Below are positions 1 to 64,000 of a DNA stretch of 64,000 bases, in pieces. The position numbers were made by a program, and so were the translations under genes. Numbering within the stretch: the first letter of the stretch is position 1; the number at the start of each line of letters is the position of its first letter. The stretch covers positions 124,001-188,000 of the forward strand of contig JAHLKC010000020.1 of NCBI GenBank assembly GCA_025449115.1, in the 5' to 3' direction. The notes below the pieces were generated by a model. That model saw nothing but the letters and a program-made list of their open reading frames with translations. It did no database searches and was not told the DNA's origin. This DNA comes from Chytridium lagenaria (Eukaryota; Chytridiomycota; Chytridiomycetes; Chytridiales; Chytridiaceae).

Positions 1-9
1 CCTTGCTCA

Positions 10-499
10 TCAACGCGAACCCCATTGACCGACGAAACGATTTCGGATCCAGATCTTCATATGCGGTGGAGATACATCAACGTCGCCCTGCTGCTCATGT
101 TGTAGCTGCGGTGCATCATCGTCGTCTATGAGAACAAAAAAATGTATCCTGCCATCTTCCAATCCCGTCGACAGGGTATCGGTTGCCCCAAAAAAGCCGC
201 AGGGAACCATTCTGCGGCGAGTTGGTGAGAGTTGGGTTTGATGATGGTGGAGATGCTGAGGAGACGGAGACGGCGTCGTCAATGGTTGAAGGTGAGGGAC
301 GGATCCTGGGATCAGAGGAGAGGAGGGAGCGATCGTCGATCCTGCAGACGATGAGGTTGCTTGAGGTTAAGTTTAGGGAGATGAGGATTTCGTTGAATAG
401 GTTGCTGATGGAGATGTTGGATTGATGGTGAGTGAGAAGGGACGTCGTGACCAGCACGATGCCGGTGAGAGTAAGGATGGGTGATGAAGACGAATCCAT
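10..499 (-). CDS. Small hypothetical secreted or signal-anchored protein
   Basis: I do not recognise the family. The frame opens at the ATG at 499 with a short polar start followed by a hydrophobic stretch (TLTGIVLVTTSLL), which fits a signal peptide or type II anchor. A Ser/Thr/Pro-rich middle follows. The frame then runs into the run of six T (minus strand) near 190-195. Removing one base there joins it to a second open frame that reads LSTGLEDGRIHFFVLIDDDD and stops near base 10. Both halves have coding-like composition, so I treat them as one gene of about 160 residues with a single homopolymer indel. The start is the first ATG before the hydrophobic segment. Expression and splicing are unknown. 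Confidence 0.4.
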
Positions 500-511
500 T
501 ATTCTTAGCAC

Positions 512-1206
512 ATGTACTATGTATGTTGTTGTACTGATGATGATATCCTGACCCCTCTCTTATCAGATGGGGGAATAATTTTTTGTGTTTTGTGCTTTGA
601 TGATGAATGGGGGGTGTGCAGTGTGCAGTTTATAAACCTTATTTGTGTGTAGATAACGTTTAAACACACCGCCTAAAAAACAATAATTAATAATTAGTAC
701 ATAACCGCTGTAGTTATGTAATGATGATGGATGCATGACGGAGTTTGTAATATTTTAAGTCTTATTCATTAGCCACTAAATATAAATATCACTCCTCCTA
801 CATGCAGTGACTGTATGTACGATGCATTCGTGATAAAACACACGTAGTCGCTGAGTATCAAAAAGAAAAGGCAAAAAGTAAAAAGGAAAGGAGGGAGGAG
901 GGATGGTTCAGCGCAGTAAGCCTCGTTCTGTCAACGCCTCCAAAGAGACGTCAGATGCATGACTATGACATGACAAACCATTGGCAGCCATCAACCTCAT
1001 TGGATCCCAAACCCAAATACAATCGGAGTTTGAAATCCCAGGCTATACGACATAAACCAAAGGACCGAGTTAACGGCGGTACTTTCTACCATCTGTCCTA
1101 GGACTTTCCCCAAAGCTCAAAGACGAAGTTCATCTTTGTTCGGTTCAAAATTAAATTTTAAACCGAGTGTGTGTGCTTTATTTCATCTCTACGCTGAACC
1201 AAAGAA
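512..1206. other. AT-rich intergenic stretch, nothing recognised
   Basis: This stretch holds short A/T runs and no open frame with coding character. It probably contains the upstream region of the minus-strand gene ending at 499. No element with a known consensus was seen. Confidence 0.5.
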
Positions 1207-1282
1207 TGGTGCATTCCCTCGGATGCGATCCGAGGACGTTGCCTGGTGGTGAGGAGAACCCTAACCACTTGACCACGAATGC
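1207..1282 (-). pseudogene. tRNA-like element with encoded CCA
   Basis: Read on the minus strand, 72 bases (1282 to 1211) fold partly as a tRNA. The 5' GCATTCG pairs with the 3' GGAATGC over six of seven positions. TGGTCAAGTGG matches the A box. The T arm CTCGG-ATCGCAT-CCGAG has five perfect pairs and a seven-base loop resembling the B box. The next bases are A then CCA. The anticodon stem has only about three pairs and position 33 is not T, so no anticodon can be assigned with confidence. This looks like a tRNA-derived pseudogene or the head of a tRNA-derived repeat. A eukaryotic tRNA gene would not normally encode CCA. Confidence 0.4.
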
Positions 1283-1614
1283 CTGTGTTACGTAAAATTT
1301 TATTTTGACGGGGGAGACTCTATCTCGAAATGATGTAAGCAAAATAAAAGGTTTGCTGACAAGTCTTGTGTTTACCTCTGATTATTTGGGCCTCCCTCAA
1401 CTTCAGCCTCAACGCCTTCGAGGGAATCTTCGAAAGACTGATCCGTCTGTAAACTTCTCATCCATCACCAGTTTTGTTAAGAATCAACCTTGTTCATTTG
1501 ATGCCATCATGTCTCCCTTTGTATCTCATTCTATCCCTGTTAAAAAGGGAGGGAGGCGAGACTTGGAACCTCTTTAGCGATTCATCGTAACTTCCATCAC
1601 ATTCCGAATTAATC

Positions 1615-2680
1615 ATGAGCATATCACGGACCTTTACCGTTGTTGAGGCTATCCTCACTTCATCGCATCTCGAGCCACGAGCTGCCTCCAATACATATCC
1701 TGAATCAAGAGCCATCATGCACACCGTAAGTACTATAGATGCATATTCGTTCCTCATTTACCGTTTCCTTAACACCACTTTTCTCTTACCATCCACAGTC
1801 CCAAGGATATTACTGCTGCCTGGAACAAGTTACTCATGTCCTATAGGCTTCACCTGCACCATCCCCTCATGCTCTAGACCCGCCACCCCCAACGACTGGT
1901 GCACCATCGTCATCCTCATCAGCTGTCTCGCCAGTCTCACCCTCCTCTTCACCATCTGCATCTTCGCCACCACCAAAGTCCCAAGCACACATCATCATAC
2001 CGAACATTCATCGTCAAAGACCTCGAAGTGACTGGAACCGTTCAACCTGGGGGTACCTACCTCCCTCCCCCTATAGCTATCAACAAGAATCGACGACCTG
2101 TTAAGGCAAAATCAACCGCAAGCTCGTACCATCCCAAAGTCCGCGATCCTCATATTGCTCCGACACAAGCGCATATAGAACTCCATCAAGATCTTCTTCG
2201 TTTTCAAGCATAACCTCATCCAAACGTTTCTCTGGATCAACCCGTCCCATCAATCCTCCCCTTTAGCAACAGAATGGAAAGACCTCCCCCTTGTACCAGA
2301 AACATCCGTCAACCCTCCATCTCCTCTTCACATGGATCGCACGGGGTATAGAAAAAGCAGTCTCGGCCTTACGCATCAAACTGATCCCACAAAGTTCATG
2401 CCCCGTTTATAGAGCCGCAGTATCTCTGTCCAATCGCATCATCAACGACACAAGACGGAGTACCCAGCGACACGGCATTCCTGTTGCATCAAATACTGTG
2501 GATCCGGATGCAGTATGGTCGGCGCCGGCAATGTTAAGTAACCTTCAGACCCGTTTAGAGCAGGACGACATGCGAAGCGCACAATCGAAAACTTTCACAG
2601 ACTCATTATCATCGGCGACGACATTTAGCGATGGAGAAGATAATCCTCCACCTGTTCCAATTAAAGACTTTATTGAATAA
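1615..2680 (+). CDS. Cys-rich ectodomain, single-pass membrane protein
   Basis: No family is recognised. A possible first exon ends at 1732 before a GTAAGT donor; the acceptor lies just before TCCCAAGG near 1798. After it the protein reads SQGYYCC, and with one C restored near 1818 continues GTSYSCPIGFTCTIPSCS, a Cys-dense block. A transmembrane helix follows (TIVILISCLASLTLLFTICI) and then basic residues. The downstream tail, in a neighbouring frame, is Ser/Pro-rich and ends SDGEDNPPPVPIKDFIE at 2680. Order of parts suggests a small extracellular Cys-rich domain, one membrane span and a disordered cytoplasmic tail. At least two frame changes are needed to join everything, so the model is approximate and a pseudogene is possible. 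The true start may lie in an upstream exon. Confidence 0.4.
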
Positions 2681-3286
2681 AGATTCCTTTATGTTGAATT
2701 TTAGTGTTTCTTTGAAGAAATAATAAAACACCCGCTTTTTGAACTGTGTTATAAGGTGCTCTTCCTATATATATTGAAAAACGATTGATACACAATGTCT
2801 GTTTGTCCGTGCGCTTTACTCTATTATGATATTACCTGGGTGATTTCGTTGTAAAAAAAGAATTCACGTCGGTTCTGTAGTAAAGCACGTGGATAATACA
2901 AAAGTCTCGTAATCGGAACCTTCCTATTACGCCTCTTATACCTCGAGATTTCGTATCCATCACTTAGGAGAACATACTTAGGAAACTAGCTTGAGTAGAA
3001 AAGGAGGCCAGGGAGATTTCGGACGCGACTAAATTCCTGAGATGACAAGACCCTTCAGTCATTGCCACGGTTCTTCATGCATCTCTGAAAAGCCAGTTTA
3101 TTTCGTCGCTGTACTGCACCGGTCTTACCGGATACCCCGCTTATCTGCTGCCGTCATTTTGGCCAGTCGATCATGCTGGAATATTAATACACGAAAATAA
3201 ATTTGCTGTATAAAAACCAGGGACGTGTATCTTAAGTATTGGCGTAAATGCTTTTACCAAACGTGGTGTTATTATTCGTTCCATCT
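2681..3286. other. Intergenic, nothing recognised
   Basis: AT-rich sequence between a plus-strand 3' end and a minus-strand 3' end. It includes A/T-rich possible polyadenylation contexts such as AATAAA near 2710-2730. An alternative 3' frame of the neighbouring ankyrin gene could reach about 3171. Confidence 0.5.
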
Positions 3287-5278
3287 TCAACGCATACTCT
3301 TTTCCATATGCAAAACCACCTTCTCCACCTCCTCCTTCCACCACCTCAATCTCCCACTCTCCACCAAAACCTTCAAAACATCTCTCCATCCCTCTTTCAC
3401 AGCTTTATCAAAAATTGTTTTAAACTGCATACTCAACGACCTCACAAACATCCACACAACCTCACAATCCCTCCAATCAACCCCATCATCATCCTCGTCA
3501 TCCTCAACCTCTTCATCATTCTCCTCTCCCACATCCTCTTCATCCCCATTGTCTCCATCAGTCTCCTCTTCCTCCCTGGTCTCACACAACTGCCTCACCA
3601 ACTCCACGTCAATCCGATCACCAGGTCTCATTTGAAGAGGCACTCCCAAGCCCTCCAATCGTCTCAAAAGCCTCACCACAATCTCTTCATGTCCATTCTC
3701 ACAAGCCATCATCAATGCTTGGTTTTGATGTAAAAAGGGTTTCGTGCATGCATCTGCGAGAAGCGCGGCCACGGTCTCTGTATCCCCGTCTTTGCAGGCA
3801 ATAACAAACTTTAGATGTTTGCTCTTGGACTGGCGAGAAGGGTAGTCTAGGAATAGATTGACGATGCGGGGATCGACGCGGTTGTGTGCTTGAAACACGA
3901 GAGAGGTGTAGGAACGGGATATGGGGACTTGAGTGGTGGTGTAGTTGTTGAGGATGTTGAGAAGGAGGGCATGGGTGATGTTGTCGTTGAATAGAAAGGT
4001 AGTTATGTTGGGTTGTTAAGACCGCGGAGAGGCAGTGGTAGATCCCGTTGTTATCAACGTTGCAAGCGAAAAGTAGGCAATCTCGCACAGGATGATCGAG
4101 ACGTTTCTTGCAAGGGAAGGTGTAAGGATTCAACAAAGGTGAGAAACACTGTCGAAATTCTAGTATCGTTAGGTATGGACCTTGGAAGGGAAACGAGCTT
4201 CAAAAGAAGAGGAAGCCACGGAGATGACGCGATAACGGTTTTGAGCCGATCCTCGCCCATTGTTTCTGACAACGTCATCGTCTTAACAATATGATCGGCA
4301 GCCCTTTTAGTCATCACTACAATGTCGACATGATTTCTTCATCTTGATAATATTCCCCCGAAAGAGCTCCATGACGTACCAAAATCTCCACCCACTCAAC
4401 ACTCGTATATTCCGCCACCATCACAGCGTCCAGGAGTTTTAAAGCAGATACTCCATTCTTGGATTGCGAGAAACTCGTCATCTTTGCCAACCCCTCCAAA
4501 CAATTAACAAACCCTCCCCCAAATGCTCAAAGATCATGGACGGTGCGAACCATATAGATTGATAACGAAGGAATATTTCTGCAACGTGAAAGTTGCCCCG
4601 TTTGATCGCAATGAAAAATGGTATCATATGGGTTATCATCGTCTGTTTCGACCTGATTCCAGTCGATTTTAGAAGTGATGACGGCATGGATTCTGCATAT
4701 CCATTATTACAGAGGTTCCAAAGAGACTCCCACATCCAGGATATTTGGTCGTCGAATTCAAGTTGGGCGAGAAGGGTGGGGAGGCCGAGACGTGTGAGGA
4801 GTTCCAGAAAGCCATGCTTCCAAGTATAGACATGTTCAAATGTGGATGTGAGCGTCATCTTGCAAAGACCGTCATGAAGTTCGGGTTATTGAAAGCAATG
4901 TGGACAGCGGAGACGAGGAAGTCCGATGGTAGGTTTCGTGGACGACCACGAGACCGTGTTCCCAGATGCCATCGGAGAAGTATGCGGGGAGTGCGACGAG
5001 GCCTCTTGATAGGTAGACGGCAAGATAGTTGATTCCCAAGATTTTCCAGTCTTTGTAGGTGAGGGAGCACATGTCATCTTGAACGGGGTCTCTGAGATGG
5101 GTGAGCGCAAAGGGCATGCTGTGGAGCACCATGCACTTGATAGCGGTTGAAGGATTGAGCTTGCATTGACGAGGTCTCTTGTGGAGAGGTAGGATGCGAT
5201 GCGTTCGGCAGTCTCTGATGATATGGTGATTAAGGGGTGCAGCATGGTGTTGTCAGAGAGGGGAAAGTGAACTTTCAT
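3287..5278 (-). CDS. F-box/ankyrin protein, frame-broken
   Basis: On the minus strand a coding-like protein runs from the ATG at 5278 to the TGA at 3287, about 660 residues, but it changes frame about six times. The N-terminus resembles an F-box (TISSETAERIASYLSTRDLV). The middle has degenerate repeat helices. The C-terminal part has ankyrin-like units (KFVIACKDGDTETVAALLAD and ALMMACENGHEEIVVRLLRR) followed by a Glu/Asp-rich insert and a final helix-rich unit. F-box proteins usually recruit substrates to SCF ubiquitin ligases, with ankyrin repeats as the binding part; that role is inferred. Each break is a small frame shift without splice signals, so either the assembly has indels or the gene is a young pseudogene. 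Related families are repeated elsewhere in the window. Confidence 0.55.
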
Positions 5279-7556
5279 GGATTTGTTGGTGACGATGAAC
5301 CTGGGCAACCCTCAAACGACTGCAGCAAAATCACCGGGCTCCTCTAATGTAAGGCCCATTGAACAACTGAAAGCGATAGTGAGTTATGCGAGTGTACGAA
5401 ACAGCCAAAGATGTTTACAACAACTCTCACAAAGCCATTGGCTTGCTTGCAGCGTATCTGTAAAATGCTGTTGAATGTCCATTTAGCTGGTGCTGTAAAC
5501 CGAGCAAATCCATCAGCAATGCATGGTTGATGTTGGTGGACTCCTTACAGAGATGGATACTTTTGTCGCCCATCACTGAGTGTTTTGAGGTCCATCATCT
5601 GCAACCATGTTCAAAGTCGGTAGGTAGTCTCGACAAGACACCCACAGAACATGTCAGCACACTTTTAATGGGCATGCACCAAGTTGACAATGTGATGTAA
5701 AAATAAGGGGAAGGCAAGCTCCCATTAAATAACTATTACCTGATGATCTCTCTTTTCTTCATCCATCCATCCATTCCTTCATCCTCAGCTCACTCACTCT
5801 TCTCACACTCTCCCATCCATACCCTCATTGAGACGGAGTAGTGTCGTTGTGATGGACTATAACACTCTGCAGAAGGAAGGGTGTCTGTCAGAATACATTT
5901 GGCGCTAAAAATTGTAGAATCTCTGCGCTAATCAATTCTCAACCGCGGCAGCACCATGCTGCTTCTATCGCTTCCGCCCCCCAAATGAAATCCAATTGTT
6001 AAAGTTCAAGCTCATTATCCCCATAATTTACATTCGAAACACCTCAATCAGCCCTTTTTTCTTACTCATGATATAAGCAGGGAGTACTCATTCTTTCGCG
6101 TTCATATGTGAGGTAAGCTCTTATCCACTCTGTCGTGTTTTGTTGACATCTCTTTTTAAGTTTCTTTACCGCATCTCATGAAGAGCTTTTGCGGCGCTTT
6201 TCTAGCTCTTATTATTATCTTACCGACTGCGAGGCTTTGTTAGTTTATCTCTCTTATATTTTCCTCCCCGTTTTTTTTGCATCCTTCTCGCTTATTTGTT
6301 AAGCCTTTTGCCTTTCCCCTCTCCACTTCCTTTTTCTTTCTATTCCCTTCTGAAGCGTTATGCTTTCGGGTTGGAGTACTTTTGCGTTTGATGCAGTCAA
6401 AGGTAAGCCATGATAAAAAGCGGCGCCACCAGTATCAGACGTCAACATTGACGATGGTCGTTGTATCAAGGCATTCTCCGTAATGTTGAAATGATTAGGT
6501 GGTGCACCAAGAGAATTGCCCCAAAAATCAAGTGACGAATAAATTTCCTTCAAAACTCTCTGAATACCCAAACCACCACTCACCTTGAAGACCTCATTCC
6601 TTGCAGCAAACCACCACATTTTGCTAAAGGGAAACCATCTCAACTTTTAAAGAACAAGGACTTCATACAGCTAGAACTAGTTACCATTTGGCATCGTTCA
6701 TCAACACCTCATCATCATCAGTCCCATCGCTGAGGAGACCTCTCTACTCGATCGATCTCAAACCATCCATCCATCCATCCAACTTATCTCCATCATTCAC
6801 TACAAGGCTTCCACTAGGTCAGTTCTGACTATGCATATAAGGATGGATGCATGCGTTCCCCTTTCATTTGTATTTACTTTTGCCGTTGTTCTTTTGCTTT
6901 CTCGTTTTGAAGAATGAGGATCAAGCTGGATTAGTACACTGGATGCATGCATTCCGACTCTGGGCTACTCTGGATATACATATTACTTTTTCCGAATCGC
7001 AAAGGATGATGAGTACGATGATGGAATGCTGCATTGCCTGCTTTGGATGAATGCCCTGCCCATCTGCAGGGTGGTGGATGACGGCGTTGAACCCATTCGC
7101 GATCACGAAGATTCTATCGAGCACACACCTGTGTCACTTTGTGTTACACACATATTTTCGCTTTTTTCCGTTTGAATTCTGATTGGTTCTGAAGCGGCCC
7201 GTTCCTTTTTGTCATTTTGTCATACTGCTTCCTCCCAAGCCTTTTTTACTCTCAAAACCTTCTTTTCTTCTTCGGACTTTATTTCGCCTTCGGACAAATT
7301 AACACGTAATCTAACCACTTTTTTATTTTTAAAAGATGTCAACTATGACTGCAACATCATGCTCGCTCCCTTACCCTGCAGGAGACAACGCTGATTGTTC
7401 TCCTCTTCGTTATATTCCTCAAGCGACGTCTCCTTTTCTGATTTGCATCTTTTGCATCCCCCTACCTGTACACCCTTCCCCTCCTTTGACGCGTCAGCCC
7501 ATTTCGACGCGAAAAGTCTCGTGTTCTCTGCTCCTGAGAACGCATCTGGAGATGGC
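5279..7556. other. Long upstream region of the Myb gene, pyrimidine-rich
   Basis: No convincing gene is seen. Several pyrimidine-rich tracts occur (for example around 6300-6350 and 7230-7300), together with repeated CATC/CCATCCAT runs near 5760-5820 and 6765-6785. A minus-strand open frame of about 114 codons at 6299-6643 has no recognisable domain. The region probably holds the promoter and a long 5' leader for the Myb gene that starts at 7557. Confidence 0.45.
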
Positions 7557-8926
7557 ATGTCACTCATGATGATGCCTTATATGACGGGAAGCGCGTGGTT
7601 GGAGCATCCTGTTGGAATGGAAAAGCCCGAGATGTCGGATGATATTTTGGATCAGGTGAGTTTATCCTTTCTTGAGTTTCTTTTAAAGAATGAAAATGAG
7701 TTTCTCACCACCGTTTTTTTTATATTCAGTTTCTGGTCAACCCCGATTCTGAGTTTTATGATGGTACTTCCGCGCCATCTACCGTTGAAGGCTCGTGGGC
7801 TACAAACCACAACTTTGTTGCGCAGATGGGTGCAGACATGTCCTTCGAGGCGTTAAAGCTTGAGGTAAGCCGCATCGGGAAATCTTCATTTCTACTCTTT
7901 TGCACATTTTAATCTTACCAAATCAAAAAGCTTGCCGATTCTCCATTGAAGATGCGCCCCACAGCTTCCCAACGCCAACCCACCCCTGATGCGACACCGA
8001 ACAACTCCCCGTCTCCGTCGTTCCATTCTCTCGACAGGACCCTCGGCGCCCCCATCACGGCTCCTCCCTCCCCAATGACCTCCCTCTCAGGCTCAGCCTC
8101 CCCTCGTTCCGTCATGTCCCGTGGTCCCTCCGCCTCCCCCGTCCCCGCGCCCCAAACCATGATGATGCCCAGAGCCTACCCTCAGAGCTTCCCGCCGATC
8201 CAGCCGCTCCACATCATTCCGGGAGTCCACCCTCTCTCCTCTGCCAACATGAACGGCAACCTCTACCCCACTATGATGTACCCCGCATACACCCCTGCAT
8301 TGCCCTCATCTTCTTCTCGCAAACGTCAACGCTCCGTTCGCACCTCAACCTACAATAAATGGTCCCCCGAAGAAGACGCGCTCCTCCGTTCCGCCGTCGC
8401 CCGTCACGGCACCCAAGGCAAATGGGCCATCATCGCCGCCTCCATCCCAGGCCGCACACCCATCCAATGCTCCACCCGTTACACTGGTGCCTTGAACCCG
8501 AGGATCCATAAAGGCAAATGGTCATCCGAAGAAGACGCTCTCCTTCGCACTGCCTTCAACGACGCCTGTCTCCAACTCCTCTCTGAACGGGGTCCAGATG
8601 TTGACATCACCCCGTCGTCGTCCTTGATTCCCTGGCAAAAGATTGCTGAAATCATTCCTGGCCGTACGGGCGTTCAGTGTATTGCTCGGTACCAGGAGGC
8701 GCTTGATCCTGAAATCCGTAAAGGAAAATGGAACGTGGAGGAGGATGCGTTGTTGAAGAAGGGGTTGAGGTTACATGGGAAGGGGTGGGTCAAGATTGCT
8801 GGCTTGATTAGAGGACGCACGCAGAGGCAGTGTAGGACGAGGTGGTTGCAGATTAGAGAGAGGTTGGAGGCTGAAGGGATTTTTGTGTGCGGGAAGGATG
8901 AAGGAGACGAAGGGATGGATGCTTGA
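7557..8926 (+). CDS. Three-repeat Myb/SANT transcription factor
   Basis: Predicted nuclear DNA-binding protein of about 409 residues. Exons are 7557-7655, 7730-7864 and 7931-8926. Both introns are GT..AG and keep the frame exactly. The N-terminal half is Ser/Pro/Thr-rich and looks like a disordered regulatory part. Three Myb repeats follow at roughly residues 220-265, 270-335 and 340-385. Each begins KW-S/N-x-EEDALL and ends with an IPGRT/IRGRT-xx-QC recognition helix with the Arg/Tyr-Trp core. Repeat 2 carries an extra segment of about 20 residues between its first and second helices. The third repeat keeps WVKIAGLIRGRTQRQCRTRW. Family knowledge: such proteins (Bas1-, c-Myb- or SNAPc-like) bind promoters; the exact target is unknown. 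The start is the first in-frame ATG after an in-frame stop at 7392; upstream exons remain possible. Confidence 0.85.
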
Positions 8927-10389
8927 ATATACCGATTTTGATGGAGTTGTTTTTGAGGATGATACCGGAAACTGGATATTCGGTCCTTTCCGTTACGGTT
9001 CTCTTGGTCGCTCATCATTTCGCTTCATCCCCATCTTTCTTCCGATGCCAGTTACTATTTTGCTGTTAAAGACCTCTTTTACGCGTTTCCCCTCCAACGC
9101 TGTACCTCTTAATTTATTATTGCCCAAGTGTTTTGTTTTTTCGATTAACTTAATTTTGCCCCCCCTGCGTTCCATTTTGTGTTTATTAAACCCTCCAACC
9201 TCATTTTTAGAAACCCCCTCTCCTCTCATGATTTATTTATTTATTTGCATTTATTCCCCTCATCATTTATCAGTGCCTTTTTCCAATGCCTTGCTATCTT
9301 TATTTTGATGGATATGAAGTTTTTTATTTACCCCCTTAACCCCTGCGTGCCTTGCTGGTTTACCTCTTAATTTATTTTACAAAAAAAATGTGGTTTTATG
9401 TGCCTCTTATATATGCGTGCTCATTTTGGTGGAAATGGGTTTGTGGGGGTTTGCTTATTTGGACGAATGTTTCTCTGAAAGCAGCGAGATTATACTGGAA
9501 GGCTTTATGAGGCAAAATCTGGGACGATGGGTTTCCAGAACTCGTAACCTAGCTGCCTCGGTTCCGCGTATCCTCGAAAACTACAAAGACTAAGAACACG
9601 AAACCCTAACAAAGAGATGTTTGCAACAGTGGAGACGACGCAGAATAACTTATCTCTTGCAGACATGCTCTGTTAGGCTTACGAAGGAGTTATTCTCAGG
9701 CTCGACTATACGGAAGCCCGATGGCATTTGTTATCATTTAAAACTATACTTGAATGGAATTGGTCCAAGGTCTCGCCGTACTTACTGCATCCTAGTAAAA
9801 TGACAGAGGGTTGAAGGGGGCTCTCATCGATTTCTCAAGTGATTTTTGGAGCACATGGATGTGTTGGTGCGCTACCGGCCGGGGAAGGTTTTGGCAACAG
9901 AGGAACGTTGGAGAAGCAAAATTAATGTATCCCGTAGATTGCTCTGGTGTCCTGTTTTCCAGAGGATGTGGGGATGGGGATGAGGTGTTGCTTAAAACAT
10001 TTCCGTCAAACTTGTTTCCTGTTCCAGCTCTTTTTTTTCGTTCATGGAGAATGAGCTTTATCAACCGTATATTAGTCCATCACCTGTCCCTCTCTAAATA
10101 ATTATTCTCATCACCAAACCAAAAATAACAAACACAAAAACAAAGACAAAATGGTTTATAAAAGCCGGCTACTCATATTTCGCTTTTTTTTTTTGTTCTT
10201 TTCTTCTTCCCCAATAAATGTAGAGATATATAATCTTTTGTCTTGGCTTAGTTTAATACCTCTGGTTGCTGTGATGGCCGTATGATACTGTGTACAAGAA
10301 GTACCTTATTTCGTGGTTTTTTTACATCAATAAAAACAATTGTAAACTGATATATATTTAAGTTCTTTTTCCTTATGTTACAGAGATTA
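8927..10389. other. Convergent 3' regions, nothing coding recognised
   Basis: The stretch lies between the 3' end of the Myb gene and the 3' end of CFAP45. It is T-rich, with TTTATTTATTTA-like runs near 9105-9380 and AATAAA-type signals, consistent with 3' untranslated regions. Open frames here have no protein character. Confidence 0.5.
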
Positions 10390-12327
10390 TCAGTGACCTT
10401 GGTTGCTGAAAACATGCTTGTTGGTGGAATGCATTTTGCGTTGAATTTCTTTACAGTATTTCTCGGGGACGCCGATAGATCGGAGTTCCTGGATAAAAGG
10501 TAACAGTCAGTTAATGTAAACCCAAACGTGTGTCTTCACCGGAAAACTCATGAATAGAAGTCAAACATACCTGTAATTTTCTATCTTTAATGACATCGAT
10601 CTTGTTTTTCTTCTCATTCCTCTCCCCAGCCTGTTTGACACCTTCCAAGAAGAATTCTTCCCTCCCCTTCCTCCTCACAATTTCTTTCTCCCTAATCTGC
10701 TGCTTGACTTCAAGCGCATAAAGTCTATTTCTCTCTGCCCTCTTCACTTCCTCCATCCTCAACCTTTCCTCGACCTCCTTCTGCCTTCCCAAATTCTCGA
10801 AAAACTCTTCCTTCAATTTATGCGCCTCAACAGCTACAGCATGTTCCCTTGCTCTCTGCTGTTTCACGCGTTCCTCCTTCAACTCCTTCTCCATCAACGC
10901 TTGCTTCTCCGCGGTTTCGCGTTCCTTTCGACGCCACTCCCTCTCATAGGCTTCATAAGCTCGCTGCGCCCTCAATGCATCCTGTTGCGCTTGTTTATCA
11001 CTCATCCGCTCCTGCGCCGCCCTCAATCTCGCCAACTCCTGCTCCCTTTCCGCCTTCTTCCGTTGTGCAATTTTATCGTTTTCAATATCCCTCTTCTCCT
11101 TCTCCAGCAAATATTCCAGCACCTTTCGATCCTCCTCCTCCTCCTCCATCTTGATCTTTTTTTTCCGTTCCATTGATTCCTGGTTCGCACGGACAACTTC
11201 TTGCATCAGAGATTTTTGGACATGGACTTTCTGTAGCTTCTCAGCGGCGTCTTGCGCAGCCATGACGGTGATGGCATGGAGAATTTGCTTTGTTTCTTGA
11301 TCTCGACGTTCTTGCTCAAGGAGGGCGTGCTCGCGGCGTTCCTCGATTTGAAGACGGATTTTGGCGGCGCCTTTGCGGAGTTCTTAAAGATGTGTGAAAA
11401 AAGGTTAGGGTTAGACATGAGAAAAAGTCAAAGCGAAATTTGATATTTAAAGGCGAAATGTTATATATAATAGCGGAAGATCCGAAAAACAGGGTCTGCT
11501 AAAGTATATTGTTCGACGCCTGATATGCTTACCCTCAATCCTCTTTTTCTCCCTCTCCTCCAATTTCTTCAACTCATTGACGCGTTCCAACTCCATCATA
11601 GCATCCAAACGACTCTCCTCCTCCTTTTTCTCTCTCTTTATCAATTTCTACAAGAAAAAAAAAAGTAGTATAAGTAAACAAGCAATGACCTTAGTAGCAA
11701 ATACCTTTTCCTCGACTTGAGCATCTCTAATAGCCACACATTTCGCATACAACATCAATTCATTCATATGCTTGATCTCATCTTCCTGTTCCTCCAGCTG
11801 CATTTGGGCCTTTGCGAGAAGGTAGTTGGATTTATCTTTTGCTTCTTTTTCGAGGGCAGAGAGCTTAGCATTCTGAGAACGCTGGTGATCGAATTCTTCC
11901 ATTTTCGACTGAAATGCAACAGTTATTATGTGAAGAGGGAAACCTATATACTTTTCGTAATCGTGCATTCTCGGCTGCTTGAACCCTTTGATGGTTGAGG
12001 TCGTGGTTGTATCGCTCCAAGTCTTCTTTGCTTAGGTAGACTGATTCTGACTGGTATCGTTAGCGGCTTTGCTCACAAATTGGATTTTACCTTTATTCTT
12101 TCTAGATCTGTGAGTGATAATTTGATGGGGGTCCCTTCTTTGTATCGCCGGTGTGTGGTTTAAGAGTCCTGATGTTGTCTCTTGTAATCACAGTGATAGG
12201 TTTCTGGCCTCCACGCTGTTTTGGATGTTACAAAGAAAGTACTTGTTTTGGGAGTGTGGTTTACCTGTCCATTACGATGGTGGGATTTAAGGACAGGAGC
12301 CTTGTCGAGGACCACAGAGTCTCTCAT
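10390..12327 (-). CDS. CFAP45: CFAP45 (CCDC19), axonemal coiled-coil protein
   Basis: Flagellar protein of the axoneme; in animals and algae CFAP45 sits inside the doublet microtubule. Exons (minus strand) are 12265-12327, 12091-12180, 11952-12050, 11705-11908, 11533-11647, 10571-11382 and 10390-10488, giving about 490 residues against about 550 in human. Diagnostic segments are AKCVAIRDAQ, RLRAAQERMSDKQAQQDALR, EREWRRKE and the C-terminal ELRSIGVPEKYCKEIQRK. Almost the whole protein is charged coiled coil. The last five exons join in frame with good splice sites. Exon 2 (12091-12180) has an in-frame TAA. Its 5' half reads well in the next frame, so one base appears lost or gained near 12155. 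The first exon is short and the N-terminus is less certain. Confidence 0.92.
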
Positions 12328-12759
12328 GGTGGGCGATGGATGGACTGCACAGATGAGTGATCTGCCAATGCGTGATTGTCAGATTCTTTGTTGAAGGGAA
12401 GTTGACAATTTCGTAAACGAATGTTCACGAAGTTAGTCAGCGGAGACGAACAAACATGTAGTTGCTATGTAAGGTATGCTCGATTATACGTCGATCTGAC
12501 GTTTAAGATGAATTATATTAAGGAATGTATCAGCGTTTGTATACTTGGATAAGTCAAAAGGGTTTCCGCTAACTCTTTGCCTTTATCATATACACCAAAT
12601 GCGAAGCATAAATATTATATGTGGAGCATTGGATGATCAGTTCAGAGCTGGTTACCTGGAGCAGGCTTCAGCAATGCGAGAATTTTGTCGACTGCGCCTT
12701 CACTTCAAATGGAACGGCTGGGCATCGCAAAGGGGCGTTTTAAGAGAGGACTTAGCCCA

Positions 12760-13740
12760 CCTTTCGTTGACGACATCTTCCTTCGTCTTCCCTCCGTCAT
12801 CCGAATACGCACCATAATCCTTGCAGAGGAGTTTAAGCTCGCAATCAAGATGGAATCTATCATCCTCGGCCTCCCCCAATTCGACGATGTCGATCATCTG
12901 TCTGCCTTTGATCGATGCATGTCCACCCACTTTCCAGCCAGCATTCATTCATCTTACGAAACTGCCAGCATCTCAAGAATTCGGGACCAAATCATTCAGA
13001 AGTACAATGCCGGATATATTCAAGGGTTGGGCTACTCAATTTATGCGACATCAGCATGCCGTCGTCTCTAGTTGCCTTCACCAGCTCGCATATGTTGACA
13101 AGTTGTTTACTAAAACTAAGTCACTTGTCCATTTCCTCGTCTGTGTTATCCCCGACACGATAATCACTAAACTATGTCGAGCCGCTCACACGGCCGCCCT
13201 CACTATCTGATTCTCTTGCTTGACCATAAGCTTGAAATGTTAGTTCAAGTTGCCACCTGCTCGGCAAGTAATGTCCGTTGAGATGTCCATCAATTTCTGC
13301 ATGAGTGTGAATACGGTTGACTCAAACTGATTAATACGGTAGTCGACGAAGGGAGGTTGGAAGTTTTGAAATGGCTGCACAATTGATGCGATGGGTCAGG
13401 CTTGTGGAAGGGGTTATTTGAAGAGGTTCGAAATCTTAATGAAAACCGTGAGGAGGACAAAGCTGCCGGTGGACACAACCGTGGCGGGTGGGCACGCAAG
13501 CATCTTCACGATCATCGATAGCAGGCTATTCGAATGTATGCCATGAACAGAGCGGCGTCCAGAGGATCCATTGACGTCGTCAAGTTTCTAATAGCTAGCG
13601 GAACCATCTTCACGGTCTTGGAACCCCCGAGATTCGTCCCATGCCGCTCGATAAGGCTGCTGGTAAATTCCGTATCGCTATAGTTAAGTTCCTCCCACAA
13701 AGCGATTAGACGGGGCGACAAAGTACTCGCAGCTCTCGAC
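12760..13740 (+). pseudogene. Decayed ankyrin gene, paralogue of 16377-17981
   Basis: The 5' part encodes DDIFLRLPSVIRIRTIILAE, then FKLAIKMESIILGL and HFPASIH, clearly matching the N-terminal module of the intact minus-strand gene at 16377-17981. The frame then changes near 12950, where HLTKLPAS continues the same alignment. Further down only islands remain, such as MNRAASRGSIDVVKFL near 13540-13590, which is a typical ankyrin unit of this family. Many stops, several frame changes and missing repeats separate the islands. This is decay beyond simple base-calling errors, so I call a pseudogene. It lies 2.6 kb from its intact relative in opposite orientation. Confidence 0.8.
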
Positions 13741-13999
13741 TTGCAATAACTTTAATTTTATCTGAGTCTTTCCCTCAACACTTTCATCACCCGGTTAATC
13801 ACGTACTTTGATTACCTACATAAAGGACACCCACACACGTTTGGCGTCCTTAACATCGACGCGTTCTTTTAATTATCGTGACGCCAGATGCCAGACATTT
13901 CCTATTGAAAATAAAAAATAGCAGAAAAATTGAAAGTGCTGGGGCCACCGTCATCTTGCGTTCACCCAAATTCCGTCAGCCATCTTTTACCCACAAGCC

Positions 14000-15982
14000 A
14001 TGGAGCTCTCAGGAGACGAATCTCCGTCACCAAGCTATCTCTCACGCAAGCTCATCCTCCTCAAAGTTAAAAGGGAATGCCCCTATAATCGCTTGGGCTC
14101 TTCCCTCTGAAGCCTCACAGATGCCAAGCACTTCCACCTCCCAGCTTCCCTTAACGATGAATCTTATAACCGACAACCCCTCTACCACATCCATTCCCCT
14201 ACCTTCCTCATCTATCCCAATGCCAACCCGTTCTTTCCTCCCATTCACCCTCGACTCCCGCTACCGTCGTCTCACCCATTCCTCCCACCCTCCTGTCGAC
14301 GACGGACCGCTCCGATGCCGCTACCATTGGCACCTCAGTAGCCGGCACTGAATTCTGGGAAGACGAACCGGAAGACGAGAATGAAGTTGTAGGCTTCGAA
14401 GCAGTGAAGCGATGGACGCTTAGAGTGAATTCAAGCTAAACCGGAAGATCCTAGAAAGCTCGTCGTCTCTGTTGACAAAGACCGCCGATCCCCGTCCCCA
14501 CCTCTTGCAATCGATCCGGCCGTTTTGGCAGATTTGGTTGAAACCTTGGAGCATCCTGGGGATAAGGAATCTGTGAGGGATTTCGTGGATACTTACAGGG
14601 GGACGAATGTGGTGGATGCGGTTTATGAGAGGATTAGGGTTGTAAAAGAGTTAAGGGAGCGAGAATTTGAAGGGGAGGAGAATTCACGAAGAGAGCGGGA
14701 GATTGGAGAGGAGTGGGAGTGGGAGGACATGGATAGGGTGGTGCTGGTGTGAGGTTCGGGAAGACGCTGTAGGAAGGTTGGCTAGTCCGGAGCATGGTTA
14801 TGCTGTCATTCCGACTGCGGCAGAACCTGTGGGAACGAGTGATGGTTTAGCCTTCTCGGATACGGCGGATGTGCCAGAAGGGGATGACGAGGAATCTGTG
14901 GCGAGCGACTGGATTGTTCTGGAGGAGGAGCCCTTGGGTAAGTCTCGGCTCGTATTACATTCTTGTACTTGTTATAATGATCATTCCACTTGATTTATAC
15001 ATAATAGAATCTACTGCTGTGCATACTATCAAGACCCTCCCCAAGCGTGCTCTCGTCTCTATTCTGATCTACTCTGGCAATCCTAACCTTTTGAAAACAT
15101 GTCGCCGGCTTTCCCGGCTTCCTCTGCCAGAGCTTGGCCACCAGCTCGCCCAACTCGTCGTCTCCTTTACAAAGCCCCCTCGTCCACCTCCTTCAAAAGC
15201 ATCTACCTCAGACGCCCCAACCCTTGTCCCAGAGCCCTCCTCATCTTCTTCCGTCTCATCTTCTGAATCTATGCAATCGTTTCCAACTGCCGTTCCTTAT
15301 CTCCCCACGGATCCCGCCATTTTACTCCCGCGATGCGCACGTTCCGCTTGCCTTAACCGAAGTCCGCTCACTCTCCCTTACCTCGCTCGCCTTCTTGGGC
15401 CTTCTTTCACACCTACCGCTGACACCCTCGGCGCTGTTCTCGAAATTGCTGCCCGTGGTCGGCGTTGGAACACCGTCCGTGGAGCCTTGTCACTTGCACG
15501 GATTATCCAACAACGCTATTTCCATCCCCTCCATATTCACAATGACACACTTACAAGAGACACATCGCCCCGTGTTGCGCTGTTGAGCGCTGACCTTGAT
15601 ATTCAACATCGGAGGCGCCATTTTGTACCGAATGGAGAGGATTCGTTTGGAAGTACGAGGATGCTACATATTTCTATGGTGGCGAATGTTGTAGCGAATT
15701 ATGGCGGGCAGTTAGATGTAGGGTTTTTTTAGGGACGTTGTGGAGGATGAAGGGATTGATTTTCCTGTGGATGTGGTGGGTTCCTTTTTCAACTTACTTT
15801 TCATTTTGGTTCTTTTGCTTTTAAACATCTTTCATTTGCTTAACTTTGGCATTAGATTGATCATTGCGAAAAAACATTATGCATTATCGAACGATATTGT
15901 TGAGTATCTTCGGGATAGGTTTACAACAGCTGAAGATCCTATCAGTGATATCAGCGCAAGGTTTGCAAGGATGGGGTCATGA
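14000..15982 (+). CDS. F-box-like protein with acidic N-terminus, frame-broken
   Basis: A coding signal runs from the ATG at 14000 (MELSGDESPSPSYLSRK) to the stop at 15982, with several frame changes before 14760. The N-terminal half is Ser/Pro-rich. An acidic segment follows (EFWEDEPEDENEVVGFE), then helices (DLVETLEHPGDKESVRDFVD) and a conserved-looking linker ending SDWIVLEEEPL. A GT..AG intron follows from about 14938 to 15006. The next exon has an F-box-like segment (LPKRALVSILIYSGNPNLLK) followed by CRRLSRLPLPELGHQLAQ and helical repeats (AVLEIAARGRRWNTVRGALS). The last part (ALSNDIVEYLRDRFTTAEDP) follows another likely intron near 15778-15860. The probable role is substrate recruitment to an SCF ligase; this rests only on the F-box-like helix. 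It differs from the ankyrin genes nearby. Confidence 0.5.
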
Positions 15983-16376
15983 TTCGCCACTATTGCCTTC
16001 GTGTATTCATCAAGTCCCTTGCAAGCGTATACGCATAATATTTTTTCTGAAACTGGGTTTCCTATTGTAAATTGGATGTCATCACTTTTTAATTTTTGCA
16101 AGCTCTTTCTTTCCCATGCGTTTGGAAGCCTTTGGTTGCGTCTTTATCCATATCTTTACTTCGTCGCCCTACGGTTTCTCTCTTTGTATATATATGATCT
16201 TCATAAATTGCCACCATTTCTCTTTACGGTATCCAAACTAAAAGGTTGTGAAGGATAGTTATTTCTAGTGAAAAGCCGGAGAAGTAAGGCTTTAATGTCC
16301 CTAATACTCCCTTTATTTATAAATTGATTTCATTAGAAAAAATGCGCCATTTAAATTCAAAACCCCATATCTAATC
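15983..16376. other. 3' intergenic stretch
   Basis: Short AT-rich stretch between two convergent genes. I see open frames rich in hydrophobic residues but no domain. It most likely contains both 3' untranslated regions. Confidence 0.4.
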
Positions 16377-17981
16377 TCAGAACCCAGGCCGTAATTTGGA
16401 CATATGTTGTTCAAATAGCGCTAAAGCCTCTGTCCGCAACGGTTCCTTACACGCCCGCACCTGTTCCAAGCACTCTTGTGTAAACCCTTCATTCCTATTC
16501 TCCAACAAAAACTGAACTACCCCGAAAGCATTTACAAACTTTTCTCGCCGACCTTCAATAAAATTCCCAGCTGGGAGATTTCCTATCGATATGTTCATTC
16601 CCTGCTCTCTATTGATTCTGTCCATCTTGATGGTGTCGTTTAAACTATTGTTCATTGAAGATGCCATTTGAATGGCCATGTACAACGCTTGAGTTGTCGC
16701 GCCGTCCGCACGGTTGGTATGGAGAAACTTGACTACATGGAGATGACCGTTTCGTGCAGCCATATCGAGCGCTGCCGGACCGACGTTCAAAATGATATCA
16801 AGACCGTGAAGGTATTTCACGATATCGAGGTGCCCTCCCAAACAAGCTGACGTGAAAGCGCTGTTCATGGTTTCCAATGGAAAGGAATCTTGATGGTTCT
16901 CGTACAAGTATTTAACCACATCTAGCTTCCCGCCATCAACGGCTTCCAATATTGCAACAGCAGTGCAGCCTTCATGACGGTTTTTGAACAGAAACTGAAC
17001 GACCTCCAACGACTCCCTAGAGGCATGGTCGATTGCATCCGGCGTACAGCCTTCCTCACGAAACTCATGGAGAAACTTCACCACATCAATGTGTCCACCT
17101 GCCGCCGCTCTATTCATGGCGCGTTTTGAACAGCCCTCGTTACGTTCATTGTGAAGAAACTTGACGACATCCAGATGTCCATTTGCCGCAGCTCTGTCCA
17201 TAGCGGTTTTCGTGCAACCCTCTTTACGGTTATCATGAAGATACCGAAGCACCTCTAAATGACCCCTTGCACACGCCTGATCCATCGCTTCAGTCGTGCA
17301 GCCTCCTTTACAGTTCTCATGAAGGAATTTTACAACCTCCAACTTCCCTTCTCCAGCAGCAGTATCTATAGCATTAGCGTCAAATTTAGTCACTCCACGC
17401 CCATGAAGCAACTGGAAAATCTCTAAACGGCCGTTTTTGGCAGCGTAGTATGTCGCTTGCTCCGTCCACTTTTCTGGATGAAGATCGAGTAAGAGGTTTA
17501 CCACTTCCAGTGGCGCGAGGTCAGCTGCGTTGACCAGGTGGCGCTCGCTGACTTCAGTTTCAGGTCGGACGTTGAGGAGGAGACGGATAAAGTTGGGTTT
17601 TCCCTGAACTATGGCGACCCCCAGGTCATGTTGAATCCAGATCCCGTCGTCCGGCCTAAACTTGTGAAGCCATGAGACAACGGCAAAACTCAAGTTACAG
17701 AGGATGATATCTTTTCGTTTTTTGTATGGCATGCTGTCTAGAAATGAAGGGGCATAGGGTTTTGGGGATGTGGGGAACTTGGTGAGATGCATGGAGGCTG
17801 GGAATTGGATTGATGTGCATCGATTGAAAGCGGTGAAATGGTCGACGTCGTCGGAAAGGTGCAGGCCAAGTATGAGGGATTCCATCTTAATGGAGAGTTC
17901 AAAGTCATCTGCAAGGATTAACGTTCGTACTTGGGCAATGGCAGGTAGACGAAGGAACAGGTGGTCGGTGAGTGACGACAT
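16377..17981 (-). CDS. Intact ankyrin-repeat protein with conserved N-terminal module
   Basis: An uninterrupted 534-residue protein. Start is the ATG at 17981 (MSSLTDHLFLRLPAIAQVRT). Residues 1-60 contain an F-box-like helix pair with LILADDFELSIKMESLIL, shared with two other loci in the window. From about residue 130 to the end there are at least ten ankyrin units of 30-33 residues, several with the signature NR-x-EGCT-x-xAMD-xAAxxGHLDVVKFL. Examples are DRAAANGHLDVVKFLHNERN and DMAARNGHLHVVKFLHTNRA. The repeats are of the type expanded in chytrids, oomycetes and amoebae. Ankyrin repeats bind partner proteins; the N-terminal helix suggests an adaptor such as a ligase receptor, which is inference. 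No intron is needed. It is the reference copy for the broken paralogues at 12760-13740 and 38122-39059. Confidence 0.85.
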   Translation of the reverse strand: MSSLTDHLFLRLPAIAQVRTLILADDFELSIKMESLILGLHLSDDVDHFTAFNRCTSIQFPASMHLTKFPTSPKPYAPSFLDSMPYKKRKDIILCNLSFAVVSWLHKFRPDDGIWIQHDLGVAIVQGKPNFIRLLLNVRPETEVSERHLVNAADLAPLEVVNLLLDLHPEKWTEQATYYAAKNGRLEIFQLLHGRGVTKFDANAIDTAAGEGKLEVVKFLHENCKGGCTTEAMDQACARGHLEVLRYLHDNRKEGCTKTAMDRAAANGHLDVVKFLHNERNEGCSKRAMNRAAAGGHIDVVKFLHEFREEGCTPDAIDHASRESLEVVQFLFKNRHEGCTAVAILEAVDGGKLDVVKYLYENHQDSFPLETMNSAFTSACLGGHLDIVKYLHGLDIILNVGPAALDMAARNGHLHVVKFLHTNRADGATTQALYMAIQMASSMNNSLNDTIKMDRINREQGMNISIGNLPAGNFIEGRREKFVNAFGVVQFLLENRNEGFTQECLEQVRACKEPLRTEALALFEQHMSKLRPGF

Positions 17982-17999
17982 TTCTTTCAAGTTTTTATT

Positions 18000-18480
18000 T
18001 GTACTCAAGACGTCTAAACCTTGTCACCCTGTTGACAACTGCCAAAAACATCAGTGCGTACCTCACCGCTAGAGATCTCATCAGTGTCTGAAACGTGCTC
18101 CAGACTCTGTCGAACACATGGGTACTCCATAGCTTGGCATGGCACTGGCATGTGCTATGTCTCATGGGGCAAGTGTATTGGACTCGCTGGACTGTGAAGA
18201 CTGGCAAGTCCTCGACGTCAGCTATCTGGCCGTCTACCTTTCAAAAGATCACTTGTTGTTCACCTTCCGGTATTTCTCGCCGATCGACTTGAAAGTTCCC
18301 TCATAGTCTTTGATAAAGGATGAAGCACCGTGACCTCCTCGTTGCTACACTCAACAGTTTTTCCGAAGTGAGGGTTGAGGGCATATGAGGTGAGCTTAAG
18401 GGATGCAGGAAAATGGGTTGCATCGCATTGTTCATACAACTCGATGTATTTCAAGCTGTAAGATTTGGCTGTAAGAGAAG
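18000..18480 (-). pseudogene. Decayed N-terminal fragment of the ankyrin family
   Basis: On the minus strand the segment around 18330-18430 reads CDATHFPASLKLTSYALNP, recalling the (H/Q)FPAS-x-xLTK block of the neighbouring ankyrin gene. No ankyrin repeat or long open frame follows; stops and frame changes dominate down to 18000. It lies directly upstream of the intact gene, consistent with a tandem copy that lost its function. The similarity is short, so confidence is low. Confidence 0.35.
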
Positions 18481-18708
18481 GACTTTGAGTTACAGAATTG
18501 GTATCGCACGGGACATGCTGGGAAAAACAGCGTCTGCAACAATATCTATTTGATATTGGAGGTATTGTAAGGACAATCTCGATAGAGAAAAGAAAACAAA
18601 AGGAATAAAAGGAAAACAAAAGCGGGCATAAGAAAGGAGGCCATTAAAGTAGCTTCATTGGCTTCAGATTCATCCCAACATCCCGCAATTTCAGCAATGT
18701 CTTCAGTA

Positions 18709-19858
18709 TTACTTGATGGGAAGTTCACCACTGTCAATAACAATAACGTCGTGCTAGAAGCGGATTAGAACTGTAAAAAAATAGCTCAAAAAATACTCAC
18801 TATTGGCTTCGAGTAGTCCACTTCGACGTTTTGAATTTCCGACAGAATGATATCAAGGCCACTTAAAACAGATCCAAATACGACGTGACTAAAAACCATA
18901 AAAAATATAAAAAGTGAGCGAACATAGTAAAATTACTGGATAAGTTTATTAAAACCAACCGTCCATCAAGCCATTCTGTCTTGACAGTTGTGATAAAAAA
19001 TTGGCTGCCATTGGTGTCTTTTCCAGAGTTTGCCCATACTGAGAAATCCAGGTCCTGAATGCTTCAGAACAAAGTTTCGTCGGCGAAGCTGTTTCCGTAG
19101 ATCGACTTGCCGCCAGTGCCATCAAAGTTGGTAAAGTCACCGCCTTGAATCATGAAATCCTGAAGCGTGTTAGATCAGAGCATCAGATTCAGCAACAATA
19201 AATCAATAACATACCTTAATTATGCTAGGAGTAAAGATGGTCGACAGAGGATTTGGGAGACAGTACGTGTAAACAATTAGATACTAACTTCCTCATATAA
19301 ATTCTTTCAAAGTAATGGCCAAAAAAAAAAAGAATGTAGATCAATGCGACTAAACATATTTTTCTTACCGATGGAACTTTGAACCCTTAAAACCAAAACC
19401 TTTTTCTCCAGTGGCAAGAGCGCGGAAGTTTTCCTAAAAAACGAATAAAAGACATTAGATGAAATAATTTTAAGGGATAGTCATGCTTTTTCAAGCCAAA
19501 GCGACCGCAATTCCTCACCGCAGTAATGGGACACACCATTCCCATACAATCCAATGACAACCCTCTCTTTCTTCCTCACAGTCTGTCCTCTCGGCATATA
19601 CTCAATATCCAAAAACACCTTATGCGTAATCGACGCCTTTCCTCCATTCGCTTTTTCAGGCAGGCGGTGCGGCATCCACCTTTGGTGCATCCGCAGCTTT
19701 CACAGCAGCAACATCGTCCTTGTGCTTAAGAAGTGTGCCGTTCTCGTCCACGATTGCATCGCCTGAGAGGGTGATGAGAAGGATGAATGGAAGACGATCA
19801 GGCCGATGAGGGCCACCAGGAAGAGGCCGAGGACGAGACGGCGTGTTGAAGGCGGCAT
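18709..19858 (-). CDS. Membrane-anchored or secretory cyclophilin (peptidyl-prolyl isomerase)
   Basis: Cyclophilin-type PPIase that speeds cis-trans isomerisation at proline, probably in the secretory pathway. The N-terminus ([20 protein letters not shown]) is a signal peptide or anchor. Exons are 19519-19858, 19369-19433, 19215-19224 (a 10-base microexon), 18960-19159, 18801-18888 and 18709-18753. Core motifs are [63 protein letters not shown] and WLDGRHVVFG. The C-terminus SGELPIK resembles cyclophilin B. Catalytic Arg (in FHR), Phe and Gln of the QFF motif and the Trp/His region are present. Frame breaks occur at 19075-19077 (one A missing on the coding strand), 19033-19035 (one extra G), near 19530, near 19668 and near 19770. 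I consider these indels in the sequence, since the encoded residues on both sides are perfectly conserved. Confidence 0.9.
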
Positions 19859-20639
19859 GACAGCGGTTATGGAGAGCTGGGCCAAAAGTGTGAAAATTTG
19901 CAAGGTTTATTTTTTCTCATCGCAGCACCAGCAGAGACGACACAGGATAACACGGTGTAGGTAAGGTGGTGGAAGGACGTTGTGATGTTACTATGCGATT
20001 ACCTGGGCCTCTAATTTTCCGCTTACGTCGAATCAAAACATAAAAACATTGAAGGAAAAATAGAAAAGGTGAGTGAGCTCCACCCTGTTCTCTTCGCTGC
20101 AATTCCCATCGTCTGACTTCTACTTTGGCTTGATTCATTCTCAAATCGTTGGGCATGTCACAACATTAGAACCACCCGTTATGGACTGCTGTTGCTCATC
20201 CTTTGCTGATGGTCTTACAGAATCTTCCTTGTTAAAGATTAATTATTGAAAGTTGTGAAGGTTTGAAAAAACTACGTCAATGCGATACATCGCATGGCCA
20301 TTCTCATCAGCAAGATGGTCAACGATTCTGAGGCGGCACTGTCGAGCGTGTGCGTGCGCAATACTGCTTCAAGATAGCAATTTACTTCAACGGCCGACAT
20401 CATATCCTTGTCCAGTTTGGGAATGGAGACGGCTTTCCGCTGCACCCTCGTCTAGACCGCATCTGGATCGGGACGGAATAACGCACGAACAAGCAAATAA
20501 GGAGAATAATTTCGTTTCTAGAATTGGGGAATCTGAAGCCCTGGATAACACTTAACTACTATATCGTATAAGTCGCCAATGCCATCAACAGACTTGTTTA
20601 AGCAACGAATTCCATCCAAAACTTCAGTCCAAAGACGAT
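19859..20639. other. Divergent upstream region
   Basis: Lies between the start of the minus-strand cyclophilin and the plus-strand repeat gene. Open frames here show no domain. It presumably holds both promoters. Confidence 0.4.
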
Positions 20640-22061
20640 ATGATTACCACCATCACGTCTCAAGCACCCCATTTCATCGCCGCCCGTCCCAACTCCTATA
20701 TCTCTCTTCCGTAGAATGCTTCAAGACACCTCCTCAACCCGCAAAGACAACTTTCGCCACCTCTAACCCTACCTCCGCCTTCCCTACAAAGCGCCCGTCA
20801 AAAAAATCCCTCATACTCCTTTTGGGCAGCATTCGAATACATCTGGACCGATGCCACACTTCGTCCTCACCTCACCCAATCTGACTTTGAACATCTTCTC
20901 CTCCTCGTCCTCCGCACAGAGCATCCAGACCGCTCTACCACCCTTCGTACGCTTCGCAACCGAATCCGTGAATCCCCCATCCGTCGCCTCCCCATTCACA
21001 CTTTGAATCGAATTGCGCATGGCGCACGGCGCGCGTATTCCATGATCGCCAAGAAGCCGTTGAATACCTCATCGAAATAGCCAAAGATGCGGGGGACAAT
21101 ATAAATCACTATCCTGACGCCCATACCATCTCGATTCTCATTTCCGCGCTCGCAAATAAGGGGGACGCGTATGCTGCAATTCGGATATTCTGGGACTTGC
21201 TGACGGCACCTTCAATGAATCTAAGCAAGCGTGACGCATATACACAACTCCTCGTCCCCCCGTACCAAAGCACATTATCACTGGGTTTTGCCACGCTGCT
21301 GCCCTCCGTGCGTGTGCAAAAGTCGCTGATAAAGCTATGGCGGAACGTATTCTCGCGAGATGGGAGGGTGGATCAGAGTGGGAGGTCATGACGGCGGCGA
21401 TGGAAGTTTTTGCGGTGTGTGGGATGTTGAAGGGGTCTTAAAAATGTTTAAGGGGCTGGAAAGGATATATTAAAGGAGTGGTCGGGGATATCAGATGTCA
21501 TTGCTGGAGGTGAGGGTTTTTGAGAGAGAATGGTGGATGCCGTTACGACTTTAGGGTGTGCACATAATATTGTGCTGGAGGCGCTTTGTCGGAGTCGGAG
21601 GTTTGAAGAAGCACGTGAGAAATACGCGTACATCACTCAACATCAACGATTGGGACGTGTCCGTACCTACGTTCTTCAAATTCTCCTCGACCTCTCAATT
21701 AAAACCTCGACACACTGACCTTGACCTTGGCATCCAGATATCCCATGATCTATCATCTCGCTTAACGAACGAAGATGACCGATCACTTCGTCGACGTAGT
21801 ATTTCGCTCATCGGTGCTTTGATGGGTGTGTTGAGAGGGAAGGGGAGGGTGAAGGATGTTTTGCAGGTATTTAAAGGGTTAGGATATATTGGGAAGGGTG
21901 AGGATGCGATAAGGGTTGTTGCTATTGCTGTGCATGCGGCGTTGGATCTAGGGAAGTTGGAAGCCGCAAAGAGTTTTGTAAAGGATATGGACGGGCTGAA
22001 GAGTATGGCGATGGTGGTTGCGCGTGAGAGATTGCGGGAGGCTATTGAGAAGGCTGCGTGA
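20640..22061 (+). CDS. PPR/TPR-like helical-repeat protein, frame-broken
   Basis: Coding-like sequence starts at ATG 20640 (MITTITSQAPHFIAARPNSY), which could be a mitochondrial presequence, and continues to the stop at 22061 in changing frames. Helical repeats are visible: FWAAFEYIWTDATLRPHLTQ, DAHTISILISALANKGDAYA, EALCRSRRFEEAREKYAYIT and GEDAIRVVAIAVHAALDLGK. Spacing of about 35 residues and the pattern of paired helices resemble pentatricopeptide or TPR proteins, which in fungi often act on mitochondrial RNA; the family assignment is tentative. There is an in-frame TAG near 20714 and at least four frame changes (near 21045, 21255, 21440 and 21640). Part of this gene is duplicated in decayed form at 31084-31320. 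Pseudogene and indel-ridden real gene are both possible. Confidence 0.5.
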
Positions 22062-22197
22062 TGCATTAGCATTATCCACATTTCTTGTATAAATACCATG
22101 TAACTACATAATCATATTTACAAATAATTTAAGCTAAGACGTCTCGGCACCTCACATGTTTTTTTTTTAAAAATTGTTTTAATTTTTCAGTCGCAAC

Positions 22198-23090
22198 ATG
22201 AACATTCCAGCTCCTGTCTATGCTGGTAATGGCGGCGTACCCCTTGTTGTCCCCCACCCATCGTCGGGGTCCCTACAGCTGAGCAAGCTGTTGAATCCCT
22301 TAAATACTTAAGAACAGTAGAGTTGGGAAGAGGTGAGTCAAAGCCAGACTACATGGCAAAGCTTATCGTCATAGATTCCGCAGTTGAGGACGTAGCATCT
22401 GCCATCGACTACCACACCAATATAATCAATGGTAAGAATACCTTTGTTTTCCTCTCTCATATCCATCAGCCCGGTTTGCTGCCAATAATGGTGTACAAAT
22501 TCCAGGAGACCTCCCGCCAGCCTTCCAACAACTTTTTTGGTTTTCAACAAGCACTGGCAAACGGCTTTACGCAAATGAATGGCCGCTTTACGCAAATGAA
22601 TGGCCGCTTAAACTTGTTAGAAGATCAGATGGGGGCTCGATTCAATCAGTTAGAAGAAGATCAGTGGCTTGACCATCTCGAGGAGCTTATACAGGAACAA
22701 GTGGTGCAGCCACTTATGCAGACAAGGATTCTGGCAACAAAAGTGTTTCGGTTTCTATGTTGTAAACTAACTGGAATCAGACACATAATTTCCGATGCGG
22801 CAATGGCCTTGGAGCAGGACGCCAGTACGTTGAAGTTCCTAGAGAAGATGGCCATACGCCTGGGGAGGAAGGTATGGAGTTTTATTAAGAACATTCACTT
22901 ATTTTTATCAGGTCTCCCAGTTATATTAAATGTGGGAAACTTTATGGCTTTAACTGGACCCCAGTTAACTGCTTACCTGCAATTTTACGGGGTTCCAGGG
23001 CCAAATGCCACTCTTTTAGAGCGTCGAGTAAGGTTGGCCAGATGTTTAAATCTGTCGGAAACCTTTTTAATTCCCGAGCCAGAGGAGTGA
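22198..23090 (+). CDS. Coiled-coil protein with C-terminal SAP-like motif
   Basis: Starts at ATG 22198 (MNIPAPVYAGNGGVPLVV). The run of five C at 22251-22255 breaks the frame; with one more C the protein reads on into GVPTAEQAVESLKYLRTVEL and stays in a sensible frame. A likely intron begins at GGTAAGAATACC near 22432 and ends near 22505, after which a T run near 22535 shifts the frame again. The middle has short coiled-coil repeats (FTQMNGR twice in tandem, then RLNLLEDQMGARFNQLEEDQ). The C-terminus (LTGPQLTAYLQFYGVPGPNA then LLERRVRLARCL) resembles a SAP helix-extended-helix motif used in DNA or RNA binding. No named family is recognised. The first 30 bases have a decayed match at 31058-31090. 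Confidence 0.45.
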
Positions 23091-23364
23091 CCATTGGCAT
23101 GTTGAGGGTTGCTGTTTGTGATTACTGGTCATTACTTCAGTTTTTTTTTCCTTCCCCGTAAATTTGTTTATATCCACATCTACCCCTTATTATACATTAT
23201 CTGTGTTTGTTTCTCCCTTTTTTCAAATAACCACCATCAACTTTGCAAACGTTGATTTCTATTTTTTTTACATATCTATACCGGGGAGGTTCCTCCCCCT
23301 TAGTCTCGGATCCAGACCCTCTACTGAGGAACTTGGATTTTTCAATAAACCGATGATTAGCGGC
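23091..23364. other. T-rich spacer before the GC-rich transposon part
   Basis: Pyrimidine-rich sequence with no coding signal. Base composition changes abruptly near 23365, from AT-rich to GC-rich, which marks the edge of the retroelement. Confidence 0.4.
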
Positions 23365-24620
23365 TGGGATTGAGGTGCGGGAGCGCGACGAGGCTGGATG
23401 GGGTTAGCAGCACCGTCATCCGGCGAGGATCAGGATCGGCGCCTGCCGGTCTTGAGGGTCTGCTGGAGAGCATGCTGCCCCAATTGGTTGCTGAGGCGTT
23501 GGGGACCGCAGTGTCGGCAGAGGTGGCGAAGCCAGTCTCCTTGCTGGGTCACGGGGGGGTCCCCCAGCGCATAGGTGGCCCGGGAGGAACAGCAGGGGGA
23601 GGAGTGGGAGTCTGGCTGGGGTGGCGGGGTTACCAGAGGTATTTCAGCGGCCAGTGTTTCAGATGGCCGCTGGGGAGGAAGGGCTGTGGGCAGCTCTTGG
23701 GGGGGTGGTTCCGTCATGGGAGGCATGGTCAAGTTCAATCCACACGTGGTGGTCAAGCCGCTTAAGAAGGTGGTCCTTGACGTTGACGGTTTCAGTCTGG
23801 CGGAGGATGAGGTCGATCCTGGGTTGGAGCTCGCCAGGTACAAGGGTTGGTTGACGCCTTTTGGACAGCGGCGGCCCTGGTATTCTACCCCCACGCGCTA
23901 AGGAACTGGACGCGTTCCATGACGAGATTCTGCAAACCACGGCGCTATACGGCTGGACGTCTGCATCCGTGTATTAAGTCCAGAAGAGGGCGTTTGTGCA
24001 CCGGTTCCCGATGCTGCGCTTAACGGACGAGATTCCGCTCCTTAAAGAGCGGGCGGTACTTAATTCAAAAGCGTATGCTGGCGGTTGGGGCCGGGGTGGT
24101 GCAACGGGGGGGTGAGAAAGGGCCGGATGGCGCGGATGTGGATGGGTCGTCGCAACGGCGTCTTCCTCTCAAAGATGGGGAGAGCCAGAGGAAGCGCTCG
24201 TCGGCGAGTGGGCTGCCGGGGGCCAGGCGGCGGGGGAGTACCGAGTATTGCTTCAATTTCAATTCGTCACGGGGCTGCCGATTCTGCTATTGTTTATTCA
24301 CCCACGAGTGCCAAGAATGCGGCCGTGGGCACTCAATAGTTTAGCATCCATGGGGACGTTCCACAGGGGACATTGGCCGCTCCTGGGGGGGTGACAAGGG
24401 CGACCGGCGCGGCTCTGGCGCGGAGCGCGGTTCAAGAGCGTTGGACGGGCCTATAGAACCGGGACGGCGGAATCGCCGGCCGCGGATAGGGGACCGGGTC
24501 GGCGCTAAGGCGCCGGATGGGGTGCGTCTGATGGGGGCGCACCTCGCTGGCAGTTCAGGAAGTAGTTCTGCTGTTTGCTCAAAGGTCAACATTTTTGAAG
24601 ACATTCAGAAATCGACCGCA
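23365..24620 (+). mobile_element. DIRS-like retroelement, gag-like part with zinc cluster
   Basis: A GC-rich block whose composition differs sharply from its surroundings. The plus strand encodes gag-like pieces in several frames: a Gly/Ala-rich N-terminal part (LEGLLESMLPQLVAEALGTA), then VVVKPLKKVVLDVDGFSLAE with DPGLELARYKGWLTPFGQRR, and a Cys/His cluster near 24250-24330. That cluster reads YCFNFNSSRGCRFCYCLFTH then ECQECGRGH. The pattern CxFNxxxGC...C..H.C..CG.GH is the kind of nucleic-acid-binding knuckle found in the first ORF of DIRS-type elements. A Pro/Arg-rich tail follows up to about 24620. The reading frame is broken many times, so it is inactive. The matching reverse transcriptase lies at 28170-30030 on the same strand. 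Confidence 0.6.
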
Positions 24621-24709
24621 TGACCAGACATTAACAAATCCAATGGTGTAGTTATTGCCATATCACAGGCTGGAATCCTACACACTTGATGACCTATCAA
24701 AATTATTAT

Positions 24710-25882
24710 CTAGTCTGTAATATAAACAAATTTACCCATTGCTTTTCCATCAACAACTGATGCAGAGACTATAACGCCATTGCTAAGAGTTCTGTGACAA
24801 GCACTACATCTATGATCCCATTTTCTAGCACTGTTTTCCTTAAAGTAAGAGACAAATCTTGAATTGCCGTGCATATTCACGTACGGGGATTGGGACACGT
24901 TTGGTGCTAAGGAGGAATCAAAATGCTCTAGCAGTAATGGCGGCAAAAGAGGTTCTTGTGGGAGTCGGTGTTTGTGCAATTTGATTATGTTCATGAGTAC
25001 GTAGGCTTTTTTGAAGAGGGATTGGATTTTGGTGAAGCAATTGGATTTGTATGGGAGCCCAGTGGTAGGCCCTGGTAAGTGAGTTGAGAATTCCAGTGCT
25101 TCGAACTAGTACATTACAAGGGTGAATATCAGCATAAAGGAGAACGGAAAAAACATCAGCATTGATGTTATGTACATACGCAAGCATGCCAAATATCTGC
25201 TGCATCCATAGACATGTAAATTGTTGTGGTCCAACCGAATCATTCCAGTATGCATCAATGTTTCGTAATCGTACATTATCCTGTTCTTTGCGGTATGGAT
25301 GTATTGTTGTGGCTTTTGTTAGGTAGGAGTCCACAAAGTACAGAGAGTTGTTGCATGAGACAGCACGGCCACGACAATCTGCCTTCAAGAGATGTCCAGT
25401 CATAACTCCTTTGATGGTTAATACATTGACCCCTCCATCTGCCATCTGAAATCGCAAAGGTTGCTGACAACCAAAGCATTTAGAGATTGGTGGAGCCACA
25501 AACACAACTGGATCATCAAGAGTCCAAGACGGAGGGTTTGACTTTGGTACATTTCATCAATAACCTTCAAAACATGCATAACGTCCATGTCCAACTTGCA
25601 TGCGACTATAGAAATAAAGAATCGAAGCTGTTCAAGGGTTAGATTGGGAATGGAAAGTGTGGAAACCTTAGACATGTTGTTGTAAGCTTCATAAGAAGAT
25701 GAAAACCCCTTTAAGCAATCAAGTATTGTTGGTAGATTGCGGCAGACAGTCATTGTGATGTAAGCTACATTAAAAACGTTGAAGGTTTGGCTGTCTATCT
25801 GTATCATTTTGGCACTTAAGTTTTTATGTAGCACGTTTCCATGACAAACCTCTCTAACATGTCTATCTAATAACGATTCCAA
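24710..25882 (-). mobile_element. KDZ-transposon-associated CxC5/CxC6 Cys-cluster gene, remnant
   Basis: Minus-strand coding sequence with one frame change near 25540 and others near 25130-25000. The N-terminal part is helical (MESLLDRHVREVCHGNVLHK onward, with TLSIPNLTLEQLRFFISIVA). Next come PPSWTLDDPVVFVAPPISKC, FGCQQPL, LTIKGVMTGHLLKADCRG and CNNSLYFVDSYL, the spacing expected of the CxC5 cluster (paired cysteines, a TLxG strand, then Cys and Tyr). The C-terminal WDHRCSACHRTLSNGVIVSA then VVDGKAMG matches the CxC6 cluster. These domains are known as partners of Kyakuja-Dileera-Zisupton DNA transposases in fungi, where they probably bind DNA. The assignment is by motif memory and was not searched. 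The frame stops right after CxC6, so the copy seems truncated, and no KDZ transposase is visible. Confidence 0.6.
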
Positions 25883-27318
25883 TAGTTGTTTTAATATACA
25901 TCAAATGGATATCTAATGTATATTTGATCTAGCCTATTATAGGTGTAATAGACCCATAGTGAGTCATCGAACAGTGGTGCATTGCACCAATAATGAGTTG
26001 TCCGATAGTTGTCTAATAATCAGGTCACACTCAATGGCGCACCATCTGGACAATCTGGAATTGATAGGGATATTGATAGGGTGGGAGGAGAATCCCAATA
26101 TTGCGATTACAACTAGCTGTATATTCATCAATTTAATCATGTATCGTATTAAAACCATAAAGCAAGCGAACCTATGAGACCAGTGAGTAAGTTTGACCAG
26201 TGACCGCACCCGTCAATGGTAGAGAGAGATAGGGCGTCCCCTAAACTCCCAACCTTGACGGCTTCTATATGCAAGGATACCTAAGATAGGACGATTATTG
26301 TCGATTAGTGTAAGTTAGACCAACGTAATCCAGTGTGATATAGGATGTATTTATATAAATCCAAAGATGCAGAAAGACTTGAGAGAAAACTCACCATAGC
26401 ACGTTCCGCCCAAGAAAGTCTGCGATAACCTGTCCTCATGGCAGAGATTGTGAGCAAACACTATATCAATTAACGTACCCTTCTCCTACAACAAACTACA
26501 CCCTGGCATCCTACACTAACACAACCATCATAACTTCTAGCACTAACGCCCATCACTATCACAATCACCAAATCCACTCAACTCATTAATACTGTAACAG
26601 TTCTGATGCCACCCAAGGTGGTCAAGAACATGTTGGGCAGCTGGGGACCAGTCCAGAAGAGCATCTTGCGTGAGATTGATCATAAGCCAAGGTACTGATG
26701 CAGCATGCATCATAGGTGACGAAGTATAAAGCCGACATCTTTCCGTGACATAACAAAAAAAAATAACCTGCAAAGAAAGTTGATACCATGTAAGGAATAT
26801 ATGGAAGGAGAACTCACCTCATCACACTCTGCACATGCCGCACGTTACAGTAACAAAACAAGAAGCTCACATCTCAAGCCCTCAAGTCATCTGCCAGCTT
26901 TATACCCTCAGTAACACTATCCATGAGTAAAAGGAAGTATTGCAGAACAGTGGAAACTTGCAATTACATCATTGACTTAACACACACTCAGCAGATGAAA
27001 GGGGTGTTGGTAGCGGAAGGGGGCCTAATCCTTCACAAGACCTAATCCCAGTCATAGCCTTCACAAGTGAGGTCTCATCTCCGTGCACATACCCTTATCT
27101 CAAATGGACATGCTCTGCAGAAGAATTGAACTTCATCAGAGCAATTAAAAATGGTGGATATGAACAATGACAGTGCATAGTGGCAGAAAAAAATCCGACA
27201 ATGAATGTATAAAGGAATTCAAGAAGCCTGCAGGATGACTACAGTATGAAGTTGTGATGAGATTAGGGGCAATGGTGTTGGAGATGGTAATAGATGAAGG
27301 TTAGGTTGAGTGGATAGG

Positions 27319-27393
27319 GTGGGATGGATGGGATGGGATGAGATGGGATGGGATGGGATGGGATGGATGGGATGGATGGGATGGATGGATGGT
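27319..27393. repeat. GGATG/GGAT minisatellite
   Basis: About fifteen head-to-tail units of GGATG, some shortened to GGAT and one GAGATG variant. It is purine-rich on the plus strand and lies in AT-rich noncoding DNA. Confidence 0.9.
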
Positions 27394-27673
27394 GGAGTGA
27401 AGGAGGTATTAGTGACGAGTTGTTGAAGGGAATGAAAAAAAAATATTGAATAAATGAAAAAATCACTTACAGAAAATCCCTTGCGCCACACAAAAAAATG
27501 TGTTGTGACACTGTCTGTACGACCCAAGTGTTTGGTCTGTTAGATATCTAATAAAAACCTATTGGAACAATAATAATCCATTAGACCGAATTGTCTAGCA
27601 CAACCCGCTCGACACAAACTCACTAGACATAGAGTGACAATGTATATTAAAGCCATAGTAGCAATATAATAGA

Positions 27674-27707
27674 CATGTATTAGAAAGGGAATTTAATCTA
27701 ATACATG
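27674..27707. repeat. Perfect 11-base inverted repeat
   Basis: CATGTATTAGA at 27674-27684 is followed after 12 bases by its exact reverse complement TCTAATACATG at 27697-27707. It may be part of a transposon end or a simple hairpin; no function is shown. Confidence 0.8.
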
Positions 27708-28169
27708 TTCAATAGTTGGGTCCCACTAGACAGACAAACTCGGAGGGGGGGGCACTATTGCGTCTGATGTCGAGCCCTCATCCTCTACTTATTTGTTATA
27801 ACTCCTGTTTCCTCTTTCTATACCCTCTCTTGTCCTCGAATTCCACAATAAATAAACACACGACTTAACTTCTTTTTATTAAACTTCCTCACTCCTCTGA
27901 TCCTTCCCCCTCCAGACCCCATCCTTCCTCCTTCTCTCCTCTTGCTCCAGCCCAAAACGCGCAAAAACAAGACAATAAGAAATATTTTGTAAATCCCACC
28001 TCTTTCAATCTCCGCCAATCCACATTTTAGCAAAACAAAAATCCTCCAAACCCCGTCCACGTAAATCCCTCCCAATCTTCACAACCAACCAGAGTAAACT
28101 AAAATAAACCAAAACATAGGTGATAATGACGAATAACATAATTAATAGGGATTGACGCGTCGACGGGAA

Positions 28170-30030
28170 ATGAAAATAAACTCCCTGAATCCTAGGCTCG
28201 ACCGAGTCCGTCACAGCGCGGGGGTTAGCGGGGACGCTAACGGGGTGACAAAATCTGGGGGTGATGAGGGGTGTGAGGCACTCGTTGGGGGCACTGAGGG
28301 ACCCTGGGCGGCGGCGGATATGGGCGTGGTGGCGCTGACACTGGGGGTGCGCGCGTTGGAGGAAAACCCGGATGCGTCGGCACGCTGCAGTGGGGGTGCG
28401 CGTTTGCCCCGCATGGTTCTGCCGTTGATGACGGTGGTGCCGGCAAGAATTAAGGTTTTGGGTATCCCAGCGCCAGCGGAGTTTCCTTTCACCGAATCCC
28501 ACCGCGGTACTTGCTGTACCGGGAGGGGTTAACTAAGCTGGTGACTCCCATCCGCGGGGACATGTTTGCGGCGTTGACGATTGATTTCCCCAACCAGCCG
28601 CTTCGGAATTTCTTGCTCTGTGGATTAGTGTGGGGGTTTGCGCTGCCGGCAGTATTCCCTGAGGAACGCCATGTGGTCGTCTCTAACCACGCTTCAGCAA
28701 CGGCGTTCCACCCGACGGCGGCGGATCAGTTACGGGTCAACAGCGCTCAAGAGGTTGCGCTTGGTCGACGTTCGGGTCCATTCACCGTGGCTGAGGCGCA
28801 GCAGTTTCCCGTTTTCTCGAACGCACCGGTGGGGGCCGTCCAGAAGGAGGGTGCCCCGGATGGCACAGTGCGGTTTATTCACGACTTCTCGTTCCCTCGC
28901 GGCGGTGATTTGTTGAGTATAAACGCATTGACGTCTCGGGATTACTTGGGGCCATGTCTCTTGGATCGGGTGGACGCTCTTCTTTAAATGGTGGCGGCGT
29001 TGCCAGTTGGGTGCATTTTGTGGATGGTTGACGCTAAGGCTGCGTACTGACAATTCCCGCGCCGGGAGGTTGACCAGCTCTACCAGGGTGTTTTGCTGGA
29101 GGGAATGGTGTTCGTGGACCATGCGCTAATGTTCGGGATTCGGGATGCGGGGTTTCATTGCTGTAATCTTGGGAACTGTATGTGTTGGATCTTGTGGGTG
29201 AAGGGGTGTGTCAATTGTGTAGGGTATAGCGATAACTTCTTCGGTGCGGTACCAGAGGGTATGGAGGCTCGGACCATTGCGCAGGTCCGCCGCGTCTTCG
29301 GTTTGGTGGGTTATAACCTGAAGCTGGAAGTGCTGTTTGGAACGGCAATCCGCGTGTTGGGGTTTTTGGTCAACACGAGGTCACAAACAGTATTGCTCGA
29401 ACTCTCCCGTCGCAAGGAGATTTGCAAACTGCTCCTGGAGGCGGCGGGATCCAAGGTCATGACGGCACATAGGGTGTCGGTGGTGGCGGGGAAGTTGACG
29501 TGGGTCCGCCAGGTCTTATATCTAAGTAATGTATATGGGTTGCTGGGTGCGATGGATCGGCCGCGGCGTCCGGTGGTGGTGGTTCCAGTGGCGGTGCGTG
29601 AGGTTTTGGAGTGGTTTGCCGATACGTTGTTGGAGTGGGCGGGGCTTGAGTACATTCGTGAGCAGGTGTGGCGCTCGGCCTCTCATGTGGGGGTTGGTGA
29701 GTGATAGTTCTTTGACAGGGGCGGGGTTCTGCACTCGGGATCATTCTGGTTGGTGCGGTGGTGCCCGCATTGCGTTGGCGCCATGGCCGAGGGACCGGTA
29801 GCTCAAACGTGGGAGATGGCTACTGTTACATTGGGCCTGGCGACGGTGTGTGGCGCGTTATCCGGGCAGTGCATTCAGTGGCACACGGATAATACCATAA
29901 CGTTGCTGTCTTTGAGAAAGGGTATGGGTCTACTCCACTCTTGTCAAGTCTGGTGCGGGAAGTGGTCGGCGCGGCTATTCGCTTTCAGTTCCAATTGCGG
30001 ATGGTGCACGTCAGCCGCGTGATTGTTGAT
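28170..30030 (+). mobile_element. DIRS-like retroelement, reverse transcriptase-RNase H part, decayed
   Basis: GC-rich block on the same strand as the gag part. After a Pro/Arg-rich lead-in, one frame from 28511 to 29704 encodes the RT: TPIRGDMFAALTIDFPNQPL, VRFIHDFSFPRGGDLLSINA, WMVDAKAAY (catalytic Asp), and GYSDNFFGAVPEG at the position of the usual Y-x-DD box. That box has Asn for the second Asp. Two in-frame stops (TAA at 28985, TGA near 29047) fit C-to-T changes of CAA and CGA. After a G-run frame shift near 29690 comes the RNase H-like part with SDSSLTGAGF, then QTWEMATVTLGLA and HTDNTITLLSL (acidic residues present). The order RT then RNase H and the SFP-G-N signature are typical of DIRS/YR elements. 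No tyrosine recombinase is visible downstream. Confidence 0.75.
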
Positions 30031-30489
30031 TCTTCACAGTTTGAATAAAGACAAATATTCGCGGGATTGCTTACAGTTATTTTTTTGTGACGTAGAAAGT
30101 CGTGAGGTTGGCGGAGGGGGTACGCAACAGAAACTGTCTCGTTAACTTATACTATTACCTTATAATCGTCATTGAGTTCCACAACACGGCAGTCATTTCT
30201 TCATTTTTATTGTTGTCCTTAATGTATTCTTCATGAGTTATGTAGTGCTATCTTACCTTTTTGGAATTGGTAGATTCATTACTATTGTAAACACGATTTG
30301 GAGGCCTTTATCTTTTGTTTCAACTAAAAATCATTACCTTAGTTTCATTCACCTGCTCGATTTTAACAATGTAAGACGCCATTCCGTTAAAGTTCTTTAT
30401 TACTGATAATGTGTTAATCATAATTCTAATAACAAAATCATCTTGGAACGTCCAGGTAAGGGATATGTCGATTTTTAATCGCTACACCA
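30031..30489. other. AT-rich flank of the retroelement
   Basis: Composition returns abruptly to AT-rich after about 30030. No coding frame, methyltransferase or recombinase part of a DIRS element is seen here, so the element is truncated at its 3' side. Confidence 0.45.
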
Positions 30490-31020
30490 TCATCGCACTC
30501 GAGTGCGCGTTCCCCACCATCTTCTTTCTACACCTCCCGCACTCTGCAACCTTCCGAGGTGGTCTGTTATCGCTTTTTTCAAGCTAGCAGTCCGAGCAAT
30601 TCCAGTAAGGGCGCTACGTGACAACGGTAACGTTATCTGAGGACATTGAACTTTCCATATCCATCGGAATTTTAAAACCGTGCCAAAAGCTGAGCTAGAG
30701 CCGGTCGACGTCACGGTAAGAGGCTCATATATATCACTGCAAGGTAAACTTAAGGCGTTAGGCATTTGAGCGACAAGTGTTGTAGTCTCAGTCAACCGTG
30801 GCAGAATTGAAGGCAGCAAAGGACGACTAGTGATTAGTGCATTCCGAGATGAACGAATTTGCATCGTAGACGACAAAGGCACGGCGAAATATTTGGTGGA
30901 AGCTGTGACGCGCGTTTGACCGGAAATTTCGCCACCAAAAGATGAGCTGGACTTTGGCGCAATTGGGATTGTGGAGAAGGAAGAACCGGAAGCTGAAGAT
31001 TTAATAGTCCTAATACCACA
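30490..31020 (-). CDS. Hypothetical Ser/Thr-rich protein
   Basis: A minus-strand open frame of roughly 165 codons ends at the stop at 30490. It is Ser/Thr-rich (IAPKSSSSFGGEISGQTRV, EPLTVTSTGSSSAFGTVLKF) and ends in a basic tail (VERRWWGTRTRVR). No signal peptide, membrane helix or domain is recognised and no ATG is obvious at the 5' end, so an upstream exon would be needed. It lies next to a decayed gene fragment, and chance openness is possible. Confidence 0.25.
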   Translation of the reverse strand, partial: CGIRTIKSSASGSSFSTIPIAPKSSSSFGGEISGQTRVTASTKYFAVPLSSTMQIRSSRNALITSRPLLPSILPRLTETTTLVAQMPNALSLPCSDIYEPLTVTSTGSSSAFGTVLKFRWIWKVQCPQITLPLSRSALTGIARTASLKKAITDHLGRLQSAGGVERRWWGTRTRVR

Positions 31021-31083
31021 ATAATATTAATCTTTCTTTGCTCGATTGTCCAAACGCGAACATTCCAACTCCTGTGTTTGTTA

Positions 31084-31320
31084 GGAATGGTCCTCTGCGA
31101 ATGTGCAAAAGTCGCTGATAAAGGTGTGACGGAACGCGTTAATGCGTCATAGAGTGAAAGGATCTCACAGCTGTTTTTGGTATTAAGTTTATTTATATAG
31201 GCTAAGGTCGCAAAGAGCTTATTAAAGGGGTTAAAATTGATTGAGCGAAATGGATGGCGGTAGTGGTTCCGCGGTAGAGATTGCGCGAGGTTGCATAGAA
31301 GAAGGATGCGTGATGCGCCA
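31084..31320 (+). pseudogene. Decayed duplicate of the repeat gene at 20640-22061
   Basis: The segment TGTGCAAAAGTCGCTGATAA at 31103-31122 and the bases around it match 21313-21330 of the PPR/TPR-like gene. A second match runs from GGCGGTAGTGGTTCCGCG to GAAGGATGCGTGATGCG (31256-31317) and corresponds to the last 60 bases of that gene and its stop. The middle is missing. Just upstream, 31058-31090 resembles the first bases of the SAP-like gene (22198 on). This is a rearranged, noncoding remnant. Confidence 0.7.
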
Positions 31321-31767
31321 ATAGCGAAAATTATTACACATATATATCGTTCTGAGCCGTCGAATGAGGTGGTGACCCGTGACAATTTTGTATTGGCCGT
31401 CTTTCTTCTCCGACTCAAAAGCGGCGACCTCGAACGTAAAAGAAAGGAATCTTCTTTTGCTCCTTATACATGAAGGAGCCCTTGGGTTGATACTGTGAAC
31501 TCAAACGTGATACTGGGGGAGTGATAGCTGCTTGATCAATATTCGGCGGATGGATGGCTCTCCACTAGCATCGCCACCGCACACCTCAAAAAGACATTTT
31601 ATACTTACACACCACACTGCATCCGGCACCCTACGACCTCTTCATCCATTTTCTTTTCACCCAAGGGTCATTCCCCGTCGACACGTATTAAGCATTCTGC
31701 TTGAGTCATCCTCATCTTGCATTCCCATCGTACTGCAACAAAACCCCCTCCAACTCCTACCTAGCAA
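31321..31767. other. Upstream region of the TLDc gene
   Basis: No gene recognised. The last 100 bases are C/T-rich, like the leaders of other genes in this window, and probably hold the promoter and 5' leader of the gene at 31768. Confidence 0.4.
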
Positions 31768-32819
31768 ATGATGCAAGACTCCAACCCAAACCCAGCACCC
31801 AAACCCAGCACCCTCTACTCCTTCATCAAACGCCGCGCAAAGGCCGCCGCAAAAGTGGTATCAACGACCGCATCCCGTTCTCTCAGTTTCCGGTCAGACG
31901 ACGAAGAGGACGGTCATTCTCCACCTGGATTTGCGGCAGTTGCACCAGAACCTGTTGAACGAGGATTTATGTCGCTTGGTGGGAGTAAGGCTTCCTTGAA
32001 TAGGGTTGGGAAGGTCGAGGAAGAGGAGGATTATGGGTCAAGGTACACAATTTCTTCAGGGTTGGTGGAAGTAGAATTGGAGGGGAGAAATGAGGAGACG
32101 GAGCCTGTGTTAAGAGATTACATGATAAAGCAGGTTGGTTATCTGGTTGACAGCCGTTTTTTAAACTTTGCACAAACCTTTTATTATACTTCTTATTTAT
32201 TAACTGTCAGTTTCTTTGATTTTTTTGCTTAGCTTCAAGTCTACCTTCCTCCATATCAACGAGAATCTTCAAAGTGGAAACTACTGTACAGGTAACCTCA
32301 TTCTTCTATTACATATTCTTTTCTAACATCTTTACAGCATGGACCAACACGGCCTTAGTCTTTCAACACTTATTACAAAAACCGCCGAACAAGGTCCCTG
32401 CTGTTATGTATATCCGATGAACAAGGAATTACTTTTGGTGCCTATTTGAGTGAACCAATACAAAAGCGGCCAGAAGGATCGTTTTATGGAACCGGGAATT
32501 GCTTTTTGTGGACGAATGCCGGTGGAGATACATTATACATATGTAGGGTCCTTTTTAACGTTTTTTCCTTGACCCTCCCTTTCTTACATTGCATTTAGAT
32601 CCTCCTACCGGTGAAAATGAATTTTACATGACATTCATGGTCAGCCAGAACGCTTTCGCTATTGGTTCCGGTGGTGAAGCGGGGGGGTTTGGGTTACTTA
32701 TTGATGATACATTTGAGAAATGCCAAAGCGGGCCTTGCGCCACGTTTAATAACCCAAGGCTTTCTGGACGGCCAAGGTTTTATGCTTTGGGGGTGGAGGT
32801 GTGGGGATTCGAATTTTGA
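31768..32819 (+). CDS. TLDc-domain protein (OXR1-like)
   Basis: TLDc proteins protect against oxidative damage and, in the Oxr1/NCOA7 group, act on the V-ATPase. Exons are 31768-32133, 32233-32291, 32338-32542 and 32599-32819, all with GT..AG introns. The N-terminal 120 residues are disordered and acidic. The TLDc domain starts at LPPYQRESSKWKLLYSMDQH and continues GLSLSTLITKTAEQG, GITFGAYLSEPIQKRPEGSF, YGTGNCFLW, FAIGSGGEAGGFGLLIDDTF and ALGVEVWGFEF at the C-terminus, as expected for a full domain. The run of three C at 32396-32398 needs one more C to keep the frame (GPLLLCISDEQG). Total length is about 283 residues. It is convergent with the ubiquilin gene. LysM-type N-terminal domains of long OXR1 forms are absent. 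Confidence 0.9.
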
Positions 32820-33148
32820 GAAGCGAATACGCTTTCAATTTTAATCTTGTATATAAGGAGGCGTGAATTTCCCATTAGACTGTATATCTTTTACCCATTG
32901 AATGCAATGCTTACAATGATTATCAAACTTCAAATCAATCATTGTTTAAGAATTCATAGGATATTTTATTCAGCTCAAGGCCTTTGCTTCTCTTCTCCAA
33001 TCCAGCGAAACAAGGCAAAAAAAAACCAAAAACTCCCCGCTTCAAGCAAAAAAAAAGTAATAACCACCCAAAACATGACGATTTCACTTTCAAAAGAAAG
33101 AAAAACAATCACCCCATACCCCCAACCATTAAACTGGTGATAAACACT
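32820..33148. other. Shared 3' intergenic region
   Basis: A-rich sequence between the convergent TLDc and ubiquilin genes, presumably both 3' untranslated regions. Nothing else is seen. Confidence 0.5.
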
Positions 33149-34398
33149 CTAAATCCTTCCAGGGGGATTATTGAACAAATACTCCACCGCCGCATTCACA
33201 TTCCCACCGGTCGCATTCAACGCCCTGATATTCTCCGCAGCATCATAGAATCCCATCTCCTGAAGCTGCCTCAACTGTTCTTGATAAGCCTCCTCAGGGT
33301 TTGCAGGGGGTGCGGCCCTCGCAGCCGCACCAGCAGGCGGAATCCCACCCATCAACAACGACAATAACGCCGGATCGAACGCGTTAGCGCCGGTCGGGTT
33401 CATGGGGTTCGCAGCCACTCCAGCACCGGGAGCAGGAGCGCCAGGGAACCCATCCATCCCTTGCGCAAAGGGATTGGCGCCACCACCCATCAAGGGAGCC
33501 ATCTGCATCATGGATCGTAACATCTCAGGGTTTGCCATCATACGCCTGAATCCCTCCGATTGCATCATTGCACGCATTTGAGGGGTCATGGAAGCAGCCA
33601 TCTGGGGGTTCGCAGCGATCATGGCGTCCATCATGGCAGGGTTGGAGAACATGGCGGAGACAGAGGACGCGACCGCGGGATTGGACAATAAGTTCGCCAT
33701 GAGGTTAGGGTCGAGGTTGTTGAGTCCGCCGGCACCGAGTCCAGCACCAGGGGAGCCTGCACCAAAGCCACCTGCGCCGGCTCCGAACATGTCGAGGTTG
33801 GGGATGCCGGGGTTACCGGCATTGGCGCCAAGGAGAGCGGCGAATGGGTTCGACGGCGCGGAAGGCGTTGTAGGAGTTGGGTTGGGAGGGTTGGGGACAG
33901 TCGCGGAGGGAGGGGCCGACTCGGCGGTAGTGGAAGAAGTTGTGGATGCAGCGGGTGCGGGTGCCTTTGCTCTTACAAGGTGAACACTGTCATGCGTATC
34001 AGTTTCTTGTTGCAAGACAATAAAAAACATCTCACAAAACCCACCTGCTCCCGTCAATGATTTTGTAGGTAGAAATAGGTTCTTCATCTTTTAACACTCG
34101 GCCGGCGAAGATGAGGCGCTGGGTGGAGGGTGGGGAAGGGGAGGAGGTCTTTTCGAGTTCGGCAGCGATGGCTTCTTTAAGTTGAAGAACGGTAGATGAG
34201 GCGTCGAGCTGTTAGAGAGTCGAGATCAAGGATCACCATTAGTGGTGTAGCAGAAAGTAGAAGTGGATGAATGCGTTAGCTCAGAGGATTACAGACGATC
34301 ACCTTCTAGCCACAATCGGACAAGAAGACCACAGAACATACCGAAACGGAAACCTTTGCCTCATTCGAGCATTTGATGTTGACGTTAATTGTTGACAT
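33149..34398 (-). CDS. DSK2: Ubiquilin / Dsk2, proteasome shuttle
   Basis: Shuttle factor that carries ubiquitinated proteins to the proteasome. Exons are 34342-34398, 34045-34208 and 33149-33986, about 353 residues with no frame break. The N-terminal ubiquitin-like domain (residues 1-74) shows MSTINVNIKCSNEAKVSVS, STVLQLKEAIAAELE, QRLIFAGRVLKDEEPISTYK and SSVHLVRAKA. A Pro/Ala/Ser linker follows, then Met/Asn/Gln-rich STI1-type repeats (MMDAMIAANPQMAASMTPQM and FRRMMANPEMLRSMMQMAPL). A C-terminal UBA domain (YQEQLRQLQEMGFYDAAENI, then NVNAAVEYLFNN) has the MGF loop needed for ubiquitin binding. The layout UBL-STI1-UBA is complete and slightly shorter than human ubiquilins, close to yeast Dsk2 (about 370). 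Confidence 0.95.
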
Positions 34399-34633
34399 TG
34401 GGAGTTAATGCAGATGGCTTCTCCTTTGCAATATGACGGTGTGGTGGCGATGTATTGACGACGACGGTCGGAGAGGGATTGGATTTGAAATCTGGTTGAC
34501 TTATTGATTACGAGTCCTTTTCTTGTGGTCCAAATTCTTCCAAAAAAACACGCCAGTTAACCACCTCAAACCGTTACTGCATCTCCACTGGTTGCGTGTA
34601 TGATCAGCGCTGCATCTTCTCCAACAGCACCTT

Positions 34634-35161
34634 GTGGTCTCCGCCTCATCATGGCCATTCTGTATTGGACTAGACCCAAAGACCCGCCACTCTTTGTCGG
34701 CGCCGCCTCAACAACCCCCGCATCTACAACATCCACCGCACTTGGGCGGTCAACTCTTCAAGTCTAGACCCGCTCAAGTCGTGGACTGGGTCCTCTCCAA
34801 AATCACCACACGGCCGAATTTGGCATCGGCGCATTCGTTTGGAATGAAAGTTACGTTGAAATGCAGCGGCGGATTGTACGTGGACCTCAGGTCAGCTACG
34901 TCTCTCGAGGACTTGAGCAATGTTACCCTCGTGCGGATGTTTTCAGAAGAGGCGATGCAACAAATCATGGAATCTTCATCCAACATCAACATCCGTGGCG
35001 TCCATTTCAAAGGTCAACGTGATCGGAGGCAGTCAGCGCGCACAAACATTGAATTCTTGTTTCTCCGTTCGTACAAATTCTTATATCCGTCCAAGTCTTC
35101 TTTCGCTGGGAATCGCAGCGTGGATGCCCGTTTGAGTGCTCGTTTTGCCATCGTAAATTAA
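34634..35161 (+). CDS. Hypothetical protein, first open segment
   Basis: An open frame of about 175 codons with coding-like composition (QVVDWVLSKITTRPNLASAH, LYVDLRSATSLEDLSNVTLV, FSEEAMQQIMESSSNINIRG). No domain is recognised. It starts 235 bases from the divergent ubiquilin start, so it could share that promoter region. A frame change or intron probably follows, since a related coding-like segment is found at 35353-35652. Confidence 0.35.
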   Translation: MVSASSWPFCIGLDPKTRHSLSAPPQQPPHLQHPPHLGGQLFKSRPAQVVDWVLSKITTRPNLASAHSFGMKVTLKCSGGLYVDLRSATSLEDLSNVTLVRMFSEEAMQQIMESSSNINIRGVHFKGQRDRRQSARTNIEFLFLRSYKFLYPSKSSFAGNRSVDARLSARFAIVN

Positions 35162-35352
35162 GCCGGGAGGCGAATATGCGTGTAAGAATCGAGTGAAGAA
35201 GGAAGCAGAATGGATTTGCGGGCATTTTGACGTGGTAAAGGATGTGCCGGCGCTGGACCCGACTTTCAATTGTGGGACTAACTACCTCGATGTATTAGTG
35301 TTTGACTGATGTCGGGTTTAACGGGAAGCTATCGTTGTAATGTCGGCTAGAG

Positions 35353-35652
35353 ATGGTCGACGACGAATTCCTCAAGATGGTGGAACGGTTGATGAGGTCA
35401 AACAACGCGCAAGTAGTCCTCAAGTTTGGCACTCAAACTGTTATATACGAGGTCATCAAACGACTAAACAATTTACCAAAAGCAGAGAAAATATTAGCCA
35501 AATGCCCGTATCGCGGCATTCCTTTCGAAACATCTCTCATATTCGGACTCCCACTTCAAGCTCTCAACTCGTTCCAATACACTGTAGGTTGGGCACAAAA
35601 GCAGTCGCCAATTAAGTTACTGGCGTTTCCATTAATGCTTTTGCGACCCTGA
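35353..35652 (+). CDS. Hypothetical protein, second open segment
   Basis: An open frame reading MVDDEFLKMVERLMRSNNAQ, then QTVIYEVIKRLNNLPKAEKI and FETSLIFGLPLQALNSFQYT. It looks like a genuine helical protein fragment. A GTAGGT donor follows the last coding-like residues near 35582, so the true exon may end there and not at 35652. It may be the downstream part of the gene at 34634. No family is recognised. Confidence 0.35.
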   Translation: MVDDEFLKMVERLMRSNNAQVVLKFGTQTVIYEVIKRLNNLPKAEKILAKCPYRGIPFETSLIFGLPLQALNSFQYTVGWAQKQSPIKLLAFPLMLLRP

Positions 35653-36115
35653 AAAGAGTTACCTTTTTTTTTCTTAACGGTTATACGCCATTCTTTAATG
35701 AGCCAAACAAGTATGGGCTGGTGGAGTCGGTCGCATACGCGTTTGGTGATACTGCCGAGCGACAGCAGTTTGATATCCTGTATGTTGTCCAAAGTGATAT
35801 GCGAGTGGAAGAAGATGGCGCGGATACCTGCAGGGTTGGGCTCTGCATCTAACATATAAATTACTTATATTTGCTTGATAAAAGTATGGGCTAAACTGCT
35901 TTGTAAAATACTGTAAAACTCCCAGGTTAAAAACAAATAACTTGCGAGCGATGGGAGGTCGATATGGATTTATTATGAACAGCAGAAACAACCAGTATCT
36001 GCAGAAGTCGACTAAGAAACCTTCCAGCAGTGAGGTTTTAGAGAAAACGTGAATAAGATGTAAGCCGACGGAAGTTGATGAATGGGGGATATAGGTGTCA
36101 AACAATCATTGACGT
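35653..36115. other. Intergenic, nothing recognised
   Basis: AT-rich sequence with no supported gene, between the hypothetical plus-strand segment and the 3' end of the NDUFA11-like gene. Confidence 0.4.
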
Positions 36116-36826
36116 TCACGCATCATCCTGAGAGGCCTCTCTCGCCTGAATCTTGGCCCAACGATCCGCGTAAGGGTCATGCTGAATCTTGTAGAATCCA
36201 TCCGAACGATCCTTCTTCCTCTCCTCCCTGGTCATAGGCATAACACGTTCATATTCCTTTTGTATTTTTTCCAATGCGAGAGCACCAAAGGCGAAAGCTG
36301 CACTGCAGAATGCTATCCGAGGTCCAGTGCCGCCTATTGCATTTGATCAGACCATGTGATAGCATGAGATTGACAAAACAGGGTGCTTACCCCTTGCTCC
36401 CATGATGGCACCGGTGATGGCTCCGGCGATGGGCGCGTTGTAGATGTCGTCAGAGTGCCTGAGATGAGCTGACAGACATTGGGTGCCGTGGAAGATGCCG
36501 AACAAACCACCTTAAAAAAGGAAAAGGTCAGATCGCTTGTTCTCTCCTCAATGTATCAGCATAATCCATTTAAAGCCTCCGATTGTGCATTAAAAGCATT
36601 TGACGATCTAGCATGGCTTACGACCGAAATGATTACACACCATAGATTGCACCGCCCTTGAGGATATCGCCGTACATTCTCCTAAACGCCATCCCACTCC
36701 ACCAGCCCACAGAGCCTGGACCCATGCACCTCCTACGGCACCGAATCCCACGGCCTTGCCAAACTCTCCTAGACAGTCGGCCTCAAGCCTGTCCTTGGAG
36801 AAGTAGGGGAACTGTTGAGGGGCCAT
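36116..36826 (-). CDS. NDUFA11/B14.7-like complex I membrane subunit (Tim17 fold)
   Basis: Accessory membrane subunit of mitochondrial NADH dehydrogenase, in the Tim17/22/23 fold family. Exons are 36641-36826, 36391-36510 and 36116-36333, about 176 residues. The N-terminus is MAPQQFPYFSKDRLEADC, then a Gly-rich helix (FGKAVGFGAVGGAWVQALWA). After one missing G in the CCC run at 36693-36695, MAFRRMYGDILKGGAIYG follows. Exon 2 encodes GLFGIFHGTQCLSAHLRHSD and NAPIAGAITGAIMGARG, matching the CxSAHxR...GGxxGxxxGAR stretch of NDUFA11. The charged C-terminal tail (EYERVMPMTREERKKDRSDG) is longer than in the animal protein. Another Tim17-family protein is the main alternative. Confidence 0.75.
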
Positions 36827-37140
36827 TTTCTTTTCTCTGTGAAAATTTTACTGCGTTTTTTTTTCAGCAACGGCTCACTGGAGACGACAGCAGATGCGAG
36901 TGGGTTGCCGCACCTGTGGTTTTGATACTTTGGTCCAGCTTGATAACCAGTTGCTGAGTTACAGGTGCTGTTGGATTCAACATTGAACTTCCTCTTAACA
37001 CTTTAGGATGGACAAAACATGCGAAATTGATGGTGTTTACTATGATTTTATTATCAGCATTTCAGTGTAGAATGAAGTGGTAATTGCACAATGATATTTT
37101 TAACTTAGATAGATAGATGTTATGAGGAAGGTATGAAAGT

Positions 37141-37697
37141 TTAAAATAAGGCAAAGATCGAGATGGCAAGGACGACGAGAGCAGTCTGTCCGCTGAAACC
37201 TCCTGCAGCGGCAGCACCACTTTCAATTATGTTGGTCATGGTGGGCTTGACAGATGTGATCGTTTTGGGGAGAGTCGTGGTGGTCACCGATGATGTGCAT
37301 GAGGTAGTTGTGACGGGCTTTTTTGAAGTAGTCGTGCAAGATGAGGTGGATGCTGCAGCGGAGGTCGTGATGGTTGATGTTGAGATGGCGGTCGACGTAG
37401 TTACAGTTACTGTAGAGGTCTTAGGGATAATTGTGGTGCTGGTCGACACGGGAACAGTGGTGCAGGAGGAGGACGTTACGGGGCACGCAATTTTGACGAG
37501 CGAAGGGTTTTTGCATTGGCGGCCTCAAAGATACACCCATTCATATACTGTTGTCCATCGGAGCCGCAGGTCGGCCCATCAGGGGAAGGAACAAGCTTGC
37601 AGTAAAAGTTATCGCACTTGGGTGGAGAGGTTGGGGTCGCGTTGACGATCGCGATGGAAGCGATGACAGAGGCAAGGATGACAGTTGAAGAAACCAT
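37141..37697 (-). CDS. GPI-anchored Kazal-domain protein
   Basis: Secreted cell-surface protein of about 185 residues. The signal peptide is MVSSTVILASVIASIAIVNA. A single Kazal domain follows: CDNFYCKLVPSPDGPTCGSD then QQYMNGCIFEAANAK and, after one A is restored in the run at 37508-37512, NPSLVKIAC, supplying the sixth cysteine. A Ser/Thr-rich stalk (repeated TSTTI/TTS motifs, likely O-glycosylated) leads to NIIESGAAAAGGFSGQ and a hydrophobic tail TALVVLAISIFALF, a classic GPI signal. Kazal domains inhibit serine proteases or act as structural modules; whether this one inhibits anything is unknown. It has no intron. Confidence 0.8.
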
Positions 37698-38121
37698 TTC
37701 TTTTTTAAGAGAACAAAAGGGGGTTCAAAGGTAGCTGAGAGTCCTGGTAGTAGTCGTTGGTATTTGATTTAATGCTATGGAAATGAGCGAGTAATTGACG
37801 TATTTATATAAAAGAGCCGATAGGAGAGACGATTGGCGCTCCGAGTTGTGGAATTCTGTTGACGAACGCCTCTTGGATGGAGGCTGATCGGTGTGATTTG
37901 TGAAGTTCTACTTGGAAGGGGGTGCTTTCCTGGGCTATTACTGTTTGTCAGTTTGTTAATAACTGGGATTGAAGGCATTTAGTTGTCAGTCAGTTCTCTG
38001 AAGATTGTTCACCTCAAGTGCATGGAGAGATCTACAGTTAGCAAGCTTTACGCGAAAACACGTCCCGAATTAATAAAAAAAATGGTTTACTAATTATTCT
38101 ATTGACTCAGTCGGTTTAATA
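37698..38121. other. Upstream region of the Kazal gene
   Basis: AT-rich with no supported gene. Probably contains the promoter of the Kazal gene and the 3' end of the ankyrin paralogue. Confidence 0.4.
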
Positions 38122-39059
38122 TTAAATGTCTCTGTCTGCACAGCTGAATAAACCTGACGAGCTCCATATTCCCAAAGCCATGGCACTTTTAGCTGCCCTT
38201 TCGTCAAAGGCATCCCTCACACCAAGCTTAACGCCATCCTTCCACAAGTATTTGAGCACCTCCGTATGCCCTTTCGATGCTGCCCAATGCACAGCCTGCC
38301 CTGTGCATCCCTCCCTTCTGTTCTCATTCAAGAATATGACCACTTTCAAATGCCCATTCCACGCTGCAAGGTCCATCGCTTTCGTTGAGCAGCCCTCCTC
38401 CCTATTAAAGTGAAGAAACCGAACCACTTCAATATGTCCGCCACCAGAAGCCCCGTTCATCGCAGCTACCGTGCATCCCTCGTGTCGATTATCGTGAAGG
38501 AACTTTACAACCTTTAACTGCCCAGATCTTGCAGCAGTGTCCATGGTGAGGGACGTGAATTGTTCATTAAGGTGTTCGTGAGCGTATTGATAATGTCGAG
38601 ATGACCCAATCCTGCTGCAGGATCGATAAAGTTTTGCCGAAAAAAATCCATGAGGCCGTCGTTGCCTTTCTTGCGATGAATGAGCTTGAGAATGCTGAGT
38701 CGGTTTTGTCGAATTACACTTTCCCCATACACAAATGTCCACCTTTCAGGGATGTAGTGGATGAACCAGGATATCACCGCAAAGCTCATATCAGGGACCG
38801 AAAATGCTTGACTTGGAGAGTTAGGATAATGATGGAGGTGGCTCATGTCGTTGATGGGGAAATGGATGGAGGCGAGCTTTGGAGATGATGCAAAGAGAGA
38901 GATGTCGAGGTCATCAAAGGCAGATTCGGGGTCAGGTCTCAGCGTTGGTAGATTCATCCACAGGCATTCCAGCTTAACCGATACCGCAAAGTCATCTGCA
39001 AACAATAGGATCTTTTCTCGAATCTCAGCCGGGAGCTCTTGCAACGGCATCTCAACCAT
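38122..39059 (-). CDS. Ankyrin-repeat paralogue with one frameshift
   Basis: Starts at ATG 39059 (MVEMPLQELPAEIREKILLF), with an F-box-like helix and ADDFAVSVKLE that match the N-terminal module of the gene at 16377-17981. The first frame runs through GLGHLDIINTL near 38590. There one base is missing, and the second frame continues HEHLNEQFTSLTMDTAARSG to the stop at 38122. Four ankyrin units follow (VVKFLHDNRHEGCTVAAMNG, GHIEVVRFLHFNREEGCSTK, GHLKVVIFLNENRREGCTGQ and GHTEVLKYLWKDGV). With the frame restored it is about 310 residues, shorter than its relative. No splice site explains the break. All other positions look functional, so a sequence indel or a very recent null allele is likely. 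Confidence 0.75.
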
Positions 39060-39475
39060 CCCTAAAATCGTGGAACTCTGTTACAGACCACCAAACTCGC
39101 AAACTGACAAACTCACAGGGGGTTGCTTTTCTATAACTTTCAGGTCGATACATACCTCAGGAAGAAATGGGGATACTCTTATAGAATCGCTTTTAACGCA
39201 CCTGTAACCAATATCATCTACATTTTAAACCTTACTTTTGTGGAAACTTTACAGTCCTTGAATATTTTGAGTGATAAAATTAGTAAGATGTCCAAACTGA
39301 TTACGCGGTCTATCACCAAAAAATATCGTTTCAAGTATTCAAACTTCATCAATATCTTCGTTATGTATTTATTGAAGTGAAGCTGCAACTTAAGCTCTAA
39401 GAAGGAAAATTACGCGTAACGATACATGTATAGTACACCAATCATTTCGAACCTGCATTCTACTGGAATTACACG
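39060..39475. other. Divergent intergenic region
   Basis: No supported gene. It separates the start of the minus-strand ankyrin paralogue from the start of the plus-strand coiled-coil gene, so it should contain both promoters. Confidence 0.45.
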
Positions 39476-40927
39476 ATGTCAGTTCATCAGCAAACCATCG
39501 CCGATTTCCTTACAACATCTCACCTAACGCCATGCACAGCGATGGAGATGGACGATCAAGCGTTCACATCAAAAAGACCATCATATCTGTGGCAAAAGAT
39601 GGAGTCGTTGTATCTTTCATCCAGATATCAATATGTAATTTCTAAAATATATTGAAGCTACTAGTCCTGACTCTTTTGCGAAAAGGTACCGTCATGTTTC
39701 CGCCGTAAACGATTCACCATCCCCTACAATCACAAAACCTCAATCTCCTGCAGCCCGCCACCGTCCAAGCCTCGTCGCCCAACTCTCCTCAACCATTAAC
39801 CAAGTCGAAACCCCCTACATGACCGCCGCCTTTGAATGGTCAAACTCAGACTTTAAACGTCCTCGTTCTCGATCAGAAGCACGTCCCACTTCACGACAGA
39901 CGTCTCGAGTCTTTACAGACGCCGATATTTCCCCCCCTGAAGAACATATGAAGTCAAGGACAAGGTCGTCGTCAAATCCCGTAAAACATGATCTACGACA
40001 AGAAAAGGCGTTGAATCAAAACGATCGTCTGTATCTGGAAGGTCTTCTGTGACTGATAAAGGAGGTGGGGTCGTCTATCCTGACGAACATGCTGAGGAAA
40101 AACCACTCGAGTTTTTCTCCAGTCGCTCACGTGCACCATCGCTGGCAAACCCCTCTTCCATGAAAAAATCCGTAGTGATCAAATTGCCCGCGGCTCACGG
40201 TGAAGAATTATCGCAACCACCAATCGACGAGGACGAAGAACTTCTCGACCGCCTTCTCTCTTCCGGTCCACCGAAAGAGGAAGCCTTCACATCCATCACA
40301 AAACCTAAATCCAATCTCGCCAAGCCTTTACCAAAAAAAGAGCAGCCTAAGACCTTGCACCAAGATCTCCTCGAAATGAACGATAGTCCACAAGTCACGG
40401 AAGTGGATAAAATGTGGTTTGAAAGTGTTGCAGGGAACATTGTAGACAGTTGCCAGGATTTAACTGATGATGTTTCAAGAGAGGAGGAACGGTTACAAAA
40501 GATCGCAGATGAGGATTACATGAGGTTTAATTCACGGTTGATTACAATGAATCACGTGAAGGAGAGGTGGCAGCGAGAGGAGATGTTGCAAAATAACTTG
40601 GAAGCGGAAGTAGCGGCCATTGCTTTGAAGAAAAAAGACCGCTGAGGAAGAAAGTAAACGCGTTGAACAAGAAGCCATCCAGGAAGCACGAATGGAAGAG
40701 GAGAGGAAGGAATTATTGGAGGAGCAGCTGAGAGCGCCGGTGTTTCCGGAGGACGGGGCAGCGGATAAAGATGATTTGGATAAGCCTGAGTTACCTGTGA
40801 AAGAGACGACCGTAAGGCCAAAGTCAAGGATGACATCTGCAAGACGAAAATCAAGCAAAAAGGCGTCGGTGAGCGGGGCGACGTCCAGTGGGAGGCCTGC
40901 ATCGAGTAGAGCAAAGACGCCTAAATG
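39476..40927 (+). CDS. Hypothetical coiled-coil protein
   Basis: I do not recognise the family. It starts at ATG 39476 (MSVHQQTIADFLTTSHLTPC). A likely intron runs 39635-39685. The second exon encodes a Ser/Pro/Arg-rich disordered segment (YMTAAFEWSNSDFKRPRSRS). One frame change near 40005 and one in the A run near 40633 (one A too many) link three coding segments. The middle has EVDKMWFESVAGNIVDSCQD and SREEERLQKIADEDYMRFNS. The C-terminal half is charged coiled coil (EEESKRVEQEAIQEARMEEE), ending in a Ser/Lys-rich basic tail. Total length is about 460 residues. The phase across the first intron is off by one base, so another indel may be present. A cytoskeletal or flagellar role would be a guess. 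Confidence 0.55.
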
Positions 40928-41493
40928 AGAGCTGTGATGAATAGCATGTACTATAAACAAATATCACATTGCAGCATTTGCCTCTTCTAGTTTGTTTTCT
41001 ATTAGCTGCATTCCCGCAAACAAAGTTCCTCAAATTGGTTGTAATGACGGACGGTGCCAAGGGAATAGGTGCTTCGACACTTATAAGCCTGAAATGAAGC
41101 TCGGACTGAGAATGTGGCATTAAACGCCAAATATTGTTTTCGAAGATGCATGATGGAAGCATTACCACCGTGTTCCAAACGCCACCGCTTGCTCGCTGAA
41201 AGAGCAAATGATGCTTGTGAGGTTGCCTGAACCTCATATCCGAAAGCCTGTCCTCCTGCCCCCTCACTCTTCGCCAAATCTGCATTCCCATGAACATCAA
41301 ACCGTCTGCTATTCAATGCTCTCATCCGCCATCACCCATCACCGTATCGTTACGGTGTGATGTTGCAGGCTTTCCGTAGACATTTGGGAACGGGCCCAAT
41401 TCCAAAATATTCCGTAAACCTGTGACTAGCTCCCGAAAAAACTTTTGATCGTCCCATTCAACATAACTACACACCCATTCATCCATCATCATC

Positions 41494-44400
41494 ATGTCTA
41501 GCCTTCCCAACACTGGCCGCGCTTACGTCAAGAATGTCCTGTCTGGAGATACCGTGATCTTGAGGGGTCGTCCTACTGGTGGTCCTCCGCCAGAGAAGGT
41601 CCTTTCCCTTGCAAACATCATCGCACCCCGTCTCGGAACTCCTTCGGATCCTTCAAAGGAAGAGGTGCGAGCTGCCCAATGTTTCTGTATTTGTTTTGTG
41701 AATTGGATCTTGGATTCAAATGCCCCACTACTCGAAACATTGCATGCATGCTGAGTTAGACTTGCTTTCAATAGGCTGGAGCTTTCGAATCACGCGAGTT
41801 CCTTCGTAAGCTTCTCGTCGGAAAGGAGGTCGCCTACCGAGTTGAATACACTACCGCCAGCAACAGAGACTTTGGAATCATTTCACTCCAACCTCCTGGC
41901 GTCGATGGCGAGACTAATATCACCAAGGTTCTCATCAAGAATGGTTTGGCCAAAGTAAAGCAACCTGACGGCAAGAGAGCACCCTCAGAGTGAGTCAAAA
42001 GTGTGATTTTAGTAATTATCATGCTAACGAATTTGGACAACAGTGATCAAGTCGCCTTATCGGAATTAGAGGCAGCTGCAGAAGCTGGAAAGATTGGAAT
42101 TTGGGACGCAAAACCAGTAAGAATCTTTAGCTACAGCACCCCGGAGGATACTCGCGCGTTTTTGGAAAAGTTCAAGGGCAAGCAAGTGGATGGTTAGCAA
42201 ACAAATCATTTCCTCGCATACCTTGTCCATCTGGCTGACTTTTATCACTTTACCGACAGCAATTGTCGACCAAGTTCGTGATGGTTCCACTTTCCGGGTA
42301 CAATTGATGTTTGACGAGGGCGGCAATAGGCATCATCAGTACATCACTCTCTCGCTTACTGGTATCAAGGCCCCCGTTTACCGTGTTGGTGTGCCAAACG
42401 TCGAAGACCTCATCGAGCCGTTCAGCGAGGAAGCAAAGTACTTTGTGGAATCCCGTCTCCTCCAGCGCGACGTCAAGGTCCTCCTCGAAGGTGCTAACCC
42501 TAACGGCACATTTGTCGGATCCCTCATCCACCCCGCTGGAAACATTTCCGAGGCACTTCTCGCAGAAGGTTACGCGACCGTTGTATCATGGAATGTGGCG
42601 TTGGTCACTGGCGGCCCAGCAAAACTGAGGGCAGCAGAACAGAAGGCAAAGGATAAGAAGATTAGACTTTGGAAGAACTTTGTCGCAAAGGCAAAGGGTG
42701 GACCTGAGACTGAGTTTGATGCTATTGTCACTAAAATCAATGCCGCGGATTCCATCAGCGTTGTTCCTGCTGCAAGACCGGATGCGCCTGAAAGGAAGAT
42801 CAGCCTTGCGAGTGTGCGTGCACCGAAAGCAAAAGATGAAAAGGAGGCTTACTATAACCATGAGGCAAAGGAGGTTGGTCATATTGATATTTCGGGTTCC
42901 TGCTGAATTCGGCATCCCTATCTAACCATCACCTTTACCAGTTCCTCCGTCAACGTCTCATCGGTAAAACGGTTCATGTCACTATCGATTTCGTCAAGCC
43001 CGCCGAAGGCCAATTTGAGGAACGTGAATGTGCTACTGTCACTCACAGCGGTTTGAACCTTGCCGAAGCCCTCATCTCCAAAGGTCTCGCCTGGGCTGTT
43101 CGTCACCGCAAGGATGACAACAATCGTGCCTCTAACTATGATGCTCTCATTATCGCCGAAGATAGGGCACAGAAGGCAACCAAGGGTGTTCATTCGACCA
43201 AGGATGCACCTGCATTGAGAATTGCGGATGCTAGTGAAAATGCGGGGAAAGCGAAGGGATACTTGCCGTCTTTGCAAAGGAGTGGGTACTTGAATGCGGT
43301 CGTTGATTTCGTGTCGTCTGGATCGAGGTTTAAGGTTTGGGTGCCGTCCCAAAACATTAAAATCACCCTTGTTCTTGGTACGTGTTTATTTATTTATCTT
43401 TATTGACCGCACTGTTTCTTTTATTTATACCGTTTTCGCGTTTCAATAATGCTCTTAATTATAGCTGGCATTAGGACGCCCAAGGCTGGCCGTCCCAACG
43501 AGAAATCTGAACCTTTCGGCCCTGAGTCTCTTGACTTTGCCTCCCGCAAAATTCTTCAACGTGACGTTGAGATCAACATTGAGGGTGCCGACAAGGTTGG
43601 CGGATTTATTGGCAACCTTTTCATCCCCACTCCCAACGGCCGTGTCAACTTTGCGGCTCTCCTCGTTCAGCAAGGATTTGCCACCGTTCACGAATATTCA
43701 GCGTCCCAGTCGCAGTTTGCAAAGGATTTGTATGCTGCTGAGAAGGAGGCGCAGGATCAGAGGAAGGGAATTTGGAGTATTAGGGATCCGGTCGCTGAGG
43801 CGGCTGCTAAGGAGGCTTCGGATGCGATGGCGAATGCGGATGATGGAAGACCGGAAGAGGTCAAGGAGGTTTACGTTAGTGATATCTCGGATGAGGGCAA
43901 GCTCGCCATTCAATTTGTTGGTCCTGGTAGGTTTAAATTAGTAGTTATTGTTACGCGTGTATTGTGACATTAATAACTATTTTTCCGAAATTAGAATTAA
44001 GCAAGCTTGAGAAGCTCCTCGAGGACTTCGCTGCTTTCCACGCCCAACCCACTTCCAAGCCCATCGCCCCAGTCGTTCCCAAAGCCGGTGACTATATCTC
44101 CGCAAAATTCTCCGCCGATGAAACCTGGTACCGTGCGCGCGTCCGCACCATTAACGACGACAAAACCTACACTGTCGTCTTTATTGATTACGGCAACGTC
44201 GAGACTGTGACTTCATCTCGTCTCAGACCTCTCGACCCCCGTTTCGCCGTCATTAACCTCCCCGCATTTGCCCGCGAGGCGCGTTTAGCATACATCACTG
44301 TCCTGGTATTACTGCTGACTACGGAGATGTTGCATTTGAAAGGATTAGGGAGGAGACGGAGGGACGCAAGATGACCGCGAAGATTGTCACCAAGACTGGG

Positions 44401-44742
44401 GATGGTGTGCATCATGTTGTGCTTTTGGCTGGCAAGGAGGGTGTGAGTTTGAATGAGATGCTTGTGGGAGAGGGTGTGGCCACTTTGGAGAGGTCTGTGA
44501 TGAGGAAGTTTGAGAACGACCCCGCGGTGGCCAATGCCGCAAAGGGATCCAGGAAGGCGCTTATTGGACAATTGTTGAAGGCGCAAAACGAGGCCAAGAC
44601 TTCCAGGGTTCGTCATCTTACCTTTTTTCGCTTTGCGGTTACCTTTATATACGTCTTGAATCATCTAACCATTTTATTTTTTGATGGTTTTCAGTCTGGT
44701 CTCTGGCGTTACGGCGACTTTATGGGAGAGGATGAGCTTTAA
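41494..44742 (+). CDS. SND1: Tudor-SN (SND1/p100), four SNase-like repeats plus Tudor
   Basis: Conserved RNA-binding protein and nuclease of RISC and stress granules. Exons are 41494-41664, 41775-41989, 42044-42192, 42260-42873, 42942-43377, 43465-43926, 43995-44607 and 44695-44742, all GT..AG and all phases consistent, giving about 902 residues (family about 885-910). SN-like domains sit at about residues 7-160, 178-330, 345-490 and 510-660, each with the OB-fold pattern (for example VKNVLSGDTVILRG and AIVDQVRDGSTFRVQLMFDE). The Tudor domain at about 705-800 has YISAKFSADETWYRARVRTI and VVFIDYGNVETVTSSRLRPL, with the aromatic cage. The partial fifth SN part ends WRYGDFMGEDEL. One C is missing at 44302-44303; restoring it gives ITVPGITADYGDVAF. 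In this family most SN catalytic residues are degenerate. Confidence 0.95.
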
Positions 44743-44944
44743 ACAGCATCTCTACTTGACCTTTTCTTTTTTTCGACTTCATAATTGATGATAGGTGGCA
44801 TTCTGACACGAATGATGATTAGGGATATTTCGTCAATGACGACCATGATAAAAAATAAAAAAAGGGATGAATATTTACGGCCTTACGAAAAGGCATGTTT
44901 ATAAACCACGTGTCAAAAAAAATTTCCATTACATGAGATGCGTC

Positions 44945-46604
44945 TCAAGCATCAACCTTTTTCTCTCGTTCAAGCTTTGCCTTCTCATGCTTCTCCTGCT
45001 CCTTCAACTGACATCTCACCGCAAACTCCTCAAATGCGTCCGTGATAGCCGTTTCGATAACCCTTGAATTCTGATCCTTAGACCACCTCGCCAAAGGTCC
45101 ATCCCCTCCGTCCGCTCTAACGCTCTGAGATACAAGTGACACGATTTCAACGTCATTCGCATCGGTGGGAGAGGGGGAAACGAGGAAGATGATGAATTGG
45201 ATGTGGGGGAAGGCTCCGAAAAGGTTTGACGAAAGGAGAGTGACGAAGGGTTGGATGATGAGGAAGACGCGACGGTCATTTTCTTCGTTGGAAAGCTTTG
45301 TGAGGAGGGGTTGAGAGGGGTCGAGGCTTTTTTGGTCGGCAAACTTTGTGAGTTTTTGAAGTGTGTTCTGCAAATAAGGATAAAGTCCATCAATCAGTTT
45401 GTTTAATCAAAAATCGAATGAAGAGAGGGCTGAAACTAAAACTAAAAGACTGCCACATAAATAAAGAAACAGAAAACTACAGAATCACGAGAAAAAAGTA
45501 AACAGGACAAAACCAAAAAACGACAATAAGCCAAATGCGTACCTCAACAATTTCAATAGCTTCATTGAACCCTTTTGCCGACTGGGGATCCGGGTTTGCC
45601 ACCCCATTGACCACCAATTTTGAACAAATCCCTTGTTCAGGCCTATCCGTAATCCATAACGCATTCCCAGTCGCTTGCACAAAATCATGCACCTGATCAT
45701 GCGTAGGACCCAAATCCGTTGGTCCCGCCGGGTCTGCCGTCAAAGCACACATCCAAACCGTTATAGTTCTAGCAAAAAGTCCCTGCACCGATCTCCTCCT
45801 GACAAAAGCCCTTGCTGCATTCGGACTAATCGGCGGGCGAGGATATCCGAAATAGTTGAAACAGAGGAGATGGTGAATTTAGATATGTCGTTGGAGAGAG
45901 ATTGGACTCTGTTGTTGTTGACGACATTGTGGACAGAGTCGGTCAGGTTTGTCGAGACGTTGGCGACGAGACCTTTGACCTTTTCAGAAGTGACGACTTT
46001 AGCGGCGTCTTCCACTATGTGTTGGGCGAGACTGAGGGAGGCTCCAGTCGCGGCGGTGATGTTGGAGGCGGTTGCTTGGGCTTGAGACCAAAGGGAATTC
46101 CAAGACCAGGAATCCCTTGCTGCGAAGGAGGGGAGGTGGCAGGGACTTGGGGAGCCGCGGGACGAGCTTCAGACAGAGGTTTAAGATGAAGCATCACCAA
46201 ACAGATGGGATGCAGAGGGAAGTGAGTCGGGTTTTGATGGCTGGCGACTGGATGTAGTGGGAGTTTTTGGACTGGTAGGCTTCGTTGGAGCAGCGGTGAG
46301 TTCGTCAAGGAAGGAAAGGACGTCTTGGGTGCTTTGAGCGGAAGCAGCAGGGGTGTCGTCAACACTTTTGGAGTTTGGCGCAGGGCTCGAAGCCTTGTCT
46401 GAAGGTTGCAAGTTTAACGAGTCCAAATCCTGAAGAAACCTGAACAACAGATATGTGAGATGGGATGAAGAGGGCAGAACGCTCGCACAGTCTCAAGCGA
46501 TCCGAGGTGAATGAACGAATGTCGTGAGATCCGGACAGTGTGGAGACTTACTGCATCACGTCTTGGTGTGCCGAGCCAGTCTTTTGGGGTGGAGGTGCGG
46601 CCAT
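44945..46604 (-). CDS. MTC1: Mtc1-like protein (DUF5427)
   Basis: Fungal protein named for a telomere-capping interaction in yeast and linked to vesicle trafficking; its biochemical role is unsettled. Exons are 46552-46604, 45543-46439 and 44945-45367. Signature segments are MAAPPPQKTGSAHQDVMQ, FLQDLDSLNL, STQDVLSFLDELTAAP, the Trp-rich SWSWNSLWSQAQATASNITA with LAQHIVEDAAK, then RTITVWMCALTADPAGPTDL and VFLIIQPFVTLLSSN, and the C-terminal RVIETAITDAFEEFAVRCQL. This order matches the DUF5427 family. The middle exon has three single-base breaks, near 46190 (one T too many), 46103 (one G missing) and 45833 (one C missing), that cancel or are fixed at homopolymers. The 3' end faces Tudor-SN 200 bases away. 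The start lies 84 bases from the divergent phosducin-like gene. Confidence 0.85.
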
Positions 46605-46688
46605 TATTCGTCGTGGATTATTTTCTGGCTTTCAACTTTTTTGAAGACTCTGCACAGAAAGTGAAAGAACTCATCACGAATACATACC
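46605..46688. promoter_or_regulatory. Short bidirectional promoter region
   Basis: Only 84 bases separate the ATG of Mtc1 (minus) from the ATG of the phosducin-like gene (plus). Both transcripts must start in or very near this stretch or within each other's leaders. No TATA box is evident. Confidence 0.5.
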
Positions 46689-47527
46689 ATGTCGCATCTT
46701 GAGGATACAGGTGAGCTGGATGGATGCAGTTCATCACTGGAACGATTTTTGAGAAAGAAGTTTATCTCACTAACGCTTATCGTCTCTATTTAGAATGGAA
46801 CGATGCGCTGAGGGCAAGAGGTATCATCCCACCCAAGGAGGCTGAGATTACTGAAGAGGCGATCGAGCAGATGATGGATCAAGTCATTAAGCAAAAATAC
46901 GGTGAGAAGGAACTCGAAGATCGTACCCTCGACGAGCTTGACGAACTCGAAGACGAGGAAGACGACAGAGTTTTGGAGTAAGTTTCCATTGTTCGATAAT
47001 ATAGTGGAGCTTATACGTTTAACAGAGAATACAAGAGAAAACGCATGCAAGAGATGAAAGCTCTCGCTTCCAAAGAAATCTACGGCACCGTCACCCAAAT
47101 CTCTAAACCCGATTACACCGTCGAAGTTACCGAAGCCAGCAAATCCGTCTACGTCGTTGTCTTCCTCTTCCAAGCCCCTCTCCCCGCCTGCAGATTGATC
47201 GGCGCGCACCTCGACACTCTCGCGCGCAAGCACCGCTCAACAAAATTCGTCAAGCTTGTAGCGGATCAGTGTATCCCCAACTATCCCGATAGGAATTGCC
47301 CGACATTGATTATTTATGGCGAAGGAGACTTAAAGGCAAATTTGGTGGGGATTGAGACGATGGGTGGACAGAATGTTACGGCGAAGGGATTAGAGAGAAT
47401 TTTGGCGGCACATGGAGCTGTGGAATTAAGGGAAGAGGATGTAAAGGAGGTGTTGGAGGAGTATGTGTCGAGTATTCGGGTATCGCGGCCATCCAAGAAC
47501 AATGACGATGATGATGACTGGGAATGA
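46689..47527 (+). CDS. PDCL3: Phosducin-like protein 3 (Plp2/PDCL3), chaperonin co-factor
   Basis: Thioredoxin-fold co-chaperone that works with the CCT chaperonin in folding actin and tubulin. Exons are 46689-46710, 46794-46977 and 47026-47527, with in-frame GT..AG introns, giving about 236 residues, the usual length. Key segments are MSHLEDTEWNDALRARGIIP, the acidic helix DRTLDELDELEDEEDDRVLE, then RMQEMKALASKEIYGTVTQI. The thioredoxin-like domain has VYVVVFLFQAPLPACRLIGA, KFVKLVADQCIPNYPDRNCP and TLIIYGEGDLKANLVGIETM. The acidic tail NNDDDDDWE is typical. No frame break is seen. The N-terminal TEWNDALR motif is shared with yeast Plp2. Start chosen because the seven-codon first exon gives the conserved N-terminus. 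Confidence 0.93.
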
Positions 47528-48203
47528 AGAATATTCCCCTTTGCCTTTTTTTTTGATTTTGTTTTTATTTTTGTTTTGGTTTTTAGTTTTGGTTTTTCCT
47601 TTATATCAGGTTATCCTTTGTCCTTGGTTGTATTTATGAGCCGTAATAATCATATATGTGATTCCATATAAAAGGTGTAATTTCATGCAGTTTCAAAAGC
47701 CTGAATACCCTGAGCAACCACATGAATTTAGCATCTCTCGTGATGCAGCCGCGTTACATTTTAATATTTCTGGGATTCGTCTTAATCATATCGTGTCTCG
47801 GCATCTTTCCTATGAGCCTTCTTTTTATAACATGATAGCAAAGTCTTGCAGTGAGCGACTGAAAAATTACATGTAAAAGGGCATGACATGAATACGTCAA
47901 ATTACTAAAATGATACAGACAGCTTGGAGTGGATGGAAATGGTGTCGAAAAATGAATGGAAGGGTAAGAAGAAATAGACTCAACAAAACTGAGATAGGTG
48001 AAGATACTAGACACCCTTTCAGGGTAAAGAATTGTTTGTAGATAGCAGCAAAACATATGACCGATATAAAAATAAAATGTAAAGCAAAAAGAGGTGACAG
48101 AAGCAATACATTAAACAACTAGTCGCCAAGGATCACACCAAGACCTTTAGATAAATTTAACTTGATGATACTGTGTTCCTGATTCAGGAACCCTATAGTT
48201 GTT
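47528..48203. other. Intergenic, T-rich 3' region
   Basis: The first part is a strongly T-rich 3' region with TTTTTGTTTTG runs. The rest is AT-rich with no supported gene. Confidence 0.5.
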
Positions 48204-48375
48204 TCAGTTTTGCATGGTGTGTAAACTGTACCATGTCGCGAAGCTCGAGGTCAAACTGTCGGCCATTATATCAAAAAACGTCTCCGACCTCGCCGACTTT
48301 CGACGGAATGCCTGCTTTCTTCCAAACGTTTCAAACGTTTCAAGCGTTTCGGCATTAAATATACAACGCTTCATA

Positions 48376-49958
48376 TTATCTTTCAAAAACGATTGCTTTT
48401 GTAAACCTTTTGGTAGCCAAGGTTTTCGATCTTCCATACTCCCCATTCATCTGTTTTTCGTTGTGACCGAAAATCTTAAAGTACTTGATCAACGGCTTGT
48501 CCGACATAATCCCCCTGCCCCGGAGAATATGCTCCGCTATCAAGCCGTACAAGTATAGCTGAAATACATAGATGACTTTCAATACCATGTCCGCGAGGTT
48601 TGATTTTTTCCGACTAGTTGTTTTGACGTCCATGATGAAATATTCCCCGTGTCCTGAAAGCATGTGGTTAGCGAATGAGTTTAAAGGAAAACTTACTGGA
48701 TCAATCATCAACATGTCACTTATTCCTCTTACTACGAGGTTTTCTGAATTGTATTGAACCCTCACAGAGGGATGACACAATTTCATTTCAATTCGGCACC
48801 TGACTGACCGAAGGATTTAACCAGCATTGTGTTGAGTCTTTTTGTAATACAAAATATTAGTTAATAAAAAAGAGTGTCGTGAAGCTTGCCTTAGCAGAGG
48901 TTGTTTCACATGATGCTGCAATCTGGAAATATCGTAATAAGGCCTCAGAATTTGATTGAACCTAGATTTAAAACAGTAAACCGAAAAGAATCCAGAGTCT
49001 AAAGTAATGTTACCCTAGTCTCATTATACAATTCCTTAATGTTGACGCCGTCAATTTTAAAGACATGGTTAGGAGCCCACATTCTTCTTGCACATGTTGT
49101 GACCGATAAATATCTATGAAAGACATTATAAATAATCTCAACTGGCAACTCCACTGACTTCAAAACCTCGCGCTGCTCATCTGAGTTTCTTTCGGGAGAG
49201 CAGTTTGCCTGTATGATATATGTAAATAAACATGCCGCTTGAAATTTAGAAGTCTGTGATCAACTCACTCATTTTTCTCCTCTAAGACCTCTCTTTCATC
49301 AGTATGATCTATCGCTTTGGGTGAAGGAGGTGGAGACTGCGGCCGATGAATGTTCCTGGCGTTCAGGTCATCCTCCGGGAGAGCGGTTTGCCTGTATGAT
49401 GTAAATAAACATGCCGCTTGAAATTTAGAAGTCTGTGATCAACTCACTCATTTTTCTCCTCTAAGACCTCTCTTTCATCAGTATGATCTATCGCTTTGGG
49501 TGAAGGAGGTGGAGACTCCGGCCGATGAATGTTCCTGGCGTTCAGCTCATCCTCCGGGAGAGCAGTTTGCCTGTATGATGTAAATAAACATGCCGCTTGA
49601 AATTTAGAAGTCTGTGATCAACTCACTCATTTTTCTCCTCTAAGACCTCTTTCATCAGTATGATCTATCGCTTTGGGTGAAGGAGGTGGAGACTGCGGCC
49701 GATGAATGTTCCTGGCGTTCAGGTCATCCTCCGGGAGAGCGGTTTGCCTGTATGATGTAAATAAACATGCCGCTTGAAATTTAAAAGTCTGTGATCAACT
49801 CACTCATTTTTCTTCTCTAAGACCTCATCTGCCTCTTTGGGTGAAGGAGGTGGAGACTCCAGCCGATGACCGGCACCTGGTCTTGAGGACACCGATGTGT
49901 CCCTGTGTGGGCTGAGAAGCGCTGGCAAAAGGGGCCGATCTTCGAAGGGAGTGTCCAT
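48376..49958 (-). CDS. PD-(D/E)XK (RecB/Exo5-like) nuclease-like protein with repeated linker
   Basis: Exons on the minus strand: 49804-49958, 49627-49747, 49448-49570, 49269-49391, 49014-49208, 48890-48961 (GC donor) and a last part from about 48830 to 48376. Exon 1 begins MDTPFEDRPLLPALLSPHRD. Exons 2-4 are near-identical copies encoding QTALPEDDLNARNIHRPQSP plus a charged end. Exon 5 leads into SVELPVEIIYNVFHRYLSVT. The C-terminal part has LVVRGISDMLMIDP, then EYFIMDVKTTSRKK and YVFQLYLYGLIAEHI. The pattern G-x-x-D ... D-x-K and the Gln-Leu-Tyr helix fit a PD-(D/E)XK core of the Exo5/Cas4/RecB type. Several single-base breaks occur (exon 2 lacks two bases, exon 5 one G, near 48795 one A, near 48705 one base). 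An extra C-terminal segment may continue to 48204 in another frame. The nuclease call is by motif only. Confidence 0.6.
49209..49803. repeat. Tandem duplication of an exon plus its intron
   Basis: Three full units and a partial fourth, with period 177-183 bases, lie head to tail. Each has one 121-123-base exon and one 56-60-base intron of the nuclease-like gene. Exon copies are 49627-49747, 49448-49570 and 49269-49391; the start of exon 5 (49208 down) and the end of exon 1 (49804 up) carry partial copies. Introns all begin GTGAGTTGATCAC and end TACATCATACAG or a close variant. Exon phase (2 to 2) is preserved, so each 123-base copy adds 41 residues. The copy 49627-49747 lacks one CT dinucleotide. 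Confidence 0.9.
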
Positions 49959-50269
49959 GAAGGGATGATAAGGAGAATGAGAAGATATTTTTCTCCTTTC
50001 ATGGTGGTGCGTGTGCTTGCTTTTTGAATGGTTCTTTGATGTGACTGATGGAACCTTTTGTTGTTTGATGTGACTTTTTGCTTTGACCCGTTTGCAAACA
50101 ATTCTGCATTTGTTTATTTATTTATTGATTTGTCAATGTTCTTTTTTTTTTACTCAACGTTGATCAAGGTAAAATCATGTTGTTAAAGTACATATTTAAT
50201 TAAAACTTTTTGTAGTTCTTTCTTCCTTTCCGTAAATAATTCTGCTACTAACGGCGTACTGTTGTGATT

Positions 50270-51771
50270 TCACGCCGTAGGTGTCGAGTCATTGCGGTTT
50301 TTAAACGCCTTGTGGCTGTCTACAAATGCTTTCAGTAGCCTTAAACTTCTTTGATCACCCATCGTAGCCATGCTGAATTAGAATACCGATTAGTAACAAA
50401 GCCTATGCTCGAGAATAGTGAAGGGAACACTTACCCCATGGAGTTTGGCACGTAGCTAAACGCAATGCCGTGCTCCAGGTTCCAATACACCAACGACCCC
50501 CAACCCCGCCCCACCCAATCCACTCCATATCCGGACAACAAGGAAACCTCACTCGATATCCCCAACCTCCGACCGTAAACGTCAACTTCCGTCGCACAAC
50601 CACATCCATCTGTTCATCCAACGGCATCAACGCACGTCTCGCCGTCTCCTCCGAAAATATTACCGCATCCCCAAACCTCCCACGATTCGCCAACAATGCA
50701 GCCATCTTTGCGAGACTCTTTGCATTGGACATGCCGCTGAAACTGGGGCCTTCGTTGGCCCACATTTCGCGACGGTTGTGGCTTAACGGCCAGGGGGCGA
50801 GGACGCGGGGGGCGGAGGAACGGAGGGCTCGGTGGGTTATGGTAAGGGGATTGATGACAGCGCGTACGACCGGGGATGGGGGGTTACGTTGGAGCAGGTT
50901 TGGAGTTAGGATTTTCACGAGGGATGGGAGAGCCGGTGGAGAGATGAGGTGCGAAATTCGATGCTCGAGGTCAACGGGAAGACCAATGTAAAACTCGACG
51001 CCGAGCAATGGCATGATTTCGTGTCGAAGTATCTGTTTATTTGTTAGATATATGAGGTTCTTTCACAATAAGCAACAATCCATCTTACTTGACCGATAGT
51101 CCTCCCCTCAGGATGCACCCTCCTCACAATCTCGTTTAAATACCATCCCCTCGTAATCCCCGCGTATCCCTGAATGCTCTTTCCTTCAAAATTATGGGGT
51201 TGAGCAGCAAGCATCCTTGCAAGGCGATCGAGATCCCCAATTTCCTCTAATGTCGGGCCGCGAGTCAAGTAAGTGACTCCAGCACGATGCCCAAGCAGAT
51301 CCTTGACAGATACATTTTCCTTATTGCCTTGCGCGAATTCAGGCCAAAGCGTTGAAATCTTATCTTCGTAGCTGAGGAGCTTCTTGTCAACAAGGTAGGC
51401 GGTAACCAGCCCTTCCTATTTTAGCACTTTGTTAGAAATTGTAAGAAATAGCTATACATTCTTACCACAACTTTTGAGCTAGAAAACACAGTCTGAAGGG
51501 TATCCGATGAATATGGTTTTGATAATTGATGATCAGTATACCCACCATACAAGTCAACTACTTTTTCCTCCCCAACTAAGTGGAGATTAGTAAGATAAGC
51601 AGAAAGAACGTAAAAGAAGTGATTCATACCATACGCTGCAAACCCAGCCCCAACCTCCGTCCCCTCATCAAAATTCCTCTTGAACGCTCTCAAAACTTCC
51701 TCAAACCCCTCCGATACTGTCCCACCCACCGGCCAACTAGGACATCCTACATTTACCAAATTACACGTCAT
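50270..51771 (-). CDS. Class C beta-lactamase-like serine hydrolase
   Basis: Member of the beta-lactamase/EstB-like serine hydrolase family (COG1680 type), usually acting on esters or peptides in eukaryotes. Exons are 51630-51771, 51466-51575, 51089-51415, 50435-51032 and 50270-50372, about 428 residues. Segments in order: WPVGGTVSEGFEEVLRAFKR, KVVDLYGGYTDHQ, VFSSSKVVEGLVTAYLVDKK (S-x-x-K with nucleophile Ser and general-base Lys), DLLGHRAGVTYLTR, YAGITRGWYLNEIVRRVHPE (second motif Tyr), FSGMSNAKSLAKMAALLANR, and GWGGVGGSLVYWNLEHGIAF near the C-terminus. One G is missing in the run at 50497-50501. The last exon uses an acceptor with a TACTAAT branch site and encodes ATMGDQRSLRLLKAFVDS. No signal peptide is evident from the chosen ATG at 51771; an upstream first exon is possible. 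Confidence 0.88.
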
Positions 51772-52804
51772 CGGCACTCTCGTCTTCCCCGTCCACATCC
51801 TCACATTCGCGACCAAAAAAAAACGACATCCAAAGCATGAGTCTCGGGAACCTTTTTATATGTGGGACGGGTGGTGATACCCGCGACGCGCGACCAGCAC
51901 GTGAGGATCGGATGCTGCAACGGGAGATGGTGGAGGTACGGGGGGATGGACGGGCTGTGGAGTAACGGGAGGCGGTAGACGTGCGAGGGGAACGGGAGCG
52001 AGAGGGGGGTAAAGGGAGGAGGTCAGGGACGTATAGACGATCGTCGATGAGGGGGAGAGAGAGTTGAGGGAGGAAGCGCGATGTAGGGTGAGAGGTATGA
52101 GGTTCAAGCATTGTTTTGCGGCGGATACGGATACTTGTGGATTGTGAAGCTGACTTTGTTGCGGGAACATTTGTGCATGAGGCGTCGACTAAATGGACGG
52201 GATAGACATTGTCACTCTGCTTTCTCTGGTTGTGTTGGTGCTGTCGATGCCATCATTTTTGGATGTCTTGCTGCCCCGGCAAAGTGTATCGGCGATGTTG
52301 GATAGAGAGGTAGATGGTACAAGCATGATGTTCCGTTACTCCCGTGTGAAGAATCCTACAATGACGTGGATTGTTGTAGCCGGGATGCGTACTTATACGG
52401 CTCCCTGTATAGAAGATCAGCCGTGGAGCTAAAAAAAACGAATGACTTAGTTGTTGTTGTCGTTACTTCTCTCGTGAGCTTAACGCCTTCCGCACATGAA
52501 CGTCAACGTGATTGGGGTCTGGCGCGTTCCAAATATAGAATGGCAGAAGACACATATTCTTACATCATTCTTCAAGGTTTTATTTTCGCCGAAAGAAAAT
52601 AAAAAAAAATACATGCAAAAGAGCACTGAGAGAAGGGGCACATCGGAAAGATCGGAAACAAGATATGAACAGATGTAGAGGTGGGTGGGAGGTGGTGAGT
52701 ATTATGCGATAGCGTAAAGCATGACTGTCAAAAAAACCCTCGGGGAGCGTGACATAGAATATCAGCTGAGCGAACGGCAAATTAAGTGTCATCGAAGTCA
52801 GGTC
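51772..52804. other. Intergenic, possible upstream exon
   Basis: Contains a Pro-rich minus-strand open frame (51856-52170) that could be a first exon or leader of the beta-lactamase-like gene, but no splice pair is convincing. The rest, up to the SUMO stop at 52805, shows nothing coding. Confidence 0.35.
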
Positions 52805-53504
52805 TTAACAACCGCCGAGCTGCTGAACTGCGGTCTCGATTTGGATCACCGTCCTCAAGGTCGAGCTGTAGAAAAAAAGGTGATGACAGTGAGTATGGCA
52901 AAAATCACAGGAACGCAATCAAAACAAGTTGAGCACAAAAAAAGGAATCAGAAAGGGGAACATATCGTACGTCATCAGGTGTTTGAGTACCCTGGATACG
53001 GTTACCGTCAATCAAAAAACCGATGGCCTTGGGGTCCTATACGTCCATAATTATATTCAGCCCTATAAACACAAAACTCGCATAACGTTATGAAAGAATA
53101 CTAACACCACCGGTCTGCTAACGTACGCATTCATCAATCTTTCCATGGGAGTGGTCTCTTGATTTTGAATGCTATTCATACCCAAAATGAGTCAGTCATG
53201 CACTGAATTATAAAGCTATATATATGCATAAATATCTCACCAATTTCCGTTCCATCCGAACCGAGAACTTTCAGTTCACATGTCTGACTTCCTCGCCACC
53301 GCTCACTTGGGGCTGTCCGAAGAATGTGGAGAAAAGGGACAGATGTCAGAAACTTGAATGACAATGCTTCAACAAAGCCCAGGTCCTTCAGCAATTGCCG
53401 TCAGAGGCTTAATGATGAATAGTGCAAGCCATACATCCAGTCACGGCCTAGGGTCACTGCAGCACAACTCAAGTACTTGCCTTTTCCTCATCTTGAGCCG
53501 TCAT
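52805..53504 (-). CDS. SMT3: SUMO (Smt3-type ubiquitin-like modifier)
   Basis: Small protein conjugated to lysines of nuclear proteins through its C-terminal Gly-Gly. Exons are 53481-53504, 53241-53312, about 53111-53171, 52971-53036 and 52805-52865, about 98 residues. The first intron has a GC donor (GCAAGT). The protein reads MTAQDEEK, PQVSGGEEVRHV, ELKVLGSDGTEI, AFKIKR, TTPMERLMNAYVSRP, DPKAIGFLIDGNRIQGTQTP and DDLDLEDGD, then IQIETAVQQLGGC. LGG followed by one residue means a Ulp protease must remove the last Cys to expose Gly-Gly. Four small breaks occur: one G missing near 53277, one A missing near 53155, and a short loss near 52845-52850, while phases elsewhere agree. The fold-defining residues of SUMO are all readable across the breaks, so the gene itself is probably intact. 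Confidence 0.88.
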
Positions 53505-53626
53505 GGTTTAATGCTTGAAATATTATAAAATTTCTTCGCATTTTTTCTTCCAATGTTGTCACCATCGGAGTCGGGGCAGTCTTAACTAACATGAAGGCTA
53601 ACTGACTTAACTTCTTCCTCGAGTGA

Positions 53627-54094
53627 ATGATGGGTATCGACGAGTTTATTGAAAAGACAGCGTTTATTATGATGATAAATTGCTTTGCATCCGCATTGGA
53701 TCTTAATTCTGGATCTGTTAACACTGCTGGTCGATTCAACGACGAAAAGGGCATAAAAAACCTATTAGACGTTGCAAGGGATTCAAATGGATGCGGTGGT
53801 TCTAGTGATGAATTGCATTTTTGTTTGACGAAGAAATCATGTCATTTCAAAGAACCTGGATTTAGGAACGATGAGGGATTGGACATACCGGTAGAAATCT
53901 CTGATGAGTATGGAGTTTGCTACTTATCAGCGCTTTTGCTCTTTATGTGGATAGGGATGGCGTCCAAAGACAGATCCAGCACTGATGCCAATGCGCAATC
54001 ATGGTATATCTATCCCTTTGCGAATCCTAGGAAAGCGTCACTAGAAAGCACGTTCTTTTTCCATATAGAAAAGCAAGGGAATTATAACTGCTAA
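53627..54094 (+). CDS. Hypothetical 155-codon open frame
   Basis: An uninterrupted frame opening MMGIDEFIEKTAFIMMINCF and containing NDEKGIKNLLDVARDSNGCG, DELHFCLTKKSCHFKEPGFR and a hydrophobic stretch YLSALLLFMWIGMA. It has four cysteines and no recognised domain. It starts 123 bases from the divergent SUMO start. It could be a real small gene or a relic; composition is compatible with coding. Confidence 0.35.
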   Translation: MMGIDEFIEKTAFIMMINCFASALDLNSGSVNTAGRFNDEKGIKNLLDVARDSNGCGGSSDELHFCLTKKSCHFKEPGFRNDEGLDIPVEISDEYGVCYLSALLLFMWIGMASKDRSSTDANAQSWYIYPFANPRKASLESTFFFHIEKQGNYNC

Positions 54095-55010
54095 AGTACG
54101 GTGCAAGGCTTCCGAACAGCCGTCTTGTACTTCTGCCATGATTATTCTCTTTTTAAAGGTTTTTACACAATAAGTAGCAAATGTTGATCGATTCTCGATG
54201 CAGCCATTCTGTCCAGTTTAAGATCCATGCTTGGATTACAATGGTGTGGGATACAGATGCATATGCCGTCAGAAAGAAAGGTTCCCCGATCAGACAGAGG
54301 AGGATGAGGAGGATGGTGAGCTCGAGGCTTGTTTGTTTTTGGTTCGATGCCTTTGCAGCCTCCGCGATTAAAGATTTCACATCGGAATGCGTATGCCAAA
54401 TTCTGTGCATCAAGAGCGCTATCTAACGTTACTGGCATCTCACCGCCAGTGACGACCGGTCGATGTCCATCTCCGTTCTCAAGAAGGCTGACATAAGACT
54501 ATATATAGGCGGAGTTGAAAAAAGTAGCGTGGCAAAGATCAGTTTTGGACAAGTCCAAATTCGCTTGCTGCTGGACTCCGATTCCTTCGTCTGACATCGC
54601 TGCCTGACCTTTGCCACCCATTTCGTCTCCGCTGGAGTCTCAATTAAGAGCACAAGGCCTCTCTTCCAGAAGATATTTACGCCGGAGTTGGACTTTTTAT
54701 TGATTTCACAACCAACTCCGACGACCTGCTCTCCTGAGGCAAAAGAGAAGAAGGCTGTTTTTCTTCAACAAAATACCTCATCGGATCCTATACAACTCCT
54801 TCTTAGGACCTCAAGACAAAGGAAACTTTTAGCAAGCGCTTCAAAACGCATCAGCATCGTTGCATTCTTGACGGAACAGACCTCATTGCTCTTTTTGATC
54901 CACCTGCAACAACAAACGGATCGTTCGATTCCTACTTAAGAGGTTCGCATTACTCAGCCATCAGTGATCGTAGCCTTACCCATCTTCTTTATACAAAGTA
55001 GTCTTTATTC
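54095..55010. other. Upstream region of the F-box gene
   Basis: Short open frames on both strands, none with a domain. The last few hundred bases are probably the promoter and leader of the gene at 55011. Confidence 0.4.
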
Positions 55011-57448
55011 ATGATCCGCCGCCAACCGCGGAAACCTCGCATCCTCCCAGTGGAGGTGTGGGTTCGCATCTTCTCTCATCTCGACGTGACTTCTCCCCGC
55101 AACTTTACTCAAGCATGCCGATGGTTCAAGCTCATTGCCGATGACCCGCACAGCAGGTGTGCATGGTTTATCAACAAGTATGGAAAGTCCTTGGGTCTTT
55201 TGCATGCATTTAGGAATCAGCGGATGGTCCTCACACCAGAGGTAGGATGCAGTCACCTTTACCTTTTGACTTCTTTTTTCCTAATACCGTCCTAGGTTGG
55301 AAAACTCATGGTCGCCTCTGGATGTGGTGTACCGCGGTTCTTGGTGCAATGGGTGGATAAGGAGTATCATCGACCTGATCGCACGAGGAAGTCGGTTTCC
55401 GCTGCATTGTTTGTGTTCTTTGTAAACGCTGGGTTCATGCACTACGGAGCGAATGCGGACTTTAAGGAAGATGTAAGTCGGATTTTTTGCGGAGATGAGA
55501 GGAGGTCTGATACGATTTTTTTAGGATGTTGCACGGTTTGAAGATGCGTGTACAGCCAGAGTACGGCTGTCCCAGATACTGTGGATACCATACGGTCATT
55601 GATTGAGTCATTCAAGTTTGTCCCGGTTAGAGGATTCGGATCTCCTATTGACGAAACGGTTTATGTGAGCTTCTCCCCGAAATTCTTTGAGAACTTATGA
55701 CTAATACTACTTTAAAACGATAGCTCGTCTCTAAAATTGACCTCAAACTTGTCCTCGGATTTATCAAGAACGGCCTCGATCTTGCATCTGTAAACGACAT
55801 GGTCATGGAACGGGTCCTTTGGCGCTCCGACGTGTCTGACACCCTCGTCCAATCCTACCTTGCCGTCGGTTTCCAACTTTCCGCCATGGCCATCAAAAAG
55901 GGTCTTCAGATGGCACGTCCCAGTTCTCTTGAGGTCTTGAGAAATCGTGTGTCTGCTCCACTCCTCCAGAAACTTGCGGAGGAGACGGTATTTGACATGT
56001 TTGGGCCAAGCGTTCGGGGTTGGAATTTCACCCCTGAGGCTCTCGACTTTTTGATGGCTGCGTTTCCGATCTCTGAAGAGGTCATGGAGCATGCCATTTT
56101 TAGATTACCAGGTGCACCAGCGGATTTGCCAGACTCGTTCCCGGCTACTAGGTGTTATATGAAGGCAAATCCGTGCCCGGCTTGGAGGTGGATTTTGAGA
56201 ACGTATGGTCCGTCACATAGGTTTACAATGGCTTGCTTTGATGGTATGTGGTGTATCTATCGTTTATTGTGAATCCTTTATGTATTATTCTAATACTTTT
56301 TACGTTGCAGACGCATTGAGTCGTGCTGCTGCTGAGCGTGACCTACACGCTCTCACGACGTCATATTGAGGCTGGTGTTCAGTTTCGCCCTAGACACGTC
56401 AAAATCCTCGCCTGCCGTGTCCTTCACCGTGATATGACAGCCAACGCCCTCCATCTCCTTCAAGTCATGCGTATCCAGGTCACGGCTCTGTATCGTGATG
56501 TTATTAACGGTCCCCAACCCATACCCACACTTCCCGGCTCCTACGTCAACACTCCATCAACCCCTAATACTTCCTCATACCTCGCCACCCCACCTTCATC
56601 TCCCTCCTCACCTCTGCGGCCTCCCAACTCGACGCTACCCCCACCGGCCCCACCTACGCTGACCTTCAACTATGGCTGAAAAACTCCGCGAAGAAATCAC
56701 CGAAAATGAAGAATGGGATCACCGCATGCGCACCACCCAACTTGAGGGTGGTCCCCGTGGCGCGCTACCGCATCTCCCGTGCCCCGAAGACGCTACCCAA
56801 TTCCTCGAAGAAGCCAAAGAATTTGTCTCAGACCTTTCTCCCCACCCCCTCCGGCGCCTTAAAATCTAAACAAGGAAACGGGCGATTTCGGGCAAGCGTG
56901 GTGGTGGGAGGGTTAAGCGGAGGAAATGGGAGATTGAGTCTTGAGAGGAACGCCATGTCAGGTGGCCCAGCATCACCTGGGATTTCTAGACCCATTGCTT
57001 CAATGGGGAGACGTCAACGCGGTATTGTGAGAAGGAATTCAGCACCTGTTGCACCTACAACTCCAACCGCTGGAACCTCTGCTCAAAATCTTGTTGTCAC
57101 CGCTTCCACCACCACGCAAACAAATGTACCCGAAGCTGCTATCGCGCCTGCTGCTGAGGCTACTGATGCAGATGATGAGGACAGTGATACACCGGCAACG
57201 GGTAGTGATGATGTTATGCGGAGCAGACTCAACCGATTGCAGATGATGCTACACAACAACCTACTGGGCCACCTCCTACTGGGACCATGTTTAGACGGCA
57301 TTCAAGAGGAGGCTCGTTACCACCAGCTACCTCGAGACCGTTTGAGGGGATCGTTCGGCGATATCATCTTGGTGGAGCACGACAGTTGCTGGTGGGGGTG
57401 GGTCGAGAGGACCTCATCATCCATGGGATGGGAGGACCGCGCCATTAA
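55011..57448 (+). CDS. Large F-box protein
   Basis: Exons are 55011-55241, 55296-55472, 55525-55664, 55724-56243 and 56311-57448, all GT..AG. An N-terminal F-box (ILPVEVWVRIFSHLDVTSPR, then QACRWFKLIAD) should bind Skp1. The next 500 residues are helical (VASGCGVPRFLVQWVDKEYH, KSVSAALFVFFVNAGFMHYG, KIDLKLVLGFIKNGLDLASV, WNFTPEALDFLMAAFPISEE). Later come a conserved-looking acidic segment (REEITENEEWDHRMRTTQLE, GGPRGALPHLPCPEDATQFL) and a Ser/Thr/Pro-rich tail ending FRRHSRGGSLPPATSRPFEG, then GPRH. Frame changes occur near 55570, 56355, 56655, 56685 (one A missing) and 56865. The architecture matches large chytrid-type F-box proteins without ankyrin repeats. The substrate is unknown. Confidence 0.65.
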
Positions 57449-58290
57449 GCTAATTATCGCAATTTTTTATTTACCTATGTTATTTAGCCTCTTACCCGTA
57501 TTCTCATCCAAACTAGACTGTTTTATTTCTTTTTTACACCTCATAATTTTCCACTTCCCTCATGGTGTGAACCTTGTCCTCTATTCTCCCACAAAATACA
57601 GTCCTCCTTCAACCCTATCCCCTTTAAACATCACCATACCCCTTGTGGTGATAACACGTTGTATTGGTTTGGATGAAGCATGAATGTACATACCCTGAAC
57701 TGTTTAAACGGTTGTTTTTAAAATTCTTTCATGCTTAGTGTTGTGTTGGGTCATGGACATCAAGGCAACCGTGAGCTTCCGGGATTTGCTTGATCGTGAC
57801 GAGGAAGACTCCCATGTTAAATTCTTTTGTTTTCTCTCTCATGTCCTTTTATTGTGAAATAAATAGTTGACGTAGTGAAAATAAGTTGTAAAGCAGAAAT
57901 GGAGGCCAACACTTGAAAGACGTGTTCGGGCTAGTCTGAAGTTTTCGACTGCTAAGTGCGAGTGTTAACACTATAAATATGTGAGCATATATTTTTTCGA
58001 CATTCCTGAATGACAAATGTCAACGATGAATGAGTGGAAAACTCACGTCAATGTATATATTGAAAAACTCAAAAATCAGTCTCGTTGTCCAAGACATACC
58101 CCCAATTAACTCTAACTATACTTATAATTCAGCATAGAAAAATATGATTCAGACTTACCACCACAGTTTCCCTATGTGCTCCATACATCCGATGTGTTCC
58201 AATAACATCCGCTCTCAGAGTTTAAAGCCTCGACCCTTGTCGACCAGAGCTCATATCTATAGCTGTTTTGACTTGAAAGAGCAGAGTGAG

Positions 58291-58318
58291 AAAAAAAAAA
58301 AAAAAAAAAAAAAAAAAA
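58291..58318 (+). repeat. A28 homopolymer
   Basis: A run of 28 A on the plus strand, preceded by GCAGAGTGAG. It could mark the tail of a retroposed transcript, but no source gene is seen upstream. Confidence 0.9.
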
Positions 58319-59163
58319 CCAACGACGAAAAATACCTTCAAATCCTTGAGAAAATATTCTATTCATTTCATCCGTCGTCGCCTCAATCAAGATATGGTTT
58401 GTTGGAGAGCAAAGAAGAAAGAAAGAAAGCGGAAAGTCCACCAACGGCCTTATCTTAGATGCAAGACCCTTCAACTTTTTTTTCATACTTCTTCTTCATG
58501 TAAAACGAAGGCATTAAATGTTAATCAAAATCAACCCTTAAGTTCGTGTCAGGCAAAGAGCGTTACTTACCAGCATATGCGCAGAAAACTCTCGACCCTT
58601 GTTTATCTCATCTGAAGTTAATACGCGAAAATCAAAAAATTACAAAAAACCAAAGAGAGCTGAAAATTCAGCCACCATTCATTGCACGTTTCTGGATATC
58701 AACACTTCAAGCTACTTCACGCAATTCAGAATTTTAAGAAAAAAACAAAAACGCAAGTCCGTTGCCGACCAACCTTTCTGATAACCGTAAGCCTCCACAA
58801 CTTTTAGCACTTATGAAGAATCTTTAAATGGTAACATGTTGATCGTCATTAGTTTGTTTGTCACCTGTTCGTATGTCTTGAAAGATTTAAACACATTTCA
58901 ACTACGACGAATATATAAAGTCTAGAGCTTTTGAAGTCATGGTATCTAAGAAAAAATTACCGACGGTATTCTCTATAACCAAACGCCGCATTCTCCCGCA
59001 ATGTTCACTACATTTTCTGAATTTGGGCCACATTCAAAACACGCATCGGTATTCAACATCCAAAAATCGTCGAACGCCCAAAAAAACAAACCTCGAACAT
59101 GTTTTAGAGCGACTTCATATAAAAATCCGCGTCACCCTCGGGTCAGCGCGTCAGGGTCCCGCT

Positions 59164-59235
59164 CCCCAGGGTCCTGCACCCTGGGACGTCGCTCCAAGCA
59201 CCCTAAATCACCTCCCCAGGGTCCTGAACCCTGTG
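59164..59235. repeat. Direct repeat with perfect hairpin
   Basis: CCCAGGGT and ACCCTGGG (59165-59185) form 8-base perfect arms around a 5-base loop. A second, less perfect copy (CCAGGGTCCTGAACCCTG) starts near 59216, followed by a similar GTGGCGTC/GGGACGTC trailer. Confidence 0.75.
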
Positions 59236-60679
59236 GCGTCTCTCCGGTGTCTACCGCACCAAAGACCTTCTCACAACTTTCAGAGAAACACGATTCCACA
59301 AAGCATAACAACTTTACACCACTTTAAAAGTTATACTTCAACTTCCCAAGGTTTTATCATTAGTACAAAAATCATGAAGTCGCTCTCCGGAACGTCGCGT
59401 CATCGAATTGATCTAGAAGACACCAGTAAAGCTTCCGCTCACATCTTCACATCAAGTTCTACCTTTTCAAAAAACATCTACCAAAAACAAAGCCTTTGGC
59501 CACTCACTTAACAACGCCCCAAAGTCTGCATTAATTCAAGTGACGATTTCCTATTTTTTGTAAACAAAATCCAAACTTATTATTTTGAATTGCCTAGCTT
59601 TCGCAAGGTTTCGAGAACAATCAAAGTATATACCCACTCCACATTCTTTGCATGCAAAAAACCCTACTTTGTAAACATAATATTAGTCAAATAAAACCGT
59701 GAACTAAACTTTATCCCCATTCGAGACCTTATGATTTCAAAACCCCCCCCTATGGATATCAGCATAATTCTGCTTACCTGATTCTACAGCCCTCTAAAAA
59801 CTACAAAATAAAAAAGAAAGCTACCTCGTCAATAAAAGTAAGATCATCATACTCCAACACGTTATTCCGTCCTTAAACGCTAGATCCAGGTCCTAAAACT
59901 CGCGTTCGTGAAAATTAAATACCTTACCATTTATATCCAGCAGTGAAGCGTTAAACCTCAACTGCTCAACAAAGAAACTTGCTGTTGCGATAGTGGAATC
60001 TCATGCCACATTCGAACCATTCCATATATTCATCAACTCTTTTCTGACCCTATTTAGTTAGAGTCCAGAGTGAGCTTCACCGTTCATCTGACTCCAAACT
60101 TGAAGGGCATTGCATGATATCTTCATATGCTGATAAAAATCGAGTGAGCTTTTGATAGGCATAAATAGTATAATACCATAGCACAATCCACGTCTGATTC
60201 CATTCGTATTTATAAAAAATCACAAAAACACGAATGATAATAAGCAATCGTGTGTTTGCCGTGAAGCGCTTCAGTCTTGAACATAAAGTTGGTCAGCACA
60301 TTCAACGATATACGGTGCAACACACTCATAGTCGTGATGCTATATGCAAAATTGAAATGGACGGATCCGAAATCGTCTGTCCGTTTTAAATCTTAAACTA
60401 CTTTATTGGTTCTCCTGTAGTGGCATTTCTTGGCGATACCTGTCTATGAATCCTGACATCCTTTATCTCCATTCCCGTAACAAAGTTGTTCCTAGTTCTT
60501 GACCTCCTCGCTAAGCACTATCAATACCGCAACATAGTCTATGATGCCAGGGTTAGCAGATAAGTGAATAAAATTAAGATGGAAGGAGGGGAGGAGCCAC
60601 TCAAAGAGCGATCAAGAACAAAGTAATCGGAAAGAAGAACAGGAAAACAAAGAGCACCTCAGATTTCATCCAGACTTTG

Positions 60680-61142
60680 ACAAGCACGGGTGCATATAAC
60701 GCAAGGAAGGACTGATGATCACCATCAACTCAGCCAATTTGTAACCCATCACTTACCCTTTCCCGTCATTCGTACTCGATCCTACAAAGCAACCCTGTCA
60801 ACATAAACCGTAACGAGGATAAAAAAAGGAGAGCACATATGCAAACACGAGTGCATATAACGCAAGGAAGGATGATAATCATCATCAACTCACCCGATCC
60901 CTAACCCATCACTCACCCTTCCCCGTCATTCCCACAGAGCAACCCTGTCAACAAAAACCGGAACGGAGATGAAAAATGGAGAGAAAATCTTGTCCGCATA
61001 TGTACAAACACGAAGGAGTGATGATCAACATCAACTCACCCGATCCCTAACCCATCACTCACCCTTCCTCGTCATTCGTACTCGATCCCAGAAAGCAACC
61101 CTGTCAACATAAACCGGAACGGAGATGAGAAATGGAGAGAAA
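60680..61142. repeat. Three-unit tandem repeat, about 160 bases each
   Basis: Units begin near 60680, 60841 and 61008. All share GATGATCA..ATCAACTCA, CCCATCACTCACCCTTCC, CGTCATTC and CAACCCTGTCAACA..AACCG with a few substitutions. Unit 2 lacks the TCGTACTCGATCC piece present in units 1 and 3. They are noncoding. Confidence 0.85.
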
Positions 61143-62260
61143 ACCTTATCCTCACATAAATATAGAATAATTAATTCCATGTTGACATCTTTGGCGTCCA
61201 AAGATTAACAAACAATGTTTGTTTACAAATTTTCTCGTTCCGTCTTGCGTTTTAATCGAACAAAACCCGTTCCTTCCTATCCCTGCAGAAAAGAGGCTAT
61301 CCATGCCCATGAAGCAGTCTATTGGTGGCATCCTAGACGATTTAGAACGTCCTTTGTGGCAAAATTGGGGGGTCGAGGGATGAGGTAAGGGATAAAGGGT
61401 TGGAAGGTTTATTAGCTTTCAATAAGATTTCGAGTTAAGCAGCTCCATGACAATGCAATCAGACAAGGTAAGGCTGTATCCCTTCAGCTACTGGTCTTGA
61501 GTATCGTGGAGAAAGGAAAGGGGGAAAAGAAGAGGGGTTTGAAGCAAAAACGGGGACAAATTAAGAAGGGTTTAGAGGGGAGAACGACGATAAACGAGTA
61601 CTATAAACGCGATTGAATGATGGAAGCAGATGGAGGATGACAAAAAGAGGATAGAGATGATGCAAGTGAAGGAGTTGGAGAGGGAGGAGGTATGCGGGGA
61701 CTTTTTACATTGAAAATTCAAGGTCGGTGCTTTTCAAACCTTTCCATATCGTTCGCCAATGCTCATTGTAAAGCATTTATTCGTTCGAATTCCTTTGATA
61801 GCACTTTGGGGTTTGGTAAGATGTTGTAGATTAATAAAGGAGGGGAAAAGTGCTGAAAGCGGTTAGGTTTTGGTGCTATCGAGGAATCATTGTGAGCTTT
61901 AGCGTCATCCTTACATTAGCTCTGTCAAATTGAAGCCCCCGTCATCGTCAAGTCGAAAAGAAGTTTACCTCGATATTCTAAACTTGAAATTACGTTTTAA
62001 TTTAACATGATCCTCCCCCTTAAAAAGCCGACTCAAGCTCGACAAAAAAGATTGCTCGATAGCGCGAACTGTGAAACTATACTATACGCGCGCGCGTGCA
62101 GAATTATAAAGCAGGCTCATGCTTTAGGATATAACTTTCAGATGGTTGAGAGGGGATATGATGAAAGTGGTTACTGAAGCAAAGAGTCTTTTCTAGTGTG
62201 TAGTGTGTATTGTCTTTCAGTAGTAGCTCGGTTTGATTGGATATACCTTGTTTGGTCAAG

Positions 62261-62295
62261 TGTGTGTGTGTGTGAGAGAGAGAGCAAGAGAGACA
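62261..62295. repeat. TG and AG microsatellites
   Basis: (TG)7 is followed directly by (AG) repeats, then CAAGAGAGAC. Confidence 0.85.
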
Positions 62296-62840
62296 TAGTA
62301 TTTATATACCCATATATCCATTCGATAATTATATTATCCCAAAAGGTCAATTACTATTACCAAGGACTTGGATTTGATAAAAGAGAAACCCTTTCCATGT
62401 TACACTGATCTAGACCAATGAAATCACCTCCGATTAATTATTTATTATTTAATTTATTAATGAATTAACTTGTATATTTGCTTGACCATCACTCTAATCA
62501 CTATATCACTCCATCACTTATTGTTCATCATCATCATTTTGTTTATTATTATTATTATAAAAGAGACCGTCTCCACCAGCAGTGCACGTACATCCGTTAT
62601 AGATACCTACAACCACCCGTCATCTCATACACACACACTCTTCACATTCATTTCATTACAACTCACCATCATACTTCTTTCTTCTTCTACTGCTGTTGTT
62701 TGTTGGTACAACACAATAATCGGAAATCATCTGCTGCCTGGAATCGGTGGCTATTAGCATTTTAGGAAACTGAAAGAAAATCAATTCCTGTTCTCCTTGC
62801 CTTCACACACCCAACACAAACATACAAGGGGACGGAAGAG

Positions 62841-63942
62841 ATGACGACAGCATCAGCCGGATCTACCTCTACGACAAAGCCTGATCCTCTGTCCTCTTCC
62901 ACTCATGGATCAGCTTCAACTCACCTTCATGGCTCAGCCTCCTTCGCTGACTTTGCCACCTCATCCTCCGCCTCAGCACTGCACCAGCAAGCATGCCCTC
63001 ACCGTCTAGCACATCGTCATCTTCTACACCCACATCCCAGTCTCTGCAGCCTGGCTTGCTATGGGTGTTTGGGCAAAAGGTGTGGGAAAGGAGTCTGTGC
63101 GGTTGGTTGCAAAGGGGTTGACGAGAAAGCCGTCAACTCTTCGGAATTCTATACCCTCACCTCAGCCTCCTTCTTCACCGTCACTCTCAACATACCATTC
63201 CCTTCACCTCCTTTCGGCTCACTGCAGTTGTCCAGACCTGGACCATGGCGCAGAGGATCTGCTGTTGTTCTCAAACTTGGACTTGGACTTGAGATTGCTT
63301 CGAGATCTGATGCCAGTGATCGAGGATATATTTCTTCTGGGAGACATCAGGAGGACGACGAGTCTATGGAGGGAGATGAGGATGACGTTGAGCTGATGGA
63401 GCCAATGGACACGGGACTTTTATTTACAAAGGGCATGGAGTCGTCCATTCCTGTAAAAGCTAGTCTTACTACAACCACCATCAACGATTCCAGGCAACGC
63501 TTAAAGAGCCTTGGTGGTGGCCCCGGCGTGCTCGATCTCCCCGCGAGCTTCTCTACGAGGTAAGCCCCTTTCTTCGTCGTGTGACCTGCGCCTTCAAATA
63601 TGGCCTGACCTCTCTTCCTTGCACAGATCCTCGCGTACCTTCCAACCAACTCTCTCATCCCTCTCCTCCGTACCCGCGCACCCCTTTCCACCGTGACATC
63701 CTCTGAACTCTCCACCAGACTCTACTCGATTCGCACCCTCGATGACCTTAAATCCTTTGTCCGATCTGGCTTCGCCACCACGGCGGCACCCATTGGACCA
63801 TTGTTTTACCGCGCTGGGACAATTGTGCTGTTTGCGAGATACTTTATGAGACTTGTGCCAGAGGCAAAGGCGTTGTTGGGAGTTGGGTATGCTGTGGTGC
63901 TGGCGTGGTTCATGTGTTTTTTTTATGCAGTGCCGTTTCTTG
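62841..63942 (+). CDS. F-box protein with predicted membrane helices, partial
   Basis: Starts at ATG 62841 (MTTASAGSTSTTKPDPLSSS). The N-terminal 200 residues are Ser/His-rich and then acidic (ESMEGDEDDVELMEPMDTGL), with at least one frame uncertainty near 63000-63150. A run of four C near 63540 should be five, giving VLDLPRELLYE at the exon end (63560). A GT..AG intron follows. The next exon (63627 on) continues ILAYLPTNSLIPLLRTRAPL, so the F-box spans the junction. After TRLYSIRTLDDLKSFVRSGF come hydrophobic helices (LFYRAGTIVLFARYFM and VGYAVVLAWFMCFFYAVPFL). An exon end with GGTAAGC lies at 63942, and the gene continues beyond the window. F-box proteins with membrane helices are unusual. 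Confidence 0.5.
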
Positions 63943-64000
63943 GTAAGCCCCTCCTCTCTTTTAGCCTTTCTTTCTCATCAAATATGTTCCGAAACTTTAT

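Follow-up and report, generated by a model that had tools for sequence, protein, structure and literature searches.

A putative intron-containing tandem repeat, differing in unit number between two contigs, in a predicted nuclease-like gene of Chytridium lagenaria

The closest described system is the gene CNN00420 of Cryptococcus neoformans, in which introns have been gained through repeat expansion (Sharpton et al. 2008, PMC2395259). As described there, the CNN00420 repeats are composed of exon ends and a full intron, the introns are near-identical, the last intron carries additional 3′ sequence, and the number of units varies among strains and related genomes. The same paper recounts that intron gain in the Arabidopsis gene TOUCH3 has been ascribed to repeat duplication, and that the yeast FLO genes contain intragenic repeats, possibly of 100 bases or more, which vary in number. 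The array described here is located in the 5′ part of one PD-(D/E)XK-like gene of Chytridium lagenaria (49209-49803, minus strand; all positions without a contig name refer to the window, the whole 64,000-base stretch analysed, C20:124001-188000). It shares with CNN00420, as far as the latter is described in PMC2395259, the composition of the unit, the near-identical introns, the extra bases in the last intron and the variable unit number. The CNN00420 unit is, however, about 107 nt in length, with introns supported by ESTs and a locus that was resequenced (PMC2395259), whereas the Chytridium unit is 177-179 nt and predicted from the assembly. Furthermore, CNN00420 varies among strains, while the Chytridium array varies between two contigs of one assembly and precedes a nuclease-like domain. 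In TOUCH3, by the same account, the gain was inferred between paralogues, while the Chytridium comparison is between presumed near-identical alleles. Judged by its sequence, the Chytridium array is a further case of intron-containing repeat expansion of the CNN00420 kind, a process previously reported from a different fungus.

Analysis of the window with TRF delimited the array to 49193-49826 (period 179; 3.5 copies; 96% matches; score 1176), while an ungapped repeat search recovered three 180-nt copies at 98-100%, which bears out the initial annotation of a tandem array with near-identical introns inside one gene. The window array comprises three full exons of 121 or 123 bases and four introns of 56 or 60 bases, arranged from exon 1 onwards as intron (56), exon (121), intron (56), exon (123), intron (56), exon (123), intron (60) and the next exon (Table 1). 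Each 123-base exon is in phase 2-2 and adds 41 Pro-rich, acidic residues (QTALPEDELNARNIHRPESPPPSPKAIDHTDEREVLEEKNE). All seven array introns on the two contigs begin with GTGAGT and end with ATACAG and differ by 0-2 substitutions in 56 bases, with the last intron of each contig four bases longer. To our knowledge, the repeat units of the yeast FLO genes have no intron inside. In searches of the C. lagenaria genome itself, covering 41.9 Mb in 356 contigs, the array sequence was found nowhere beyond the window locus and a second contig, C220. Several near-identical introns in one gene could likewise stem from repeated insertion of an introner-like element or other mobile intron, but exonic sequence is repeated along with the intron and all seven matches obtained with the 60-base intron across the genome fall in the two arrays. 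The intron is thus not a dispersed element, unless strongly diverged copies escaped the search, and we regard a mobile origin as extremely improbable.

Table 1. Positions of the array and of the exons of the nuclease-like gene (window coordinates unless a contig is named; sizes in nucleotides).
Feature	Position	Strand	Remark
Exon 1, 155 nt	49804..49958	-	ATG at 49958 likely; start inferred
Exon 1 3′ part, TCATCGGC to donor	within 49804..49958	-	Partial copy of repeat exon
Array intron 1, 56 nt	49748..49803	-	GTGAGT...ATACAG
Repeat exon W2, 121 nt	49627..49747	-	2 bases fewer than the other four full copies; last codon in-frame TGA as assembled
Array intron 2, 56 nt	49571..49626	-
Repeat exon W3, 123 nt	49448..49570	-	Identical to C220 copy C3
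Array intron 3, 56 nt	49392..49447	-	Same sequence as intron 2
Repeat exon W4, 123 nt	49269..49391	-	Three variants common to W2, not in W3, C2, C3
Array intron 4, 60 nt	49209..49268	-	4 extra bases near acceptor, as in the final C220 array intron
Post-array exon	49014..49208	-	First 16 bases equal repeat exon start; 1 base fewer than C220 counterpart; window ends by eye
33-nt exon	48890..48922	-	Followed by GC-AG type intron (inferred from C220 model); window ends by eye
Exon with GISDMLMID part of nuclease-like domain	48697..48803	-	Window ends by eye
Last exon region, DVKTT and QxxxY part of nuclease-like domain	48193..48653	-	Frame broken as assembled; window ends by eye
C220 counterpart of last exon region	ends at C220:737

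The exons flanking the array contain partial copies of the repeat exon, as had been proposed initially. When the C220 exons are compared, the tail of exon 1 matches repeat exon positions 43-77 (34/35) and 101-123 (22/23), and positions 1-16 recur at the start of the downstream exon (16/16). The repeat exon therefore has the appearance of a fusion, in which the first part of the downstream exon has been joined to the 3′ portion of exon 1. Both contigs carry n full exons and n+1 introns, and the intron is the only element that is whole in every unit. The unit would thus consist of the whole intron plus adjoining stretches of exon 1 and of the exon that follows, rather than of a complete exon and its intron as first annotated, a definition with which the exon echoes do not agree. 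No clear source was found in either flanking exon for repeat positions 17-42, for which reason the origin of the unit is one that we infer, and the first duplication can be rebuilt only in part. The ancestral gene would have possessed a single phase-2 intron at this point, as its paralogue seems to have, and a tandem duplication spanning this intron, from within exon 1 to within the next exon, may have created a new, fused internal exon between two copies of one intron. One such duplication, ending in two neighbouring exons, gives exactly the pattern of n exons and n+1 introns, and the frame would have survived it because the exonic part is 123 bases. The near-identical units could then have misaligned, with copy number changed by unequal exchange, slippage or conversion, and each unit would probably act as a flexible 41-residue spacer ahead of the nuclease-like domain.

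That an old 123-base exon and its intron were copied whole would be in keeping with the uniformity of the full copies in both contigs, as four of the five share identical ends and a length of 123 bases, and the fifth differs by two bases. We nevertheless consider it unlikely, as each of the two outer exons carries a part of the unit that complements the other, n exons are accompanied by n+1 introns, and no such exon was seen by eye in the model of the paralogue. Whole-exon copying would be wrong only with regard to origin, since any subsequent gain of whole units from an existing full copy would look no different. Overall, we consider it likely that the fused-exon array is an intron-containing coding tandem repeat whose alleles carry different unit numbers.

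The evidence for variable unit number is derived from contig C220, which is collinear with C20:171459-213764 across the 40,000 of its 40,698 bases that were compared, with the exception of one larger length difference at 58390-61035. This collinearity suggests that C220 is probably the other haplotype rather than a recent large duplication, the ploidy of the strain being deduced from the two contigs only. The C220 array contains two full repeat exons along with three introns, compared to three and four, respectively, in the window, and alignment of the two places one extra whole 177-base unit in the window. The proposal of a recent expansion with variable copy number thus finds a counterpart in the three full exons of the window and the two of C220. 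Provided that both assembled contigs are correct and allelic, unit number would differ between alleles. The assembly contains many local errors and arrays of near-identical units are easily collapsed or expanded, and the one-unit difference could accordingly be an artefact, with the true number equal on both contigs. This appears rather unlikely to us, since the combination of variants in W2 and W4 is absent from C220, where copy C2 has variants of its own, and since an array of about 630 bases would be short relative to long reads, if the assembly was built from these.

Repeat exons W2 and W4 share three variants across the intervening W3, which, like C2 and C3, lacks them. Two of the three variant sites can be compared with a flanking partial exon, which at both is of the W3 type, and the W2/W4 type therefore appears to be derived. 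Its presence on either side of an older W3 would imply at least one exchange or conversion beyond a single duplication of a neighbouring copy, and the shared variants thus suggest exchange or conversion inside the array. The window intron-plus-exon units are 1 to 4 substitutions apart in approximately 179 bases, gaps excluded, while the two contigs, outside a stretch that lacks substitutions, differ by 160 substitutions in 8,099 window bases (2.0%). As divergence between units is close to that between contigs, the units would be of roughly the same age as the divergence of the two copies, or have been homogenised by conversion.

The predicted C220 gene model consists of seven exons with an uninterrupted frame of 1203 bases including the stop, encoding 400 residues, and its introns are GT-AG with the exception of one GC donor. 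On C220, read-through from exon 1 into array intron 1 immediately encounters a stop codon, and a long protein from the array hence needs splicing. The deposited model BC829DRAFT_386530 begins downstream of the array, which it omits. This late start fits with the frame breaks having misled the annotation, although the 5′ part may have a model of its own. Since the repeat exons are phase-symmetric and the array donors and acceptors nearly identical, skipping of any full 123-base copy would keep the frame. One could imagine the array as a live length dial, in which skipping of full copies from two alleles would give a ladder of nuclease-like proteins with 0 to 3 spacers, but we hold this to be improbable. 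Were it true, skipping of the 121-base copy would bypass its frame shift, if that shift is real.

The initial annotation had the array in phase 2-2 with the frame kept, which is correct for the 123-base copies. It does not extend to W2 as assembled, where exon 1 (155 bases) and W2 (121 bases) sum to 276 bases and W2 ends in an in-frame TGA. Besides the two-base loss in W2, the window is without one base at six further exonic sites relative to the open C220 frame. The rate at which such gaps arise in this assembly can be gauged from the neighbouring stretch 53916-56757, which shows no substitutions between the window and C220 yet has 18 gaps, each 1 to 3 bases long (window shorter at 12, longer at 6), or 6.3 per kb. 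This stretch may have been homogenised recently. A sequence shared so lately should not have gained 18 gaps, which suggests that the gaps are mostly consensus errors. At 6.3 per kb, 7.6 gaps are expected in the 1203 exonic bases, and six are seen. The frame breaks in the window are thus most likely, for the most part, errors of the consensus, and gaps of this kind do not imply a pseudogene. With approximately six gaps per kb despite the lack of substitutions nearby, any claim on frame in this assembly should be backed by reads or by a second contig.

The alternative, to which we give little weight, is that the window copy is a real pseudo-allele in which the array expanded without constraint, while the C220 allele works. 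The six single-base gaps are all losses from the window, to which the loss in W2 may be added, and C220 is open over 400 codons, as would be expected under this alternative. The number of exonic gaps is, however, in line with that in the adjacent stretch, and none of the 27 substitutions between C20 and C220 in the C220 codons creates a stop (16 nonsynonymous; 11 synonymous). Under neutrality, 21.3 of the 27 would be expected to be nonsynonymous, against the 16 observed (P 0.016; one pairwise alignment); with clustered differences, chosen by eye, removed, eight nonsynonymous and six synonymous substitutions are left and the signal of selection is weaker (P 0.056). Substitutions are dense in the nuclease part, where the 500 bases from 48459 hold 23, many of which lie in short clusters or in an intron.

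The nuclease-like gene is adjoined by a beta-lactamase-like gene on the minus strand (50403-51855), in which 51047-51415 corresponds to PF00144 (52.5 bits). Its 3′ part reads differently on C20 and C220 as a result of small gaps. As a test of frame this 3′ part is too weak by itself, given that the C220 reading reaches 16 bits for PF00144 against a cut-off of 27 and neither window reading gives a score.

The C220 product is predicted to be a PD-(D/E)XK nuclease-like protein, in which residues 201-289 match PF12705 (PDDEXK_1; 25 bits; cut-off 22), in agreement with the earlier placement of the array ahead of a nuclease-like domain. The corresponding scores are 23.2 for P0001 and 22.7 for the domain of the paralogue alone, while whole P0002 scores 21.3, below the cut-off of 22. 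The aspartate and the DxK motif of the PD-(D/E)XK superfamily are catalytic residues, and QxxxY is typical of its RecB-like members. D96, D111 and K113 of the domain are invariant in three sequences of one species, two of which, P0001 and the C220 query, represent one gene (that of the window's contig), and Q134-xxx-Y138 is kept in the paralogue. The function of the spacer as a flexible Pro-rich acidic tether is a plain guess. A PF12705 search of the C. lagenaria genome gave no matches, though a control matched in 12 of 14 genomes; this may be attributed to the gene being split into exons, and it counts against a strong domain match.

No relatives outside C. lagenaria were found in the protein, viral and prokaryotic collections. 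With the 400-aa protein as query, none of 7985 scored candidates reached E ≤ 0.001, perhaps because the linker dominated the word matches. The 256-aa domain retrieved P0001 only among 176 candidates at E ≤ 1, and the alignment query retrieved P0001 and P0002 only, both from C. lagenaria, among 6780 candidates at E ≤ 0.1. Viral and prokaryotic contigs gave 46 and 120 pattern matches, respectively, none of which was confirmed, and a sequence search of the PDB returned nothing below E 0.1. An AlphaFold model of the paralogue, built on two sequences, has a mean pLDDT of 34, too low for fold comparison.

The only paralogue found is BC829DRAFT_422647 (C172:40578-40865 and flanks), the domain of which is 36% identical. 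Its exon before the first intron ends in ...DENDE, followed by GTGAGT, and it bears a weak resemblance to exon 1 of the array gene (E 0.005). Searches with the array DNA and with the linker gave no match at the paralogue. After its first intron a possible coiled-coil reading can be seen, which is left out of the deposited model.

Other repeats and length differences are also observed in the window. A second tandem array at 60706-61156 (period 146-156; 2.9 copies; 77-78%) has units with GTGAGT and TTGACAG motifs on the minus strand and no clear long frame. It has one short match only in C220 (C220:11150-11256) and thus seems to differ between the haplotypes too. The region 58390-61035 constitutes a large length difference between the contigs, with about 2.6 kb in the window and about 0.3 kb in C220. 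Furthermore, a tandem repeat at 17065-17241 (period 84; 2.1 copies; 74%) appears ankyrin-like, by eye only.

The nuclease-like gene of C. lagenaria would represent a compact chytrid case in which exons and introns have been gained together by repeat expansion and still differ between probable haplotypes. We suggest that a tandem duplication across one intron can yield a ready-spliced exon from two exon ends, for which a pre-existing exon of the same kind would be unnecessary.
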